Part shown: positions 1 through 42,577 of the stretch, piece after piece
Layout of the letters: each line of letters begins with the position of its first letter
How positions within the stretch are numbered: position 1 is the stretch's first letter
Origin: Phytoactinopolyspora alkaliphila
Lineage (GTDB): Bacteria; Actinomycetota; Actinomycetes; Jiangellales; Jiangellaceae
DNA: 42,577 bases
Direction: 5' to 3'
Assembly: GCF_010550695.1 (NCBI RefSeq)
Contig: NZ_JAAGOB010000021.1
Location: 1 to 42,577 of the forward strand
The notes under the pieces: model-generated
What the model saw: the letters and a program-made list of their open reading frames with translations, nothing else
The model's database searches: none
Told to the model about the DNA's origin: nothing
Translations under genes and position numbers: made by a program

Positions 1-76
1 CAGAAATCGTGCTCCCACCGCGAATCAACCGCCAAAACTCACGCCGCACCTGCACCGGAATCCGCGGACGCCCCAT
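1..76 (-). CDS. IS30-family-like transposase, N-terminal 25 residues only (runs off the window)
   Basis: The reading frame starts at an ATG at 76 on the minus strand, with GGAGG nine bases upstream, and leaves the window at base 1. The first residues are MGRPRIPVQVRREFWRLI. This is the typical opening of actinobacterial IS30-family transposases, just before their N-terminal HTH. The same residues open the gene at the right edge. The family call rests on these few residues only; the catalytic DDE domain is not in view. Confidence 0.6.
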   Translation of the reverse strand, partial: MGRPRIPVQVRREFWRLIRGGSTIS

Positions 77-182
77 CCTGCAACACCTCCGAAACACAGG
101 GTGTTGCGTTCACCACATGAACCCGAGATGCCTGCAGGCCTAGTGAAGCACGGACAAGCATAGTTAACATGATCATTTGGGG
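1..182 (-). mobile_element. IS30-like insertion sequence, transposase-proximal end (left copy, partial)
   Basis: Positions 24-127 are the exact reverse complement of 42474-42577 at the other window edge, so this is one end of a multicopy element running off the window to the left. It holds the 5' end of a transposase gene, its ribosome binding site and the IS tip. Similarity to the right copy continues with substitutions and an extra block of about 11 bases (around 128-138) to the tip near 182, which reads CCCCAAATGATCATGT on the minus strand. No target duplication can be tested because the other end of the element is outside. Confidence 0.7.
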
Positions 183-212
183 TCGGCGCAGGGGAGCCAC
201 GGCTGAGCGCAC

Positions 213-1208
213 TCACTCGTAGAGGACGTACTCGGGCAGCGGTCGCAGGGCGAGTACCTGCTCCGGGGTCATCAGCTCGCCGTGCCGCGCGTCCTCGTCG
301 AAGAACAGTTTGAAACCTGCGGCGACATGTTCCGGCTTGGTGGGCATGAGGCGTTCCCACGTCTGCTCCTTGTCGCGCTGCGCGCCGATCCCGTCGACGC
401 TCTTCACGAGCGCCACCCCGGGATGCTCGCCGAGGTCCGACTCGTCGTCGACGACGGACTCGTGCACCTGGTGGAAGACGACCACCTTCTCCGGCAGGTC
501 GTGCTCGGCGACCAGATCGGAGACGTAGGCCGCCACCGCGTCGAGCTCCTCCCCCGTGGTGCTGCCATACGTCTGGCCCGGCACCTCGTCGTCGTTCACC
601 GCCCACTCGGGATCCAGGGCGAGCCCGACGTCCGGCTCGAGCAGCCAGCGCTCCAGGTCCTTCACGTCGTCGAGGAAGCCCGATCGCCCGGGCTGAATGT
701 TGAGGAGGAGCAGCGCGTCGTGCTTACGGGCAGCAGCCAGGTACTGCTCGATGACCTCGTACGGCTCGACAGTGCGGTACAGGCCGCTGTCCGTGGGCGA
801 GTCGTGTGCGATCACAGTGATCAGCTCATATACGGGCAAGGCCGTGCGCCCATCCGACTCGAAGGCCGGGATCAGCTCGTCGAGCTCCGTCGCCGCGGCG
901 TCCAGGTCCGAGGCGTCGAGCCGGCCGAAAGCCGGTGAGCGGCCACCGGAGAAACCCACCAGCCGGTGATCCGGGAACACAGAGGTCCCTCCACCGGGCA
1001 GCGTGGGCTCCGGGTCGGATGGCTCCGGTTCCGGTTCAGCTTCCCCCATCCCGTCCGGCTGCGCGTCGTCCGGCGCGGGCGCACTCGCCGCCGGATCGTC
1101 CGGTGCGCCGACGGGCGTGTCGGCGTCCTCGGAGGCGCCACCTGCGGAACAGGCCACGGTGGACATGGCGATCACGGTGATAGAGGACAGAAGAGTACGA
1201 AGACGCAT
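213..1208 (-). CDS. Putative secreted lipoprotein of unknown function
   Basis: 331 residues from the ATG at 1208. The N-terminus has a basic start (MRLR), a hydrophobic stretch and a lipobox ending at Cys20 (STVAC), so it should be an exported, lipid-anchored protein. A Ser/Pro/Asp/Glu-rich low-complexity linker follows (roughly residues 21-75, with PEPEPSDPEP), then a soluble domain to the end. That domain has alternating beta-like and helical segments, including LLLLNIQPGR, LALDPEWAV and KVVVFHQVHES, which is reminiscent of a TIM-barrel, glycosidase-like fold. I do not recognise the family and claim no catalytic activity. The frame stays open 39 codons upstream, but that extension overlaps the tRNA and has no signal sequence, so the ATG before MRLR is preferred. 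No clear Shine-Dalgarno is present. Confidence 0.75.
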   Translation of the reverse strand: MRLRTLLSSITVIAMSTVACSAGGASEDADTPVGAPDDPAASAPAPDDAQPDGMGEAEPEPEPSDPEPTLPGGGTSVFPDHRLVGFSGGRSPAFGRLDASDLDAAATELDELIPAFESDGRTALPVYELITVIAHDSPTDSGLYRTVEPYEVIEQYLAAARKHDALLLLNIQPGRSGFLDDVKDLERWLLEPDVGLALDPEWAVNDDEVPGQTYGSTTGEELDAVAAYVSDLVAEHDLPEKVVVFHQVHESVVDDESDLGEHPGVALVKSVDGIGAQRDKEQTWERLMPTKPEHVAAGFKLFFDEDARHGELMTPEQVLALRPLPEYVLYE

Positions 1209-1251
1209 TCGGTCACGAATGCCCACAACGGCCGACGTTGAAACCGCTGAC

Positions 1252-1280
1252 CGCGGGCCGCCAAACTCAGGCGGCCCGCG
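1252..1280 (-). terminator. Hairpin downstream of tRNA-Ser
   Basis: A perfect 11-bp GC-rich stem (1252-1262 pairing with 1270-1280) with a 7-base loop lies just past the 3' end of the tRNA on the minus strand and before the lipoprotein gene. There is no clean T-tract. It is probably the tRNA terminator. Confidence 0.5.
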
Positions 1281-1297
1281 CGCCACGTCACACGGTA

Positions 1298-1393
1298 TGG
1301 CGGAGGGCATGGGATTCGAACCCATGAGGACGGAGAGGGCCCCGCCCTAGAACTTTTCAAGAGTTCCCCGTTCGGCCACTCCGGCAGCCCTCC
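1298..1393 (-). tRNA. tRNA-Ser (anticodon TGA)
   Basis: Read on the minus strand, the 7-bp acceptor stem GGAGGGC/GCCCTCC closes the molecule and CCA is encoded (1298-1300). The anticodon stem GAACT/AGTTC encloses the loop CTTGAAA, giving anticodon TGA (genomic 1357-1359), which reads UCA and UCG. The long variable arm typical of class II tRNAs is present, as is the T-loop GGTTCGAATCC. A 6-bp hairpin (1395-1411) abuts the 5' end and may separate it from the upstream sulfurtransferase transcript. Confidence 0.95.
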
Positions 1394-1423
1394 CGGCACA
1401 GTAAGTGTGCCACGAACCAGCGG

Positions 1424-2263
1424 TCAGGATCGACCGTGCCCGGTCTCCACGGGCCGGTCAGGGTCCGACGACCACTGTGACCACGAGCCCGGGTACAGCG
1501 CAGCCTCGATGCCGGCGATCGCGAGCGCGGCGACCTCGTGAGCGGCGGTGACACTCGAACCGCAGTAGACACCCACCGGCTGGCGACCGTCGGCGCCGAG
1601 CTCGGCGAATCGCGCCCGAAGCTCCTCCACCGGGCGAAACGATCCATCGGCGGCGAGGTTCTGCGTGGTGGGCGCCGAGCGTGCCCCAGGAATGTGACCG
1701 GCTCGGGGATCGACCGGCTCCACCTCACCGCGGTACCGCTCCGCAGCCCGCGCATCGAGGAGCACTGCGTTCCCGGCGTACTGCGCAGCACCGTCGGCGT
1801 CGATCACCGGCAGTCGCCCCTCGGAGAGCCGGACGTTTCCAGGCCCTGGACGCACCTCCCCGGCCCGCAGCGGTAAGCCGGCCCGTTTCCACGAGCCCAG
1901 GCCTCCGTCGAGCAGCCGGACATGGAAGAAGCCCGCCCAGCGCAACAGCCACCACACGCGTGCCGCCGACGTACCGCCGACGTCGTCGTACGCGACGACG
2001 CCAACTCCTTCGCGCACCCCCCACCCACGCGCGGCACGCTCCAGATCTGCGACCACGGGCAGCGGGTGACGGCCATGCGCGGGCGACGGTGGGCCGGCCA
2101 GCTCCCGTTCCAGGTCGGCGTAAACCGCTCCCGGAATGTGCTCGCGGAGGTAGTGACGGTACCCGTCCGGGTCGCCCAGCTTCCACCGCACGTCAAGCAG
2201 GACCGGAGCGTCTGGTGTGGCCAGCGACGACGCCAGCTCGTCCGCCTCGATCAAGACGTCCAC
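1424..2263 (-). CDS. sseA: Sulfurtransferase (thiosulfate / 3-mercaptopyruvate, two rhodanese domains)
   Basis: 279 residues, GTG start at 2263. It has two tandem rhodanese domains: an inactive N-terminal one (about 5-135) and a catalytic one (about 150-275). The persulfide cysteine is Cys234 in VYCGSSVTA. Thiosulfate sulfurtransferases usually have CRKGVTA-like loops, while mercaptopyruvate sulfurtransferases have CGSGVTA, so the loop favours the latter, although many such proteins are annotated as thiosulfate sulfurtransferase. Conserved elements include LLDVRW and HIPGA in each half (EHIPGAVYAD, GHIPGARSAP) and LLDGGLGSW between the domains. The protein moves sulfane sulfur to cyanide or thiols in the cytoplasm. 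It lies alone, codirectional with the tRNA. Start chosen from the family N-terminus; an AGGGGG block is about ten bases upstream. Confidence 0.88.
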   Translation of the reverse strand: MDVLIEADELASSLATPDAPVLLDVRWKLGDPDGYRHYLREHIPGAVYADLERELAGPPSPAHGRHPLPVVADLERAARGWGVREGVGVVAYDDVGGTSAARVWWLLRWAGFFHVRLLDGGLGSWKRAGLPLRAGEVRPGPGNVRLSEGRLPVIDADGAAQYAGNAVLLDARAAERYRGEVEPVDPRAGHIPGARSAPTTQNLAADGSFRPVEELRARFAELGADGRQPVGVYCGSSVTAAHEVAALAIAGIEAALYPGSWSQWSSDPDRPVETGHGRS

Positions 2264-2336
2264 GAACGCTTGCCCCCTGCCCTGAGCTCAACCCGCGATT
2301 CACACTCCACCACGTTGACACGCTACCGTCTCGGGT

Positions 2337-3125
2337 GTGATGACAACCGCAGGCAGCGGTCCGCGCACTCTGGCCGTCGACTGCGGCGGTACAGGTCTGA
2401 AAGCGACCGTTCTCGATGCCGCCGGTGCTCCGTTGCATGAACGGGTACGGCTGCGCACGCCCTACCCCTGCCCGCCGGACGTCCTCGTCGACGCAGTGGT
2501 CTCGCTGGCGCGGATGACAGGGGAAGACTTCGACCGGGTATCGGTCGGGTTCCCGGGCATGGTCCGGCTCGGTGTCGTGCACGCCACGCCGCATTACGTG
2601 ACCGAGGCCGGCCCGTTCACGGAAGTCCGCCCGGACCTTCTGCAGCTGTGGTCCGGGTTCGACATCCAGCTTGCCCTCGAGTCGGCGCTCGGCCGGCCGA
2701 CGCGGGTGCTGAACGACGCCGAGATCGCCGGGCTCGCCGTCATCGAGAGCAAGGGCTTCGAAGTGGTTCTCACCCTGGGGACCGGGCTCGGCTGTGCGTT
2801 GTTCGACGACGGCCGCCTCCTGCCCAAGGTGGAGCTGTCCCAAGCGCCGTTCCGCAAAGGACAGTCCTACGACGAGCAGCTCGGCCACCACGCGCGCAAG
2901 CGCCTCGGCGACAAGCGCTGGTCGGCCAGAGTGGCGAAGGCGGTCAACGGCTTGCGGCCGGTCCTCGGCTGGGATCACTTGTACATGGGCGGTGGGGGTG
3001 CCAAGCACGTCAAGGCCGACCTCGGGCCCGACGTCACCATCGTCGGCAACGAGAACGGCCTCCTGGGCGGCATCCGCCTCTGGAACGACCGGGCAGCGCG
3101 CGGCCGCCGCGTGGAAGAGATCTAA
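2337..3125 (+). CDS. ROK-family sugar kinase, polyphosphate-glucokinase-like
   Basis: 262 residues from the GTG at 2337, or 261 from the adjacent ATG at 2340. The N-terminal phosphate-binding motif is LAVDCGGTGLKATV. VLNDAEIAGLA and LTLGTGLGCALFDDG correspond to the catalytic Asp region and second phosphate motif of the ROK fold, and LYMGGGGAKHV is the adenosine motif. There is no CxCG-type zinc motif. Length and layout match polyphosphate glucokinase (PpgK), which phosphorylates glucose with polyphosphate or ATP. However, the EFGH segment found in PpgK is replaced by VELSQAPFRK, so sugar and phosphoryl donor are uncertain. Start signals are weak and the mRNA may be nearly leaderless. The gene converges on 3292-3846, with the inverted repeat between them. 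Confidence 0.75.
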   Translation: MMTTAGSGPRTLAVDCGGTGLKATVLDAAGAPLHERVRLRTPYPCPPDVLVDAVVSLARMTGEDFDRVSVGFPGMVRLGVVHATPHYVTEAGPFTEVRPDLLQLWSGFDIQLALESALGRPTRVLNDAEIAGLAVIESKGFEVVLTLGTGLGCALFDDGRLLPKVELSQAPFRKGQSYDEQLGHHARKRLGDKRWSARVAKAVNGLRPVLGWDHLYMGGGGAKHVKADLGPDVTIVGNENGLLGGIRLWNDRAARGRRVEEI

Positions 3126-3176
3126 CCACCGTAGAGCCACGGTAGGTGACGTGCGGGGATGGTTCTGCGGGCGGCT

Positions 3177-3285
3177 GTGGTGAGGGCATCAAGAACGCTC
3201 TCCGGGCGTCGCGCTCCATGACGGTGAAGCATGCCATGGAGGGCTCTTAAAGTGCCCGGACAGCGTTCTTAACGCCCCTCACCAC
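3177..3285. repeat. Compound long inverted repeat between convergent genes
   Basis: An outer pair of arms (3177-3207 and 3254-3285) matches as inverted copies at about 28 of 32 positions. Nested inside is a second, nearly perfect 10-bp stem (3211-3220 with 3235-3244). The whole element is 109 bp and fills the space between two convergent stop codons. No T-tract follows either arm, so it is not a canonical intrinsic terminator. It may act as a bidirectional transcription barrier or be a small non-autonomous element. Confidence 0.6.
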
Positions 3286-3291
3286 GCTCCA

Positions 3292-3846
3292 CTATTCGCG
3301 TGTCCAGGTCTCGTGGGTGGCGATGAAAGCGGTGGAGGACGGCTTTTCACCATGTTCGTCGACGGAGACCCGGCCCAGGACGCGTGCCTCGTCGATCTCC
3401 ACGGTGGCCTCGGTGCAGAAGCTCAGCAGGTTCGACAGCGTCCACGTCGCCGATCCCAGCTCCCAGCCGGTGACGTGGCCGGGCCGTGTGGTGAAGGGCT
3501 GGCTGATGGTGACGCCCACGCGGGTGCCGTCCTCCCCGGTCACCTTCGCACGTACGTGGTCGGCGGAGATCCGCCATTCCCGCACCTCGCACTCGATGGG
3601 CTCGGCGATCTCCGGCAACTCCGAGAGCTCCGGAAAGTACCTGCTGAATGTACCGGTCAGCCAGGTACCCAGGCTGGGCTCCGGTGTCAGCAGCCGAACT
3701 CGCGTGTCTCCTTCGGCCCACGCCAGGACAGCGACGCCCGGACCGCGCACACTCCAGTCGGCTTCCCACAGGGAGACGAAGCCAGCTATCGCCTCACCGC
3801 GGCGCAGGGTCACGTTCGGATTCGCCCCGATGAATTCGACCGGCAT
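3292..3846 (-). CDS. Conserved-looking protein of unknown function
   Basis: 184 residues, ATG at 3846. The protein is acidic and soluble, with no signal peptide, transmembrane segment or recognisable motif. It looks rich in beta strands (VAVLAWAEGDTRVRLLT, VTGWELGSATWTLSNLL) and in Trp. That is compatible with a small lipocalin-like or START-like barrel, but this is only an impression. It stands alone, convergent with the ROK kinase and divergent from the long upstream region of amtB. I do not recognise the family. Confidence 0.55.
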   Translation of the reverse strand: MPVEFIGANPNVTLRRGEAIAGFVSLWEADWSVRGPGVAVLAWAEGDTRVRLLTPEPSLGTWLTGTFSRYFPELSELPEIAEPIECEVREWRISADHVRAKVTGEDGTRVGVTISQPFTTRPGHVTGWELGSATWTLSNLLSFCTEATVEIDEARVLGRVSVDEHGEKPSSTAFIATHETWTRE

Positions 3847-4189
3847 CGGATCAGCTTAGAGGTCTGGCGGGCTGAGCGCCGGACAACCGCGCCCCGCACG
3901 GCTCACCTCACCGCAATGCGGTACGCGTGCCGCGACGACGACGCATCCCGTCGTGAGGAAAGCGTGACCGATCCGCAATACGCACCGGCCTCTGTTTACG
4001 TGTTGGACACGTTCGTCACATCGCGACACGCTCTCGTAACCGATTCGTACGTGTTCACGAAACGTCGTCCCTCCACGCTCGTGGTGTCCGGTTGCCGCAA
4101 CGTCGCGGCTTGAAGATGGCAGGACACGGGCGCGGCCGCCGGAGCAGAAGGCGCGCCTGGTCCAGCTGCTCGCGTTGGAGGGACGGCAG
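3847..4189 (+). promoter_or_regulatory. amtB upstream region with weak GlnR-like half-sites
   Basis: This 343-bp gap before amtB carries no convincing gene. Two GTnAC-type half-sites occur exactly 21 bp apart: GTCAC at 4015-4019 and GTAAC at 4036-4040. A GAAAC follows at 4059-4063. Actinobacterial amtB genes are usually controlled by GlnR through GTnAC-n6-GAAAC boxes. Here the second halves (GACAC, and GAAAC at a different spacing) fit poorly, so the operator call is tentative. The Shine-Dalgarno GGAGG at 4177-4181 serves the start at 4190. Confidence 0.25.
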
Positions 4190-5548
4190 ATGGATACGGG
4201 CGATACCGCCTGGATACTTGTATCCACGGCACTGGTCATGCTGATGACCCCGGGACTCGCGTTGTTCTACGGCGGCATGGTGCGCGCCAAGAGCGTCATC
4301 AACATGATGATGATGTGTTTCGGTGCGCTCGGGGTCGTGAGTATCTTGTGGATCCTGTACGGATACTCGATCGCCTACGGCGAAAGCCAGGGGGGCCTTC
4401 TGGGCAACCCCGGCGACTACTTCGGCCTCTCGGGCAACATGTCCGAGATCATGGACAACATCCCGTTGATGGCCGACGTCGGCTTCCAGGGCATGTTCGC
4501 CGTCATCACGGTCGCCCTGATCGCCGGCTCGATCGCAGACCGCGCCAACTTCTGGACCTGGCTGGTTTTCGCCGCGGTCTGGATGACGGTCGTGTACTCG
4601 CCGGTCGCCCACTGGGTGTGGGGCGAGGGCGGCTGGATCGGTGAACTCGGCGCCATCGACTTCGCCGGCGGCACGGCGGTCCACATCAATGCCGGTGCGG
4701 CGGGATTGGCACTGGCGCTGGTGCTCGGCCGTCGCCGGGACTTCGGCAAGGGTTCCCACCGGCCGCACAACCTTCCGCTGGTGATGATCGGCGCGGGTCT
4801 GCTGTGGTTCGGTTGGTTCGGCTTCAACGGCGGCTCCGCATACGCGGCCGACGCCGTCGCCGGCGTCGCCATCGTCAACACCATCGGTGCCACCGCCGCG
4901 GCCCTTCTCGCCTGGATCATCGTCGAGAAGCTGCGTGACGGTCACGCGACCTCACTCGGTGCGGCGTCCGGCGTCGTCGCCGGCCTGGTCGCGATCACTC
5001 CGGCGGCAGGCGCGGTCAACCCGGTGGGCTCGATCCTCATCGGCGCGGTCGCGGGTGTGCTCTGCTCGCTCACCGTCAGCCTGAAGTTCCGGCTTCGCTA
5101 CGACGACTCGCTCGACGTCGTCGGTGTGCACCTCGTGGGCGGCCTGGTCGGTACGGTGGCGATCGGCTTCCTGGCCACCGAGACCGCTCCGGATGGAGCG
5201 CAGGGGCTCTTCTTCGGCGGCGGTGTCGACCTGCTCTGGCGGCAGGTGGTCAGCGTGGTGGCCGTCATGGCCTTCTCGTTCGTCCTCACCTACATCATCG
5301 GGGCGATTCTGCAGAAGACCATCGGGTTCCGCATCGACGACGACCACGAGGTGGTCGGCATCGACAAGGTCCACCACGGTGAGTCCAGCTACGAGATCGG
5401 GCCGGAGGACATCCCCCATGACGTGATGGCTCGCGTCGCGCAGGGCCCCGCCAAGCCCGTGAGCACGGCCACCCCGGCTGCGGCCCCGGCCAGCACCAAA
5501 CGGCGCATCAGCACCGGCGAGGGAGAGGCCAGCCCGGCCACCGGCTGA
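4190..5548 (+). CDS. amtB: Ammonium transporter (Amt/MEP/Rh family)
   Basis: 452 residues from the ATG at 4190, which has GGAGG eight bases upstream; an in-frame TTG at 4175 adds five residues but lacks a site. The start MDTGDTAWILVSTALVMLM and the following FYGGMVRAKSVINMMMM form the first helices. The pore-lining twin histidines are in DFAGGTAVHINAG and VGVHLVGGLVG, and FGFNGGSAY... is the conserved Amt signature region. About 11 membrane helices end near residue 385. The cytoplasmic tail continues for some 60 residues with an Ala/Pro/Thr-rich end (about 425-452). It imports NH3/NH4+ across the membrane. No glnK or glnD follows, unlike the common amtB-glnK-glnD operon; a strong terminator closes the transcript instead. 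Confidence 0.95.
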   Translation: MDTGDTAWILVSTALVMLMTPGLALFYGGMVRAKSVINMMMMCFGALGVVSILWILYGYSIAYGESQGGLLGNPGDYFGLSGNMSEIMDNIPLMADVGFQGMFAVITVALIAGSIADRANFWTWLVFAAVWMTVVYSPVAHWVWGEGGWIGELGAIDFAGGTAVHINAGAAGLALALVLGRRRDFGKGSHRPHNLPLVMIGAGLLWFGWFGFNGGSAYAADAVAGVAIVNTIGATAAALLAWIIVEKLRDGHATSLGAASGVVAGLVAITPAAGAVNPVGSILIGAVAGVLCSLTVSLKFRLRYDDSLDVVGVHLVGGLVGTVAIGFLATETAPDGAQGLFFGGGVDLLWRQVVSVVAVMAFSFVLTYIIGAILQKTIGFRIDDDHEVVGIDKVHHGESSYEIGPEDIPHDVMARVAQGPAKPVSTATPAAAPASTKRRISTGEGEASPATG

Positions 5549-5580
5549 ACACGCTTCACCACCACTGGGTAGGCACAAGC

Positions 5581-5624
5581 AGCCGCGCCCCGGGATGCCT
5601 TCGAGGCCCGGGGCGCGGCTTTCG
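5581..5624 (+). terminator. Intrinsic terminator after amtB
   Basis: A perfect 14-bp stem (5581-5594 with 5607-5620) and a 12-base loop are followed by TTTCGTT. Because the stem is symmetric it may also serve the converging methyltransferase at 5659. Confidence 0.85.
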
Positions 5625-5658
5625 TTGTGACTGGCTGGTCACCGTGACCCGCTCGTCG

Positions 5659-6378
5659 TCATGACCTGCTCGTCGCCGGCGCCTCTCGGCAGTCGCCAAT
5701 CATTCCAGCAGCGACGACGACGGCCAGCGCGAAGCCGTCGTAACCCTTGCTCCCCACGGTCTGGACCACGGTGGCGTCGACGCGCTCCTCCTGGGCCAGG
5801 TCGTCGAGGAAACGCCGCATTCCCTGCACCTGCGGGCTGGTGGACGATTCGTCGGCGAGCGCGCCCGCTCGTACGACGTTGTCCACGATGATCACGCTCC
5901 CCACCTGACTCAATCTGAGCGCCCAGGCGAAGTACTCCGGGGTGTCCTCCTTGTTGGCGTCGATGAAGACGAGGTCGAAGGGGCCCGCGTTCTCATCCGC
6001 CAGCTCGGGCAAGGTCCGCAGCGCCGGGCCGACGCGGACATCGACCATCGCCGCGAAGCCCGCCCGGGCCAGATTCTGCCGCGCCACCTCGGCATTCCGC
6101 TCGTCGTACTCCAGGGTTACCAGCCTGCCCTCCGGCGGCAACGCACGCGCGAGCCAGATGGTGCTGTATCCGCCTAACGTGCCGAGCTCCAGAATGTTGC
6201 GCGCACCCTGCATTTGCGCGAACAGTTGCAGCATCTTGCCCTGGTTCGGTGCCACGTTGATGGCCGGGAGGCCCGCGTCGTCGCTCGCCCGCAACGTGCT
6301 TTCCAGCACGTCGTCGGAGAGCTGAAGCCGCTGTGCCACATAGCGATCCACGTCGTCCCACTGCGTCGCCTGGTTCAT
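5659..6378 (-). CDS. SAM-dependent O-methyltransferase (family 3, catechol/caffeoyl-CoA type)
   Basis: 239 residues from the ATG at 6378, which has GAGG seven bases upstream. An ATG 12 codons earlier lacks a site and its extension is basic and unlike the family. The SAM-binding Rossmann core is clear: motif I ILELGTLGGYSTIWLARAL (about 63-81), the acidic end of beta2 in LVTLEYDER, and DLVFIDANKEDTPEYF, which holds the metal- and substrate-binding Asp residues of the family. VIIVDNVVRAG follows. Members methylate catechols or similar hydroxyls with Mg2+, and the natural substrate cannot be read from the sequence. It is transcribed divergently from the nitrilase operon. Confidence 0.88.
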   Translation of the reverse strand: MNQATQWDDVDRYVAQRLQLSDDVLESTLRASDDAGLPAINVAPNQGKMLQLFAQMQGARNILELGTLGGYSTIWLARALPPEGRLVTLEYDERNAEVARQNLARAGFAAMVDVRVGPALRTLPELADENAGPFDLVFIDANKEDTPEYFAWALRLSQVGSVIIVDNVVRAGALADESSTSPQVQGMRRFLDDLAQEERVDATVVQTVGSKGYDGFALAVVVAAGMIGDCREAPATSRS

Positions 6379-6500
6379 CCGCCGTCCTCGGTCTGGCCCG
6401 ATACGTTTCGCCATGCACGTTACCGGCCCCGGCGAGGCGTTCCGCGGAGCACACCGGCGAGGCTGAGCTGCCGCCTTGAAGCGGCGTGCAGAATGGGACC

Positions 6501-7292
6501 ATGCGTGTTGCCCTGGTGCAGATGGCCGCCGGCGTCGATCCGGACGAGAATGTGGCGACGATGCGGCGGCTCACCTCCGGGGTACGGGCCGATTTGATCG
6601 TCTTCCCCGAGGCCGCGATGCACGATTTCGGCAAGCCGGACATGCCCCTCGGGCCGGTTGCGCAGCCACTCGACGGACCGTTCGTCGACGCGGCGTCGAG
6701 GATCGCGGCGAGCGCCTCGGCCACGGTCATTGCCGGGATGTTCGAACGCTCCACAGATCCCGACCGGCCCTTCAACACCCTTGTGGCGGTCGCGCCCGAC
6801 GGCTCGATCGCCGCCACGTACCGCAAGGCACACCTCTACGACTCGTTCGGTTACCGGGAATCCGACCGGCTGCTCGCCGGTGACGCGGTCCCGGCCACGG
6901 TGGACCTCGGCGGGCTCCGCTTCGGCCTGCTGACCTGTTACGACCTGCGCTTCCCTGAGCATTCGCGAGCCCTGGTCCAGGCCGGAGCGGACGCCCTAGT
7001 GATGCCCGCGGCCTGGGTCCGTGGCCCGTTGAAGGAAGACCACTGGGTCACGCTGGCACGGGCACGGGCCATCGAGAACACCGTCTACGTAGCGGCGGCC
7101 GCCCAATGCGGGCGGGCATACTGCGGGCGCAGCATGCTGGTCGACCCCCTGGGCGTCGCTGTGGCCGCCAGCGGCGACGAGGAGGGCGTGATTCACGGCC
7201 GGATCGAGCCGGCGGGCATCGCCGCGGCCCGGGAACGGAATCCGGCGCTTCAGCACCAGCGCGTCTGGCCCGGGTTCGGCCACCATGGTTGA
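6501..7292 (+). CDS. Carbon-nitrogen hydrolase (nitrilase superfamily amidase)
   Basis: 263 residues starting at the ATG (MRVALVQMA) at 6501; five upstream in-frame codons are not family-like. The catalytic triad is visible: Glu37 in FPEAAM, Lys109 in YRKAHLYDSF and Cys146 in LLTCYDLRFPE. The DLRFPE and YRKxHL contexts are those of Nit/omega-amidase-like enzymes (for example deaminated-glutathione amidase) rather than true nitrilases. It is the first gene of a tight cluster; its stop overlaps the next start by 8 bases. A repair or salvage amidase role is an inference from family. Confidence 0.88.
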   Translation: MRVALVQMAAGVDPDENVATMRRLTSGVRADLIVFPEAAMHDFGKPDMPLGPVAQPLDGPFVDAASRIAASASATVIAGMFERSTDPDRPFNTLVAVAPDGSIAATYRKAHLYDSFGYRESDRLLAGDAVPATVDLGGLRFGLLTCYDLRFPEHSRALVQAGADALVMPAAWVRGPLKEDHWVTLARARAIENTVYVAAAAQCGRAYCGRSMLVDPLGVAVAASGDEEGVIHGRIEPAGIAAARERNPALQHQRVWPGFGHHG

Positions 7293-7866
7293 GCCGGTCC
7301 ACGGGCCGGTCCACGGGGCCGTGGTCCTGGCCGGCGGAGCCGGGCGTCGTCTGGGCGGCGTGGACAAGGCAGCGCTCGTGATCGGCGGACGGGCTCTCCT
7401 GGACACGGTGCTCGACGCATGCGGGGACGCGGAGCTCGTCGTCGTCGGGCCTCCACGTCCCACAGCAAGACCGGTGCGCTGGACGCTCGAGGATCCGCCC
7501 GGTGGCGGACCGCTGGCCGGCCTCGCTGCTGGCGTAGCTGTGTTATCCGACGCCGTGTCCACGGTAGCCGTGCTGGCTGTGGACCTGCCGTCGGTGACCC
7601 CCCAGACCGTCACTCGTCTGCGGCATGCGCTGGTGTCCGGAGTAGACGACGCCGTCCTCCTCACCGACGCCGGCGGCCACCCGCAGCCGCTGCTTGCCGT
7701 CTACCGCGCGCCGGTCCTCCGGGAAGCCCTGCGGGCCGTGGGCGAGCCCCGCGACCAGCCGATGAAGGCACTGCTGGCCCGGTTGCGGATGTCGACGCTC
7801 CCCGGCGCGCAGGCGGCCAAGGACATCGACACCGCCGAAGACCTGCGACAGATCAGCTCCAACTAA
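7285..7866 (+). CDS. mobA: MobA-like NTP transferase (molybdenum cofactor guanylyltransferase)
   Basis: 193 residues, ATG at 7285 inside the end of the preceding gene. The nucleotide-binding loop AVVLAGGAGRRLGGVDKAAL (about 12-31) has the LAGGxxxRxGxxK signature. DPPGGGPLAGLAAG and the metal-binding VLAVDLPSVTP follow, as in MobA. MobA joins GMP to molybdopterin to make the bis-MGD cofactor; related CofC and MocA enzymes share the fold. The DUF6457-like gene immediately downstream supports the molybdenum-cofactor assignment, since I recall these two as neighbours or fusions in actinobacteria. No other moa, moe or mog gene is in view. Confidence 0.8.
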   Translation: MVEPVHGPVHGAVVLAGGAGRRLGGVDKAALVIGGRALLDTVLDACGDAELVVVGPPRPTARPVRWTLEDPPGGGPLAGLAAGVAVLSDAVSTVAVLAVDLPSVTPQTVTRLRHALVSGVDDAVLLTDAGGHPQPLLAVYRAPVLREALRAVGEPRDQPMKALLARLRMSTLPGAQAAKDIDTAEDLRQISSN

Positions 7867-7886
7867 CCTCGAGGAAGGACCACTGG

Positions 7887-8252
7887 ATGACCATGGACGC
7901 ATTCGTCGCCGCCCTGTGCGAGCGGCTGAACGTGCCGATCGACGACGTCGATGTCAACGCCATCCTCGACCTGGCCAAGGATGCCGCACACAACGTCGAA
8001 CGCCCGGCAGCGCCAGTCACCACGTTCATCGCGGGCTACGCGGCCGCACTCCAGGGTGGTGGGTCGGCCGCCGTCGACGCCGCGGCCGACGCCGCGGCCG
8101 AGCTCGCGGCACAGTGGCCGGACATGGCCGGCGTACCGGACCCGGCGGCCACCACCCCCACTCTCGACAGCGCGGCCGTGGACACCGGGGAGGCGGCCGG
8201 CCCGTCTCCGACCTCCGGGGCGGCTGGCACACCGGACACCTCGGAGAGCTGA
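7887..8252 (+). CDS. Small DUF6457-like protein next to mobA
   Basis: 121 residues from the ATG at 7887, preceded by GAGGAAGG eight bases upstream. Residues 1-80 form a compact helical domain (FVAALCERLNVPIDDVD, ILDLAKDAAHNVERPAAPVT, FIAGYAAALQGG) of the DUF6457 type, which I recall as fused to or beside MobA-like proteins. An Ala/Pro/Thr-rich disordered tail follows (about 85-121). The AAHxVxRPAAP segment, typical of the domain, is present. Its job is not established; a helper in molybdenum cofactor maturation is inferred from neighbourhood. The stop overlaps the next start by one base (TGATG), so the pair is translationally coupled. Confidence 0.75.
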   Translation: MTMDAFVAALCERLNVPIDDVDVNAILDLAKDAAHNVERPAAPVTTFIAGYAAALQGGGSAAVDAAADAAAELAAQWPDMAGVPDPAATTPTLDSAAVDTGEAAGPSPTSGAAGTPDTSES

Positions 8253-9229
8253 TGCACGCCGTCGTGATCACTGAGCCGGGTGGCCCAGACGTGCTGCGGT
8301 GGAGCGTGGTTCCGGACCCGGAGTGCGGTCCTGACGAGGTGGTCCTCGATGTCGCCGCCGCAGCCGTCAACCGCGCGGATCTGCTCCAGCGGCAAGGGCA
8401 CTACCCGCCGCCACCCGGCACTCCGGCGTGGCCCGGCTTGGAATGCAGCGGCACCGTGCGCGCGGTCGGGGCAGCGGTCTCCGGCTGGTCGGTAGGCGAT
8501 CGAGTGTGCGCGCTGCTGTCCGGCGGCGGCTACGCCGAACAGGTAGCGGTGCCCGCGGGACAGGTGCTGCCGGTTCCGGCCGGCGTCGACCTGGAGACCG
8601 CAGCCGGCCTGCCCGAGGTGATGTGCACGGTCTGGTCCAACGTGGTCATGGCCGGACGGCTGTCCCGCGGCGACGTGCTTTTGGTGCACGGCGGCGGCAG
8701 CGGCATCGGCACCGCCGCGATCCAGATCGGGGTGGCACTGGACGCCACCGTCGCCGTGACCGCCGGATCGCAGGCCAAGCTCGACCGGTGCCGGGATCTG
8801 GGAGCGTCGATCCTGGTGAACTATCGCGAAGAGGACTTCGCCGAGGTGGTGCGCACGGCCACGGACGGCCACGGCGCCGACGTCGTCCTGGACATCATCG
8901 GCGCGAAGTACCTCTCGGCGAATCTGGATGTGCTGGCCACCGCGGGCCGCCTGATCGTGATCGGGCTCCAAGGCGGCCGCAAGGCCGAGCTGGATCTGCG
9001 CACCTTGATGGGCAAGCGCGCTTCGCTCATCGGCACGACGCTGCGTGCCCGGCCGGTTGAGGAGAAGGCTGAGATCGTCGCCGATGTCTGTGAGCATCTG
9101 TGGCCGCTGATCTCGTCCGGTGCGGTCAAGCCGATCATCGACCGGGTGATCCCGATGCGTGACGCCGCGGAAGCGCATCGCGTCGTCGAGCACGGCGACC
9201 ACGTCGGCAAGGTCCTCTTGACGCGCTGA
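8252..9229 (+). CDS. NAD(P)H-quinone oxidoreductase, zinc-independent MDR family (PIG3-like)
   Basis: 325 residues, ATG at 8252 coupled to the previous stop. The N-terminal GroES-like domain includes MHAVVITEPGGPDVL, NRADLLQRQGHYPPPPG and PGLECSGTV. The Rossmann motif is LLVHGGGSGIGTAAIQIG. The catalytic and structural zinc ligands of alcohol dehydrogenases are missing. The NRADLLQRQG and LPEV segments match the PIG3/quinone oxidoreductase branch, which reduces quinones with NADPH. It ends the nitrilase-mobA cluster; the palindromic repeat begins six bases after its stop. Confidence 0.9.
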   Translation: MHAVVITEPGGPDVLRWSVVPDPECGPDEVVLDVAAAAVNRADLLQRQGHYPPPPGTPAWPGLECSGTVRAVGAAVSGWSVGDRVCALLSGGGYAEQVAVPAGQVLPVPAGVDLETAAGLPEVMCTVWSNVVMAGRLSRGDVLLVHGGGSGIGTAAIQIGVALDATVAVTAGSQAKLDRCRDLGASILVNYREEDFAEVVRTATDGHGADVVLDIIGAKYLSANLDVLATAGRLIVIGLQGGRKAELDLRTLMGKRASLIGTTLRARPVEEKAEIVADVCEHLWPLISSGAVKPIIDRVIPMRDAAEAHRVVEHGDHVGKVLLTR

Positions 9230-9234
9230 CTCGC

Positions 9235-9308
9235 GCGCATGCCAGGGGTTGTGGTCGTAGATCCGGGCGATTTGTCCGATTTCAACGACCACAAACCCTG
9301 GCATGCGC
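9235..9308. repeat. Palindromic repeat element, copy 1 (conserved loop)
   Basis: 24-bp arms (9235-9258 and 9285-9308) pair with one mismatch around a 26-base loop. The inner arm GGTTGTGGTCGT and most of the loop match the element at 35121-35200: about 18 of 28 loop bases agree, including the shared TCCGATT. The outer arms differ between copies but stay self-complementary. It lies directly behind a stop codon. A terminator-like role is possible, though no T-tract follows. Confidence 0.75.
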
Positions 9309-9439
9309 CGAACAGGGGGCGAGAAAGGGCGCGGAGACACGCGATGAGGCAGCCGAAAGCGGCACGTGGGCACGCCAGGCTCACGTCAGCCGCCGCCCCA
9401 CCGTGAGCATCTCACGTACATCTACGTCAAGATGGGGGG

Positions 9440-10006
9440 ATGACGGAGTCGAATGAGAACGCCGAACAGGGCGATGTCCAGGGCGAGGAGAGCCCTCGGG
9501 TGGTTGTTGTCGGGCCGGGCGGCATGGCCGTCGAAGCCGGGCAAGACGAGGATCAGAACGAGCCGAGCTCGCTGACCGACCTCGTCGAACAACCGGCGAA
9601 GGTGATGCGGATCGGTAGCATGATCAAGCAGCTGCTGGATGAGGTCAAAGCCGCGCCCCTCGACGAGGCGAGCCGACGCCGGCTCGGTGACATCCATCGG
9701 AAGTCGCTGGACGAGCTCGAGGACGGCCTGGCGCCGGAACTCGTGGCCGAACTCGAACGGCTGGCCCTGCCCTTCGGCGACGACACCCCCTCGGAGTCCG
9801 AGCTCAGGGTCGCCCAGGCTCAGCTGGTCGGCTGGCTGGAGGGACTCTTCCACGGCATCCAGACCACCCTGTTCGCCCAGCAGATGGCCGCTCGCGCACA
9901 GCTTGAGCAGATGCGCCGGGCGCTTCCGCCAGGTGCGCAGCTCGGCCAGGCTCCGGGAGCCGGTCCGCCTGGTGAAGGAGAACAGCGCAGCGGCATGTAC
10001 CTGTGA
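9440..10006 (+). CDS. bpa: Bacterial proteasome activator (Bpa / PafE)
   Basis: 188 residues, ATG at 9440. The acidic disordered N-terminus (about 1-45) is followed by a helical core: SLTDLVEQPAKVMRIGSMIK, LLDEVKAAPLDEASRRRL and LVGWLEGLFHGIQTTLFAQQMAARAQLEQ. The C-terminus is GMYL. A hydrophobic-Tyr-X (HbYX) end is what docks Bpa rings onto the 20S proteasome in mycobacteria (Rv3780), opening the gate without ATP to degrade unfolded proteins. The organism is therefore expected to carry proteasome genes elsewhere. The gene is monocistronic and ends at a strong terminator. A GGGGGG run directly precedes the start codon, so spacing of the ribosome site is unusual. Confidence 0.92.
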   Translation: MTESNENAEQGDVQGEESPRVVVVGPGGMAVEAGQDEDQNEPSSLTDLVEQPAKVMRIGSMIKQLLDEVKAAPLDEASRRRLGDIHRKSLDELEDGLAPELVAELERLALPFGDDTPSESELRVAQAQLVGWLEGLFHGIQTTLFAQQMAARAQLEQMRRALPPGAQLGQAPGAGPPGEGEQRSGMYL

Positions 10007-10010
10007 CGCC

Positions 10011-10044
10011 AAAGCCGCGCCCTCCCCAGGGAGGACGCGGCTTT
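10011..10044. terminator. Bidirectional terminator between bpa and the DUF6918-like gene
   Basis: 15-base arms (10011-10025 and 10030-10044) pair with one internal mismatch and a CCAG tetraloop. The stem is flanked by AAA and TTT, so it works in both directions between two convergent genes. Confidence 0.8.
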
Positions 10045-10066
10045 GCCGTGCTGCGTCGCCGAATGC

Positions 10067-10528
10067 TCAGCCGGTGTTGACCGCGGCGGCGTGCTCCTCA
10101 ACGAGGGCGCCGAGCCGTGGGAGCGCCTCTTCGACATGCTTCTTCGCTTGCGGGCGCAGCTTCGCGTAGACCTTCTTCACGCTGTCCCGCCTCGATCCGG
10201 CAGCGCGGTCGTCGGTCACACCGAGCAACGCGTCCGCGACATCGGAGGAGTTGGCCGTCAGGTGCTCGGTGAACGAGCCCGTGCCCGAGGCCTTATAACT
10301 CGCGTAGTACGGCTCCATGCGGCCGACGAAGTTGTCGAGCATACTGTCCACGGCGTCGGAGACGAAGCTCGAGTTGATCTTCTTGATCAGAGCGTAACCG
10401 CTCTTCACCGCGAGGCCCGAGACGCCGCTCTTGTCGGACACCTCAGAGTCGACGAGCTTCGTGACGTCCTCAACCACCTTCGGCCGACGATTCGGAGCGA
10501 GCAGGATCTCCTGCAGGGTTTGTGCCAT
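10067..10528 (-). CDS. DUF6918-like actinobacterial protein of unknown function
   Basis: 153 residues from the ATG at 10528, with AAGGA about 11 bases upstream; the open frame upstream is non-coding in character. The opening MAQTLQEILLAPNRRPKVV, the segment VSDKSGVSGLAVKSGYALIKK and the C-terminal EEALPRLGALVEEHA match what I recall of the DUF6918 family in actinobacteria. It is entirely helical-looking, with no signal peptide and no catalytic motif. Function is unknown. It is monocistronic and convergent with bpa. Confidence 0.7.
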   Translation of the reverse strand: MAQTLQEILLAPNRRPKVVEDVTKLVDSEVSDKSGVSGLAVKSGYALIKKINSSFVSDAVDSMLDNFVGRMEPYYASYKASGTGSFTEHLTANSSDVADALLGVTDDRAAGSRRDSVKKVYAKLRPQAKKHVEEALPRLGALVEEHAAAVNTG

Positions 10529-10646
10529 TGGGTATGCGTCCTTCGCACTTGAAAGTATGTTGTGACCACGTCGCCCCCGTGCGAGAGCAACTGTAGAACA
10601 CTGCCGCGGCCACGTGCCCGGTCGGGTGCACCCACACATACGGGAC

Positions 10647-11474
10647 TTACGGGCGGAAATACAAATCGAGCAGCGTGGCTACACCGTCCTCGTCGACGTC
10701 ATCGCACACGGTATCGGCCGCCGCTTTGACGTCGTCGGGCGACTGTCCCATCGCCACTCCGAGGCCGGCCCACGCCAGCATCTCCACGTCGTTGTGCCCG
10801 TCGCCAACGGCGAGCGTCTCGTTCGCTGTGAAGCCGAGCAGCCCAGCGACGGTCATTAGGCCGGATGCCTTGGACACGCCTACCGGCATGATGTCCAACC
10901 AGGCCGTGAACCCGATCGCATAGTCCACGCTGGGCAGCCCGGACGTGCGGGCCAGTTCACGCAGTCTCTCTCGGTCACCGTTCGGCCAGCGAACGACGAG
11001 CCTGGTGACCGGGCCCTCCAGTAGTTCGTCGTGGCTGACGACGGTCATCCTGCCGTCGAGCTCTCCGACAGGGAACTCACCGGTTACCCGGTACCCGGCC
11101 CCCAATTCTTCCACCGCGAGCACGGCATCGGGGATCTCCTCGGCGAAGTAGCGCACAGGATCACTGGCGTCGAACGTGGTGATCTCGACAGGCCGACGGC
11201 TCGCCGCATCCACGACCACGGCCCCGTTCGAGCACACCGCGTAGCCGTCCGAGATCCCGAGCCAATCGAGAATCTTCGAGGTGGAATGCAGCGAACGCCC
11301 CGTCGCGACCACCACATGGGCGCCGGAGGCACGCACCCGGCCCACAGCGTCGACCACGGCCGGCCTCGGCGAGGTGTAGGCGTCCTCGTAAGTGACCAGG
11401 GTGCCGTCCACATCAAGCGCGACGGCGCGGGGCCGCCACCCGCTCCCTGGCGTCATCGCACCCTCTGCCACCAC
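10647..11474 (-). CDS. HAD-superfamily hydrolase, Cof-type (IIB) phosphatase
   Basis: 275 residues with a GTG start at 11474. GTG codons at 11474 and 11471 lie 4-7 bases after GGGGAG; an ATG at 11456 is the alternative and sits nearer the family N-terminus. HAD motif I is ALDVDGTLV (nucleophile Asp and acid Asp), motif II is in VVATGRS, motif III includes the Lys near GVSKASGL, and motif IV is GDGHNDVEML. The cap domain lies between motifs II and III, as in Cof/YidA phosphatases that dephosphorylate sugar phosphates, FMN or PLP-type metabolites. It starts 14 bases after the serS stop and is very probably cotranscribed with it. Confidence 0.88.
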   Translation of the reverse strand: MVAEGAMTPGSGWRPRAVALDVDGTLVTYEDAYTSPRPAVVDAVGRVRASGAHVVVATGRSLHSTSKILDWLGISDGYAVCSNGAVVVDAASRRPVEITTFDASDPVRYFAEEIPDAVLAVEELGAGYRVTGEFPVGELDGRMTVVSHDELLEGPVTRLVVRWPNGDRERLRELARTSGLPSVDYAIGFTAWLDIMPVGVSKASGLMTVAGLLGFTANETLAVGDGHNDVEMLAWAGLGVAMGQSPDDVKAAADTVCDDVDEDGVATLLDLYFRP

Positions 11475-11488
11475 CAGACTCCCCTGTG

Positions 11489-12745
11489 TCAGACCGGTTC
11501 GAGGACGTCGCGACCGCCCACATACGGCCGCAGCGCCTGTGGGACCGCAACGGAACCATCCGGCCGCTGGTGGTTCTCCAGGATGGCCACCAGCCAGCGG
11601 GTGGTGCCGAGGGTGCCGTTGAGCGTGGCGACCTGCCGGGTGCCCGTCTCGGTGCGCTCACGCACGTTGAGTCGGCGCGCCTGGAACGTGGTGCAGTTGG
11701 ACGTCGACGTCAGCTCCAGCCAGCGCGACTGGGACGGCAGCCAAGCCTCGCAGTCGAACTTGCGGGCAGCGCTAGAGCCGAGGTCACCTGCCGCCACGTC
11801 GATCACCCGGTACGGGAGCTCGACAGCGGCCAGCATCCGCTCCTCCCAGCCGAGCAACCGCTCGTGCTCATCCGCCGCATCCTCCTCACGGCAGTAGGAG
11901 AACATCTCCACCTTGTGGAACTGGTGCACCCGGATGATGCCGCGGGTGTCCTTGCCATGGGAGCCGGCCTCGCGGCGATAACAGGCCGACCAGCCCGCGT
12001 AGCGGAGTGGGCCACGGGAGAGGTCCAGGATCTCGTCGGCGTGATAGCCGGCCAGCGGCACCTCGCTGGTGCCCACGAGGTACAGGTCGTCCCGCTCCAG
12101 GCGATAGATCTCGTCGGCGTGGGCGCCGAGGAAGCCGGTGCCGGCCATCACCTCGGGCCGGACCAGCGTCGGCGTGATCATCGGGGTGAAGCCCGCCTCG
12201 ACGGCAGTGTTCATCGCCAGGTTCAGCAGGCCCAGCTCCAGCTGCGCGCCGACGCCGGTCAGGAAGTAGAACCGCGAGCCGGAGACCTTCGCGCCGCGCT
12301 CGGTGTCGATAGCGCCCAGACCTTCCCCGAGCTCCAGATGGTCGCGGACCTTCTCCAGCGCCGGGATCTCGCCAACCTCCCGCAGCACGGTGTAGTCCTC
12401 TTCACCACCGACTGGGACACCGTCCAGCACGATGTTGGAGGGCACCGCGGCAAGCTGATCGAGGCGTTGTTGCGCGTCGTCGGCGGCGGCTTCTGCCGCC
12501 TTCACCGCGGCGGCGAGCTCTTTCGCCCTGGCCAGCAGCGCCTGTTTCTCCTCACCCGCGGCAGGAGGGATCTCCTTGCCGAGACTCTTCTGCTCCGCCC
12601 GCAGCCGCTCGAACTCGCTCAGGGACGCCCGGCGCGACCGGTCGGCGGCGAGCAGCTCGTCGACGACCTCCTCGCTCTCACCACGAGCCCGCTGCGAAGC
12701 GCGGAGGCGTTCGGGGTCTTCTCGGATCACACGGAGATCAAGCAC
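11489..12745 (-). CDS. serS: Serine-tRNA ligase
   Basis: 418 residues, start at 12745 ([15 protein letters not shown]). The N-terminal antiparallel coiled-coil arm spans about residues 1-105 and grips the long variable arm of tRNA-Ser. The class II core follows, with [15 protein letters not shown], motif 2 in [28 protein letters not shown], and motif 3 in [19 protein letters not shown]. It charges tRNA-Ser, one of which is encoded at 1298-1393 here. The usual motif 3 text is [18 protein letters not shown] is a modest variant. It is followed closely by the HAD gene and preceded by pheA. Confidence 0.97.
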
Positions 12746-12803
12746 GATACAGAGCGTATCCGGCCCGCCGGCGCTCCCGACAACCGATTACCGCTCGCCT
12801 CCG

Positions 12804-13751
12804 TCAGGCGTGGCGGAGCGAGTCCAGCCAGGCGGCGGCGTCCCGGAAGTCGTCGTTGCTCATGCCGCGGCCCACGGGTGGGCGGATACCGTCCGCGCGG
12901 GGATACGAGCCGAGGAAGCGGACGTCCCCGCAGACCCGGCGCAGGCCCATCAGGGCCTCGCCCACTCGCTCGTCGGTCAGGTGCCCCTCAGCGTCCATGA
13001 CGAAGCAATACCTGCCCATGCCGTTGCCGGTGGGCCGGGACTCGATCCGGGTGAGGTTGACCCCCCGGGTGGAGAACTGCTCCAGGATCTCCAGCAAAGC
13101 GCCAGGGTGATCGTCTCGGATGTAGGCCACCAGGCTGGTCTTGTCCGAACCGGTTCCGCGCGGCGGCCTGCCCGGCTGCGTGACGAGGACAAACCTGGTA
13201 ACGGCGTCCTTGTCGTCGCCGATGTCACCGGCCAACGGAGTAAGGCCGTAGTGATCAGCCGCGATGGGGGCGGCGATCGCGGCGTCGTAGACCTCACCGG
13301 CGGGGCCGGTCACGCCGCGTGCCACAGCCTCCGCGGCAGCAGCGGTGGATGATCCCAGAGATACCGTCGCCTCGGGCAGGGTCTTGTTCATCCAGGTGCG
13401 GCACTGTGCCTCGGCGACCGGATGGGTGATCACCCGCCGGATGCTCGCAAGCTCGACACCAGGTCGGGCCATCAGGGTGAACGTGACGGGGAGCAGCAGC
13501 TCAGCGGTGATCGTCACCGGCTCGCCACGGATCAGCTCGTCGAGAGTGGCGTTGACCGATCCTTCGACGGAGTTCTCCAGCGGCACGACGGATCCCGCCA
13601 CTTCACCGGCCCGGACCGCGTCGATGGCGGCGTGAACCGTGGCGAAGGGTTCCAGCTCAGCGCCGAGCAGCAGGGGGAGGCGACGCGCGGCGGCCTCCGT
13701 GAAGGTCGCCTCGGGTCCGAGATAGCCGTAACGGCCGCTGGTGACAGGCAC
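12804..13751 (-). CDS. pheA: Prephenate dehydratase
   Basis: 315 residues, ATG at 13751. The dehydratase domain (about 1-190) starts YGYLGPEATFTEAA and ends with DAVTRFVLV, which contains the TRF motif needed for catalysis. The ACT regulatory domain (about 205-285) has GALLEILEQFSTRGVNLTRIESRP; the ESRP segment binds phenylalanine for feedback inhibition. The enzyme converts prephenate to phenylpyruvate. It is a stand-alone dehydratase without a chorismate mutase fusion, as usual in actinobacteria. It precedes serS in the same direction with a 58-bp gap. The HisC-like aminotransferase at 36964 could perform the next transamination. Confidence 0.95.
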   Translation of the reverse strand: MPVTSGRYGYLGPEATFTEAAARRLPLLLGAELEPFATVHAAIDAVRAGEVAGSVVPLENSVEGSVNATLDELIRGEPVTITAELLLPVTFTLMARPGVELASIRRVITHPVAEAQCRTWMNKTLPEATVSLGSSTAAAAEAVARGVTGPAGEVYDAAIAAPIAADHYGLTPLAGDIGDDKDAVTRFVLVTQPGRPPRGTGSDKTSLVAYIRDDHPGALLEILEQFSTRGVNLTRIESRPTGNGMGRYCFVMDAEGHLTDERVGEALMGLRRVCGDVRFLGSYPRADGIRPPVGRGMSNDDFRDAAAWLDSLRHA

Positions 13752-13796
13752 GGGGGAAACTCTAGTCCGATCCGGCGCGAGTGATGGCTACAACCA

Positions 13797-15152
13797 CTAA
13801 GGCTGCGGGTCCCGGGCATCGTATCGCCAGAACCTGGGCTGGCGCCGGACCAGCAGCACGACGACGATCGCGCAGGACAGTCCACCGATGACTGCGGCCC
13901 AGCCTTCTCCGAACCACGCTGCCTCCGCGCCGACGGTCAGCTCACCCAGCCGCGGGCCGCCAGCGACGACGACGATGAACACACCCTGCAAGCGCCCGCG
14001 CATCTCATCCGGGGTGGCCGTCTGCAGGATCGTCTGCCGGAACACCGCGCTGACCGCGTCCGACGCACCGGCGAGCGCCAGCATCACCATGGCCGCGACG
14101 AGGGCGGGCAGCACCAGGGAACCAGGCTCGGCGCGACCGACGACGACGAGCACCACACCGAATCCCGCGATCGACAGACCCCAGGCGACAATCGCCCACA
14201 CGATCATCCGGCCCTGCCATCGCGCCCGGGAGAACCCGCCGGAGAGGACGCCGGCCAGGACCGCACCGACGGCGAACGCGGCGGCCAGCGCGCCGGTGGT
14301 CGCCTCGCCTCCGCCGAGGTAGAGCACGCCGACGGCCGGGTACAGCACACGTGGGAACGCGAGGATCATGGCCACCAGGTCCAGCACGAAGGTCATCCGC
14401 ACGTTCGGCCGGGTGGCGAGGTAACGCAGGCCTTCCAGCACCGAGGAAATGCCGACGACGCGGGAACGGCGGGTGCTCGGTGTCCCGGCTGCCGCGTCAC
14501 CGCCGGTCTCGTCCGCCGCGACCGGCGGTATCGACGGCAGTCGTTTCAGAGCCCAGAGGGCCACCGTGAACAGCAGGGCGTCGATCGAGTAGGCGATCGC
14601 GTAACCGAAGACCGCCACCAGCGCCGCACCGGCGAGCGGACCGACTGTCAGGGCGATGTTCCAGGCGATGGTCTGCAACGCGTTCGCGGCCGGCACCAGG
14701 CGAGGTTCGATGAGCCGGGGGATGATCGCCGCCCTGGCCGGATTCTTCACGGCGGTCGCGGCGGACTGGATGGCCACCAGCGTGTACAGGACGGCGACGC
14801 TGTGCACGCCGAACCAGGCCTGAACGGCAAGGACGATGGTCACCACCCACAACACCCCCGCCGACGACAGTGCCACCAGGCGCCGGTCGTAGGCGTCGAC
14901 CAACGCGCCCCCGTACAGGCCCAGGGCGATCAGCGGCACCAGAGCACAGAGGCCGAGAAGCCCGACACTGAACGTCGAGCCAGTGATGGCGTACACCTCG
15001 AGGCCCACCGCCACGACGGTGAGCTGCGAGCCGAGATTGGAGATCCCGAGGCCCCACCAGAGCCGGCGGAATGCGGGACTGTCCCGAAGCGGCGTGGTGT
15101 CGGCGAGGAGCCGACGACCACGCCGCCACGGTCTGGCTGCGTCGTTGGGCAC
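13797..15152 (-). CDS. MFS transporter (EntS-like exporter)
   Basis: 451 residues, GTG at 15152. About 12 membrane helices are visible. The family text RRLWWGLGISNLGSQLTVVAVGLEVYAITGS at the start and GGALVDAYDRR (MFS motif A region) between helices 2 and 3 belong to the MFS_3 group, which contains the enterobactin exporter EntS. AAVKNPARAAIIPRL and DEMRGRLQGVF are further family hallmarks. A cytoplasmic loop of about 30 residues separates the halves. Substrate unknown. The start lies one base after the stop of the S9 peptidase (TGAGGTG), so the two are translationally coupled. Confidence 0.88.
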   Translation of the reverse strand: MPNDAARPWRRGRRLLADTTPLRDSPAFRRLWWGLGISNLGSQLTVVAVGLEVYAITGSTFSVGLLGLCALVPLIALGLYGGALVDAYDRRLVALSSAGVLWVVTIVLAVQAWFGVHSVAVLYTLVAIQSAATAVKNPARAAIIPRLIEPRLVPAANALQTIAWNIALTVGPLAGAALVAVFGYAIAYSIDALLFTVALWALKRLPSIPPVAADETGGDAAAGTPSTRRSRVVGISSVLEGLRYLATRPNVRMTFVLDLVAMILAFPRVLYPAVGVLYLGGGEATTGALAAAFAVGAVLAGVLSGGFSRARWQGRMIVWAIVAWGLSIAGFGVVLVVVGRAEPGSLVLPALVAAMVMLALAGASDAVSAVFRQTILQTATPDEMRGRLQGVFIVVVAGGPRLGELTVGAEAAWFGEGWAAVIGGLSCAIVVVLLVRRQPRFWRYDARDPQP

Positions 15153-15153
15153 C

Positions 15154-17217
15154 TCAGCGCAGAATGGCCGGCGTTTCCCAGTCCTTACCGAGAACGTGAT
15201 GGGCCAGGAAAGCGTTCACGGTCTGGTACCAGACCTTCGCGTGCTGCGGCGCCAGTATCCAGTGATTCTCGTCCGGGAAGTAAAGGAACTTGTGCGGCAT
15301 CTCACCGCTGTCGGACTCGGCCCGGGAGGCAATCTCGTACCAGAGGCGCAGCGCCTCGCCGATGGGCACCCTATAGTCCTTGTCACCGTGGATGACCAGC
15401 ATCGGCGTCTCGATCGAGTCGACGCTGAGATGCGGCGAATGCGCGGCCGCCATCTCCGGGGTCATCTCCCGGGACCAGTACCAGGCGGCGTCGGTGGTGG
15501 GGCCGAACTGGTCGAGCGCCCAGAGGCTGGCGTGCGTGACGATGGCGTCGAACCGGTCGGTGTGACCAGCGACCCAGTTGGCCATGTAGCCGCCGAACGA
15601 TCCGCCCATCGCACCGGTGCGGTTGTCGTCGATGTCCGGACGGGCGACGGCGACGTCGGTGATGGCCATCAGGTCGGTGAACGGCGCGTCACCCCACGCG
15701 CCCCAACCGCGGCGGATGAACTCGCGCCCGTATCCGGTGGAGAGCGCGGGGTCCGGCAGCAGGACCGCATACCCCTGGGCCACCATGATCCACGGGTTCC
15801 ACCGCCACGACCACGTGTTCCACGACGCGAGCGGCCCGCCGTGAATCCACAACAGGAACGGTGCCGGGGTGGTGGCCGACGCGTCGTCCGGCAGCAGCAG
15901 CCAGCCGCGCACCCGGGTGCCATCGGAGCCGGTGGTCTCGATCTCTTCCATCCGTCCCGGTAGCTCGGGTGCGGGCACCGGTCCCGCGAGCGGCTCCGAG
16001 TGCTGGTCCGCGGCGTCCGCGGCCAGCCGCACCGGTGTCATCGGCTCCAGATAAGACGCCCGCAACGCATACACATACTGCCCATCAGGCGACACGACGA
16101 CGTCGGAATAGGCGTAGTCGTCACTCGTCAGCCGGGTGATGGCGCCGTCGGCCACTTCGACGCGGAACACCGGCGCCCGGCCGTTCTCGTCGGCGACGAC
16201 GATCAGAGCCGAGCCGTCGGGCGTCCACCGCGGTGTGCTGGCCGGCCAGCGATCCCAGTCGGTGGCCAGCTCACGCAGTGTCCCGTCGGCCACGCTCACC
16301 AGGGCCAGCACCCGGTCACCCGGGTCGTGCGGAGTGGTGAGCCGCTCTCGGATGACGGCCACCGTAGCGCCGTCGGGGCTGAGCTGTGGGCCGCCGTACT
16401 CGTAGTCCGCGTGGTCGGCGAGCATCCGCCGCTCGCCGGACGCCACGTCGATAGCGAGCAGGGCCTGCCGGTAGCCTCCGCGCTCGGGGACGTTCCACGT
16501 GGTCACGATGGTGCTGCCGTCCGGGCTGATGTCGTAGCCGGCCCGCTCCAGGGCCCGGCCGGCGTCCGGAGCGAGGTCCCGGAGCTCGATGTGGGGATCT
16601 GCAAGTGGCTCCGCGCCGGGCTCGAGACTGCCGGCGAACAGCCGCGGCGAATCCGGGCCGAGATCGGAGTCCCAGAAGCGCACGGGGTAACTCTCGTGCA
16701 GGATGGCGGAGACCTTCTTCTCCTTGCGCTCTTTGCGCTTGGCCTCCTCGGACTCGACATCGGTGGAGGACGGGAAGGTCGACGACGACACCACGACGGT
16801 GCCGCTGTCCCGGCCCACGAGAACCCCGCCGATCCCGCCGGGCCGCTTGGCCACGACCCTGGCCTCACCGCCGTCAGCCGGAAGCTCCCACAGCATGGGC
16901 ACCTCGTCGCTCTCGCTCGCGGCGGGATCGGGCCGCGCGGACCCGAACAGCAACGACCCGTCCGGGAGGAAGGCCGCGCCGCTCTCACCCTTCGCGCTTC
17001 GGGTGAGCCTGCGCGCCGGGCGCTCACCGGTGGTGTCGACTTCCCACAATGCGGTGACGTACTTGGTCTTCTCCGAGTTCAGCGTCGCTACCGCCGTGAC
17101 CAGGCGGCGCCCGTCGGGCGAGAGCACCAGGCCGCTGGCGCGCGGCAGCTCAATGTACGCGTCCAGATCGTGGAACGGCGTCGGGGGCTGCGGGATCTCC
17201 GCATCGATGTCGGTCAT
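15154..17217 (-). CDS. S9-family prolyl oligopeptidase-like serine peptidase
   Basis: 687 residues, ATG at 17217. An N-terminal beta-propeller (about 20-420) is marked by repeated SPDG/TPDG turns (LSPDGRRLV, LSPDGATVA, TPDGSALIV, SPDGQYVYA). The C-terminal alpha/beta hydrolase has nucleophile Ser in GGSFGGYMANW, Asp in HGDKDYRVP and His in DENHWI. LLWIHGGPLASWNTWSWRWNP forms the oxyanion region. There is no signal peptide, so a cytoplasmic acylaminoacyl- or oligopeptidase is expected. It is coupled to the MFS exporter downstream. The 75-bp gap on its promoter side holds a GTCCTGCG/CGCAGGAC inverted repeat (17241-17280), perhaps the end signal for lacI. Confidence 0.9.
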   Translation of the reverse strand: MTDIDAEIPQPPTPFHDLDAYIELPRASGLVLSPDGRRLVTAVATLNSEKTKYVTALWEVDTTGERPARRLTRSAKGESGAAFLPDGSLLFGSARPDPAASESDEVPMLWELPADGGEARVVAKRPGGIGGVLVGRDSGTVVVSSSTFPSSTDVESEEAKRKERKEKKVSAILHESYPVRFWDSDLGPDSPRLFAGSLEPGAEPLADPHIELRDLAPDAGRALERAGYDISPDGSTIVTTWNVPERGGYRQALLAIDVASGERRMLADHADYEYGGPQLSPDGATVAVIRERLTTPHDPGDRVLALVSVADGTLRELATDWDRWPASTPRWTPDGSALIVVADENGRAPVFRVEVADGAITRLTSDDYAYSDVVVSPDGQYVYALRASYLEPMTPVRLAADAADQHSEPLAGPVPAPELPGRMEEIETTGSDGTRVRGWLLLPDDASATTPAPFLLWIHGGPLASWNTWSWRWNPWIMVAQGYAVLLPDPALSTGYGREFIRRGWGAWGDAPFTDLMAITDVAVARPDIDDNRTGAMGGSFGGYMANWVAGHTDRFDAIVTHASLWALDQFGPTTDAAWYWSREMTPEMAAAHSPHLSVDSIETPMLVIHGDKDYRVPIGEALRLWYEIASRAESDSGEMPHKFLYFPDENHWILAPQHAKVWYQTVNAFLAHHVLGKDWETPAILR

Positions 17218-17292
17218 TTCACTTACCTATCACACGTTGCGTCCTGCGATCCGTGGCCCGGGAGGCACAGCCCGCAGGACACGACACGGTGG

Positions 17293-18306
17293 TCACGACG
17301 GAGGCGGTGCGGTGCTGGAACGCGTCACCAATCGCGTCGGCATGGTCACGACCGACCCGTCCGCCTCGGAGTCGCCGCCCTGGAGCCGGGCCAGAAGTGA
17401 CAGCGCCGCTATCCGGCCTTGTTCTCGCACCGGCTGCGCCACCGTGGTCAGCCCCAGAACCCAGGACAGGTCATGATCGTCGACGCCGACGACCGAGAGG
17501 TCCTCAGGCACCCGGAGGCCATCTTGCCTGGCGGCATAGACAATCCCCATGGCGACTTCGTCGGAGACGGCGAAGACCGCCGTAGGGAGCGTGCCCCGCC
17601 GTTTGAGTTCGGCAAATGCTTCCGCGCCGGCCTCGGCGAAGAACGCGGCCCGGGCCACCAGGGCCGGGTCGGGCTCGATGCCCGCCTGCCGTAACACGTC
17701 CTCGTAGCCACGCTGACGGTCCGGCGCCACCGGGAAGCCGAGATGGTGGGCGGGATCGCCTCCGACGAAGGCGATCCGCCGGTGGCCGAGCTCGACCAGG
17801 TGCCTGGTGGCTGTCCGGCCCGCTTCGACGTCGTCGATACGGACCGTCGGAATACCCGTCATGACCGGACCGAGGGCGATCACCGGCCTCTGCATGGTCG
17901 CCAGCGCGGTGACCTCGTCAGGTGTCAGCGGAAGACTCAGCACCATGAGCGCGTCCACTCGCTTGCGCAACAGCTGTGTATCCACCACCCGGCGTCGTTC
18001 GGTCTCGACGTCGGCCAGCCCATATCTGAGGATGTCGTAGCCGGCGGCGGAGAGCACCTCCTGAGCGCCCTCCGCGACCGCCGTGAAATACCAGCCCCGC
18101 GCCACCGGCGAGACCACGCCCACCGCACCGGTGCGGCCGGTGGGCAACCCGGCGGCGCTGGGCGAGGCCACGTAGCCCATTTCGGCCGCGACAGCCTGCA
18201 CCGCCGCCCTGGTGGTCGCGGAGACGCCCGGCAGCCCGCGCAGCGCCCGCGACACCGTGGCCACCGAGACGCCCGCCCTCGCGGCGACATCGACGATCCC
18301 CGTCAT
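17293..18306 (-). CDS. LacI-family transcriptional regulator
   Basis: 337 residues, start at 18306. The DNA-binding HTH (DVAARAGVSVATVSRALRG, about 5-23) is followed by a hinge helix region, then a periplasmic-binding-like effector domain (VGVVSPVARGWYF, DALMVLSLPL, LGHRRIAFVGG, AVFAVSDEVAMG, LSVVGVDDHDLSWVLGLTTVAQP). The last segment is the usual LacI C-terminal signature. It sits at the end of the sugar ABC operon (27 bp gap) and presumably represses it. A palindromic operator of LacI type lies at 22053-22068, just upstream of the binding-protein gene. Confidence 0.93.
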   Translation of the reverse strand: MTGIVDVAARAGVSVATVSRALRGLPGVSATTRAAVQAVAAEMGYVASPSAAGLPTGRTGAVGVVSPVARGWYFTAVAEGAQEVLSAAGYDILRYGLADVETERRRVVDTQLLRKRVDALMVLSLPLTPDEVTALATMQRPVIALGPVMTGIPTVRIDDVEAGRTATRHLVELGHRRIAFVGGDPAHHLGFPVAPDRQRGYEDVLRQAGIEPDPALVARAAFFAEAGAEAFAELKRRGTLPTAVFAVSDEVAMGIVYAARQDGLRVPEDLSVVGVDDHDLSWVLGLTTVAQPVREQGRIAALSLLARLQGGDSEADGSVVTMPTRLVTRSSTAPPPS

Positions 18307-18333
18307 GGCATCGAGTCCGTCACACGACCCGTC

Positions 18334-19272
18334 TCATCCCTTCACACTGCCCGCGAGCAGCCCCCGGACGAAGTACCGCTGCAAGCTGAGGAACACGATC
18401 AGCGGGACGATCATCGCGATGAACGCACCTGCCGACAGCAGCTGCCAGTCGGTACCGCGCGTGCCCGAGAGCTCGGCCAGGCGCACGGTGATCGGCACCA
18501 CGTTCGGCGATCCGCCCGCGAAGGTCAGCGCCACCAGAAGGTCGTTCCACACCCAGAGGAACTGGAAGATGCTGAACGCGGCGATGGCCGGCACGAGCAG
18601 CGGCATCAGCACCCGGAAGAAGATCTTCACGTGTCCGGCACCGTCCACCCGCGCCGCCTCCACCAGCGAGGACGGCACCTCCTTCATGAAGTTGTGCAGC
18701 AGGAAGATCGCCAGCGGCAGCGCGAAGATCGAGTGCGAGATCCACACGGTCCAGAACGAGTTGTTCAGATCCCAGCGCACGTACTGTTGCAGCAGCGGGA
18801 TCAGCGTCACCTGCAGCGGAACGATCTGCAGGGCGAAGACGGCGACGAACAGCAGGCCGCGGCCGCGGAACTCGATCCAGGCGAACGCGTACGCCGCCAG
18901 CAAGGCGATGGAGACGGGGATGATCACCGCGGGCAGCGTGATCACGATCGAGTTGACGAAGAACGTGGAGAAGGACGTGCCGCTGCCGAACAGCACCTCC
19001 TCGTAGTTCTCCAGCGTCACCTGGGGGTCGCGGAAGAACGTCCACCACCCGGTGGTCTTGATCTGCCGCTCCGGCCGGAACGACGAGATGAGGAGCCCGA
19101 AAGTGGGAATCGTCCACAGGATCGCGAGGATGATCGCGACACCGGACGCCCACGGCGAGGAGAGCTTGGACTTGGCCTCGACCGCCCGGCGCTCGGCCTT
19201 GGTCAGCTTGCGCGGCTTCGTCGCCAGTCGAGTGTCACCAGTGGGTACCGGCGGGGTCGGCGTGGTCGTCAT
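18334..19272 (-). CDS. Carbohydrate ABC transporter permease (CUT1, MalG type)
   Basis: 312 residues, ATG at 19272 overlapping the preceding stop by four bases (ATGA). Six membrane helices. The EAA loop that docks the ATPase is EAARVDGAGHVKIFFRVLMP, followed by PAIAAFSIFQFLWVWNDLLVAL, typical of MalG. A basic, Thr/Pro-rich cytoplasmic N-terminus of about 40 residues precedes helix 1. It forms the membrane channel with the other permease. No ATPase gene is in the operon, so a shared MsiK-type ATPase encoded elsewhere is expected, as is common in actinobacteria. Confidence 0.93.
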   Translation of the reverse strand: MTTTPTPPVPTGDTRLATKPRKLTKAERRAVEAKSKLSSPWASGVAIILAILWTIPTFGLLISSFRPERQIKTTGWWTFFRDPQVTLENYEEVLFGSGTSFSTFFVNSIVITLPAVIIPVSIALLAAYAFAWIEFRGRGLLFVAVFALQIVPLQVTLIPLLQQYVRWDLNNSFWTVWISHSIFALPLAIFLLHNFMKEVPSSLVEAARVDGAGHVKIFFRVLMPLLVPAIAAFSIFQFLWVWNDLLVALTFAGGSPNVVPITVRLAELSGTRGTDWQLLSAGAFIAMIVPLIVFLSLQRYFVRGLLAGSVKG

Positions 19273-20483
19273 CGGATGTCCTCCGCGAGCCGGAGCTGGC
19301 GAACCTGGTACACGACCACCGGGATCACCAGCACGAACAGGATCACTGCCAGGGATGCGCCCAGGCCGAAGTTGAACTGCCGGAAGCTCTGCGTGTAGAA
19401 CTCGTTGGCCACCACGCTGGTCTCGAACTGGCCACCGGTCATGGTGCGGACGATGTCGAACACCTTCAGCGTGGTCATGGTCACGGTCACCAGAACCACG
19501 ACTAATGCCGGCCGGATGCTGGGCACGGTGATGTAGCGGAACATCCTCGGCCCGGTGAGACCGTCCAGCCGCGCGGCCTCCACGATGTCGTCGGGAATCG
19601 CCTTAATGGCCGCCGACAGGATGGTCATCGCGAACCCGGTCTGGATCCAGATCATCACGATGAGCAGCCAGAACGTGTTCCAGGGGTTGCTGATGAGGAA
19701 TTGGTTCGGATCCAGCCCAGCCCAGACCAGGAGCTGGTTGGCCAAGCCGATCTGTTCCACGCCCTGCTGGTCCGGCCGGAACTCGTAGACGAACTTCCAG
19801 ATGATCGACGCGCCGACCAGGGAGATGGCCATCGGCAGGAAGATCAGCCCTTTGGCCAGGGCCTCGAACCGGGTCCGGTCCACCAGAACGGCGTAGAGCA
19901 GACCGATGAACGTCGACACGATCGGCACGACGATCACCCAGATCATGGTGTTGCGCAGGACGATCTGGAACTCGCTCTGGGTGAAGATGGTGACGTAGTT
20001 GTCCCAGCCGATGAAGTTCGCACCGTTGCGGTCGAAGAAGGACTCCCGGATGGTCCGCAGCATCGGGTAAAGCAGGCCGAAGGCCAGCATCAGGCCGGCC
20101 GGGCCGAGGAAGCCGAGCACCAAGGCCCAGTTTGGCACCTTGCTTGCCCGATCTACGGACAGCAGGATCAGCGCCATCACGGCCACGAAGATCGCGACGG
20201 CGAAGGCCATCAGGCCGAACTTGCCGATCGTGCTGCTCGACGCCTTGAACCAGTCCGGCCACGGCACCTCGAAGGTGGAGAACGGAGCAACGCCGAACGC
20301 CGAGAGCAGGAAGACGACGCCGCCCGCCGCCGCCACCGCACCCAACACGATGAGCACCAGCGTCCAACGTCCGGATCCGCCGGTCTGCGCGACCGCGGAC
20401 CTTGACGAGCCTGGCGGGCTCGCCGTCATCACGTGCCGCCCGCCGTCAGGCTGGACGTCGTCGTTGCTGTTGTGGTCGGACAA
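19269..20483 (-). CDS. Carbohydrate ABC transporter permease (CUT1, MalF type), probable TTG start
   Basis: 404 residues from a TTG at 20483, which is preceded by AGAGGAGG (20491-20498) at seven bases. An in-frame ATG at 20507 lacks any site, and that same GAGG-rich region would lie inside the longer frame, so the TTG is preferred; an ATG at 20429 is a third option. The protein has eight likely helices, two of them N-terminal extras separated by a short external segment (FSTFEVPWPDWF), as in AglF/MalF-like permeases. The EAA loop is EAARLDGLTGPRMFRYITVPSI. The context resembles alpha-glucoside-type systems (binding protein, F, G), but substrate is not proven. Confidence 0.88.
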   Translation of the reverse strand: MSDHNSNDDVQPDGGRHVMTASPPGSSRSAVAQTGGSGRWTLVLIVLGAVAAAGGVVFLLSAFGVAPFSTFEVPWPDWFKASSSTIGKFGLMAFAVAIFVAVMALILLSVDRASKVPNWALVLGFLGPAGLMLAFGLLYPMLRTIRESFFDRNGANFIGWDNYVTIFTQSEFQIVLRNTMIWVIVVPIVSTFIGLLYAVLVDRTRFEALAKGLIFLPMAISLVGASIIWKFVYEFRPDQQGVEQIGLANQLLVWAGLDPNQFLISNPWNTFWLLIVMIWIQTGFAMTILSAAIKAIPDDIVEAARLDGLTGPRMFRYITVPSIRPALVVVLVTVTMTTLKVFDIVRTMTGGQFETSVVANEFYTQSFRQFNFGLGASLAVILFVLVIPVVVYQVRQLRLAEDIR

Positions 20484-20520
20484 GGCGAGCCCTCCTCTGG
20501 CATTCATCCGGAGGGGGATA

Positions 20521-20578
20521 CGGGGCCGGCCTGGTGGCCGGCCCCGGTCCCCGATGCGACTCGGTCAGGACGACCGAG
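20521..20578 (-). promoter_or_regulatory. Two hairpins between binding-protein and permease genes (expression tuning)
   Basis: A perfect 11-bp stem with a TGGT loop (20521-20546) and a 7-bp stem (20560-20566 with 20572-20578) fill the short gap between the solute-binding gene and the first permease. Neither is followed by a T-tract. Such intercistronic stems commonly stabilise the upstream message or cut read-through, giving more binding protein than permease. Confidence 0.6.
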
Positions 20579-20587
20579 CGGCCTGGC

Positions 20588-21970
20588 TCACGGCCAGGAC
20601 GACTCGATCGCGTCCAGGACCGCCTGGTTGTCCTTGTCGTTGGCGATCCAGTTGGTCATCTCGGTCCAGAACGTTCCCGCGCCGACCTCACCCGGCATCA
20701 GGTCAGAGGCGTCGAAGCGGAACACAGCCTCGGGGTCCTGGAACAGCTCGGCGGAGAGCTGGTCGATCGGCGACTCGAGGAGGCTGATGTCCAGTCCGGT
20801 GTTGGCGCTGAGCCAGCCCGGCCCTGAGACCTTGGCCTTCTCGTTGGCCCACTCCGGTGAGGACAGGAACTCCTGGACCGCCTGCACCTCGGGCCGGTCG
20901 TCAAACGCTGCGACGAACTCGGCGCCACCCAGCAGCGGGCGGCCGAACTCCTCGGTGATGGTCGGGAAGTAGAAGGCGAACACGTCGCCGTCCTCGGCAA
21001 CCGTCGTGCCTTCCGGCCAGTTGGCCTGGTAGAACGACGCCTGCCGGTGCATGAAGCAGTTGCCGTCGATGATCGGCAGGCCGCCGTCCTGGAACGTGGT
21101 GGAGGCGATGCTCTGCACGCCACCCAGGCCGCCGTTGACGTAGTCCTCGTTCTTCAGGATCGAGCCCACTCGCTCGAGCACGTCCGCGACCTCAGGAGAG
21201 TTGAAGGGGATCTCGTGGGTGTACCACTGGTCGTAGACGTCCGGGCCGTGCTCGCGGAGCATGACGTCTTCCATCCAGTCCGTAGCCGGCCAGCCCGTGG
21301 CGTCGCCGGAGCCGATGCCCGCGCACCAGGGCTTGCCACCGTCGGCGACGATCTGGTCGGACAAGGCGATCATGTCGTCCCAGGTCTCCGGCACCTCGTA
21401 GCCGGCCTCGGAGAATGCCGACGGCGAGTACCAGACGAACGACTTGACGTTTGCCCCGAGCGGCGCCGCGTACAGCGTGCCGTCTACGGAGCCGTATCCG
21501 CGCCAGTCCTCGCCGAAGAACTCGTCGACATTGGCCTCGACGCCTGCCGGTGCCGGTACCACCGCGTCGGTGTCCCGGACGACGGTCTGCAAAAGACCGG
21601 GCTGCGGCATGTAGGCGATATCGGGAGCGCTGCCGCTCTGGACCCGGACGATCAGCTGCGCCTCGAACTCCTTCGAGAACTCACCGACGACGTCGATGCC
21701 GGTGCACTCCTCGAACGGCACCCACGAGTCGATGTGCGGCTGGTCCTCCGGCGTCACGATGGACGAGTAGACGGTCACCGTGGTTCCGTCGAGGTCGCCG
21801 TACGTTTCCGTGTATTTCTCGTAGTCGGCGCAGTCACCGTTGCCCTCGTCGTCGCCACCGGTGGCCGCACCACCGTCGTCGCCGTCGTCGCCACAGGCAG
21901 TCAGGACAAGAGACAGGCCGGCGAGACAGCCGACGACCGCCGCGCCCGTACGTTTTCTGTTCAGGGTCAT
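20588..21970 (-). CDS. Extracellular sugar-binding lipoprotein of CUT1 ABC transporter
   Basis: 460 residues, ATG at 21970 with GGGGAGGAA six bases upstream. The signal sequence ends with lipobox LTAC, lipid-anchored Cys26. A short Asp/Gly-rich linker follows, then the two-lobed family 1 binding-protein fold: VTVYSSIVTPEDQPHIDSWVPF, APDIAYMPQPGLLQ, TWDDMIALSDQIVADGGKPWCAGIGSGDATGWP, and the C-terminal ELFQDPEAVFRFDASDLMPGEVGAG. The GKPWCAGIGS and FDASDLMP texts resemble alpha-glucoside (AglE-like) binding proteins, hence an oligosaccharide ligand is likely. First gene of the operon 21970-17293. Confidence 0.92.
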   Translation of the reverse strand: MTLNRKRTGAAVVGCLAGLSLVLTACGDDGDDGGAATGGDDEGNGDCADYEKYTETYGDLDGTTVTVYSSIVTPEDQPHIDSWVPFEECTGIDVVGEFSKEFEAQLIVRVQSGSAPDIAYMPQPGLLQTVVRDTDAVVPAPAGVEANVDEFFGEDWRGYGSVDGTLYAAPLGANVKSFVWYSPSAFSEAGYEVPETWDDMIALSDQIVADGGKPWCAGIGSGDATGWPATDWMEDVMLREHGPDVYDQWYTHEIPFNSPEVADVLERVGSILKNEDYVNGGLGGVQSIASTTFQDGGLPIIDGNCFMHRQASFYQANWPEGTTVAEDGDVFAFYFPTITEEFGRPLLGGAEFVAAFDDRPEVQAVQEFLSSPEWANEKAKVSGPGWLSANTGLDISLLESPIDQLSAELFQDPEAVFRFDASDLMPGEVGAGTFWTEMTNWIANDKDNQAVLDAIESSWP

Positions 21971-22513
21971 GAGGTTCCTCCCCTCTCAGTCCGGCCGGGC
22001 GCGTGTTCGCCCTCATACCGGGTCGGCACGGATACGTGCCTGATGAAGGTCAACGAAAACGTTTACGTCAGCAAAACTCAAGGGACTAATGGCACCGAAG
22101 CGGTAACGATTTCGTCACATGGACGAAAGACAGAAAACCCTCCTGCACCGTCAAGCGGCGACCCCGGGATGCTCGGACGGCCGAGGACTTGTGCGGTCAC
22201 CTCAGGTCCGTACCTCCGACTTTGTTCAGGTCGACGAGCACCATCGACTCTCCGGGAAGGCAGGCTGGAGGGGAGGTTGCCGACGTGTCGGCGTCAGACG
22301 CCGCAGGCGTTGCTCACGAGGGACGGGCTGTGGCGGAGGTATTCACAGTGCGGCTCCAGTGGGTACCGTGTGCGGTAGCACCATCGTGGACGTGAGTCAC
22401 GAACCACGCGGCTGGTCAAGCAAGGGCCACACCCTCGCCCTCGCTTCATCGGCGGCACAACACGGCCAGGCTGGCGCGGCGACCCCGCGAAGCCGATGAC
22501 GTGAAGGAGAGAC
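21971..22513. promoter_or_regulatory. Divergent 543-bp control region of the sugar ABC and E1/E2 operons
   Basis: No supported gene here. It contains the LacI-type operator (22053-22068) on the sugar side. On the other side there is a possible sigma-70-like promoter (TTCACA near 22344, TACCGT 16 bases on), reading toward the E1alpha gene; that promoter call is weak. GAAGGAGAG directly before 22514 is a clear ribosome site for E1alpha. Confidence 0.35.
22053..22068. promoter_or_regulatory. LacI-family operator upstream of the sugar ABC operon
   Basis: ACGAAAACGTTTACGT is a 16-bp palindrome with a single mismatched pair, centred on CG at 22060/22061. It is the standard form of LacI-family sites (AAACGTTT core). 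It lies about 85 bases upstream of the binding-protein start, and the LacI gene is the last gene of that operon, so feedback control of the operon is the natural reading. Confidence 0.7.
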
Positions 22514-23668
22514 ATGACTGTCGACACGGCGGCTACCTCGACCGGTGACCCGGCCGCGAGGGAGCCGGAGCTCGTCCAGCTGCTCACGCCCGAGGGCCAA
22601 CGGGTACCGCACGAGTACTACGACACCCTCATCGAGGACATCACCGCCGAGGACATCCGCGGCCTGTACCGCGACCTGGTGCTGTCCAGAAGAATCGACA
22701 GCGAAGCGGTGGCTCTCCAACGCCAGGGCGAGCTGGGCTTGTGGGCCAGCATGCTGGGGCAGGAAGCCGCCCAGGTCGGATCCGGGCGTGCGCTGCGACC
22801 GCAGGATCACGCGTTTCCCACATATCGCGAGCACGCCGTGGCCTGGTGCCGGGGCGTGGAGGCGACGCAACTGCTCGGCTTGTTCCGCGGCGTCGACCAA
22901 GGCAGCTGGGATCCTCGGGAGAACAACTTCCACCTCTACACGATCGTCATCGGTGCGCAGACGCTGCACGCCACCGGCTACGCCATGGGGGTTCAGCGGG
23001 ACGGCGCCATCGGCACCGGCGACCCCGAGCGCGACACCGCGGTCATCGCCTACTTCGGCGACGGCGCCACCAGCCAGGGCGACGTCAACGAGGCATTCAT
23101 CTGGGCCAGCGTCAACAACGCGCCCGTGGTGTTCTTCTGCCAGAACAACCAGTGGGCCATCTCTGAGCCGCTGGAACGCCAGACCCGCGTTCCCCTGTAC
23201 CGCCGCGCGCACGGCTTCGGATTCCCCGGCCTCCGGGTGGACGGTAACGACGTCCTGGCCTGCCTGGCAGTGAGCCGCGAGGCCTTGCAGCGCGCCCGCG
23301 ACGGTGAGGGCCCCTCGCTGATCGAGGCGTTCACGTACCGGATGGGCGCCCACACCACCACGGACGACCCCACCCGGTACCGGCTGGCGGCGGACCTCGA
23401 GCACTGGCGTCTGAAGGATCCGATCGAGCGGGTGAAGGCCTACCTCGTCCGCGGTGACCTGGTCGACCAGCAGTTCTTCGACGACCTCGATGCCGAGTCC
23501 GAGGAACTCGCCGGAAACCTGCGCACCGCCTGCCGGGCGCTGCCGGACCCGGAGCCCACGTCGATCTTCGAGCACGTCTACGTCGAGCCGCCTCCCACGC
23601 TGCTCGCCCAGCGCGACGAGATGGCCCAATACCTCGACTCCTTCGCCGAGCAGGAGGGCCCCCGATGA
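22514..23668 (+). CDS. pdhA: 2-oxoacid (pyruvate / branched-chain) dehydrogenase E1 component, alpha subunit
   Basis: 384 residues, ATG at 22514 after GAAGGAGAG. The thiamine-diphosphate motif is GDGATSQGDVNEAF...NNAPVVFFCQNN. GELGLWASMLGQEAAQVGSG and FPTYREHAVAWCRGV are the E1alpha hallmarks, and YRMGAHTTTDDPTRYR is the phosphorylation-loop region. It decarboxylates a 2-oxoacid and passes the acyl group to the E2 lipoyl arm. Actinobacteria normally make the PDH E1 as one chain (AceE), and heterotetrameric E1 sets like this are often the branched-chain enzyme (BkdAB), so substrate is ambiguous. The stop overlaps the next start by four bases. Confidence 0.93.
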   Translation: MTVDTAATSTGDPAAREPELVQLLTPEGQRVPHEYYDTLIEDITAEDIRGLYRDLVLSRRIDSEAVALQRQGELGLWASMLGQEAAQVGSGRALRPQDHAFPTYREHAVAWCRGVEATQLLGLFRGVDQGSWDPRENNFHLYTIVIGAQTLHATGYAMGVQRDGAIGTGDPERDTAVIAYFGDGATSQGDVNEAFIWASVNNAPVVFFCQNNQWAISEPLERQTRVPLYRRAHGFGFPGLRVDGNDVLACLAVSREALQRARDGEGPSLIEAFTYRMGAHTTTDDPTRYRLAADLEHWRLKDPIERVKAYLVRGDLVDQQFFDDLDAESEELAGNLRTACRALPDPEPTSIFEHVYVEPPPTLLAQRDEMAQYLDSFAEQEGPR

Positions 23669-24681
23669 CAGACACCACCCCGGCTTCGGCCGAGAAGCCC
23701 GCCTCGGCGCGCCTGACCGTCGTCAAGGCCATCAACGCCGGCCTCCGGCGCTCCATGGAGAACGACGACAAAGTCCTGGTCATGGGTGAGGACGTCGGCA
23801 AGCTCGGCGGCGTCTTCCGCGTCACCGACGGCCTGCAGAAAGACTTCGGCGAGGATCGGGTCATCGATACCCCGCTGGCCGAATCCGGCATCATCGGCAC
23901 CGCCGTCGGGCTCGCACTGCGCGGCTACCGTCCGGTCTGCGAGATCCAGTTCGACGGCTTCGTCTTCCCGGGCTACGACCAGATCGTCACCCAGGTGGCG
24001 AAGATGCACTTTCGTTCCGGTGGCCGGTTGCGGCTGCCGATCGTCATCCGGATTCCCTACGGCGGCGGCATCGGAGCCGTCGAGCACCACAGCGAGAGCC
24101 CGGAGGCCTACTTCGCGCACACCCCCGGCCTCAAGGTCGTCTCGTGCTCCAACCCGGTCGACGCCTACTGGATGATCCAGCAGTCCATCACCACGGACGA
24201 CCCCGTCGTCTTCTTCGAGCCGAAGCGTCGCTACTACGAGAAGGCCGAGTTCGATCTGGACGCCGAACCCGAGCTGCCGCTGCACTCCTCCCGCGTGGTC
24301 AACCAGGGCACCGACGCCACCGTCGCCACATACGGGCCGATGGTCAAGACCTGTATGGAAGCAGCTGCAGCAGCCGCGGAAGACGGCAGGTCGCTCGATG
24401 TCATCGACCTTCGGACACTCTCTCCGCTGGATCTCGAGCCCGTGTACCAATCGGTTCGGCGCACCGGCCGGCTGGTGGTGGTCCACGAGGCGCAGCGCAC
24501 GCTGGGCATCGGGACCGAGGTCGCCGCCCGGGTGACCGAGGAGTGCTTCTACTCGCTGGAGTCCCCAGTTATCCGGGTGACCGGCTACGACACGCCCTAC
24601 CCGCCGGCCCGGGTGGAGGACGATTACCTGCCCGACCTCGACCGAGTACTCGACGGCGTCGACCGCGCGCTGAGCTACTGA
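23665..24681 (+). CDS. pdhB: 2-oxoacid dehydrogenase E1 component, beta subunit
   Basis: 338 residues, ATG at 23665 in ATGA overlap with the alpha gene. The N-terminal transketolase-like domain shows KAINAGLRRSMENDDKVLVMGEDVGKLGGVFRVTDGL and DTPLAESGIIGTAVGLALRG, and the cofactor region EIQFDGFVFPGYDQIVTQVAKM follows. The C-terminal domain (from about residue 205) starts with GTDATVATYGPMVKTCMEAA and includes DLRTLSPLD. It combines with alpha as an alpha2beta2 E1. Branched-chain versus pyruvate specificity cannot be decided by eye, but close similarity in layout to streptomycete Bkd proteins favours the former. Confidence 0.93.
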   Translation: MTDTTPASAEKPASARLTVVKAINAGLRRSMENDDKVLVMGEDVGKLGGVFRVTDGLQKDFGEDRVIDTPLAESGIIGTAVGLALRGYRPVCEIQFDGFVFPGYDQIVTQVAKMHFRSGGRLRLPIVIRIPYGGGIGAVEHHSESPEAYFAHTPGLKVVSCSNPVDAYWMIQQSITTDDPVVFFEPKRRYYEKAEFDLDAEPELPLHSSRVVNQGTDATVATYGPMVKTCMEAAAAAAEDGRSLDVIDLRTLSPLDLEPVYQSVRRTGRLVVVHEAQRTLGIGTEVAARVTEECFYSLESPVIRVTGYDTPYPPARVEDDYLPDLDRVLDGVDRALSY

Positions 24682-24697
24682 GAAGGGAACCACGAGC

Positions 24698-26185
24698 GTG
24701 AGCGTTTCGCAGTTCAACCTGCCGGATGTGGGCGAGGGCCTGACCGAGGCCGAGATCGTCTCGTGGAAGGTACAGCCAGGCGACCAGGTCAAGGTGAACG
24801 ACGTCGTCGTCGAGATCGAGACCGCCAAGTCGCTCGTCGAGCTTCCCTGCCCGTTCGCCGGCGTGGTCGAGAGCCTTCTCGTGGACGAGGGCGCCACCGT
24901 CCCCGTCGGGACACCCATCATCTCGGTACGGACCGGGTCCGGCGCACCTGCCGGCGGTTCGCCCGACGCCACCGCTGAGAGCCCCACCACCGCCGAGAGC
25001 CCCGCCGACGCCGCGGCCGCGACCGCTGCCGAAAGCACCACGGACCCGGGCGGACCGGCCGCAGATCTCGTGCCTCCGCCGGAGTCCACCGACGACGACG
25101 CTCCGGCCGAGAACGGCCGCCAGCCCGTCCTAGTGGGTTACGGCCCGCGCACGTCTTCGCTGAAGCGCCGCACCCGCAAGTCACCCACCGCGCCGGGCGT
25201 TCCCGAGACCCCCTCCAATGGCACGCCAACCACGCCGGCAGTGGCACCCGGCCCGGCCGGGTCCGCGCCGGCCACCACGCCGGGCGAACGTCCCCGCGTC
25301 CTGGCCAAGCCCCCGGTCCGTAAGCTCGCCAAGGACCTCGGCGTCGACATCACCACCGTCGCTCCCACTGGTCAAGGCGGCGTCGTCACCCGGGACGACA
25401 TCCACGCGGCCGCGAAGGCTCGTGAGGACGGCGCGCGCCCGCAGACGGAGGCGCAAGCAGGTGATCTCGGCTGGCAGGGCTTGCCACGGGAAGAGCGCAT
25501 CGCCATCCGGTCTGTCCGGCGCAAGACCGCGGAGGCGATGGTCCGCTCGGCTTTCACCGCGCCACACGTGACGGAGTTTCTCACCGTCGACGTCACCCGG
25601 ACGATGAAGCTCGCCGAGCGGTTGCGCGGCACCCGCGAGTTCCGCGACGTCAAGCTCACCCCGCTGGCGTTCGTGGCCCGCGCCATCTGCATCGCCGTTC
25701 CGCGTACACCCGAGGTCAACGCGCGCTGGGACGACGACGCCGGCGAGATCGTCCTGCAGCGGTATGTGAACCTGGGTATCGCGGCCGCGACACCACGAGG
25801 CCTGGTGGTGCCGAACATCAAGGATGCCCAGATGCTGTCGCTTCGCGAGATCGCCTCCGCGATCGGCGAACTGGCCGCGACGGCGAGGGAAGGAAAGACC
25901 CCGCCGGGAGACATGATGGGCGGCACGTTCTCCATCACCAATGTCGGCGTCTTCGGCGTCGACACCGGCACTCCCATCCTCAACCCGGGCGAGGCCGCCA
26001 TCCTCGCGTTCGGCACCGTCCGCCAGCAGCCCTGGGTCCACAAGGGCAGGGTGAAGCCACGCTGGGTTACCACGCTGGGGCTGTCCTTCGATCACCGGCT
26101 GGTCGACGGTGAGCAGGGCTCGCGCTTCCTCGCGGATGTGGGTGCACTGCTCGAAGATCCCGGAAACGCCATCGCCTGGAGCTGA
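24698..26185 (+). CDS. pdhC: 2-oxoacid dehydrogenase E2 component (dihydrolipoamide acyltransferase)
   Basis: 495 residues, GTG at 24698 with GAGAAGGGA upstream. A single lipoyl domain (about 3-78) has its lipoylated Lys in VEIETAKSLVELP. A long Ala/Pro/Thr-rich linker (about 85-200) follows, then the E1/E3-binding domain (about 205-245, RVLAKPPVRKLAKDLGVDI...GQGGVVTRDDIHAA). The catalytic core ends with LSFDHRLVDGEQGSRFLADV, whose His and Asp are the acyltransfer residues. It completes the operon; an E3 (lpd) gene is absent and must be elsewhere. Two stable hairpins follow. Confidence 0.94.
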   Translation: MSVSQFNLPDVGEGLTEAEIVSWKVQPGDQVKVNDVVVEIETAKSLVELPCPFAGVVESLLVDEGATVPVGTPIISVRTGSGAPAGGSPDATAESPTTAESPADAAAATAAESTTDPGGPAADLVPPPESTDDDAPAENGRQPVLVGYGPRTSSLKRRTRKSPTAPGVPETPSNGTPTTPAVAPGPAGSAPATTPGERPRVLAKPPVRKLAKDLGVDITTVAPTGQGGVVTRDDIHAAAKAREDGARPQTEAQAGDLGWQGLPREERIAIRSVRRKTAEAMVRSAFTAPHVTEFLTVDVTRTMKLAERLRGTREFRDVKLTPLAFVARAICIAVPRTPEVNARWDDDAGEIVLQRYVNLGIAAATPRGLVVPNIKDAQMLSLREIASAIGELAATAREGKTPPGDMMGGTFSITNVGVFGVDTGTPILNPGEAAILAFGTVRQQPWVHKGRVKPRWVTTLGLSFDHRLVDGEQGSRFLADVGALLEDPGNAIAWS

Positions 26186-26192
26186 ACGACGC

Positions 26193-26269
26193 ACGGGCGC
26201 GTACCGCGGGCGAACCGCGGAACGCGCCCGTCGACGTGAGAGGCCCTGGCCGAACTTCTCCGGCCAGGG
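26193..26269. terminator. Tandem hairpins between convergent E2 and surface-protein genes
   Basis: The first stem is ten perfect bp (26193-26202 with 26222-26231), containing nested CCGCGG repeats. The second is nine perfect bp (26244-26252 with 26261-26269) with an 8-base loop. There is no T-tract, but their position between convergent stops suggests termination. A 10-base direct repeat (CACTGCTCAG at 26271 and 26287) follows. Confidence 0.55.
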
Positions 26270-26291
26270 ACACTGCTCAGTTCAGCACTGC

Positions 26292-27602
26292 TCAGGCCCG
26301 CACTCTCCGGCGCGCAAGCATCATCAGGCCAGCGCCCACGGCCGCAAGACCGGCCGCCACCAGCACACCGGGAGACACGCCGGTGTCCGGAAGCTCGTCG
26401 TCCTCGTCGTCGCCGTCCTCAGGCGGCGTCGTGGGTTCCGGTGTCCCGGTCGGTTCTGGGGTTTCCGTGGGCTCGGAGGTCTCGGTCGGCTCCGGAGTCT
26501 CCGTTGGTTCAGGCGTTTCGGTCGGCTCCGGAGTCTCCGTGGGCTCAGACGTAGGCTCGGGGGGCTCCGTGGGCTCCGGAGTCTCGGTCGGCTCCGGCTC
26601 CTCAGGCACGTCGGGCTTGGTCCAGGACAGCTCACCGGTCACCTCGAGCGTGGTGTTCTCCGAGGCCGCGAGGATCAGGGACTGGGTGGGGTGATTCGCG
26701 TAGTCCGATCCGACGAAGAGCCGGCCGAGGCTGAGCGTGACACTCGTGGCGAGATGAATCGATCCCGTGCCGTCCTCGGCGTCCTCGGGCACCTCCGCGT
26801 AGATCTGCGCGCCGTCGGTGACAGTGCCACCCACCGCGACGCCCTCGCCGTCGACCAGGCTGATCGTCTCGGGAAGGCTGCTGGTGAGGTCTGCCGACTC
26901 AGCCGTAGTGGACACCTCGAAGGGGCCGAGCACGGCGCCGGACTCGCCCGCCAGGGCGGCAGGGGTGAGCGCCAGCTCCGGCAACGGCTGGTCGCCGAGA
27001 CCCTCGTTCTCCGCACCGGTCAGATAGGTGTAGAGAGCGCGCACGTCCTGGGCCGATTCCGCATTGCCCGGCGTCGGGTTTCCGCGCGCCAGCTCGGCTC
27101 CGTCGCTGAAATGCCAAATAGCTGCCTGGGTCGCCGCGATCGCTTCGCGCTCCGACAGCCCGGACCGGAACGTGTGGCCCACGGTGTCCTCGATGTCGGA
27201 CAGGGCAACAGCCGGATAGGAGTGGTGGAGGATCCAGTTGATCCGGTCCCGGTTCTGGTGGAACAGGGAGTCCGGGTCCGGGTACGAGTCCCAGGGGACC
27301 TCGTCCATGTCCGGGTGGGCACGGTCGATTGCGACTTCGAGTTCGACGCAGTACGTCTTCAGCGACGCACCGTCCGGCATGGCCAGGGCGATCAGCGACG
27401 TATTCTGCCGGCCCCGGTCCTGCAAGGCCACCGGGATACCGCGGACGTCCTTCTCTGGATCAAGTGTGGCTCGCTTGTCGGCCTCGGCCGTGCGGAACTC
27501 GTCGTCGGCCTTCGGCATGGCGGTGGCTGAGGCGCTGAAACCCACCAGCGACACGGCCAGGAGGCCGGCGATCACGCCGGCCTGACGGACAGGGGATGTC
27601 AT
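26292..27602 (-). CDS. LPDTG-anchored thioester-domain (TQXA) surface protein
   Basis: 436 residues, ATG at 27602 with AAGGAG upstream. A Sec signal peptide (about 1-28) is followed by a thioester domain. Cys85 in KTYCVEL and Gln159 in the TQAAIWHFSD motif (TQXA) are the pair that forms an internal Cys-Gln thioester, which in Gram-positive adhesins binds host amines covalently. A beta-rich domain (about 215-325) follows, then a Pro/Glu/Thr stalk of EPTETP repeats (about 330-390). The end is a sortase signal: LPDTG (404-408), a hydrophobic helix and the RRRVRA tail. It should be covalently attached to peptidoglycan. No sortase gene is in the window. Confidence 0.88.
   Translation of the reverse strand: MTSPVRQAGVIAGLLAVSLVGFSASATAMPKADDEFRTAEADKRATLDPEKDVRGIPVALQDRGRQNTSLIALAMPDGASLKTYCVELEVAIDRAHPDMDEVPWDSYPDPDSLFHQNRDRINWILHHSYPAVALSDIEDTVGHTFRSGLSEREAIAATQAAIWHFSDGAELARGNPTPGNAESAQDVRALYTYLTGAENEGLGDQPLPELALTPAALAGESGAVLGPFEVSTTAESADLTSSLPETISLVDGEGVAVGGTVTDGAQIYAEVPEDAEDGTGSIHLATSVTLSLGRLFVGSDYANHPTQSLILAASENTTLEVTGELSWTKPDVPEEPEPTETPEPTEPPEPTSEPTETPEPTETPEPTETPEPTETSEPTETPEPTGTPEPTTPPEDGDDEDDELPDTGVSPGVLVAAGLAAVGAGLMMLARRRVRA
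26434..26605 (-). repeat. Degenerate 18-bp tandem repeat encoding the EPTETP stalk
   Basis: Roughly nine units of an 18-base period encode E-P-T-E-T-P with variants such as EPTEPP and EPTGTP. It forms the cell-wall-spanning stalk of the LPDTG protein. Such arrays change length by slippage. Confidence 0.75.
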
Positions 27603-27927
27603 TCTGCTCCTTCATAGCGGCCCTGCCTGCCTCGAGGCAGACAGGGGTTTCGTGCGCCGGTCACCGAGCGCGAACGCCCTCGGAACCCCTGAAGCGCCAC
27701 GTCTCGCCGAACGGCCTCAGAGATCGCGCGCGACATCTGAGGTCAAGATCAATCCCCCGCCGTGGCGGAGCATACCGAAAGACGTCAGATCTGTCACAAC
27801 CAGGTCAAGTAGGGCGGTTCACACCCATTCGGCGAAACGAAAATCTGTAGACTGACCAGCAGAAATAGGGACACCGTGACAGACAGTGTCTAGGCAGCAA
27901 CTGGTCGTTAGCATAGGGTCGGGTGCC
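27603..27927. promoter_or_regulatory. 325-bp divergent intergenic region with a leader hairpin
   Basis: A stem with loop TCGA (27621-27631 with 27636-27646, one mismatch) lies in the untranslated leader of the surface-protein gene, directly upstream of its AAGGAG site. It could modulate translation. I found no riboswitch consensus and no confident promoter in the rest of the region. Confidence 0.4.
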
Positions 27928-28725
27928 GTGGCGGACTTCAAGGAAGCGACAACGGTCAAGCGCGCGGACTCCGGTAGATATGACGTCGACATCGACGGCT
28001 CGTGGTCGGTAGGAGACGTGCCCAACGGCGGGTACCTGCTCGCGCTGATTCTGAAAGCCGTGACCACCGAGTCACCGCATCCGCATCCATTGAGTACCAG
28101 TGCCCATTTCGTGGCGCCGCCCTCCGGGGGGCCCGCGACCATTCACACCGAGATCCTGCGATCCGGCAAGACCACGGCCACACTGCGCGCCACGCTCGTT
28201 CAGGACGACGTCTCCAGGGTCGAGGCGCTGATCACCACGAGCACCCTCGATCGGGAAGCGGACGTCGAGTGGGCCGGCCCCAACCCGGAGCCGGTCGCCC
28301 CAGTGGACGAATGCATCCCGGCGGTCGTGGATCTTCCCGACGGCACACACGTGGGCCTGCTCGAACACGTAGACCTGCGGCTCGACCCGCAGACACTCGG
28401 GTGGTTCTCCGGCCGGCCCGCCGGGCAGCTCTCCATGCGGGGGCACGTCAGGCTGGCGGACGGGACACAACCGGACCCGCTGGTGCTCGCCCTGGCCGTC
28501 GATTCCCTGCCTCCCACGGTGTTCGGCCTCGGCCGGCTGGGCTGGGCGCCCACAGTCGAGCTGTCCGTTCTCACCCGCAGCCTCCCGGCGCCGGGTTGGC
28601 TGACCGTCCACCTGCGGGGGCGCCTCGTCCGGGACGGGTGGTTCGACGAGGAAGCAGAGGTCTACGACGCCGACGGCGCTCTGGTGGCCCAGTCCCGCCA
28701 GCTGGCTCGCGTCCGCGTCGGGTAG
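27928..28725 (+). CDS. Thioesterase-family protein (double-hotdog acyl-CoA thioesterase-like)
   Basis: 265 residues from the GTG at 27928 (MADFKEATTVKRADSGRYDVDIDG), preceded by AGGG nine bases upstream. A GTG at 27886 would add 14 residues but has no site. WSVGDVPNGGYLLALILKAVTTE is the N-terminal hotdog helix text of actinobacterial TesB-like proteins. HPLSTSAHFVAPPSGGPATIHTEILRSGKTTATLRATLVQDD covers the first strand set. The second hotdog (about 140-265) includes LALAVDSLPPTVFGLG and APGWLTVHLRGRLVRDGWFDEEAEVYDADGALVAQSRQLARV. It likely hydrolyses an acyl-CoA or binds acyl chains; substrate unknown. Confidence 0.82.
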   Translation: MADFKEATTVKRADSGRYDVDIDGSWSVGDVPNGGYLLALILKAVTTESPHPHPLSTSAHFVAPPSGGPATIHTEILRSGKTTATLRATLVQDDVSRVEALITTSTLDREADVEWAGPNPEPVAPVDECIPAVVDLPDGTHVGLLEHVDLRLDPQTLGWFSGRPAGQLSMRGHVRLADGTQPDPLVLALAVDSLPPTVFGLGRLGWAPTVELSVLTRSLPAPGWLTVHLRGRLVRDGWFDEEAEVYDADGALVAQSRQLARVRVG

Positions 28726-28840
28726 GGCCGGCCCGCCGTCGAGCAGTCAGCGATCAGGCGGCGAACATCGCCCGAGCGGACAACGGGCGGGCGAGAAAGT
28801 CCATTGACTCGGAGCGACGCGCGCGAGAGCGTGGCGTCCC

Positions 28841-29584
28841 ATGGACGCTGCCGACTTTTACACGGGCCTCGTCGCGGAACTTTACGGGCCGTTGAAGGCA
28901 CATGCTCAGGTTGCGGAGCCATACGCCCGGTTCATCACCGAGCACGGGCAGCCGGCTTTGGAGCTGGGTTGCGGCGACGGCGAGCCAATGCTCGAGCTTC
29001 GGCGACTAGGGCTGGATGTTGAAGGGTTGGACTCGTCGTCAGATCTCCTCGACCGCTGCCGGCGCAGGGCCGCGACCGAAGGGCTCGACATCGTGGTTCA
29101 TCACCAGCGGATGGAGGACGTCGACCTCCCGCGCCGCTACAGATCGATCTTCTTGGCGGGACCCACCTTCACCCTGCTCCCCGATGACGACACCTCGCTG
29201 CGAGCGCTCCAAGGCATACACCGGCACCTCCATGAGGAGGGCACGGCGATGATCCCGTTGTTCGTGCCGACACCGGTGTCGCCCGATGACCTGGGCCGCA
29301 CAACAGAGACGACGAGCGCGGACGGAGCAACTCTCCGTGTCGCGTGCATCGCCCAGGATCGCGACGAGGTTCAGCGCACGCAGAAGACCATGCTCCGCTA
29401 CGAACGTATTCGCGACGGTGAGCACACCGTGGTCGACCGGCTTTGGACACTCCACTGGCACACGCCGGCCGGATTCGCGTCATTGGCCGCCCAAGCAGGA
29501 TTGAACGCGTCGGACGTGCGCATCGATCACGACGAGCCGTCCGATGCCGTCACCGAGTTCACGTTCTTCCTGCGGAAGGAATAA
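28841..29584 (+). CDS. Class I SAM-dependent methyltransferase
   Basis: 247 residues, ATG at 28841 without a clear ribosome site. The SAM motif I is ALELGCGDGEPMLELRRLG (about 39-57). Motif II acidic residues are in VEGLDSSSDLLDRCRRRA, and the IFLAGPTFTLLPDDD segment corresponds to motif post-II, leading into HEEGTAMIPLFVP. The acceptor cannot be inferred; small-molecule methyltransferases of this type are common and poorly defined. It converges on the MntR-like gene with a 15-base gap. Confidence 0.8.
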   Translation: MDAADFYTGLVAELYGPLKAHAQVAEPYARFITEHGQPALELGCGDGEPMLELRRLGLDVEGLDSSSDLLDRCRRRAATEGLDIVVHHQRMEDVDLPRRYRSIFLAGPTFTLLPDDDTSLRALQGIHRHLHEEGTAMIPLFVPTPVSPDDLGRTTETTSADGATLRVACIAQDRDEVQRTQKTMLRYERIRDGEHTVVDRLWTLHWHTPAGFASLAAQAGLNASDVRIDHDEPSDAVTEFTFFLRKE

Positions 29585-29599
29585 CGTCTCCCCCGGCGA

Positions 29600-30289
29600 T
29601 CACTCGCGGACCACCCAGAGGGCGGCGGCCGCCACGTCGGTGAGCTCCAGCTCGGTGGCCACGTCCACAGTTCCGATCAGCAGCGTCGCCGACCCGGCGT
29701 AGGGGCGCCGACGCAGCACCTCGATGCGCTGGTCGAGGGTGACGTCGTTGGCGGTGAAGTACCGCAGCAGCTCCGGCTCGTCGTCGGAAATCCGCGCGAC
29801 GGTCCCGGACTCGCCCGCGCTCAGCTCCGACAGCCGCACGGCACGCGGGCGGAGCACGGTGCCGTCCGCCGCCGGTATCGGGTCGCCGTGAGGGTCGCGG
29901 ACCGGGTGGCCCAGCCGCTCCGACATCCGCTCGAGCATCCGGTCGGATACGACGTGCTCCAGCTGCTCGGCCTCGTCGTGTACTTCGTCCCAGCTGTATC
30001 CGAGCTCAGCGACGAGATACGTCTCCACGAGACGATGCCGGCGCAGCATACGCAGTGCCAGGACTGTGCCCTCCTCGGTCAGGGCGACCGGGCCGTAGCG
30101 CTCATGGGTGACGAGGCCCTGATCGTTGAGTCGGCGGACCATCTCCGACACGGCCGGCGCACCCACCCCCAGCCGGGACCTCAGGTACGACGCTGTCACC
30201 GCGACGTCGTCCCACTCCTGCGCGGCGTAGATCACCTTGACGCAATCCTCGGCCGCGACCGATACCCTGCCCGGGCGCTCTTCGACCAC
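29600..30289 (-). CDS. mntR: DtxR-family metalloregulator, MntR-like metal site
   Basis: 229 residues, GTG at 30289; no clear ribosome site. It has a winged HTH (about 12-75: YLRSRLGVGAPAVSEMVRRLNDQGLV), a dimerisation domain, and a C-terminal SH3/FeoA-like domain (about 150-229). The full IdeR length is therefore present. The metal residues are revealing: Asp15, His85, Glu108, Glu111 and His112 line up with MntR D8, H77, E99, E102 and H103. The Cys (C102) that marks iron-type DtxR/IdeR is Glu108 here, and the DtxR Met10 is Asp15. This indicates a manganese sensor, consistent with the manganese-type importer at 32463-35031, which it probably represses. MntR's E11 is a Lys here. Confidence 0.85.
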   Translation of the reverse strand: MVEERPGRVSVAAEDCVKVIYAAQEWDDVAVTASYLRSRLGVGAPAVSEMVRRLNDQGLVTHERYGPVALTEEGTVLALRMLRRHRLVETYLVAELGYSWDEVHDEAEQLEHVVSDRMLERMSERLGHPVRDPHGDPIPAADGTVLRPRAVRLSELSAGESGTVARISDDEPELLRYFTANDVTLDQRIEVLRRRPYAGSATLLIGTVDVATELELTDVAAAALWVVRE

Positions 30290-30304
30290 ATCAACAGCTT
30301 AAAT

Positions 30305-30336
30305 GGTTGCGCGACCTCGACAGAGGTCGCGCAACC
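30305..30336 (-). terminator. Intrinsic terminator after the alkaline phosphatase gene
   Basis: A perfect 14-bp stem (30305-30318 with 30323-30336) with a 4-base loop is followed on the minus strand by ATTTAAG. It separates the phosphatase from the regulator gene, whose start lies only 16 bases beyond it. Confidence 0.75.
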
Positions 30337-30392
30337 TCGCGGGTGGGGGGCACTGCGAAATACAGCTACATCAACGCCCAGCCACGCGCGCT

Positions 30393-32357
30393 TCAGGCCT
30401 CCTCGGTGAGCGGGTCGAGGCCAAGCGCGTCCATCATCGCGTAGAAGACCTCGGTATTGTCGAGGAACGCATTGAACCTGGCCGCGCCAGGGCCCGACGC
30501 GAAGACCGACACGTCTTCGACGGTGTGCACGCAGTTGGTCTGCGGATGCGGCAGATTTCCTACCTGCAGTTCTCCATCCGGATCGCGATTCGGGTTGTCG
30601 ACCGCCTCGCCCGACTCCGGATCCACCAGCGCCGGCTGCTGGAAGACCGTGTTGTGCTGGAAGTCGTCGGTATGGTCTGGATGGTTGGACCAGCCGAAGA
30701 ACAAGCTGACGTCGGGGTTGGGGTCGTCAGGAAAGCCGTCGCCGTCGTTGTCGACGTAGGTGGGGAACCCGGCGTCGCCGTAAACGCCGTTCGCCGCGCG
30801 TCCCTCTGCGTCGCGGCGGTCGTGCGTCCCGACGATGCTCATCGAATGGTTGTGGTCGGCGGTCACCACGATGAGCGTGTCGTCACGTCCCTCGGCCCAC
30901 TTCTTCGCCACCCCGATCGCCTGGTCGAACTCGATCGTGTCGTAGGTAGCACGCGGACCGTCCAGAGGATGCTCCATCTTGTCGATCGACGCAGCCTCGA
31001 CCATGAGAAAGAACCCATTGTCGTTCTGCCCGACAACCTCGAGTGCCGCCTCCGTCATCTCCATCAGCGTCGGCTGGTCGTCCCACTCGCCAAGCACCTC
31101 AGGCTGCTTGATCAGCTGACGGTCGATATAGACGTCCATGTTCCGCGGGTGGAACAGGCCCAGCAGTTTCTCGGGAGCGCCGGAGGCCATCGCCGCCTTC
31201 AGTTCGGCCCGGCTGCCCACGTGCGTGAAGCCGACTTCCCCGAACTCCTTGATCACGTCCCGAGCGTCATCGCGGTTGGAACCATCCTGTGTCTGCGGCC
31301 AGAAGAACGACGCGCCGCCGCCCATCCACACGTCCGGCATCTGCTCGGATCGGAGCGCCTGATCCATGATCTCCTGGTACTCGGATCGACGGCGCGTGTG
31401 AGCGAAGACCGCGGCAGGCGTGGCATCCTGAACGTCGGACGTGGCCACGACGCCGACCGACATTCCGCGCGTCCGCTTGAGCAGCTCCGCCATGGTCTCC
31501 ACGTGCGGGTGATTGTTCGGGTCGGGGTCGTTACCCTCGTAAACTCCCATGGCGTTGACCGACGACTTGTGGCCTGTCATGTACGCGGACATCGAGTTGG
31601 CGGAGTCGGTGGCGATGGAGTCCACGCCGGACGTTCCCACCAGCCCGCGGTACTCCATCTGGTCGATCTCCAGCAGTCCGTGGTACTTACCCTCGGTCAT
31701 GCCTTTCGATAGAAGGCGCGCGGCCGTGACCGCGGCCGTACCCATTCCGTCACCCAAGAAGAAGATCACGTTCTTCGCGCGCCGCTCTCCAGCGGATGCC
31801 GCGACGACATCGTGAGCGACCTCAACCCGTGCGGTACGCCCGCGGGAGCGTACGTTCACCCAAACCTTGTACTGACCGGGCTCACGATAGAAGACGCCCT
31901 GGTATGTGACCTCAAGGCTGTCCTCGACAGAACTCGTCCGGACCGGATCACCTGTCAGGATGGGCGCCGGCCCGTCCGGACCCTGTACCGAGATATCGAT
32001 CCGCGCGGTACGAGGATCGACGCCGCTCGCCTCCACCCGCAGGTCGAACCGGGCACCTGCCAGAAACTTGGCTCGCTCGATCGGCAACACCCGGATGCTC
32101 GGCGCCTCCGGTCGCCGTGCGTTGGACGCCGCTGTTCGGGCGGTGTGCGCGTGCGGTTCCGCTTCCTCGAGCCCCACAGCGGACGTCCGCCGTGCCGGCA
32201 CGCTGGCCCGCTGCGTGGTCGCGACTGCCGGCGACGCGCCAAGCCCGACGACAGCCGCTACGGCCGTACCGCCACTGCCTGCGAACAGCGCACGCCTGGA
32301 CAGGCCCCGCCGCACCTTCCTGTCGGGTTCGTGCTCTTGCTGGGAACGGTTGCTCAC
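30393..32357 (-). CDS. Alkaline phosphatase (PhoA family), Tat-exported
   Basis: 654 residues from the GTG at 32357, with GAGAGGG about eight bases upstream; a longer frame to 32399 lacks a site. A twin-arginine signal is visible (GLSRRALFAG, then a hydrophobic stretch), so it is exported folded. An N-terminal beta domain (about 75-190) precedes the catalytic domain. There, FFLGDGMG binds metal, Ser in TDSANSMSAYMTGHKS is the nucleophile, EAASIDKMEHP is the second metal region, and TADHNHSM and NCVHTVEDV supply late metal ligands. It releases phosphate from monoesters outside the cell using Zn/Mg-type metals. It lies between mntR and the metal importer, which is an unusual position. Confidence 0.9.
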   Translation of the reverse strand: MSNRSQQEHEPDRKVRRGLSRRALFAGSGGTAVAAVVGLGASPAVATTQRASVPARRTSAVGLEEAEPHAHTARTAASNARRPEAPSIRVLPIERAKFLAGARFDLRVEASGVDPRTARIDISVQGPDGPAPILTGDPVRTSSVEDSLEVTYQGVFYREPGQYKVWVNVRSRGRTARVEVAHDVVAASAGERRAKNVIFFLGDGMGTAAVTAARLLSKGMTEGKYHGLLEIDQMEYRGLVGTSGVDSIATDSANSMSAYMTGHKSSVNAMGVYEGNDPDPNNHPHVETMAELLKRTRGMSVGVVATSDVQDATPAAVFAHTRRRSEYQEIMDQALRSEQMPDVWMGGGASFFWPQTQDGSNRDDARDVIKEFGEVGFTHVGSRAELKAAMASGAPEKLLGLFHPRNMDVYIDRQLIKQPEVLGEWDDQPTLMEMTEAALEVVGQNDNGFFLMVEAASIDKMEHPLDGPRATYDTIEFDQAIGVAKKWAEGRDDTLIVVTADHNHSMSIVGTHDRRDAEGRAANGVYGDAGFPTYVDNDGDGFPDDPNPDVSLFFGWSNHPDHTDDFQHNTVFQQPALVDPESGEAVDNPNRDPDGELQVGNLPHPQTNCVHTVEDVSVFASGPGAARFNAFLDNTEVFYAMMDALGLDPLTEEA

Positions 32358-32429
32358 GATATGCCCTCTCGTAGCGTCCTGGACGTCAGCTTCGAGCATG
32401 GGCAGCGCACTTAGTGGCGAGGTAAAGGG

Positions 32430-32460
32430 AGGAACGCCGGTTTCGGTACGAAAGGTGAAC
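32430..32460 (-). promoter_or_regulatory. Possible PHO box upstream of the phosphatase gene
   Basis: On the minus strand a consensus-perfect GTTCACC (32454-32460) is followed by a four-base spacer and the weaker GTACCGA. Actinobacterial PhoP binds direct repeats of GTTCACC every 11 bases. Only one unit is good, so the call is tentative, though the gene it precedes fits. Confidence 0.3.
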
Positions 32461-32462
32461 AG

Positions 32463-33326
32463 TCAGGCAGGAGAGACACCGGTCCTGCCTCGCCGGGACG
32501 TCCACACGCGAACGATCACGCCCCTGGGTGCCACCAGGTAGACGGCGAAGAACAGGACGCCTTGCGACAGCACCACTGCCCCACCCGGCGAGACGTCACC
32601 GTAGTACGAGTAGTACAAGCCAGCCACCGCGCACACCGCAGCCAGCAGCGGCGCCACGACCAGCATCCGCTCCATCCTGTTGGTGAGGAGAAAAGCGGTA
32701 GCCCCGGGGATGATCACCATGGCGACGGCAAGAATCACCCCGACTGCCTGCAGAGCCACCACCACGGTGAGCGCCAGAAGCGTCAGCAGGAGTATCTGTA
32801 GCTTCCGCGGGCTGATACCCAGCGCGTGGGCATGGTCCGGATCGAACGCGTAGAGCGTCAGGTCGCGATTCTTCAGCAGGAGCACGAAGCTGGTCAGCAC
32901 ACCGATCATCACGACTTGCCACAGATCCGTGTCTGTCACGCCGAGCACGTTGCCGAACAGGATGTGGTTGAAGTCGACCTGGCTGGGGGTGATGGAGATA
33001 AGGACTAGGCCGAGTGCGAACAAGGTGGTGAAAACTACGCCGATCGCCGCGTCCTCCTTCACCTTCGACGTGCTGCGCACCGTTCCGATCAACCACACCG
33101 CGAGACAGCCGAACGCGAACGCTCCGACCGCAAACGGCGCGCCGAGGACGTACGCCAGCACCACACCCGGGAGAACGGCATGGGAGACGGCGTCGCCCAT
33201 GAGCGACCATCCGATCAGGACCAGCCAGCAAGACAGGATGGCGCCCACGACACTGGCGACCGCGGTCACCAGGAACGCCCGCTGCATCACATCGAACTGC
33301 CAGGGATCCACCAGAAACTCGATCAT
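32463..33326 (-). CDS. Metal ABC transporter permease (manganese type)
   Basis: 287 residues from the ATG at 33326, with AGGAG eight bases upstream; a GTG at 33335 overlapping the previous stop has no spacing for that site. Eight or nine membrane helices. FDVMQRAFLVTAVASVVGAILSCWLVLIGWSLMGDAVSHAVLPGVVLAYVLG is the family 3 permease signature, with the conserved GDAxSHAVLPG loop. SKVKEDAAIGVVF and NVLGVTDTDLW follow. It forms the channel of an A-I type importer. Last gene of the three-gene operon. Confidence 0.92.
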   Translation of the reverse strand: MIEFLVDPWQFDVMQRAFLVTAVASVVGAILSCWLVLIGWSLMGDAVSHAVLPGVVLAYVLGAPFAVGAFAFGCLAVWLIGTVRSTSKVKEDAAIGVVFTTLFALGLVLISITPSQVDFNHILFGNVLGVTDTDLWQVVMIGVLTSFVLLLKNRDLTLYAFDPDHAHALGISPRKLQILLLTLLALTVVVALQAVGVILAVAMVIIPGATAFLLTNRMERMLVVAPLLAAVCAVAGLYYSYYGDVSPGGAVVLSQGVLFFAVYLVAPRGVIVRVWTSRRGRTGVSPA

Positions 33327-33331
33327 CCGCG

Positions 33332-34066
33332 TCACTCCTGGCCGGCGCCCGAAGGCGTGAACGCCAGGGCGAGATTCTCCGGACGCAAGACGTCCCGAGG
33401 CGAGGCGTGCATGATGACGCGCTTGTGCATCAGGGCGGCCTCGTCCGCGAGCTCATGCACAGCGGTCAGATCGTGGGTGGCGATGATGACCGTGTGTCCG
33501 GTAGCGGCACGTTCCCGGAGGACGTCCGTCATCGTCGCCTCCGAGCGCTTGTCCACCCCGGAGAACGGCTCGTCGAGGAGCAGCAACCGAGCCTCCTGGG
33601 CGATCCCGCGGGCGACGAAGACCCGCTTGCGCTGCCCGCCCGACAGCTCACCGATCTGGCGCTCCGCCAGCTCGGTCAGCTCGACCTGGTGCAACGCCTG
33701 CGCCACCGCCGTCCGGTCGGCCGGCCGGGACCGCCGCAGCGCCGACATCCTGCCGTACCTACCCATCGCCACCACGTCGCGGACCCGGAGCGGGAATGTC
33801 CAGTCGACAGTCTCGGCCTGCGGGACGTAGGCGACCTCGCCGCTACGCCTGCTGGTTGCCGGATCGGTGCCGAACAGCCGCACCTGCCCCGTCCGGGGAC
33901 GAACCAGACCCATCACGGCCTTGAAAAGCGTCGACTTGCCGGACCCGTTCATCCCGATCAGTGCGCAGACGCGGCCGGTTTCCACCACCAGCGACGCCGA
34001 GTCCAGAGCGACGACGTCGCCGTATCGCACCGAGACGTCCATGACCTCCACGGCCGGCTCGCTCAT
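33332..34066 (-). CDS. Metal ABC transporter ATP-binding protein (manganese type)
   Basis: 244 residues, ATG at 34066 in ATGA overlap with the binding-protein stop. Walker A is GMNGSGKST, the Q-loop segment is AYVPQAETVDWTFPLRVRDVVAMGRYG, the signature is LSGGQRKRVF, Walker B is LLLLDEPF, and the switch His is in ATHDLTAV. The VDWxFP...VVxMGRYG text after the Q-loop is shared with Mn/Fe importers (SitB, MntB, PsaB). It drives import from the cytoplasmic face. Confidence 0.94.
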   Translation of the reverse strand: MSEPAVEVMDVSVRYGDVVALDSASLVVETGRVCALIGMNGSGKSTLFKAVMGLVRPRTGQVRLFGTDPATSRRSGEVAYVPQAETVDWTFPLRVRDVVAMGRYGRMSALRRSRPADRTAVAQALHQVELTELAERQIGELSGGQRKRVFVARGIAQEARLLLLDEPFSGVDKRSEATMTDVLRERAATGHTVIIATHDLTAVHELADEAALMHKRVIMHASPRDVLRPENLALAFTPSGAGQE

Positions 34067-35031
34067 GAATCCCCACTGTTCACATCGGTTCCGTCAGGCC
34101 GGACGAGTCCCGAGACGATCGCCTCCACGTCATGCCTGATCAGGTCGAGGTAGGTGGGTACCGGCCCATCCGGCTCGGACAGCGAGTCGACGTACAGGGC
34201 AGCGCCCACCTGCGCTCCGGACTCCGCGGCCACCTGGCGCTGGAGCCGGTCACTCACCGTGGACTCACAGAAGACGGCCGGGACCTCGTTGTCACGCACG
34301 AATGCGATCACATCTGTCACCCGGCGGGGAGTACCCTGCTCGTCGCTGTTCACCGGCCAGAGGTAGGCCTCGGTGAGTCCGGCGTCCCGAGCCAGGTAGG
34401 AGAACGCTCCCTCGCAGGTGACAAGTGCCCGTTGCCGGGCTGGCAAGGTAGCGACGCCTTCCACGAGGTCGGTGTGCACCTCGCGAAGCCTCTGCGCGTA
34501 CTCGGCCGCATTCCGCTCGAACCGGTCCGCGTTGGCGGGGTCCAGCTCCGCGAACGCCGCAGCGATATTGTCCGCGTACACGATCACGTTCAGCGGAGAC
34601 ATCCATGCGTGCGGGTTGGCGTCTCCCGCGTAGTCGCCCGCCACGATCGGTATCGTCTCCACTCCCTCGCTGACGATCACGCGTGGGGCGTCGACGCGGT
34701 CCATGAAGCCGTCGAACCACGCTTCGAGGCCGAGCCCGTTCTCCAGGACCAAGTCCGCTCCATCCACGCGGCGGACATCACTCGGGGTCGGCTCGTAGCC
34801 GTGGATCTCTACACCCGGCTTGGTGATGGACTCGACGTTGATCAGCTCGCCTCCGACGTTCTGCGCGATATCGGCCAGCACGGTGAACGTGGTCATGACC
34901 TTCGGCCTGCCGTTCTCGTCGTCGAGCGACGCGGAGGCGGCACCACAGCCGGAGGCGGCGATGAGCGCGAGAGACACAAGTACGCTACGGCCAACCTTAG
35001 AGTTCGGATGCCCGAACTTTCTCATCGACAC
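34063..35031 (-). CDS. Metal ABC transporter substrate-binding lipoprotein, manganese type
   Basis: 322 residues from the GTG at 35031, six bases after GAGGAG; an ATG two codons on is the alternative. The lipobox is AASGC (Cys29). The four metal ligands can be placed: His77 (IHGYEPTP), His141 (ANPHAWMSP), Glu207 (TCEGAFSYL) and Asp282 (YVDSLSEPDGP). The last three have exactly the spacing of PsaA H139, E205 and D280. A Glu in the third place, rather than a His, marks Mn/Fe rather than Zn proteins, and EAYLWPVNSDEQGTP matches the PsaA/MntC signature. It captures Mn2+ outside the cell. First gene of the operon and a likely MntR target; I found no clear MntR box. Confidence 0.92.
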   Translation of the reverse strand: MSMRKFGHPNSKVGRSVLVSLALIAASGCGAASASLDDENGRPKVMTTFTVLADIAQNVGGELINVESITKPGVEIHGYEPTPSDVRRVDGADLVLENGLGLEAWFDGFMDRVDAPRVIVSEGVETIPIVAGDYAGDANPHAWMSPLNVIVYADNIAAAFAELDPANADRFERNAAEYAQRLREVHTDLVEGVATLPARQRALVTCEGAFSYLARDAGLTEAYLWPVNSDEQGTPRRVTDVIAFVRDNEVPAVFCESTVSDRLQRQVAAESGAQVGAALYVDSLSEPDGPVPTYLDLIRHDVEAIVSGLVRPDGTDVNSGDS

Positions 35032-35120
35032 GCGCCGCTCCTCTCGTGCATCACAAGGCTACCCGGCGCCGCAGAACGCGAGCACCGGGGTCGCCGCGCC
35101 CACCTATCCCCAGACGCGAC

Positions 35121-35200
35121 TCAGCCCTTGGCATGGGTTGTGGTCGTAAAGCCGCCCGAAATTTCCGATTCGAGCGACCCTAACCCATGCCAAGGGCTGA
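35121..35200. repeat. Palindromic repeat element, copy 2
   Basis: 26-base arms (35121-35146 and 35175-35200) pair with two mismatches around a 28-base loop. The inner arm GGGTTGTGGTCGTA and much of the loop repeat those at 9235-9308. It lies 15 bases beyond the stop of the XRE-TPR gene, as copy 1 lies behind the quinone oxidoreductase stop. Confidence 0.75.
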
Positions 35201-35214
35201 GAACGCCGCAGACG

Positions 35215-36606
35215 TTAGTTGAGGGCCAGCTCGGACGGCTGCTCGGACGGCGCATCCAGAACCACTCCGGCACCCACCGAATGCATGATCCGCATCGACT
35301 GGAGCGCACGGTCGAACGCCTCGAGGGCTTCATCCGTGCGGCCGAGATCCCGATACAGGTCACCCAGCTCACGCCAGGCGACCGCTGCCCGTCGGGATGC
35401 GCCCATCGCCTCGAGCATGGACGCCGCCAGGGCACCCTCACGGGCACTCTGATCGACGTCGCCCTCCGCGCGCAAGACTCGCGCCAGCACGAGCCGAGCC
35501 CGTGCCGACTCCATCCGAGGCTGGTCGCCGAGGTCTTGAAGCGCCGCCTTCGCTGCCTCGTGAGCCTCGTCGAGACGGCCGAGGGCGAGCAGCGCGTCCG
35601 CCCGGGTGCTCTCGAAGTGCCGGACATCGTCCACGCCGCCATGCATGGTGATCTCGTCGCGGACGCTCTCCAGGAGGTCGAGCGCGTCGTTGGCCCGAGG
35701 CTCGTCACCCTGCAACAACAGCCAGGCATAAGCCATGCGCAGACGAGCCAGGTTGCGGCGGTCATCACCTTCACCGAACAGGGCCAACGCCCGGTCGACG
35801 AGGTTCAGCGCCTGGGCGAGATCTCCCCTGGACTCGGCGATGACCGAAGCGTTCCAGTACGCGGCACCCCTGGTGTGCGGCGCCCCCATCTGGTCCGCGG
35901 CACGCACCAGCTCGGACGCGAGAGTCCGGGACCGTACGATGTCGCCTCGCCCGTGGTAGGCGCTGAGTACCGTGCAACCGAGCCGGACGTACTCGTCCGT
36001 GTGCTCCAAGCCCATCTCCGCGGCCGTGCGCATGGCTTCCTCGCCGATCTGGATCGCCATGTCGAGGTCGCCGGCGCTCTGATAGCAGCGCGACATCGCG
36101 AGGGCGATGTCCAGCCAGGGTTGGACCTCCGGGCTCTGCCGAGCTTCGTCCGCCAGCCCGCCCAGAAGACCGATGGCGCCTTCGAGGTCCCCCTTGCGCT
36201 CGAGCGCCTGCGCCTGCCCGAGGCGAGCGCGCCGGCTCTGCTCATCGTTGAGCCCGGGGTCACCGATGAGCGTGGTGAACTCGTTGTAGGCGGCTTCGGC
36301 ATGGCCGTCGAGGAGGTCCTTCTCGGCGCGCCCGAGCGCGAGTCGCGCACGGGTGCGCACTGAGGCGTCGACTCCGTCGCGGAGATACTCGACATCGATG
36401 CGAAGCCGCTCGGCGATATGTGCGAGTGCCGCCGCGGCGGGCTGCCGCCGGCCGCTCTCCACGAGCGAGACATAGCTGGGGGATAACATTCCTTCGGCGA
36501 TATCAGCCTGGGAAAGTCCCAGCTCCAACCTGCGTGTGCGTATGCGCTGACCGACAGGCGTGGGGGATGGCGCCTCGTCAAGTGTTGCCTGTGGCTCCTC
36601 TGTCAT
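35215..36606 (-). CDS. XRE-family HTH regulator with TPR repeats, candidate peptide receptor
   Basis: 463 residues, ATG at 36606. The N-terminal XRE HTH (about 18-72) reads VGQRIRTRRLELGLSQADIAEGMLSPSYVSLVESGRRQP. The rest is helical tetratricopeptide-type repeats (about 85-445), for example LARLRMAYAWLLLQGDE, ADALLALGRLDEAHEAAKAAL and AWRELGDLYRDLGRTDEALEAFDRAL. HTH plus TPR is the architecture of RRNPP peptide-pheromone receptors (PlcR, Rgg, AimR). This one is longer than those (roughly 280-390 residues), but TPR-bearing XRE proteins of this size are common in actinobacteria. It is divergent from the 43-codon secreted-peptide gene, 62 bp away, and may sense that peptide. Receptor function is inference. 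Confidence 0.85.
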   Translation of the reverse strand: MTEEPQATLDEAPSPTPVGQRIRTRRLELGLSQADIAEGMLSPSYVSLVESGRRQPAAAALAHIAERLRIDVEYLRDGVDASVRTRARLALGRAEKDLLDGHAEAAYNEFTTLIGDPGLNDEQSRRARLGQAQALERKGDLEGAIGLLGGLADEARQSPEVQPWLDIALAMSRCYQSAGDLDMAIQIGEEAMRTAAEMGLEHTDEYVRLGCTVLSAYHGRGDIVRSRTLASELVRAADQMGAPHTRGAAYWNASVIAESRGDLAQALNLVDRALALFGEGDDRRNLARLRMAYAWLLLQGDEPRANDALDLLESVRDEITMHGGVDDVRHFESTRADALLALGRLDEAHEAAKAALQDLGDQPRMESARARLVLARVLRAEGDVDQSAREGALAASMLEAMGASRRAAVAWRELGDLYRDLGRTDEALEAFDRALQSMRIMHSVGAGVVLDAPSEQPSELALN

Positions 36607-36607
36607 G

Positions 36608-36650
36608 ACACTATTGCACTACAGGTAGTCATTTTTTGCTAGTCCTACTG
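36608..36650. promoter_or_regulatory. Operator-like cluster of ACTA/TAGT half-sites in the divergent promoter
   Basis: The 62-bp space contains ACTA at 36610 and 36618 and TAGT at 36626 and 36640. The three sites at 36610, 36618 and 36626 are spaced exactly eight bases apart. ACTACAGGTAGT (36618-36629) is a perfect palindrome with a 2-base centre. A T6 run (36632-36637) separates it from the last half-site. This is a plausible binding site for the adjacent XRE protein, controlling both genes. Confidence 0.5.
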
Positions 36651-36668
36651 ACCGGGAGGTCGATCGCA

Positions 36669-36800
36669 GTGGCCCGTCTCAGGCGTGTGCTCGCCGTTTC
36701 GCTTGCTGCCCTGACCCTGACGGCTGCGGCAGCCACCGTCGCCGCCCCCGCTTCCGCCACGCCGATCTTTACACCTAGTTGGCCAGGCATGTGCTGCTAG
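36669..36800 (+). CDS. Small secreted peptide precursor, candidate signalling peptide
   Basis: 43 residues, GTG at 36669 with GGGAGG nine bases upstream. The basic N-terminus MARLRR, a hydrophobic core (about 7-26) and an AxA cleavage site (APASA, after Ala30) form a convincing Sec signal peptide. Cleavage would release TPIFTPSWPGMCC, 13 residues, with two C-terminal cysteines. Codons in this released part (TTT, ACA, CCT, AGT, CCA) are rarer for such a GC-rich genome than those of the signal peptide. A terminator follows 16 bases after the stop. It is divergent from the XRE-TPR gene, an arrangement like rgg/shp pheromone pairs. It could instead be a small antimicrobial or toxin peptide; sequence alone does not decide. 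It is probably missed by automated callers because of its size. Confidence 0.72.
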   Translation: MARLRRVLAVSLAALTLTAAAATVAAPASATPIFTPSWPGMCC

Positions 36801-36816
36801 CAGTAATATTAGGTCC

Positions 36817-36872
36817 GCACGAACGGCGTCCTGCGTCTCGCCCCCCGAACGCAGGTGCCGTTCGTGCCTTTT
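36817..36872 (+). terminator. Intrinsic terminator of the peptide gene
   Basis: An 11-bp stem (36817-36827 with 36857-36867) is extended by a further seven bp (36830-36836 with 36849-36855) after a small internal bulge, and is followed by CTTTT. This supports the 43-codon gene being a real monocistronic unit. Confidence 0.85.
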
Positions 36873-36963
36873 CGTGCCACTGCGAGCCGTCACACTCGGT
36901 GACTGATGGTCAGGAAATGTCGCTCTAAGCGACTATGCGCCGGTCATGACCAGCTTTCCGCAG

Positions 36964-38073
36964 TCAATGCGTGCCATTACCGCCAGCCCACTCCGCTGTG
37001 ATCCGCAGGAATGTGTCATTCGCCTCCGGTTCCGCCACGGTCACACGGCAACCTTCTCCCGCGAATGGCCTGACGACTAGACCGGATTCCGCGCATTTCG
37101 CCGCGAATTCGTCCGTCCTCTCACCGAGAGCCAGCCAGACGAAGTTGGCTTGCGTATGTGGAATGCGCCAACCCTGGTCACGCAACGAGTCCACCACGCG
37201 TGCACGCTCGGCCACCAGCGTGTCCACCCTCGCGATGAGTTCAGGCTCTCGCTCCAGAGAGGCCACGGCCGCGGCCTGCGCCACCCCGGACACGCCGAAC
37301 GGAACCGCGGTCTTGCGTAGCGCGTCGGCCACGACATCATGGGCGATAGCGAAGCCGACCCGCAGCCCGGCCAGGCCGTATGCCTTCGAGAACGTCCGCA
37401 GCACACACACGTTGGGATGCTCGCGGTACAGCTCGATACCGTCCACGGCATCAGGATCCCGGACGAACTCCCGGTAGGCCTCGTCAACCACGATCAGTAC
37501 GTCCTTCGGCACCCGCTCCACGAACGCGCGGATCTCCTCGCGCCCGGCGGCCGGACCCGTCGGATTGTTCGGGCTGCAGACCAGGACCAGCCGGGTGCGC
37601 TCGGTCACGGCTTCGGCCATCGCGTCGAGGTCGTGCCGCGCGTCGGGCGTGAGCGGAACCCGAACCGACGTGGCGCCCGAGATCCCCACCACGATGGGGT
37701 AGGCCTCGAACGAGCGCCACGCGTAGACAATCTCGTCGCCCTCCGCGGCGCAGGCCTGAATGACCTGCTGGAGAACACCCACACTGCCGGTTCCGGTCGC
37801 CAGGTGCGCCGGCGGCACCTCGAGCCGATCGGCCAGGGCATCGACCAGCCGGCCGGCGAACATGTCCGGGTACCGGTTCAGCTCAGCCGCGGCATCGGCT
37901 ACCGCCTCCATGACGCCGGGAAGCGGCGGGTACGGGTTCTCGTTGGAGGACACCTTGAAGGCACGAGCCGGCCCGCCCGCCGCAGGAGCCGCGGCCGGTC
38001 TGCCGGGTCGGTACGACGGGAGGCCGTCCAAGGCCGCCCGGAGCCGGACGCCCGCCCCGGTGGACGATCGCAT
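36964..38073 (-). CDS. hisC: HisC-like aminotransferase (histidinol-phosphate / aromatic, fold type I)
   Basis: 369 residues from the ATG at 38073 ([21 protein letters not shown]); an ATG ten codons earlier is possible. Start signals are weak. PLP-binding Lys is in [15 protein letters not shown]. The substrate and cofactor motifs [32 protein letters not shown] and DEAYREF are all typical of the HisC/Pat group. It is not in a his operon, so it may be the aromatic (phenylalanine) aminotransferase HisC2/Pat, which would complete the pathway begun by pheA in this window. It is divergent from the YvlD-like gene. Confidence 0.9.
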
Positions 38074-38131
38074 GCTGCCGTCTTGTTCATTCGATGGCGT
38101 CATGCAGACGCACGATATACGCTCTGCCTCC

Positions 38132-38509
38132 GTGATCTCTTTCATCGTACGCATCATCGTCAACGGCCTGGCCCTGTGGGTGGCTACCGAGATCGTCGGG
38201 GGCGTGAACATCACCTCTGCGGACTCCACGAGCGACCGAGTCCTCACGCTTCTGGTGATCGCTCTGATCTTCGCGCTGGTCAACGCGTTCATCAAACCTG
38301 TGGTGCAGTTCTTCACACTGCCGCTGTTCATCGTGACACTCGGGCTGTTCACGTTCATCGTGAACGCTCTGATGCTGTGGCTCACCGGATGGATCGCCGA
38401 GCGTCTGGACATTCCGTTCGAGGTCAGCGACTTCTTCTGGGCCGCCGTCCTGGGCGCGCTCGTCGTGTCGTTCGTCAGCTGGATACTCAACCTTTTGCTG
38501 CCGAAGTAG
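38132..38509 (+). CDS. YvlD-like small membrane protein (phage holin family 4)
   Basis: 125 residues from the GTG at 38132. A TATACG hexamer at 38116-38121 lies about ten bases before it, so the mRNA is probably leaderless. An upstream ATG at 38102 would place the promoter inside the gene. Four membrane helices: [57 protein letters not shown] and [18 protein letters not shown]. The NAxIKPxxxxxxLPxxxxTLGLFxFxVNAxxxW signature defines the family. Despite the holin label, these are widespread chromosomal membrane proteins linked to envelope stress in Bacillus; function here is unknown. Confidence 0.88.
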
Positions 38510-38637
38510 GGGCCGATCGGCTGACCCAAGCTCTTCCGCTCGAGCGGTAGCATGCCGTATCTTGGTGGCCATTGCACGGCGATTGGCAGCGCATCTGGGT
38601 GCCTCGGGGGTCGTTGTGCTCCACTCTTTCCGCGCAT

Positions 38638-39078
38638 ATGAGCATGGTGGACAACGACATGACAATCGGCCACGCCCCCGTGCCGTCGCTCCTCACCGAG
38701 CGCCCGCCCGAGGAGAAGTTCGGCAACGACCTACCCCGCCAATCGCGCGCAGATACGCCTCTCCGCCAAGCACGGCCGGAGATCGCACCTGTCCGCTCCG
38801 CCGCGCCCGCACTGCATCAGCAGTACGAGGTCGTGTACGAGGACGCTCACGGATACCCACTCCTCGCGTTCTCCGATGGCCAATGGTGGGACATGGCCTC
38901 GGTCAGTCCCCGCCCGGTGTCGGTCCGATTCGCACTGCGCCGCGACCCGTCCTGGGCCGGAGCCGTCGTACAGACCGTCTGTCTGTGGATGCGCAGTCAC
39001 CCGCACGATGAACGTTCTTTCGACCTGGCCACCGAGCTCGCACTCGCGGTGGGCGAACTGGCTCGGCAGCGGGATTGA
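38638..39078 (+). CDS. Hypothetical protein, actinobacterial, unknown function
   Basis: 146 residues from the ATG at 38638; the frame is open back to a TTG at 38572 and the start is uncertain because no good ribosome site is seen. ATGs at 38644 and 38659 are also possible. The first 60 residues are polar and Pro/Arg-rich, probably disordered. The second half is compact: [78 protein letters not shown]. No family recognised. A possible promoter (TTCCGC, 18-base spacer, TATCTT at 38558) precedes it, overlapping the perfect palindrome CCGCTCGAGCGG. Confidence 0.6.
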
Positions 39079-39166
39079 CCGGCAGTACCTTGGCATCTGA
39101 CGCGATGCGTCCGTGTCCGAGACCGAGCGCATCGGCACCCGCCGGAACCGACAATCGAGCCCATCC

Positions 39167-39667
39167 ATGACGTCCTTTCAAGTATGCCTGGTCTGTGCGG
39201 GCAACATCTGCCGTTCACCGATCGCAGAGGTGGTCTTCCGCCGCCGATTGGCCGACGCCGGCCTCGATCAGCTCGTCACGGTCGAGTCCGCCGGTACCGG
39301 CGGGTGGCACGAGGGGGAGCCCGCTGACCCGCGGGCGGTACGCACGCTGAGCGCCAACGGCTACGACGGTTCACAGCATTGCGCGCGCCAGTTTCAGCCG
39401 GCCTGGTTCGAGCGATACGACCTCGTCCTAGCCCTCGACAGCGCGAACGTCGCCGACCTCGAACGCATCGCGCCGGATGCCGAGGCGCGCCGCAAGATAC
39501 GGATGCTCGGCAGCTACGTGCCTGGTCGCGACGGCGCAGCCATGGAACGGTACGACGTGCCCGACCCCTACTACGGCGGCGACGACGGCTTCGATCACGT
39601 GCTGCGTCTTGTTGAAGCGGCGGCTACCGGTTTCGTCGACGATATGCGTAGCCGGCTGGGGTCATGA
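39167..39667 (+). CDS. Low-molecular-weight protein tyrosine phosphatase
   Basis: 166 residues, ATG at 39167 (MTSFQVCLVCAGNICRSP). The signature C-x5-R-S is Cys10-AGNIC-Arg16-Ser17 and the general acid is Asp133 in VPDPYYGG. ESAGTGGWHEGEPADPRAV is conserved in the family, and the length is normal. It resembles PtpA of mycobacteria and hydrolyses phosphotyrosine on proteins. An in-frame GTG at 39113 gives an unlikely polar extension. The stop overlaps the next start by four bases, so the kinase-like protein downstream is made from the same message. Confidence 0.93.
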   Translation: MTSFQVCLVCAGNICRSPIAEVVFRRRLADAGLDQLVTVESAGTGGWHEGEPADPRAVRTLSANGYDGSQHCARQFQPAWFERYDLVLALDSANVADLERIAPDAEARRKIRMLGSYVPGRDGAAMERYDVPDPYYGGDDGFDHVLRLVEAAATGFVDDMRSRLGS

Positions 39668-40542
39668 CCACGACGACCCCCGCCGAGGCGCTCACCGACA
39701 TGTTGGGTGAGAAGGTCGATGACGTCTCGCCCGTGGGTGGCGGAGACATTTGCCACGCCTTCATGGTCCGTACCACGTCCGGCCGGACGTCGTTCGTCAA
39801 GAGGCTCGCCGGGGCCGCCGACGGCTTCTTCGCCTCCGAGGCCGAGGGCTTGCGCCGGTTAGCCGAGGTCCACGACGGCGTTCCGGTTCCTCACGTCTTG
39901 GCGGTGGACCGAGAGCACCTCGCGCTCGAGTGGATCGCCTCCGGCGCCCCATCCGTGCCTGCTGCCGAGCGATTCGGGCGCGCATTGGCGACGACCCACC
40001 GGCATGGCTGCGACGCATTCGGGGCACTCTCCGCACGCGGCTGGATCGGCACACTGGAGCTGCCCGTGGGCCCATGGCCGAGTTGGAACCGCATGTGGGC
40101 AGAGGGTCGCCTTGCGCCGTACCTGCGTTCAGCCCGGGATTCCGGCTCCATCAGCAAGCGCGACGCCGCCGACGTGGAGCGCGTCATCGACTCCATCGAT
40201 ACCGTTGCCGGACCGCCCGAGTCCGCGTCGCTTGTTCACGGTGACCTGTGGGCTGGAAACGTGCTGTGGGCCGAAGACGGGCAGAATCGGCTCGTCGACC
40301 CTGCCGCCCAAGGTGGTCACCGCGAGTCCGATCTCGCCATGCTGGCCCTGTTCGGATTTCCGTATCTGGACCGCGTCCTGGCCAGTTACCTCGAGACATG
40401 GCCACTGGCGGACGGATGGAAGGACCGCCAGCCATTGCACCAGTTGCACCCAGTGCTCGTGCACGCGGTCCTCTTCGGCGGCTCTTACGGTCATCAGGCG
40501 GGCCAGCTCGCTCGGCTGGTTGTCGGCAGGTTGCGCTCCTGA
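39664..40542 (+). CDS. Fructosamine kinase family protein
   Basis: 292 residues, ATG at 39664 coupled to the phosphatase stop. Protein-kinase-like small lobe: GGGDICHAFMVRTTSGRTSFVKR with the ATP-site Lys in FVKR, then FFASEAEGLRRLAEV. The catalytic loop is LVHGDLWAGNVLW (Asp is the base) and the metal-binding Asp is in RLVDPAAQGGHRESDLAML. FGGSYGHQAGQLAR near the end is family-typical. Fructosamine-3-kinases phosphorylate sugars attached to lysines so that the adduct falls off, repairing glycated proteins. Substrate here is inferred from family only. Confidence 0.9.
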   Translation: MTTTTPAEALTDMLGEKVDDVSPVGGGDICHAFMVRTTSGRTSFVKRLAGAADGFFASEAEGLRRLAEVHDGVPVPHVLAVDREHLALEWIASGAPSVPAAERFGRALATTHRHGCDAFGALSARGWIGTLELPVGPWPSWNRMWAEGRLAPYLRSARDSGSISKRDAADVERVIDSIDTVAGPPESASLVHGDLWAGNVLWAEDGQNRLVDPAAQGGHRESDLAMLALFGFPYLDRVLASYLETWPLADGWKDRQPLHQLHPVLVHAVLFGGSYGHQAGQLARLVVGRLRS

Positions 40543-40671
40543 CTGTCAACGCCGCGTCGTCCGACTCACGGAGGAGGCGCGTGTTCGTTTCTGGGAATGA
40601 CCACGCACGGGCTGAACTACCGATAGTTTCGTCGACGGGACAGTCATGCCCACCACCTGTCAGGAGTACGA

Positions 40672-41634
40672 GTGATCACCGCACAAGGCTTACGCAAGCG
40701 CTATGGCGACAAGGTCGCCGTCGATGATCTGTCCTTCGATGTACGTCCCGGCGTCGTCACCGGCTTCCTGGGCCCCAACGGCGCCGGGAAGTCCACCACC
40801 ATGCGCCTGATGCTTGACCTGGACCACGGCGCGGGCGAGACTCGCTTCGACGGCCGGCGGTTCGGCGAGATCCGCAATCCCATGCAGGAGATCGGCGCGG
40901 TCCTGGAGGCCAAGGCCTTTCATCCCACCCGTACGGCCCGCAACCACCTGCGCATGCTGGCCGCCGGGAGCAATGTGCCGAAGCGACGAGTCGACGAGGT
41001 GCTGGAGTTCGTGGGTCTCGCCGACGTGAAGAAGAAGAAGCCCAAGGGCTTCTCCCTCGGCATGGCGCAGCGCCTCGGGCTTGCCCAGGCACTTCTGGGA
41101 GAGCCCAGCACGCTGATTCTCGACGAGCCGGCCAACGGCCTGGATCCGCACGGCATCCACTGGCTCCGGGACGTCCTCAAGAGCCTGGCCGCGCAGGGCA
41201 AGACCATCTTCGTCTCCAGCCACCTACTGTCCGAGATGTCATTGATGGCCGACGAGCTGGTCGTCATCGGCCGTGGAAAGATGATCTTCAACGGTGACGT
41301 CGACACCTTCGTGCGTCAGTTCACACAGACCACGGTACTGGTGAAGTCTCCGTCGGCCGGTCAGTTCGCAGAGACCCTTCGTGGCATGGGCGCCACGGTG
41401 GACCCCGGACCTGAAGGCGGGCTTCTGGTCTCCGGTGCGGAGGCGTCCGTCATCGGTGAGCTCGCGCACCGCGACGGCATCGTGTTGCATGAGCTGGCGA
41501 CCCAGAGCGCGTCGCTGGAAGACGCGTTCCTCAGCGCGACCGGAGCGTCCGAGGAGTACGTCGCACACGGGCTTCCCGGGCAGACGGCGACCCCGCTCAC
41601 GGCGAACGATGACATGGCGGGAGAGCAGGCATGA
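40672..41634 (+). CDS. ABC transporter ATP-binding protein (drug/antibiotic exporter type)
   Basis: 320 residues, GTG at 40672, five bases after CAGGAG. Walker A is GPNGAGKSTT, the signature is FSLGMAQRLGL, Walker B is LILDEPANGLDP and the switch His is in SSHLLSEM. KKKKPKGFSLGM is a DrrA-like feature. A C-terminal domain of about 90 residues (from TTVLVKSPS) and an acidic tail follow. It powers the permease encoded next, whose start it overlaps by four bases. The 129-bp gap before it contains no other gene. Confidence 0.93.
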   Translation: MITAQGLRKRYGDKVAVDDLSFDVRPGVVTGFLGPNGAGKSTTMRLMLDLDHGAGETRFDGRRFGEIRNPMQEIGAVLEAKAFHPTRTARNHLRMLAAGSNVPKRRVDEVLEFVGLADVKKKKPKGFSLGMAQRLGLAQALLGEPSTLILDEPANGLDPHGIHWLRDVLKSLAAQGKTIFVSSHLLSEMSLMADELVVIGRGKMIFNGDVDTFVRQFTQTTVLVKSPSAGQFAETLRGMGATVDPGPEGGLLVSGAEASVIGELAHRDGIVLHELATQSASLEDAFLSATGASEEYVAHGLPGQTATPLTANDDMAGEQA

Positions 41635-42410
41635 TCAACGCACTGAGATACGAATCAGTCCGGATCCGGACTCTGCGGTCCACGTACTGGCTGCTCGGAC
41701 TCGGTCTGCTGCTGACCGCCGCCGTGGCATTCATCATCTCGTTCGCCGAGCGGGACAACCCCGTCACGGACTCACAAGTGGTCAGCGTCCTGACCGGAGG
41801 CGGCGAGTTCGCCGCATTCATCCCGATCTTCATGGCCATCGTCGGGATCTTCTCCACCGGACACGAATACCGCCATGGGACGATCCAGCCGACGCTCACC
41901 GCCATCCCCCAGCGCACCATTCTCCTCCTGTCGAAGCTGATCACCGTCCTCGTCACCACGGTGATCGTGGTAGCGCTCTCGGTGGGGATCAACCTCGTCA
42001 TCGGGATGCTCTTCTGGGATGAGGCCCCCGACTTCGGGTCGTCGCCGCTGATCGACGTGCTGCCGGGATATCTCGTCCTGGTGATGATCTACGCGACGCT
42101 CGGGCTCGCATTGGCGCAGCTGTTCCGTGGCGTTCCATCTGCTCTGGTCGTGTTGATGGTGGTGCCGTTCCTGGTCGAGCCGCTCATCGGCGGGCTGTCG
42201 ATGGTGGACGCACTGGACTGGCTGCAGCCGTTGCTGAAGTTCCTGCCTTTCTCGGCCGGGCAGCGCCTGATCGCCACCGAACCGTACGAACCCGGCGGTG
42301 GGCCGGACTTCGATTTCTACGGACAATGGGCGTCCGGTGGGGTGTTCGCCGCGTTCGCGGTGGTCCTGCTGCTGGTCGCCTGGGCACTGTTCAAGAAGCG
42401 CGACGCCTGA
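41631..42410 (+). CDS. ABC transporter permease (ABC-2 type)
   Basis: 259 residues, ATG at 41631 in ATGA overlap with the ATPase stop. Six membrane helices are arranged as in ABC-2 exporters: YWLLGLGLLLTAAVAFIISFA, then the conserved coupling segment GHEYRHGTIQPTLTAIPQR, then LITVLVTTVIVVALSVGINLVIG, YLVLVMIYATLGLALAQLF, ALVVLMVVPFLVEPLIGGL and the last near residue 235-252 ending FKKRDA. The EYRxGTIxxTLT motif is the hallmark of this permease type in actinobacteria. Substrate unknown. It ends 18 bp before the right IS boundary. Confidence 0.92.
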   Translation: MINALRYESVRIRTLRSTYWLLGLGLLLTAAVAFIISFAERDNPVTDSQVVSVLTGGGEFAAFIPIFMAIVGIFSTGHEYRHGTIQPTLTAIPQRTILLLSKLITVLVTTVIVVALSVGINLVIGMLFWDEAPDFGSSPLIDVLPGYLVLVMIYATLGLALAQLFRGVPSALVVLMVVPFLVEPLIGGLSMVDALDWLQPLLKFLPFSAGQRLIATEPYEPGGGPDFDFYGQWASGGVFAAFAVVLLLVAWALFKKRDA

Positions 42411-42428
42411 CCACCATCCCCGCCGGCT

Positions 42429-42577
42429 CCCCCAAATGATCATGTAAACCATGTTTTCTCGTGCTTCACCAGGCTCGGGTTCATGTGGTGAACGCAACAC
42501 CCTGTGTTTCGGAGGTGTTGCAGGATGGGGCGTCCGCGGATTCCGGTGCAGGTGCGGCGTGAGTTTTGGCGGTTGAT
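42429..42577 (+). mobile_element. IS30-like insertion sequence, transposase-proximal end (right copy, partial)
   Basis: The tip starts at or near 42429 (CCCCCAAATGATCATGT) and the element runs off the right edge. 42474-42577 is identical to the complement of 24-127. The tip region (42434-42473) matches the left copy less well and lacks about 11 bases found there. Confidence 0.7.
42525..42577 (+). CDS. IS30-family-like transposase, N-terminal 17 residues only (runs off the window)
   Basis: ATG at 42525 with GGAGG (42511-42515) nine bases upstream. It encodes MGRPRIPVQVRREFWRL before the window ends, identical to the left copy. Family assignment rests on this short stretch. Confidence 0.6.
   Translation, partial: MGRPRIPVQVRREFWRL

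Follow-up and report, generated by a model that had tools for sequence, protein, structure and literature searches.

A dispersed family of DNA hairpins with REPIN-like anatomy in Phytoactinopolyspora alkaliphila

The locus studied here raises the question of whether the long palindrome behind a quinone oxidoreductase gene of Phytoactinopolyspora alkaliphila is a plain terminator or belongs to a mobile, REP-like family. The window, i.e. the whole stretch of DNA that was analysed (42,577 nucleotides), was compared with the rest of the genome, with other genomes of the family Jiangellaceae and with further actinomycetes.

The two hairpins of the window and their copies in the genome

The two strongest inverted repeats of the window are located at 9235-9308 (copy 1) and 35120-35201 (copy 2); both have 27-nt arms, each 93% complementary. 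On the plus strand the folding energy is of -61.5 kcal/mol for copy 1 (z -8.7) and -56.2 kcal/mol for copy 2 (z -10.2), and on the minus strand of -59.1 and -64.2 kcal/mol, respectively; in each of the four cases 0 of 200 shuffles folded as well. The preliminary description had given copy 1 as a palindrome at 9235-9308 with 24-bp arms and one mismatch. The palindrome is real, since 23 of the first 24 positions pair (26 of 27 in copy 2; G-T pairs are included), but its extent is different: the conserved unit measures 80 nt (Table 1). In copy 1 it begins 2 nt after the stop of the oxidoreductase gene, behind which the palindrome had been placed, and about 15 nt separate copy 2 from the HTH/TPR stop codon. 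The resemblance of the two loops, estimated before at about 18 of 28 bases, is of exactly 18 of 28, and the comparison of both copies bears out that the outer arms differ in sequence and remain complementary, i.e. that the stems are compensated. Both hairpins contain the 13-mer GGTTGTGGTCGTA, which has 2 exact matches; with up to 2 mismatches it has 6 matches for 0.8 expected, a number reached in 0 of 100 shuffles. No Rfam family matched the window at its gathering score, and an identity as a known Rfam RNA family is not supported.

Table 1. Position of the two hairpin elements and of the neighbouring genes in the window
Feature	Coordinates	Strand	Basis
Hairpin element copy 1, half-arm type B/B (..GCATGCCAGGG..)	9232..9311	+	Covariance model, folding, alignment
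Copy 1, 5' arm, 26 nt	9232..9257	+	Alignment row L005:1501-1580, pair count
Copy 1, loop, 28 nt; core GGGCGATTTGTCCGA at 9265-9279	9258..9285	+	
Copy 1, 3' arm, 26 nt	9286..9311	+	Alignment
Hairpin element copy 2, half-arm type A/A (..CCCTTGGCATGGG..)	35121..35200	+	Covariance model, folding
Copy 2, loop, 28 nt; core GCCCGAAATTTCCGA at 35154-35168	35147..35174	+	
Zinc-binding dehydrogenase / quinone oxidoreductase gene, upstream of copy 1	8255..9229 (start approximate)	+	PF00107, PF13602, PF08240
Bacterial proteasome activator gene, downstream of copy 1	9440..10006	+	PF10759, E 1.8e-75
ZnuA-like protein gene, neighbour of copy 2	34063..35031	-	PF01297, E 6.2e-82
HTH + TPR protein gene, stop facing copy 2	35215..36606	-	PF01381, PF13424

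A covariance model built from both window copies (R1) was searched over the 5.5-Mb genome of the strain with E≤10. It recovered 46 distinct places, from 150 scored among 184 first-look candidates, and 44 of them were found on both strands. The E values are ≤0.03 for 44 places, the two others being weak (0.07 and 0.3). The window palindrome is a member of a dispersed hairpin family in P. alkaliphila, with some 46 places and not only the two copies that the preliminary description had considered as a possible outcome of such a search. An exact loop pattern, which was too strict, matched in one of 99 genomes (that of the strain itself) and nowhere in genome_contigs.

Three types of half-arm were distinguished in this genome: type A (CCCTGGCATGGG), type B, where the same segment is inverted (CATGCCAGGG), and type C (CTTCGCATGGG). 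The 46 copies, which align once oriented by the loop, are divided among A/A (21 copies), B/B (5 copies) and mixed pairs (13 copies), 7 copies being not assigned by the motif test. At least 22 of the 26 arm positions pair in 26 copies, and fewer than 22 in the other 20. A pattern of the type-A arm, blind to structure, gave 79 matches in the genome against 9 in the reversed control. Of these matches 74 are inside the 46 places, 3 are likely due to chance and 2 form one solo palindromic unit (C12:91854-91884). As 74 of the 79 arms are in hairpins and a single unit is solo, the doublet is the unit of the family.

The complementarity extends in some copies into the unique flanks. The mean complementary run there is 2.07 against 1.03 (sd 0.20) after shuffling of the partners, and 0 of 2000 shuffles were as high; when shifts of up to 2 nt are allowed, the effect is weaker (3.15 against 2.60, sd 0.20, with a largest shuffle value of 3.35). 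This extension could reflect insertion into pre-existing hairpins or selection for longer stems.

Position of the copies relative to genes

Gene neighbourhoods were taken from home-made gene calls. Codirectional gaps contain 25 of the 46 copies, convergent gaps 17 and divergent gaps 3, and one copy is inside a gene call. The location relative to stop codons had been proposed earlier as a check: among the 42 copies of convergent or codirectional gaps, 38 are at most 60 nt from a stop, and 22 of the 25 codirectional copies are nearer to the upstream stop than to the downstream start (p 1.6e-4). According to the same home-made calls, convergent gaps account for 17 of 45 copies and for 21 of the 147 gaps free of the element (Fisher p 0.0011), and divergent gaps for 3 of the copies and 32 of these gaps (Fisher p 0.026). 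The bias is weaker in the other sampled genomes (16 convergent, 12 codirectional, 9 divergent and 1 open among 38 loci, several of them duplicates).

Such places past stop codons and between convergent genes would be expected of resident hairpins with a function at 3' ends, i.e. bidirectional terminators or RNA-processing signals, whose arms would have been homogenized by selection or conversion and not by transposition. The very stable folding of both strands and the extension of stems into unique flanks point the same way. We nevertheless consider this explanation rather unlikely. A U-tract (5 T in 8) outside the stem was found at 0 of 92 outward sides, T represents 14% of the outer 12 nt, and terminator scans gave no prediction at either window copy. 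The canonical U-tract terminator is rejected on these grounds, and the earlier opinion that the palindrome is REP-like and not a plain terminator fits the same counts. The usual terminator loops are much smaller than 28 nt, a length that the loops of the family reach. In addition, plain terminators need neither an arm sequence common to the whole genome nor a loop core.

The loop is oriented with transcription in 11 cases, against it in 10 and unclear in 4. This ratio argues against a strand-specific RNA role, and a loop working solely on the RNA sense strand was discarded.

A mobile gene among the neighbours found no support. No protein group recurs beside many copies, either among the 236 flanking proteins of the genome (intercompared, best 40 pairs) or when 162 flanking proteins of other genomes are compared with this set. 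Pfam searches with the window genes and four others revealed ordinary families, the four being of the PhoU, histidine-phosphatase/mutase, L,D-transpeptidase and metallo-beta-lactamase fold types. Two exact patterns, a weak test of a phage link, had no match in viral contigs.

Relatives, conservation and turnover of sites

In the family Jiangellaceae, R1 has matches in 17 of 22 genomes at E≤1. One of them, in G007 (L041, E 0.15), is due to chance, as there is no hairpin at this place. The congeners have 8, 4, 1 and 0 matches compared to 90 in the genome of P. alkaliphila, a comparison in which R1 favours its own arms. R1 matches are also numerous in G015 and G012, and there are none in G003, G005 and G011. 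With a general covariance model (R2), 18 of the 22 family genomes match at E≤1e-4, so that relatives do carry the hairpin, contrary to the other adverse outcome considered at the start. At the same threshold 29 of the 393 genomes covered by the class search match, 11 of them outside the family; 11 candidates were scored per genome and the copy numbers are lower bounds. Examined by eye, the best loci of these 11 genomes contain a core-like loop in six cases, a doubtful one in one case and none in four. Three of the six (L252, L255 and L259) come from one genus and share their own arm GCTCATGCATGAGC, which indicates that this lineage, too, has the old loop within a stem specific to it. A looser loop pattern gave 20 matches. 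In all six from Jiangella rhizosphaerae the arms pair, with 0 to 24 of 2000 shuffles doing equally well; a Geodermatophilaceae MAG has one clear member (3 of 2000) and a Nocardioidaceae MAG one weakly supported member (94 of 2000), whereas the pairing of the other 12 is unconvincing (262 to 1879 of 2000). Related hairpins are thus found in most of the Jiangellaceae genomes searched and in a few other actinomycetes.

The geometry is constant across genera: an arm of 26 nt, 7 nt, the 15-nt core GCCCGAWATGTCCGA, 6 or 7 nt, and an arm of 26 nt. The aligned members are of 80 or 81 nt with loops of 28 or 29 nt, except for one G001 member among the 34 aligned loci, which has a longer loop like the other G001 copies examined. 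From these loci, 22 were hand-picked for diversity (alignment A3, including the Nocardioidaceae sequence); all but one have at least 18 of 26 pairs. The proportion of paired cells in A3 is of 81.6%, compared with 61.0% after shuffling, and the covariation score of 0.577 exceeds those of the shuffles (0.203) and of the slid controls (0.10-0.14). A structure model served to gather the rows, so that pairing is favoured, and the slid controls carry this bias only partly. With the same help from the structure model, two-sided compensation is observed in 24 of the 26 stem pairs, and the conservation of structure supposed in the preliminary description is upheld.

Conservation is distributed differently within and between genomes. 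Among the 46 copies the mean pairwise identity is of 79% and 73% for the two arms, 56% for the loop, 67% for the core and 36-37% for the flanks. Between the groups of A3, on the contrary, the core (76%) exceeds the arms (47%); within groups the values are of 74% and 58%, the largest group pooling several Jiangella-type species. The divergence of the loops indicates that most copies are not recent, so the conservation of the arms may reflect selection or conversion.

An origin as MITEs, in which the arms are the terminal inverted repeats of a classical insertion sequence and an internally deleted copy was moved by a DDE transposase, would account for a dispersed element with inverted arms and no coding capacity. 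We regard it as improbable. The variation of the arms between lineages around a stable core is the reverse of what recognition of terminal repeats predicts, and a visual inspection of flanks showed no apparent target-site duplication. Furthermore, type-A arms are confined to short hairpins apart from the five matches mentioned above, which form no pair around a gene (in the genome of the strain; arms B and C are partly covered).

Orthologous sites were read by eye and then checked for hairpins. At the site of window copy 1, G001 has no hairpin beyond 7 bp, G004 has a hairpin with other arms, and G002 and G003 have about 1 kb of extra sequence, apparently a gene. For window copy 2, the neighbour genes differ in the compared genomes, which gives no clean orthologous-site comparison. 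The site between the PhoU gene and a PF00300 gene contains no such hairpin in G002 and a plain 16-bp hairpin in G003; it is rearranged in G001 and G004, where long hairpins of other families adjoin one of the two genes. The element is absent from the site behind the L,D-transpeptidase gene in G002, whose hairpin has arms of only 12 nt, and in G003, where there is no hairpin. The stop codon of this gene is TGA in G002 and G003, and TAG in P. alkaliphila (G000), where it coincides with the first bases of the element. On the other hand, G000 and G004 both have a hairpin at C2:160016, with loops of one type and arms that differ, and three Jiangella-type genomes have the element at a common site, next to proteins of 90-92% identity; some sites are therefore old. 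Turnover and persistence of sites both occur. Resident 3'-end hairpins find some support in the hairpins of other kinds that occupy comparable sites (G001 to G004), while the congener sites without the element speak against them.

The element-free congener sites also weigh against chromosomal protein-binding sites with a nucleoid or segregation function, in which the arms or the loop would be read. The nearly uniform arm sequence in the genome and the loop core present in several families would agree with this explanation, but the strong gene-end bias and the lower number of R1 matches in congeners (with the preference of R1 noted above) make it very improbable.

In G015, the loci L117 and L118 are 3.4 Mb apart and have an identical element with 30 identical nt on each side. 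Judged from these 30-nt flanks, the pair would have arisen by duplication of a segment and not by separate insertions.

Other long hairpins are dispersed in these genomes. A second, unrelated family, which includes window positions 42430-42470, has the arm AATGATCATGTAAACCATGTTTTCTCGTGCTTCACCA and a loop around CTGCAG. This arm has 115 matches in P. alkaliphila, 135 in G002, 103 in G001, 71 in G005 (another genus), 9 in G003 and none in G004 or the other 16 family genomes; this family outnumbers the one associated with the oxidoreductase gene. A run of 7 nt within the arm is species-typical among the matches listed. Apparent insertion sequences, which may be IS30-like and ISL3-like to judge by their protein ends, occupy the loop or the base of such hairpins at window positions 42470-42577 and at 12 contig ends of the same genome (L266-L277, selected by a match to the arm pattern), and these hairpins look like landing sites of insertion sequences. 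Dispersed families with other arms are found in the congeners (L108-L114 in G001, L159 and L222 in G004, L172 in G002). The G001 family has the arm CGGTGATCGTCAGTGGGTTGTGG, whose inner part is common to P. alkaliphila, and the arm CCCCATGATCATGAACAC of another is present in G004, G001 and G002. Finally, two genera have long hairpins whose arms are alike, L208 7861-7960 (P. alkaliphila, ..CTTTGCAATGCGCAC..) and L225 6046-6120 (G015, ..CTTTGCAATGAGCAC..), which suggests a further shared family.

A probable REPIN-like element and its comparison with known systems

We conclude that the family probably consists of REPIN-like, non-autonomous DNA hairpins of about 80 nt, with two inverted 26-nt half-units and a loop of 28-29 nt containing a conserved 15-nt core. 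This conclusion relies on the observed dispersal, fixed geometry, compensated arms, gene-end location and occurrence of sites with and without the element; the dispersal and the element-free sites suggest mobility. The whole hairpin would be copied, as a single strand or a cruciform, by a trans-acting enzyme other than RAYT that reads the arms, the loop core or both, and the core may be its lasting recognition site. Copies would persist chiefly past stop codons, where they are least harmful, and may provide transcripts with a useful 3'-end hairpin; an RNA stem of about 26 bp would also suit RNase III. The arms would turn over by lineage, so that the old loop would be combined in each lineage with a different type of stem. 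More tentatively, the family may represent a distinct class of mobile DNA carried by hairpins in the Actinomycetota, with the core read by a putative non-RAYT enzyme acting on single strands or cruciforms and the arms replaced wholesale in each lineage. No description of the family was found in PubMed Central text.

The REP-like anatomy supposed in the preliminary description holds; the linked RAYT/Y1 transposase, named there as something to look for, was not found. RAYT (PF01797) was detected in 0 of 22 family genomes, including that of P. alkaliphila (a few small contigs of which were read as N), whereas the same search matched in 5 of 14 control genomes. Among the 46 loops, GTAG is present in none and CGTC in 7; on either side, no more than 4 of the 46 flanks contain GTAG and no more than 9 contain CGTC. 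No position of either tag is shared by most of the 46 copies. A true RAYT-mobilised REP/REPIN family with a GTAG or CGTC tag, which the inverted doublets and the gene-end location would recall (PMC3733652 and PMC3116915), is largely refuted by these counts and retains a negligible probability. As the REPIN anatomy comes without detected RAYT or shared tag, the element is said to work like a REPIN and is not filed as one. REP and REPIN elements are explained by RAYT transposases, and the same anatomy occurs here in genomes without detected RAYT. The family implies that another enzyme can spread REPIN-like elements or that the pattern arises without one. The common loop core offers a concrete bait for seeking this enzyme, and lineage-specific arms make family turnover measurable in strain collections.

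Bidirectional intrinsic terminators resemble the family by position and strong hairpin, and differ from it since the elements have no U-tract, a large conserved loop and arms alike within the genome. BIMEs, as described in PMC3733652 and PMC6006769 and in general background, are mosaics of half-units in either orientation, to which the pairing of types A, B and C with their like or with another type can be compared; unlike BIMEs, no clusters were seen in the family and its aligned members are fixed at 80/81 nt.

According to Di Nocera et al. 2013 (PMC3733652), a survey covering 8 phyla, REPs tagged by GTAG or CGTC are palindromic, past stop codons and chiefly in convergent or codirectional gaps, and their inverted dimers can fold into one long hairpin, as in the present family. 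The CGTC REPs likewise have no dedicated transposase. The difference is the terminal tag, which is not a feature of the family; CGTC is present in Jiangella-type arms, but within the paired stem. The words "Actinobacteria", "Streptomyces" and "Mycobacterium" do not occur in the main text of this paper, nor does "Actinobacteria" in that of Bertels and Rainey 2011 (PMC3116915). The latter describes REPINs as REP doublets forming hairpins, with a spacer less conserved than the REPs. The family shares with them the inverted conserved half-units, the less conserved spacer, a similar length, the extragenic dispersal and the doublet as unit. It differs from REPINs by 26-nt arms that pair throughout, a spacer core common to several bacterial families, a host among the Actinomycetota and 22 family genomes without detected RAYT.
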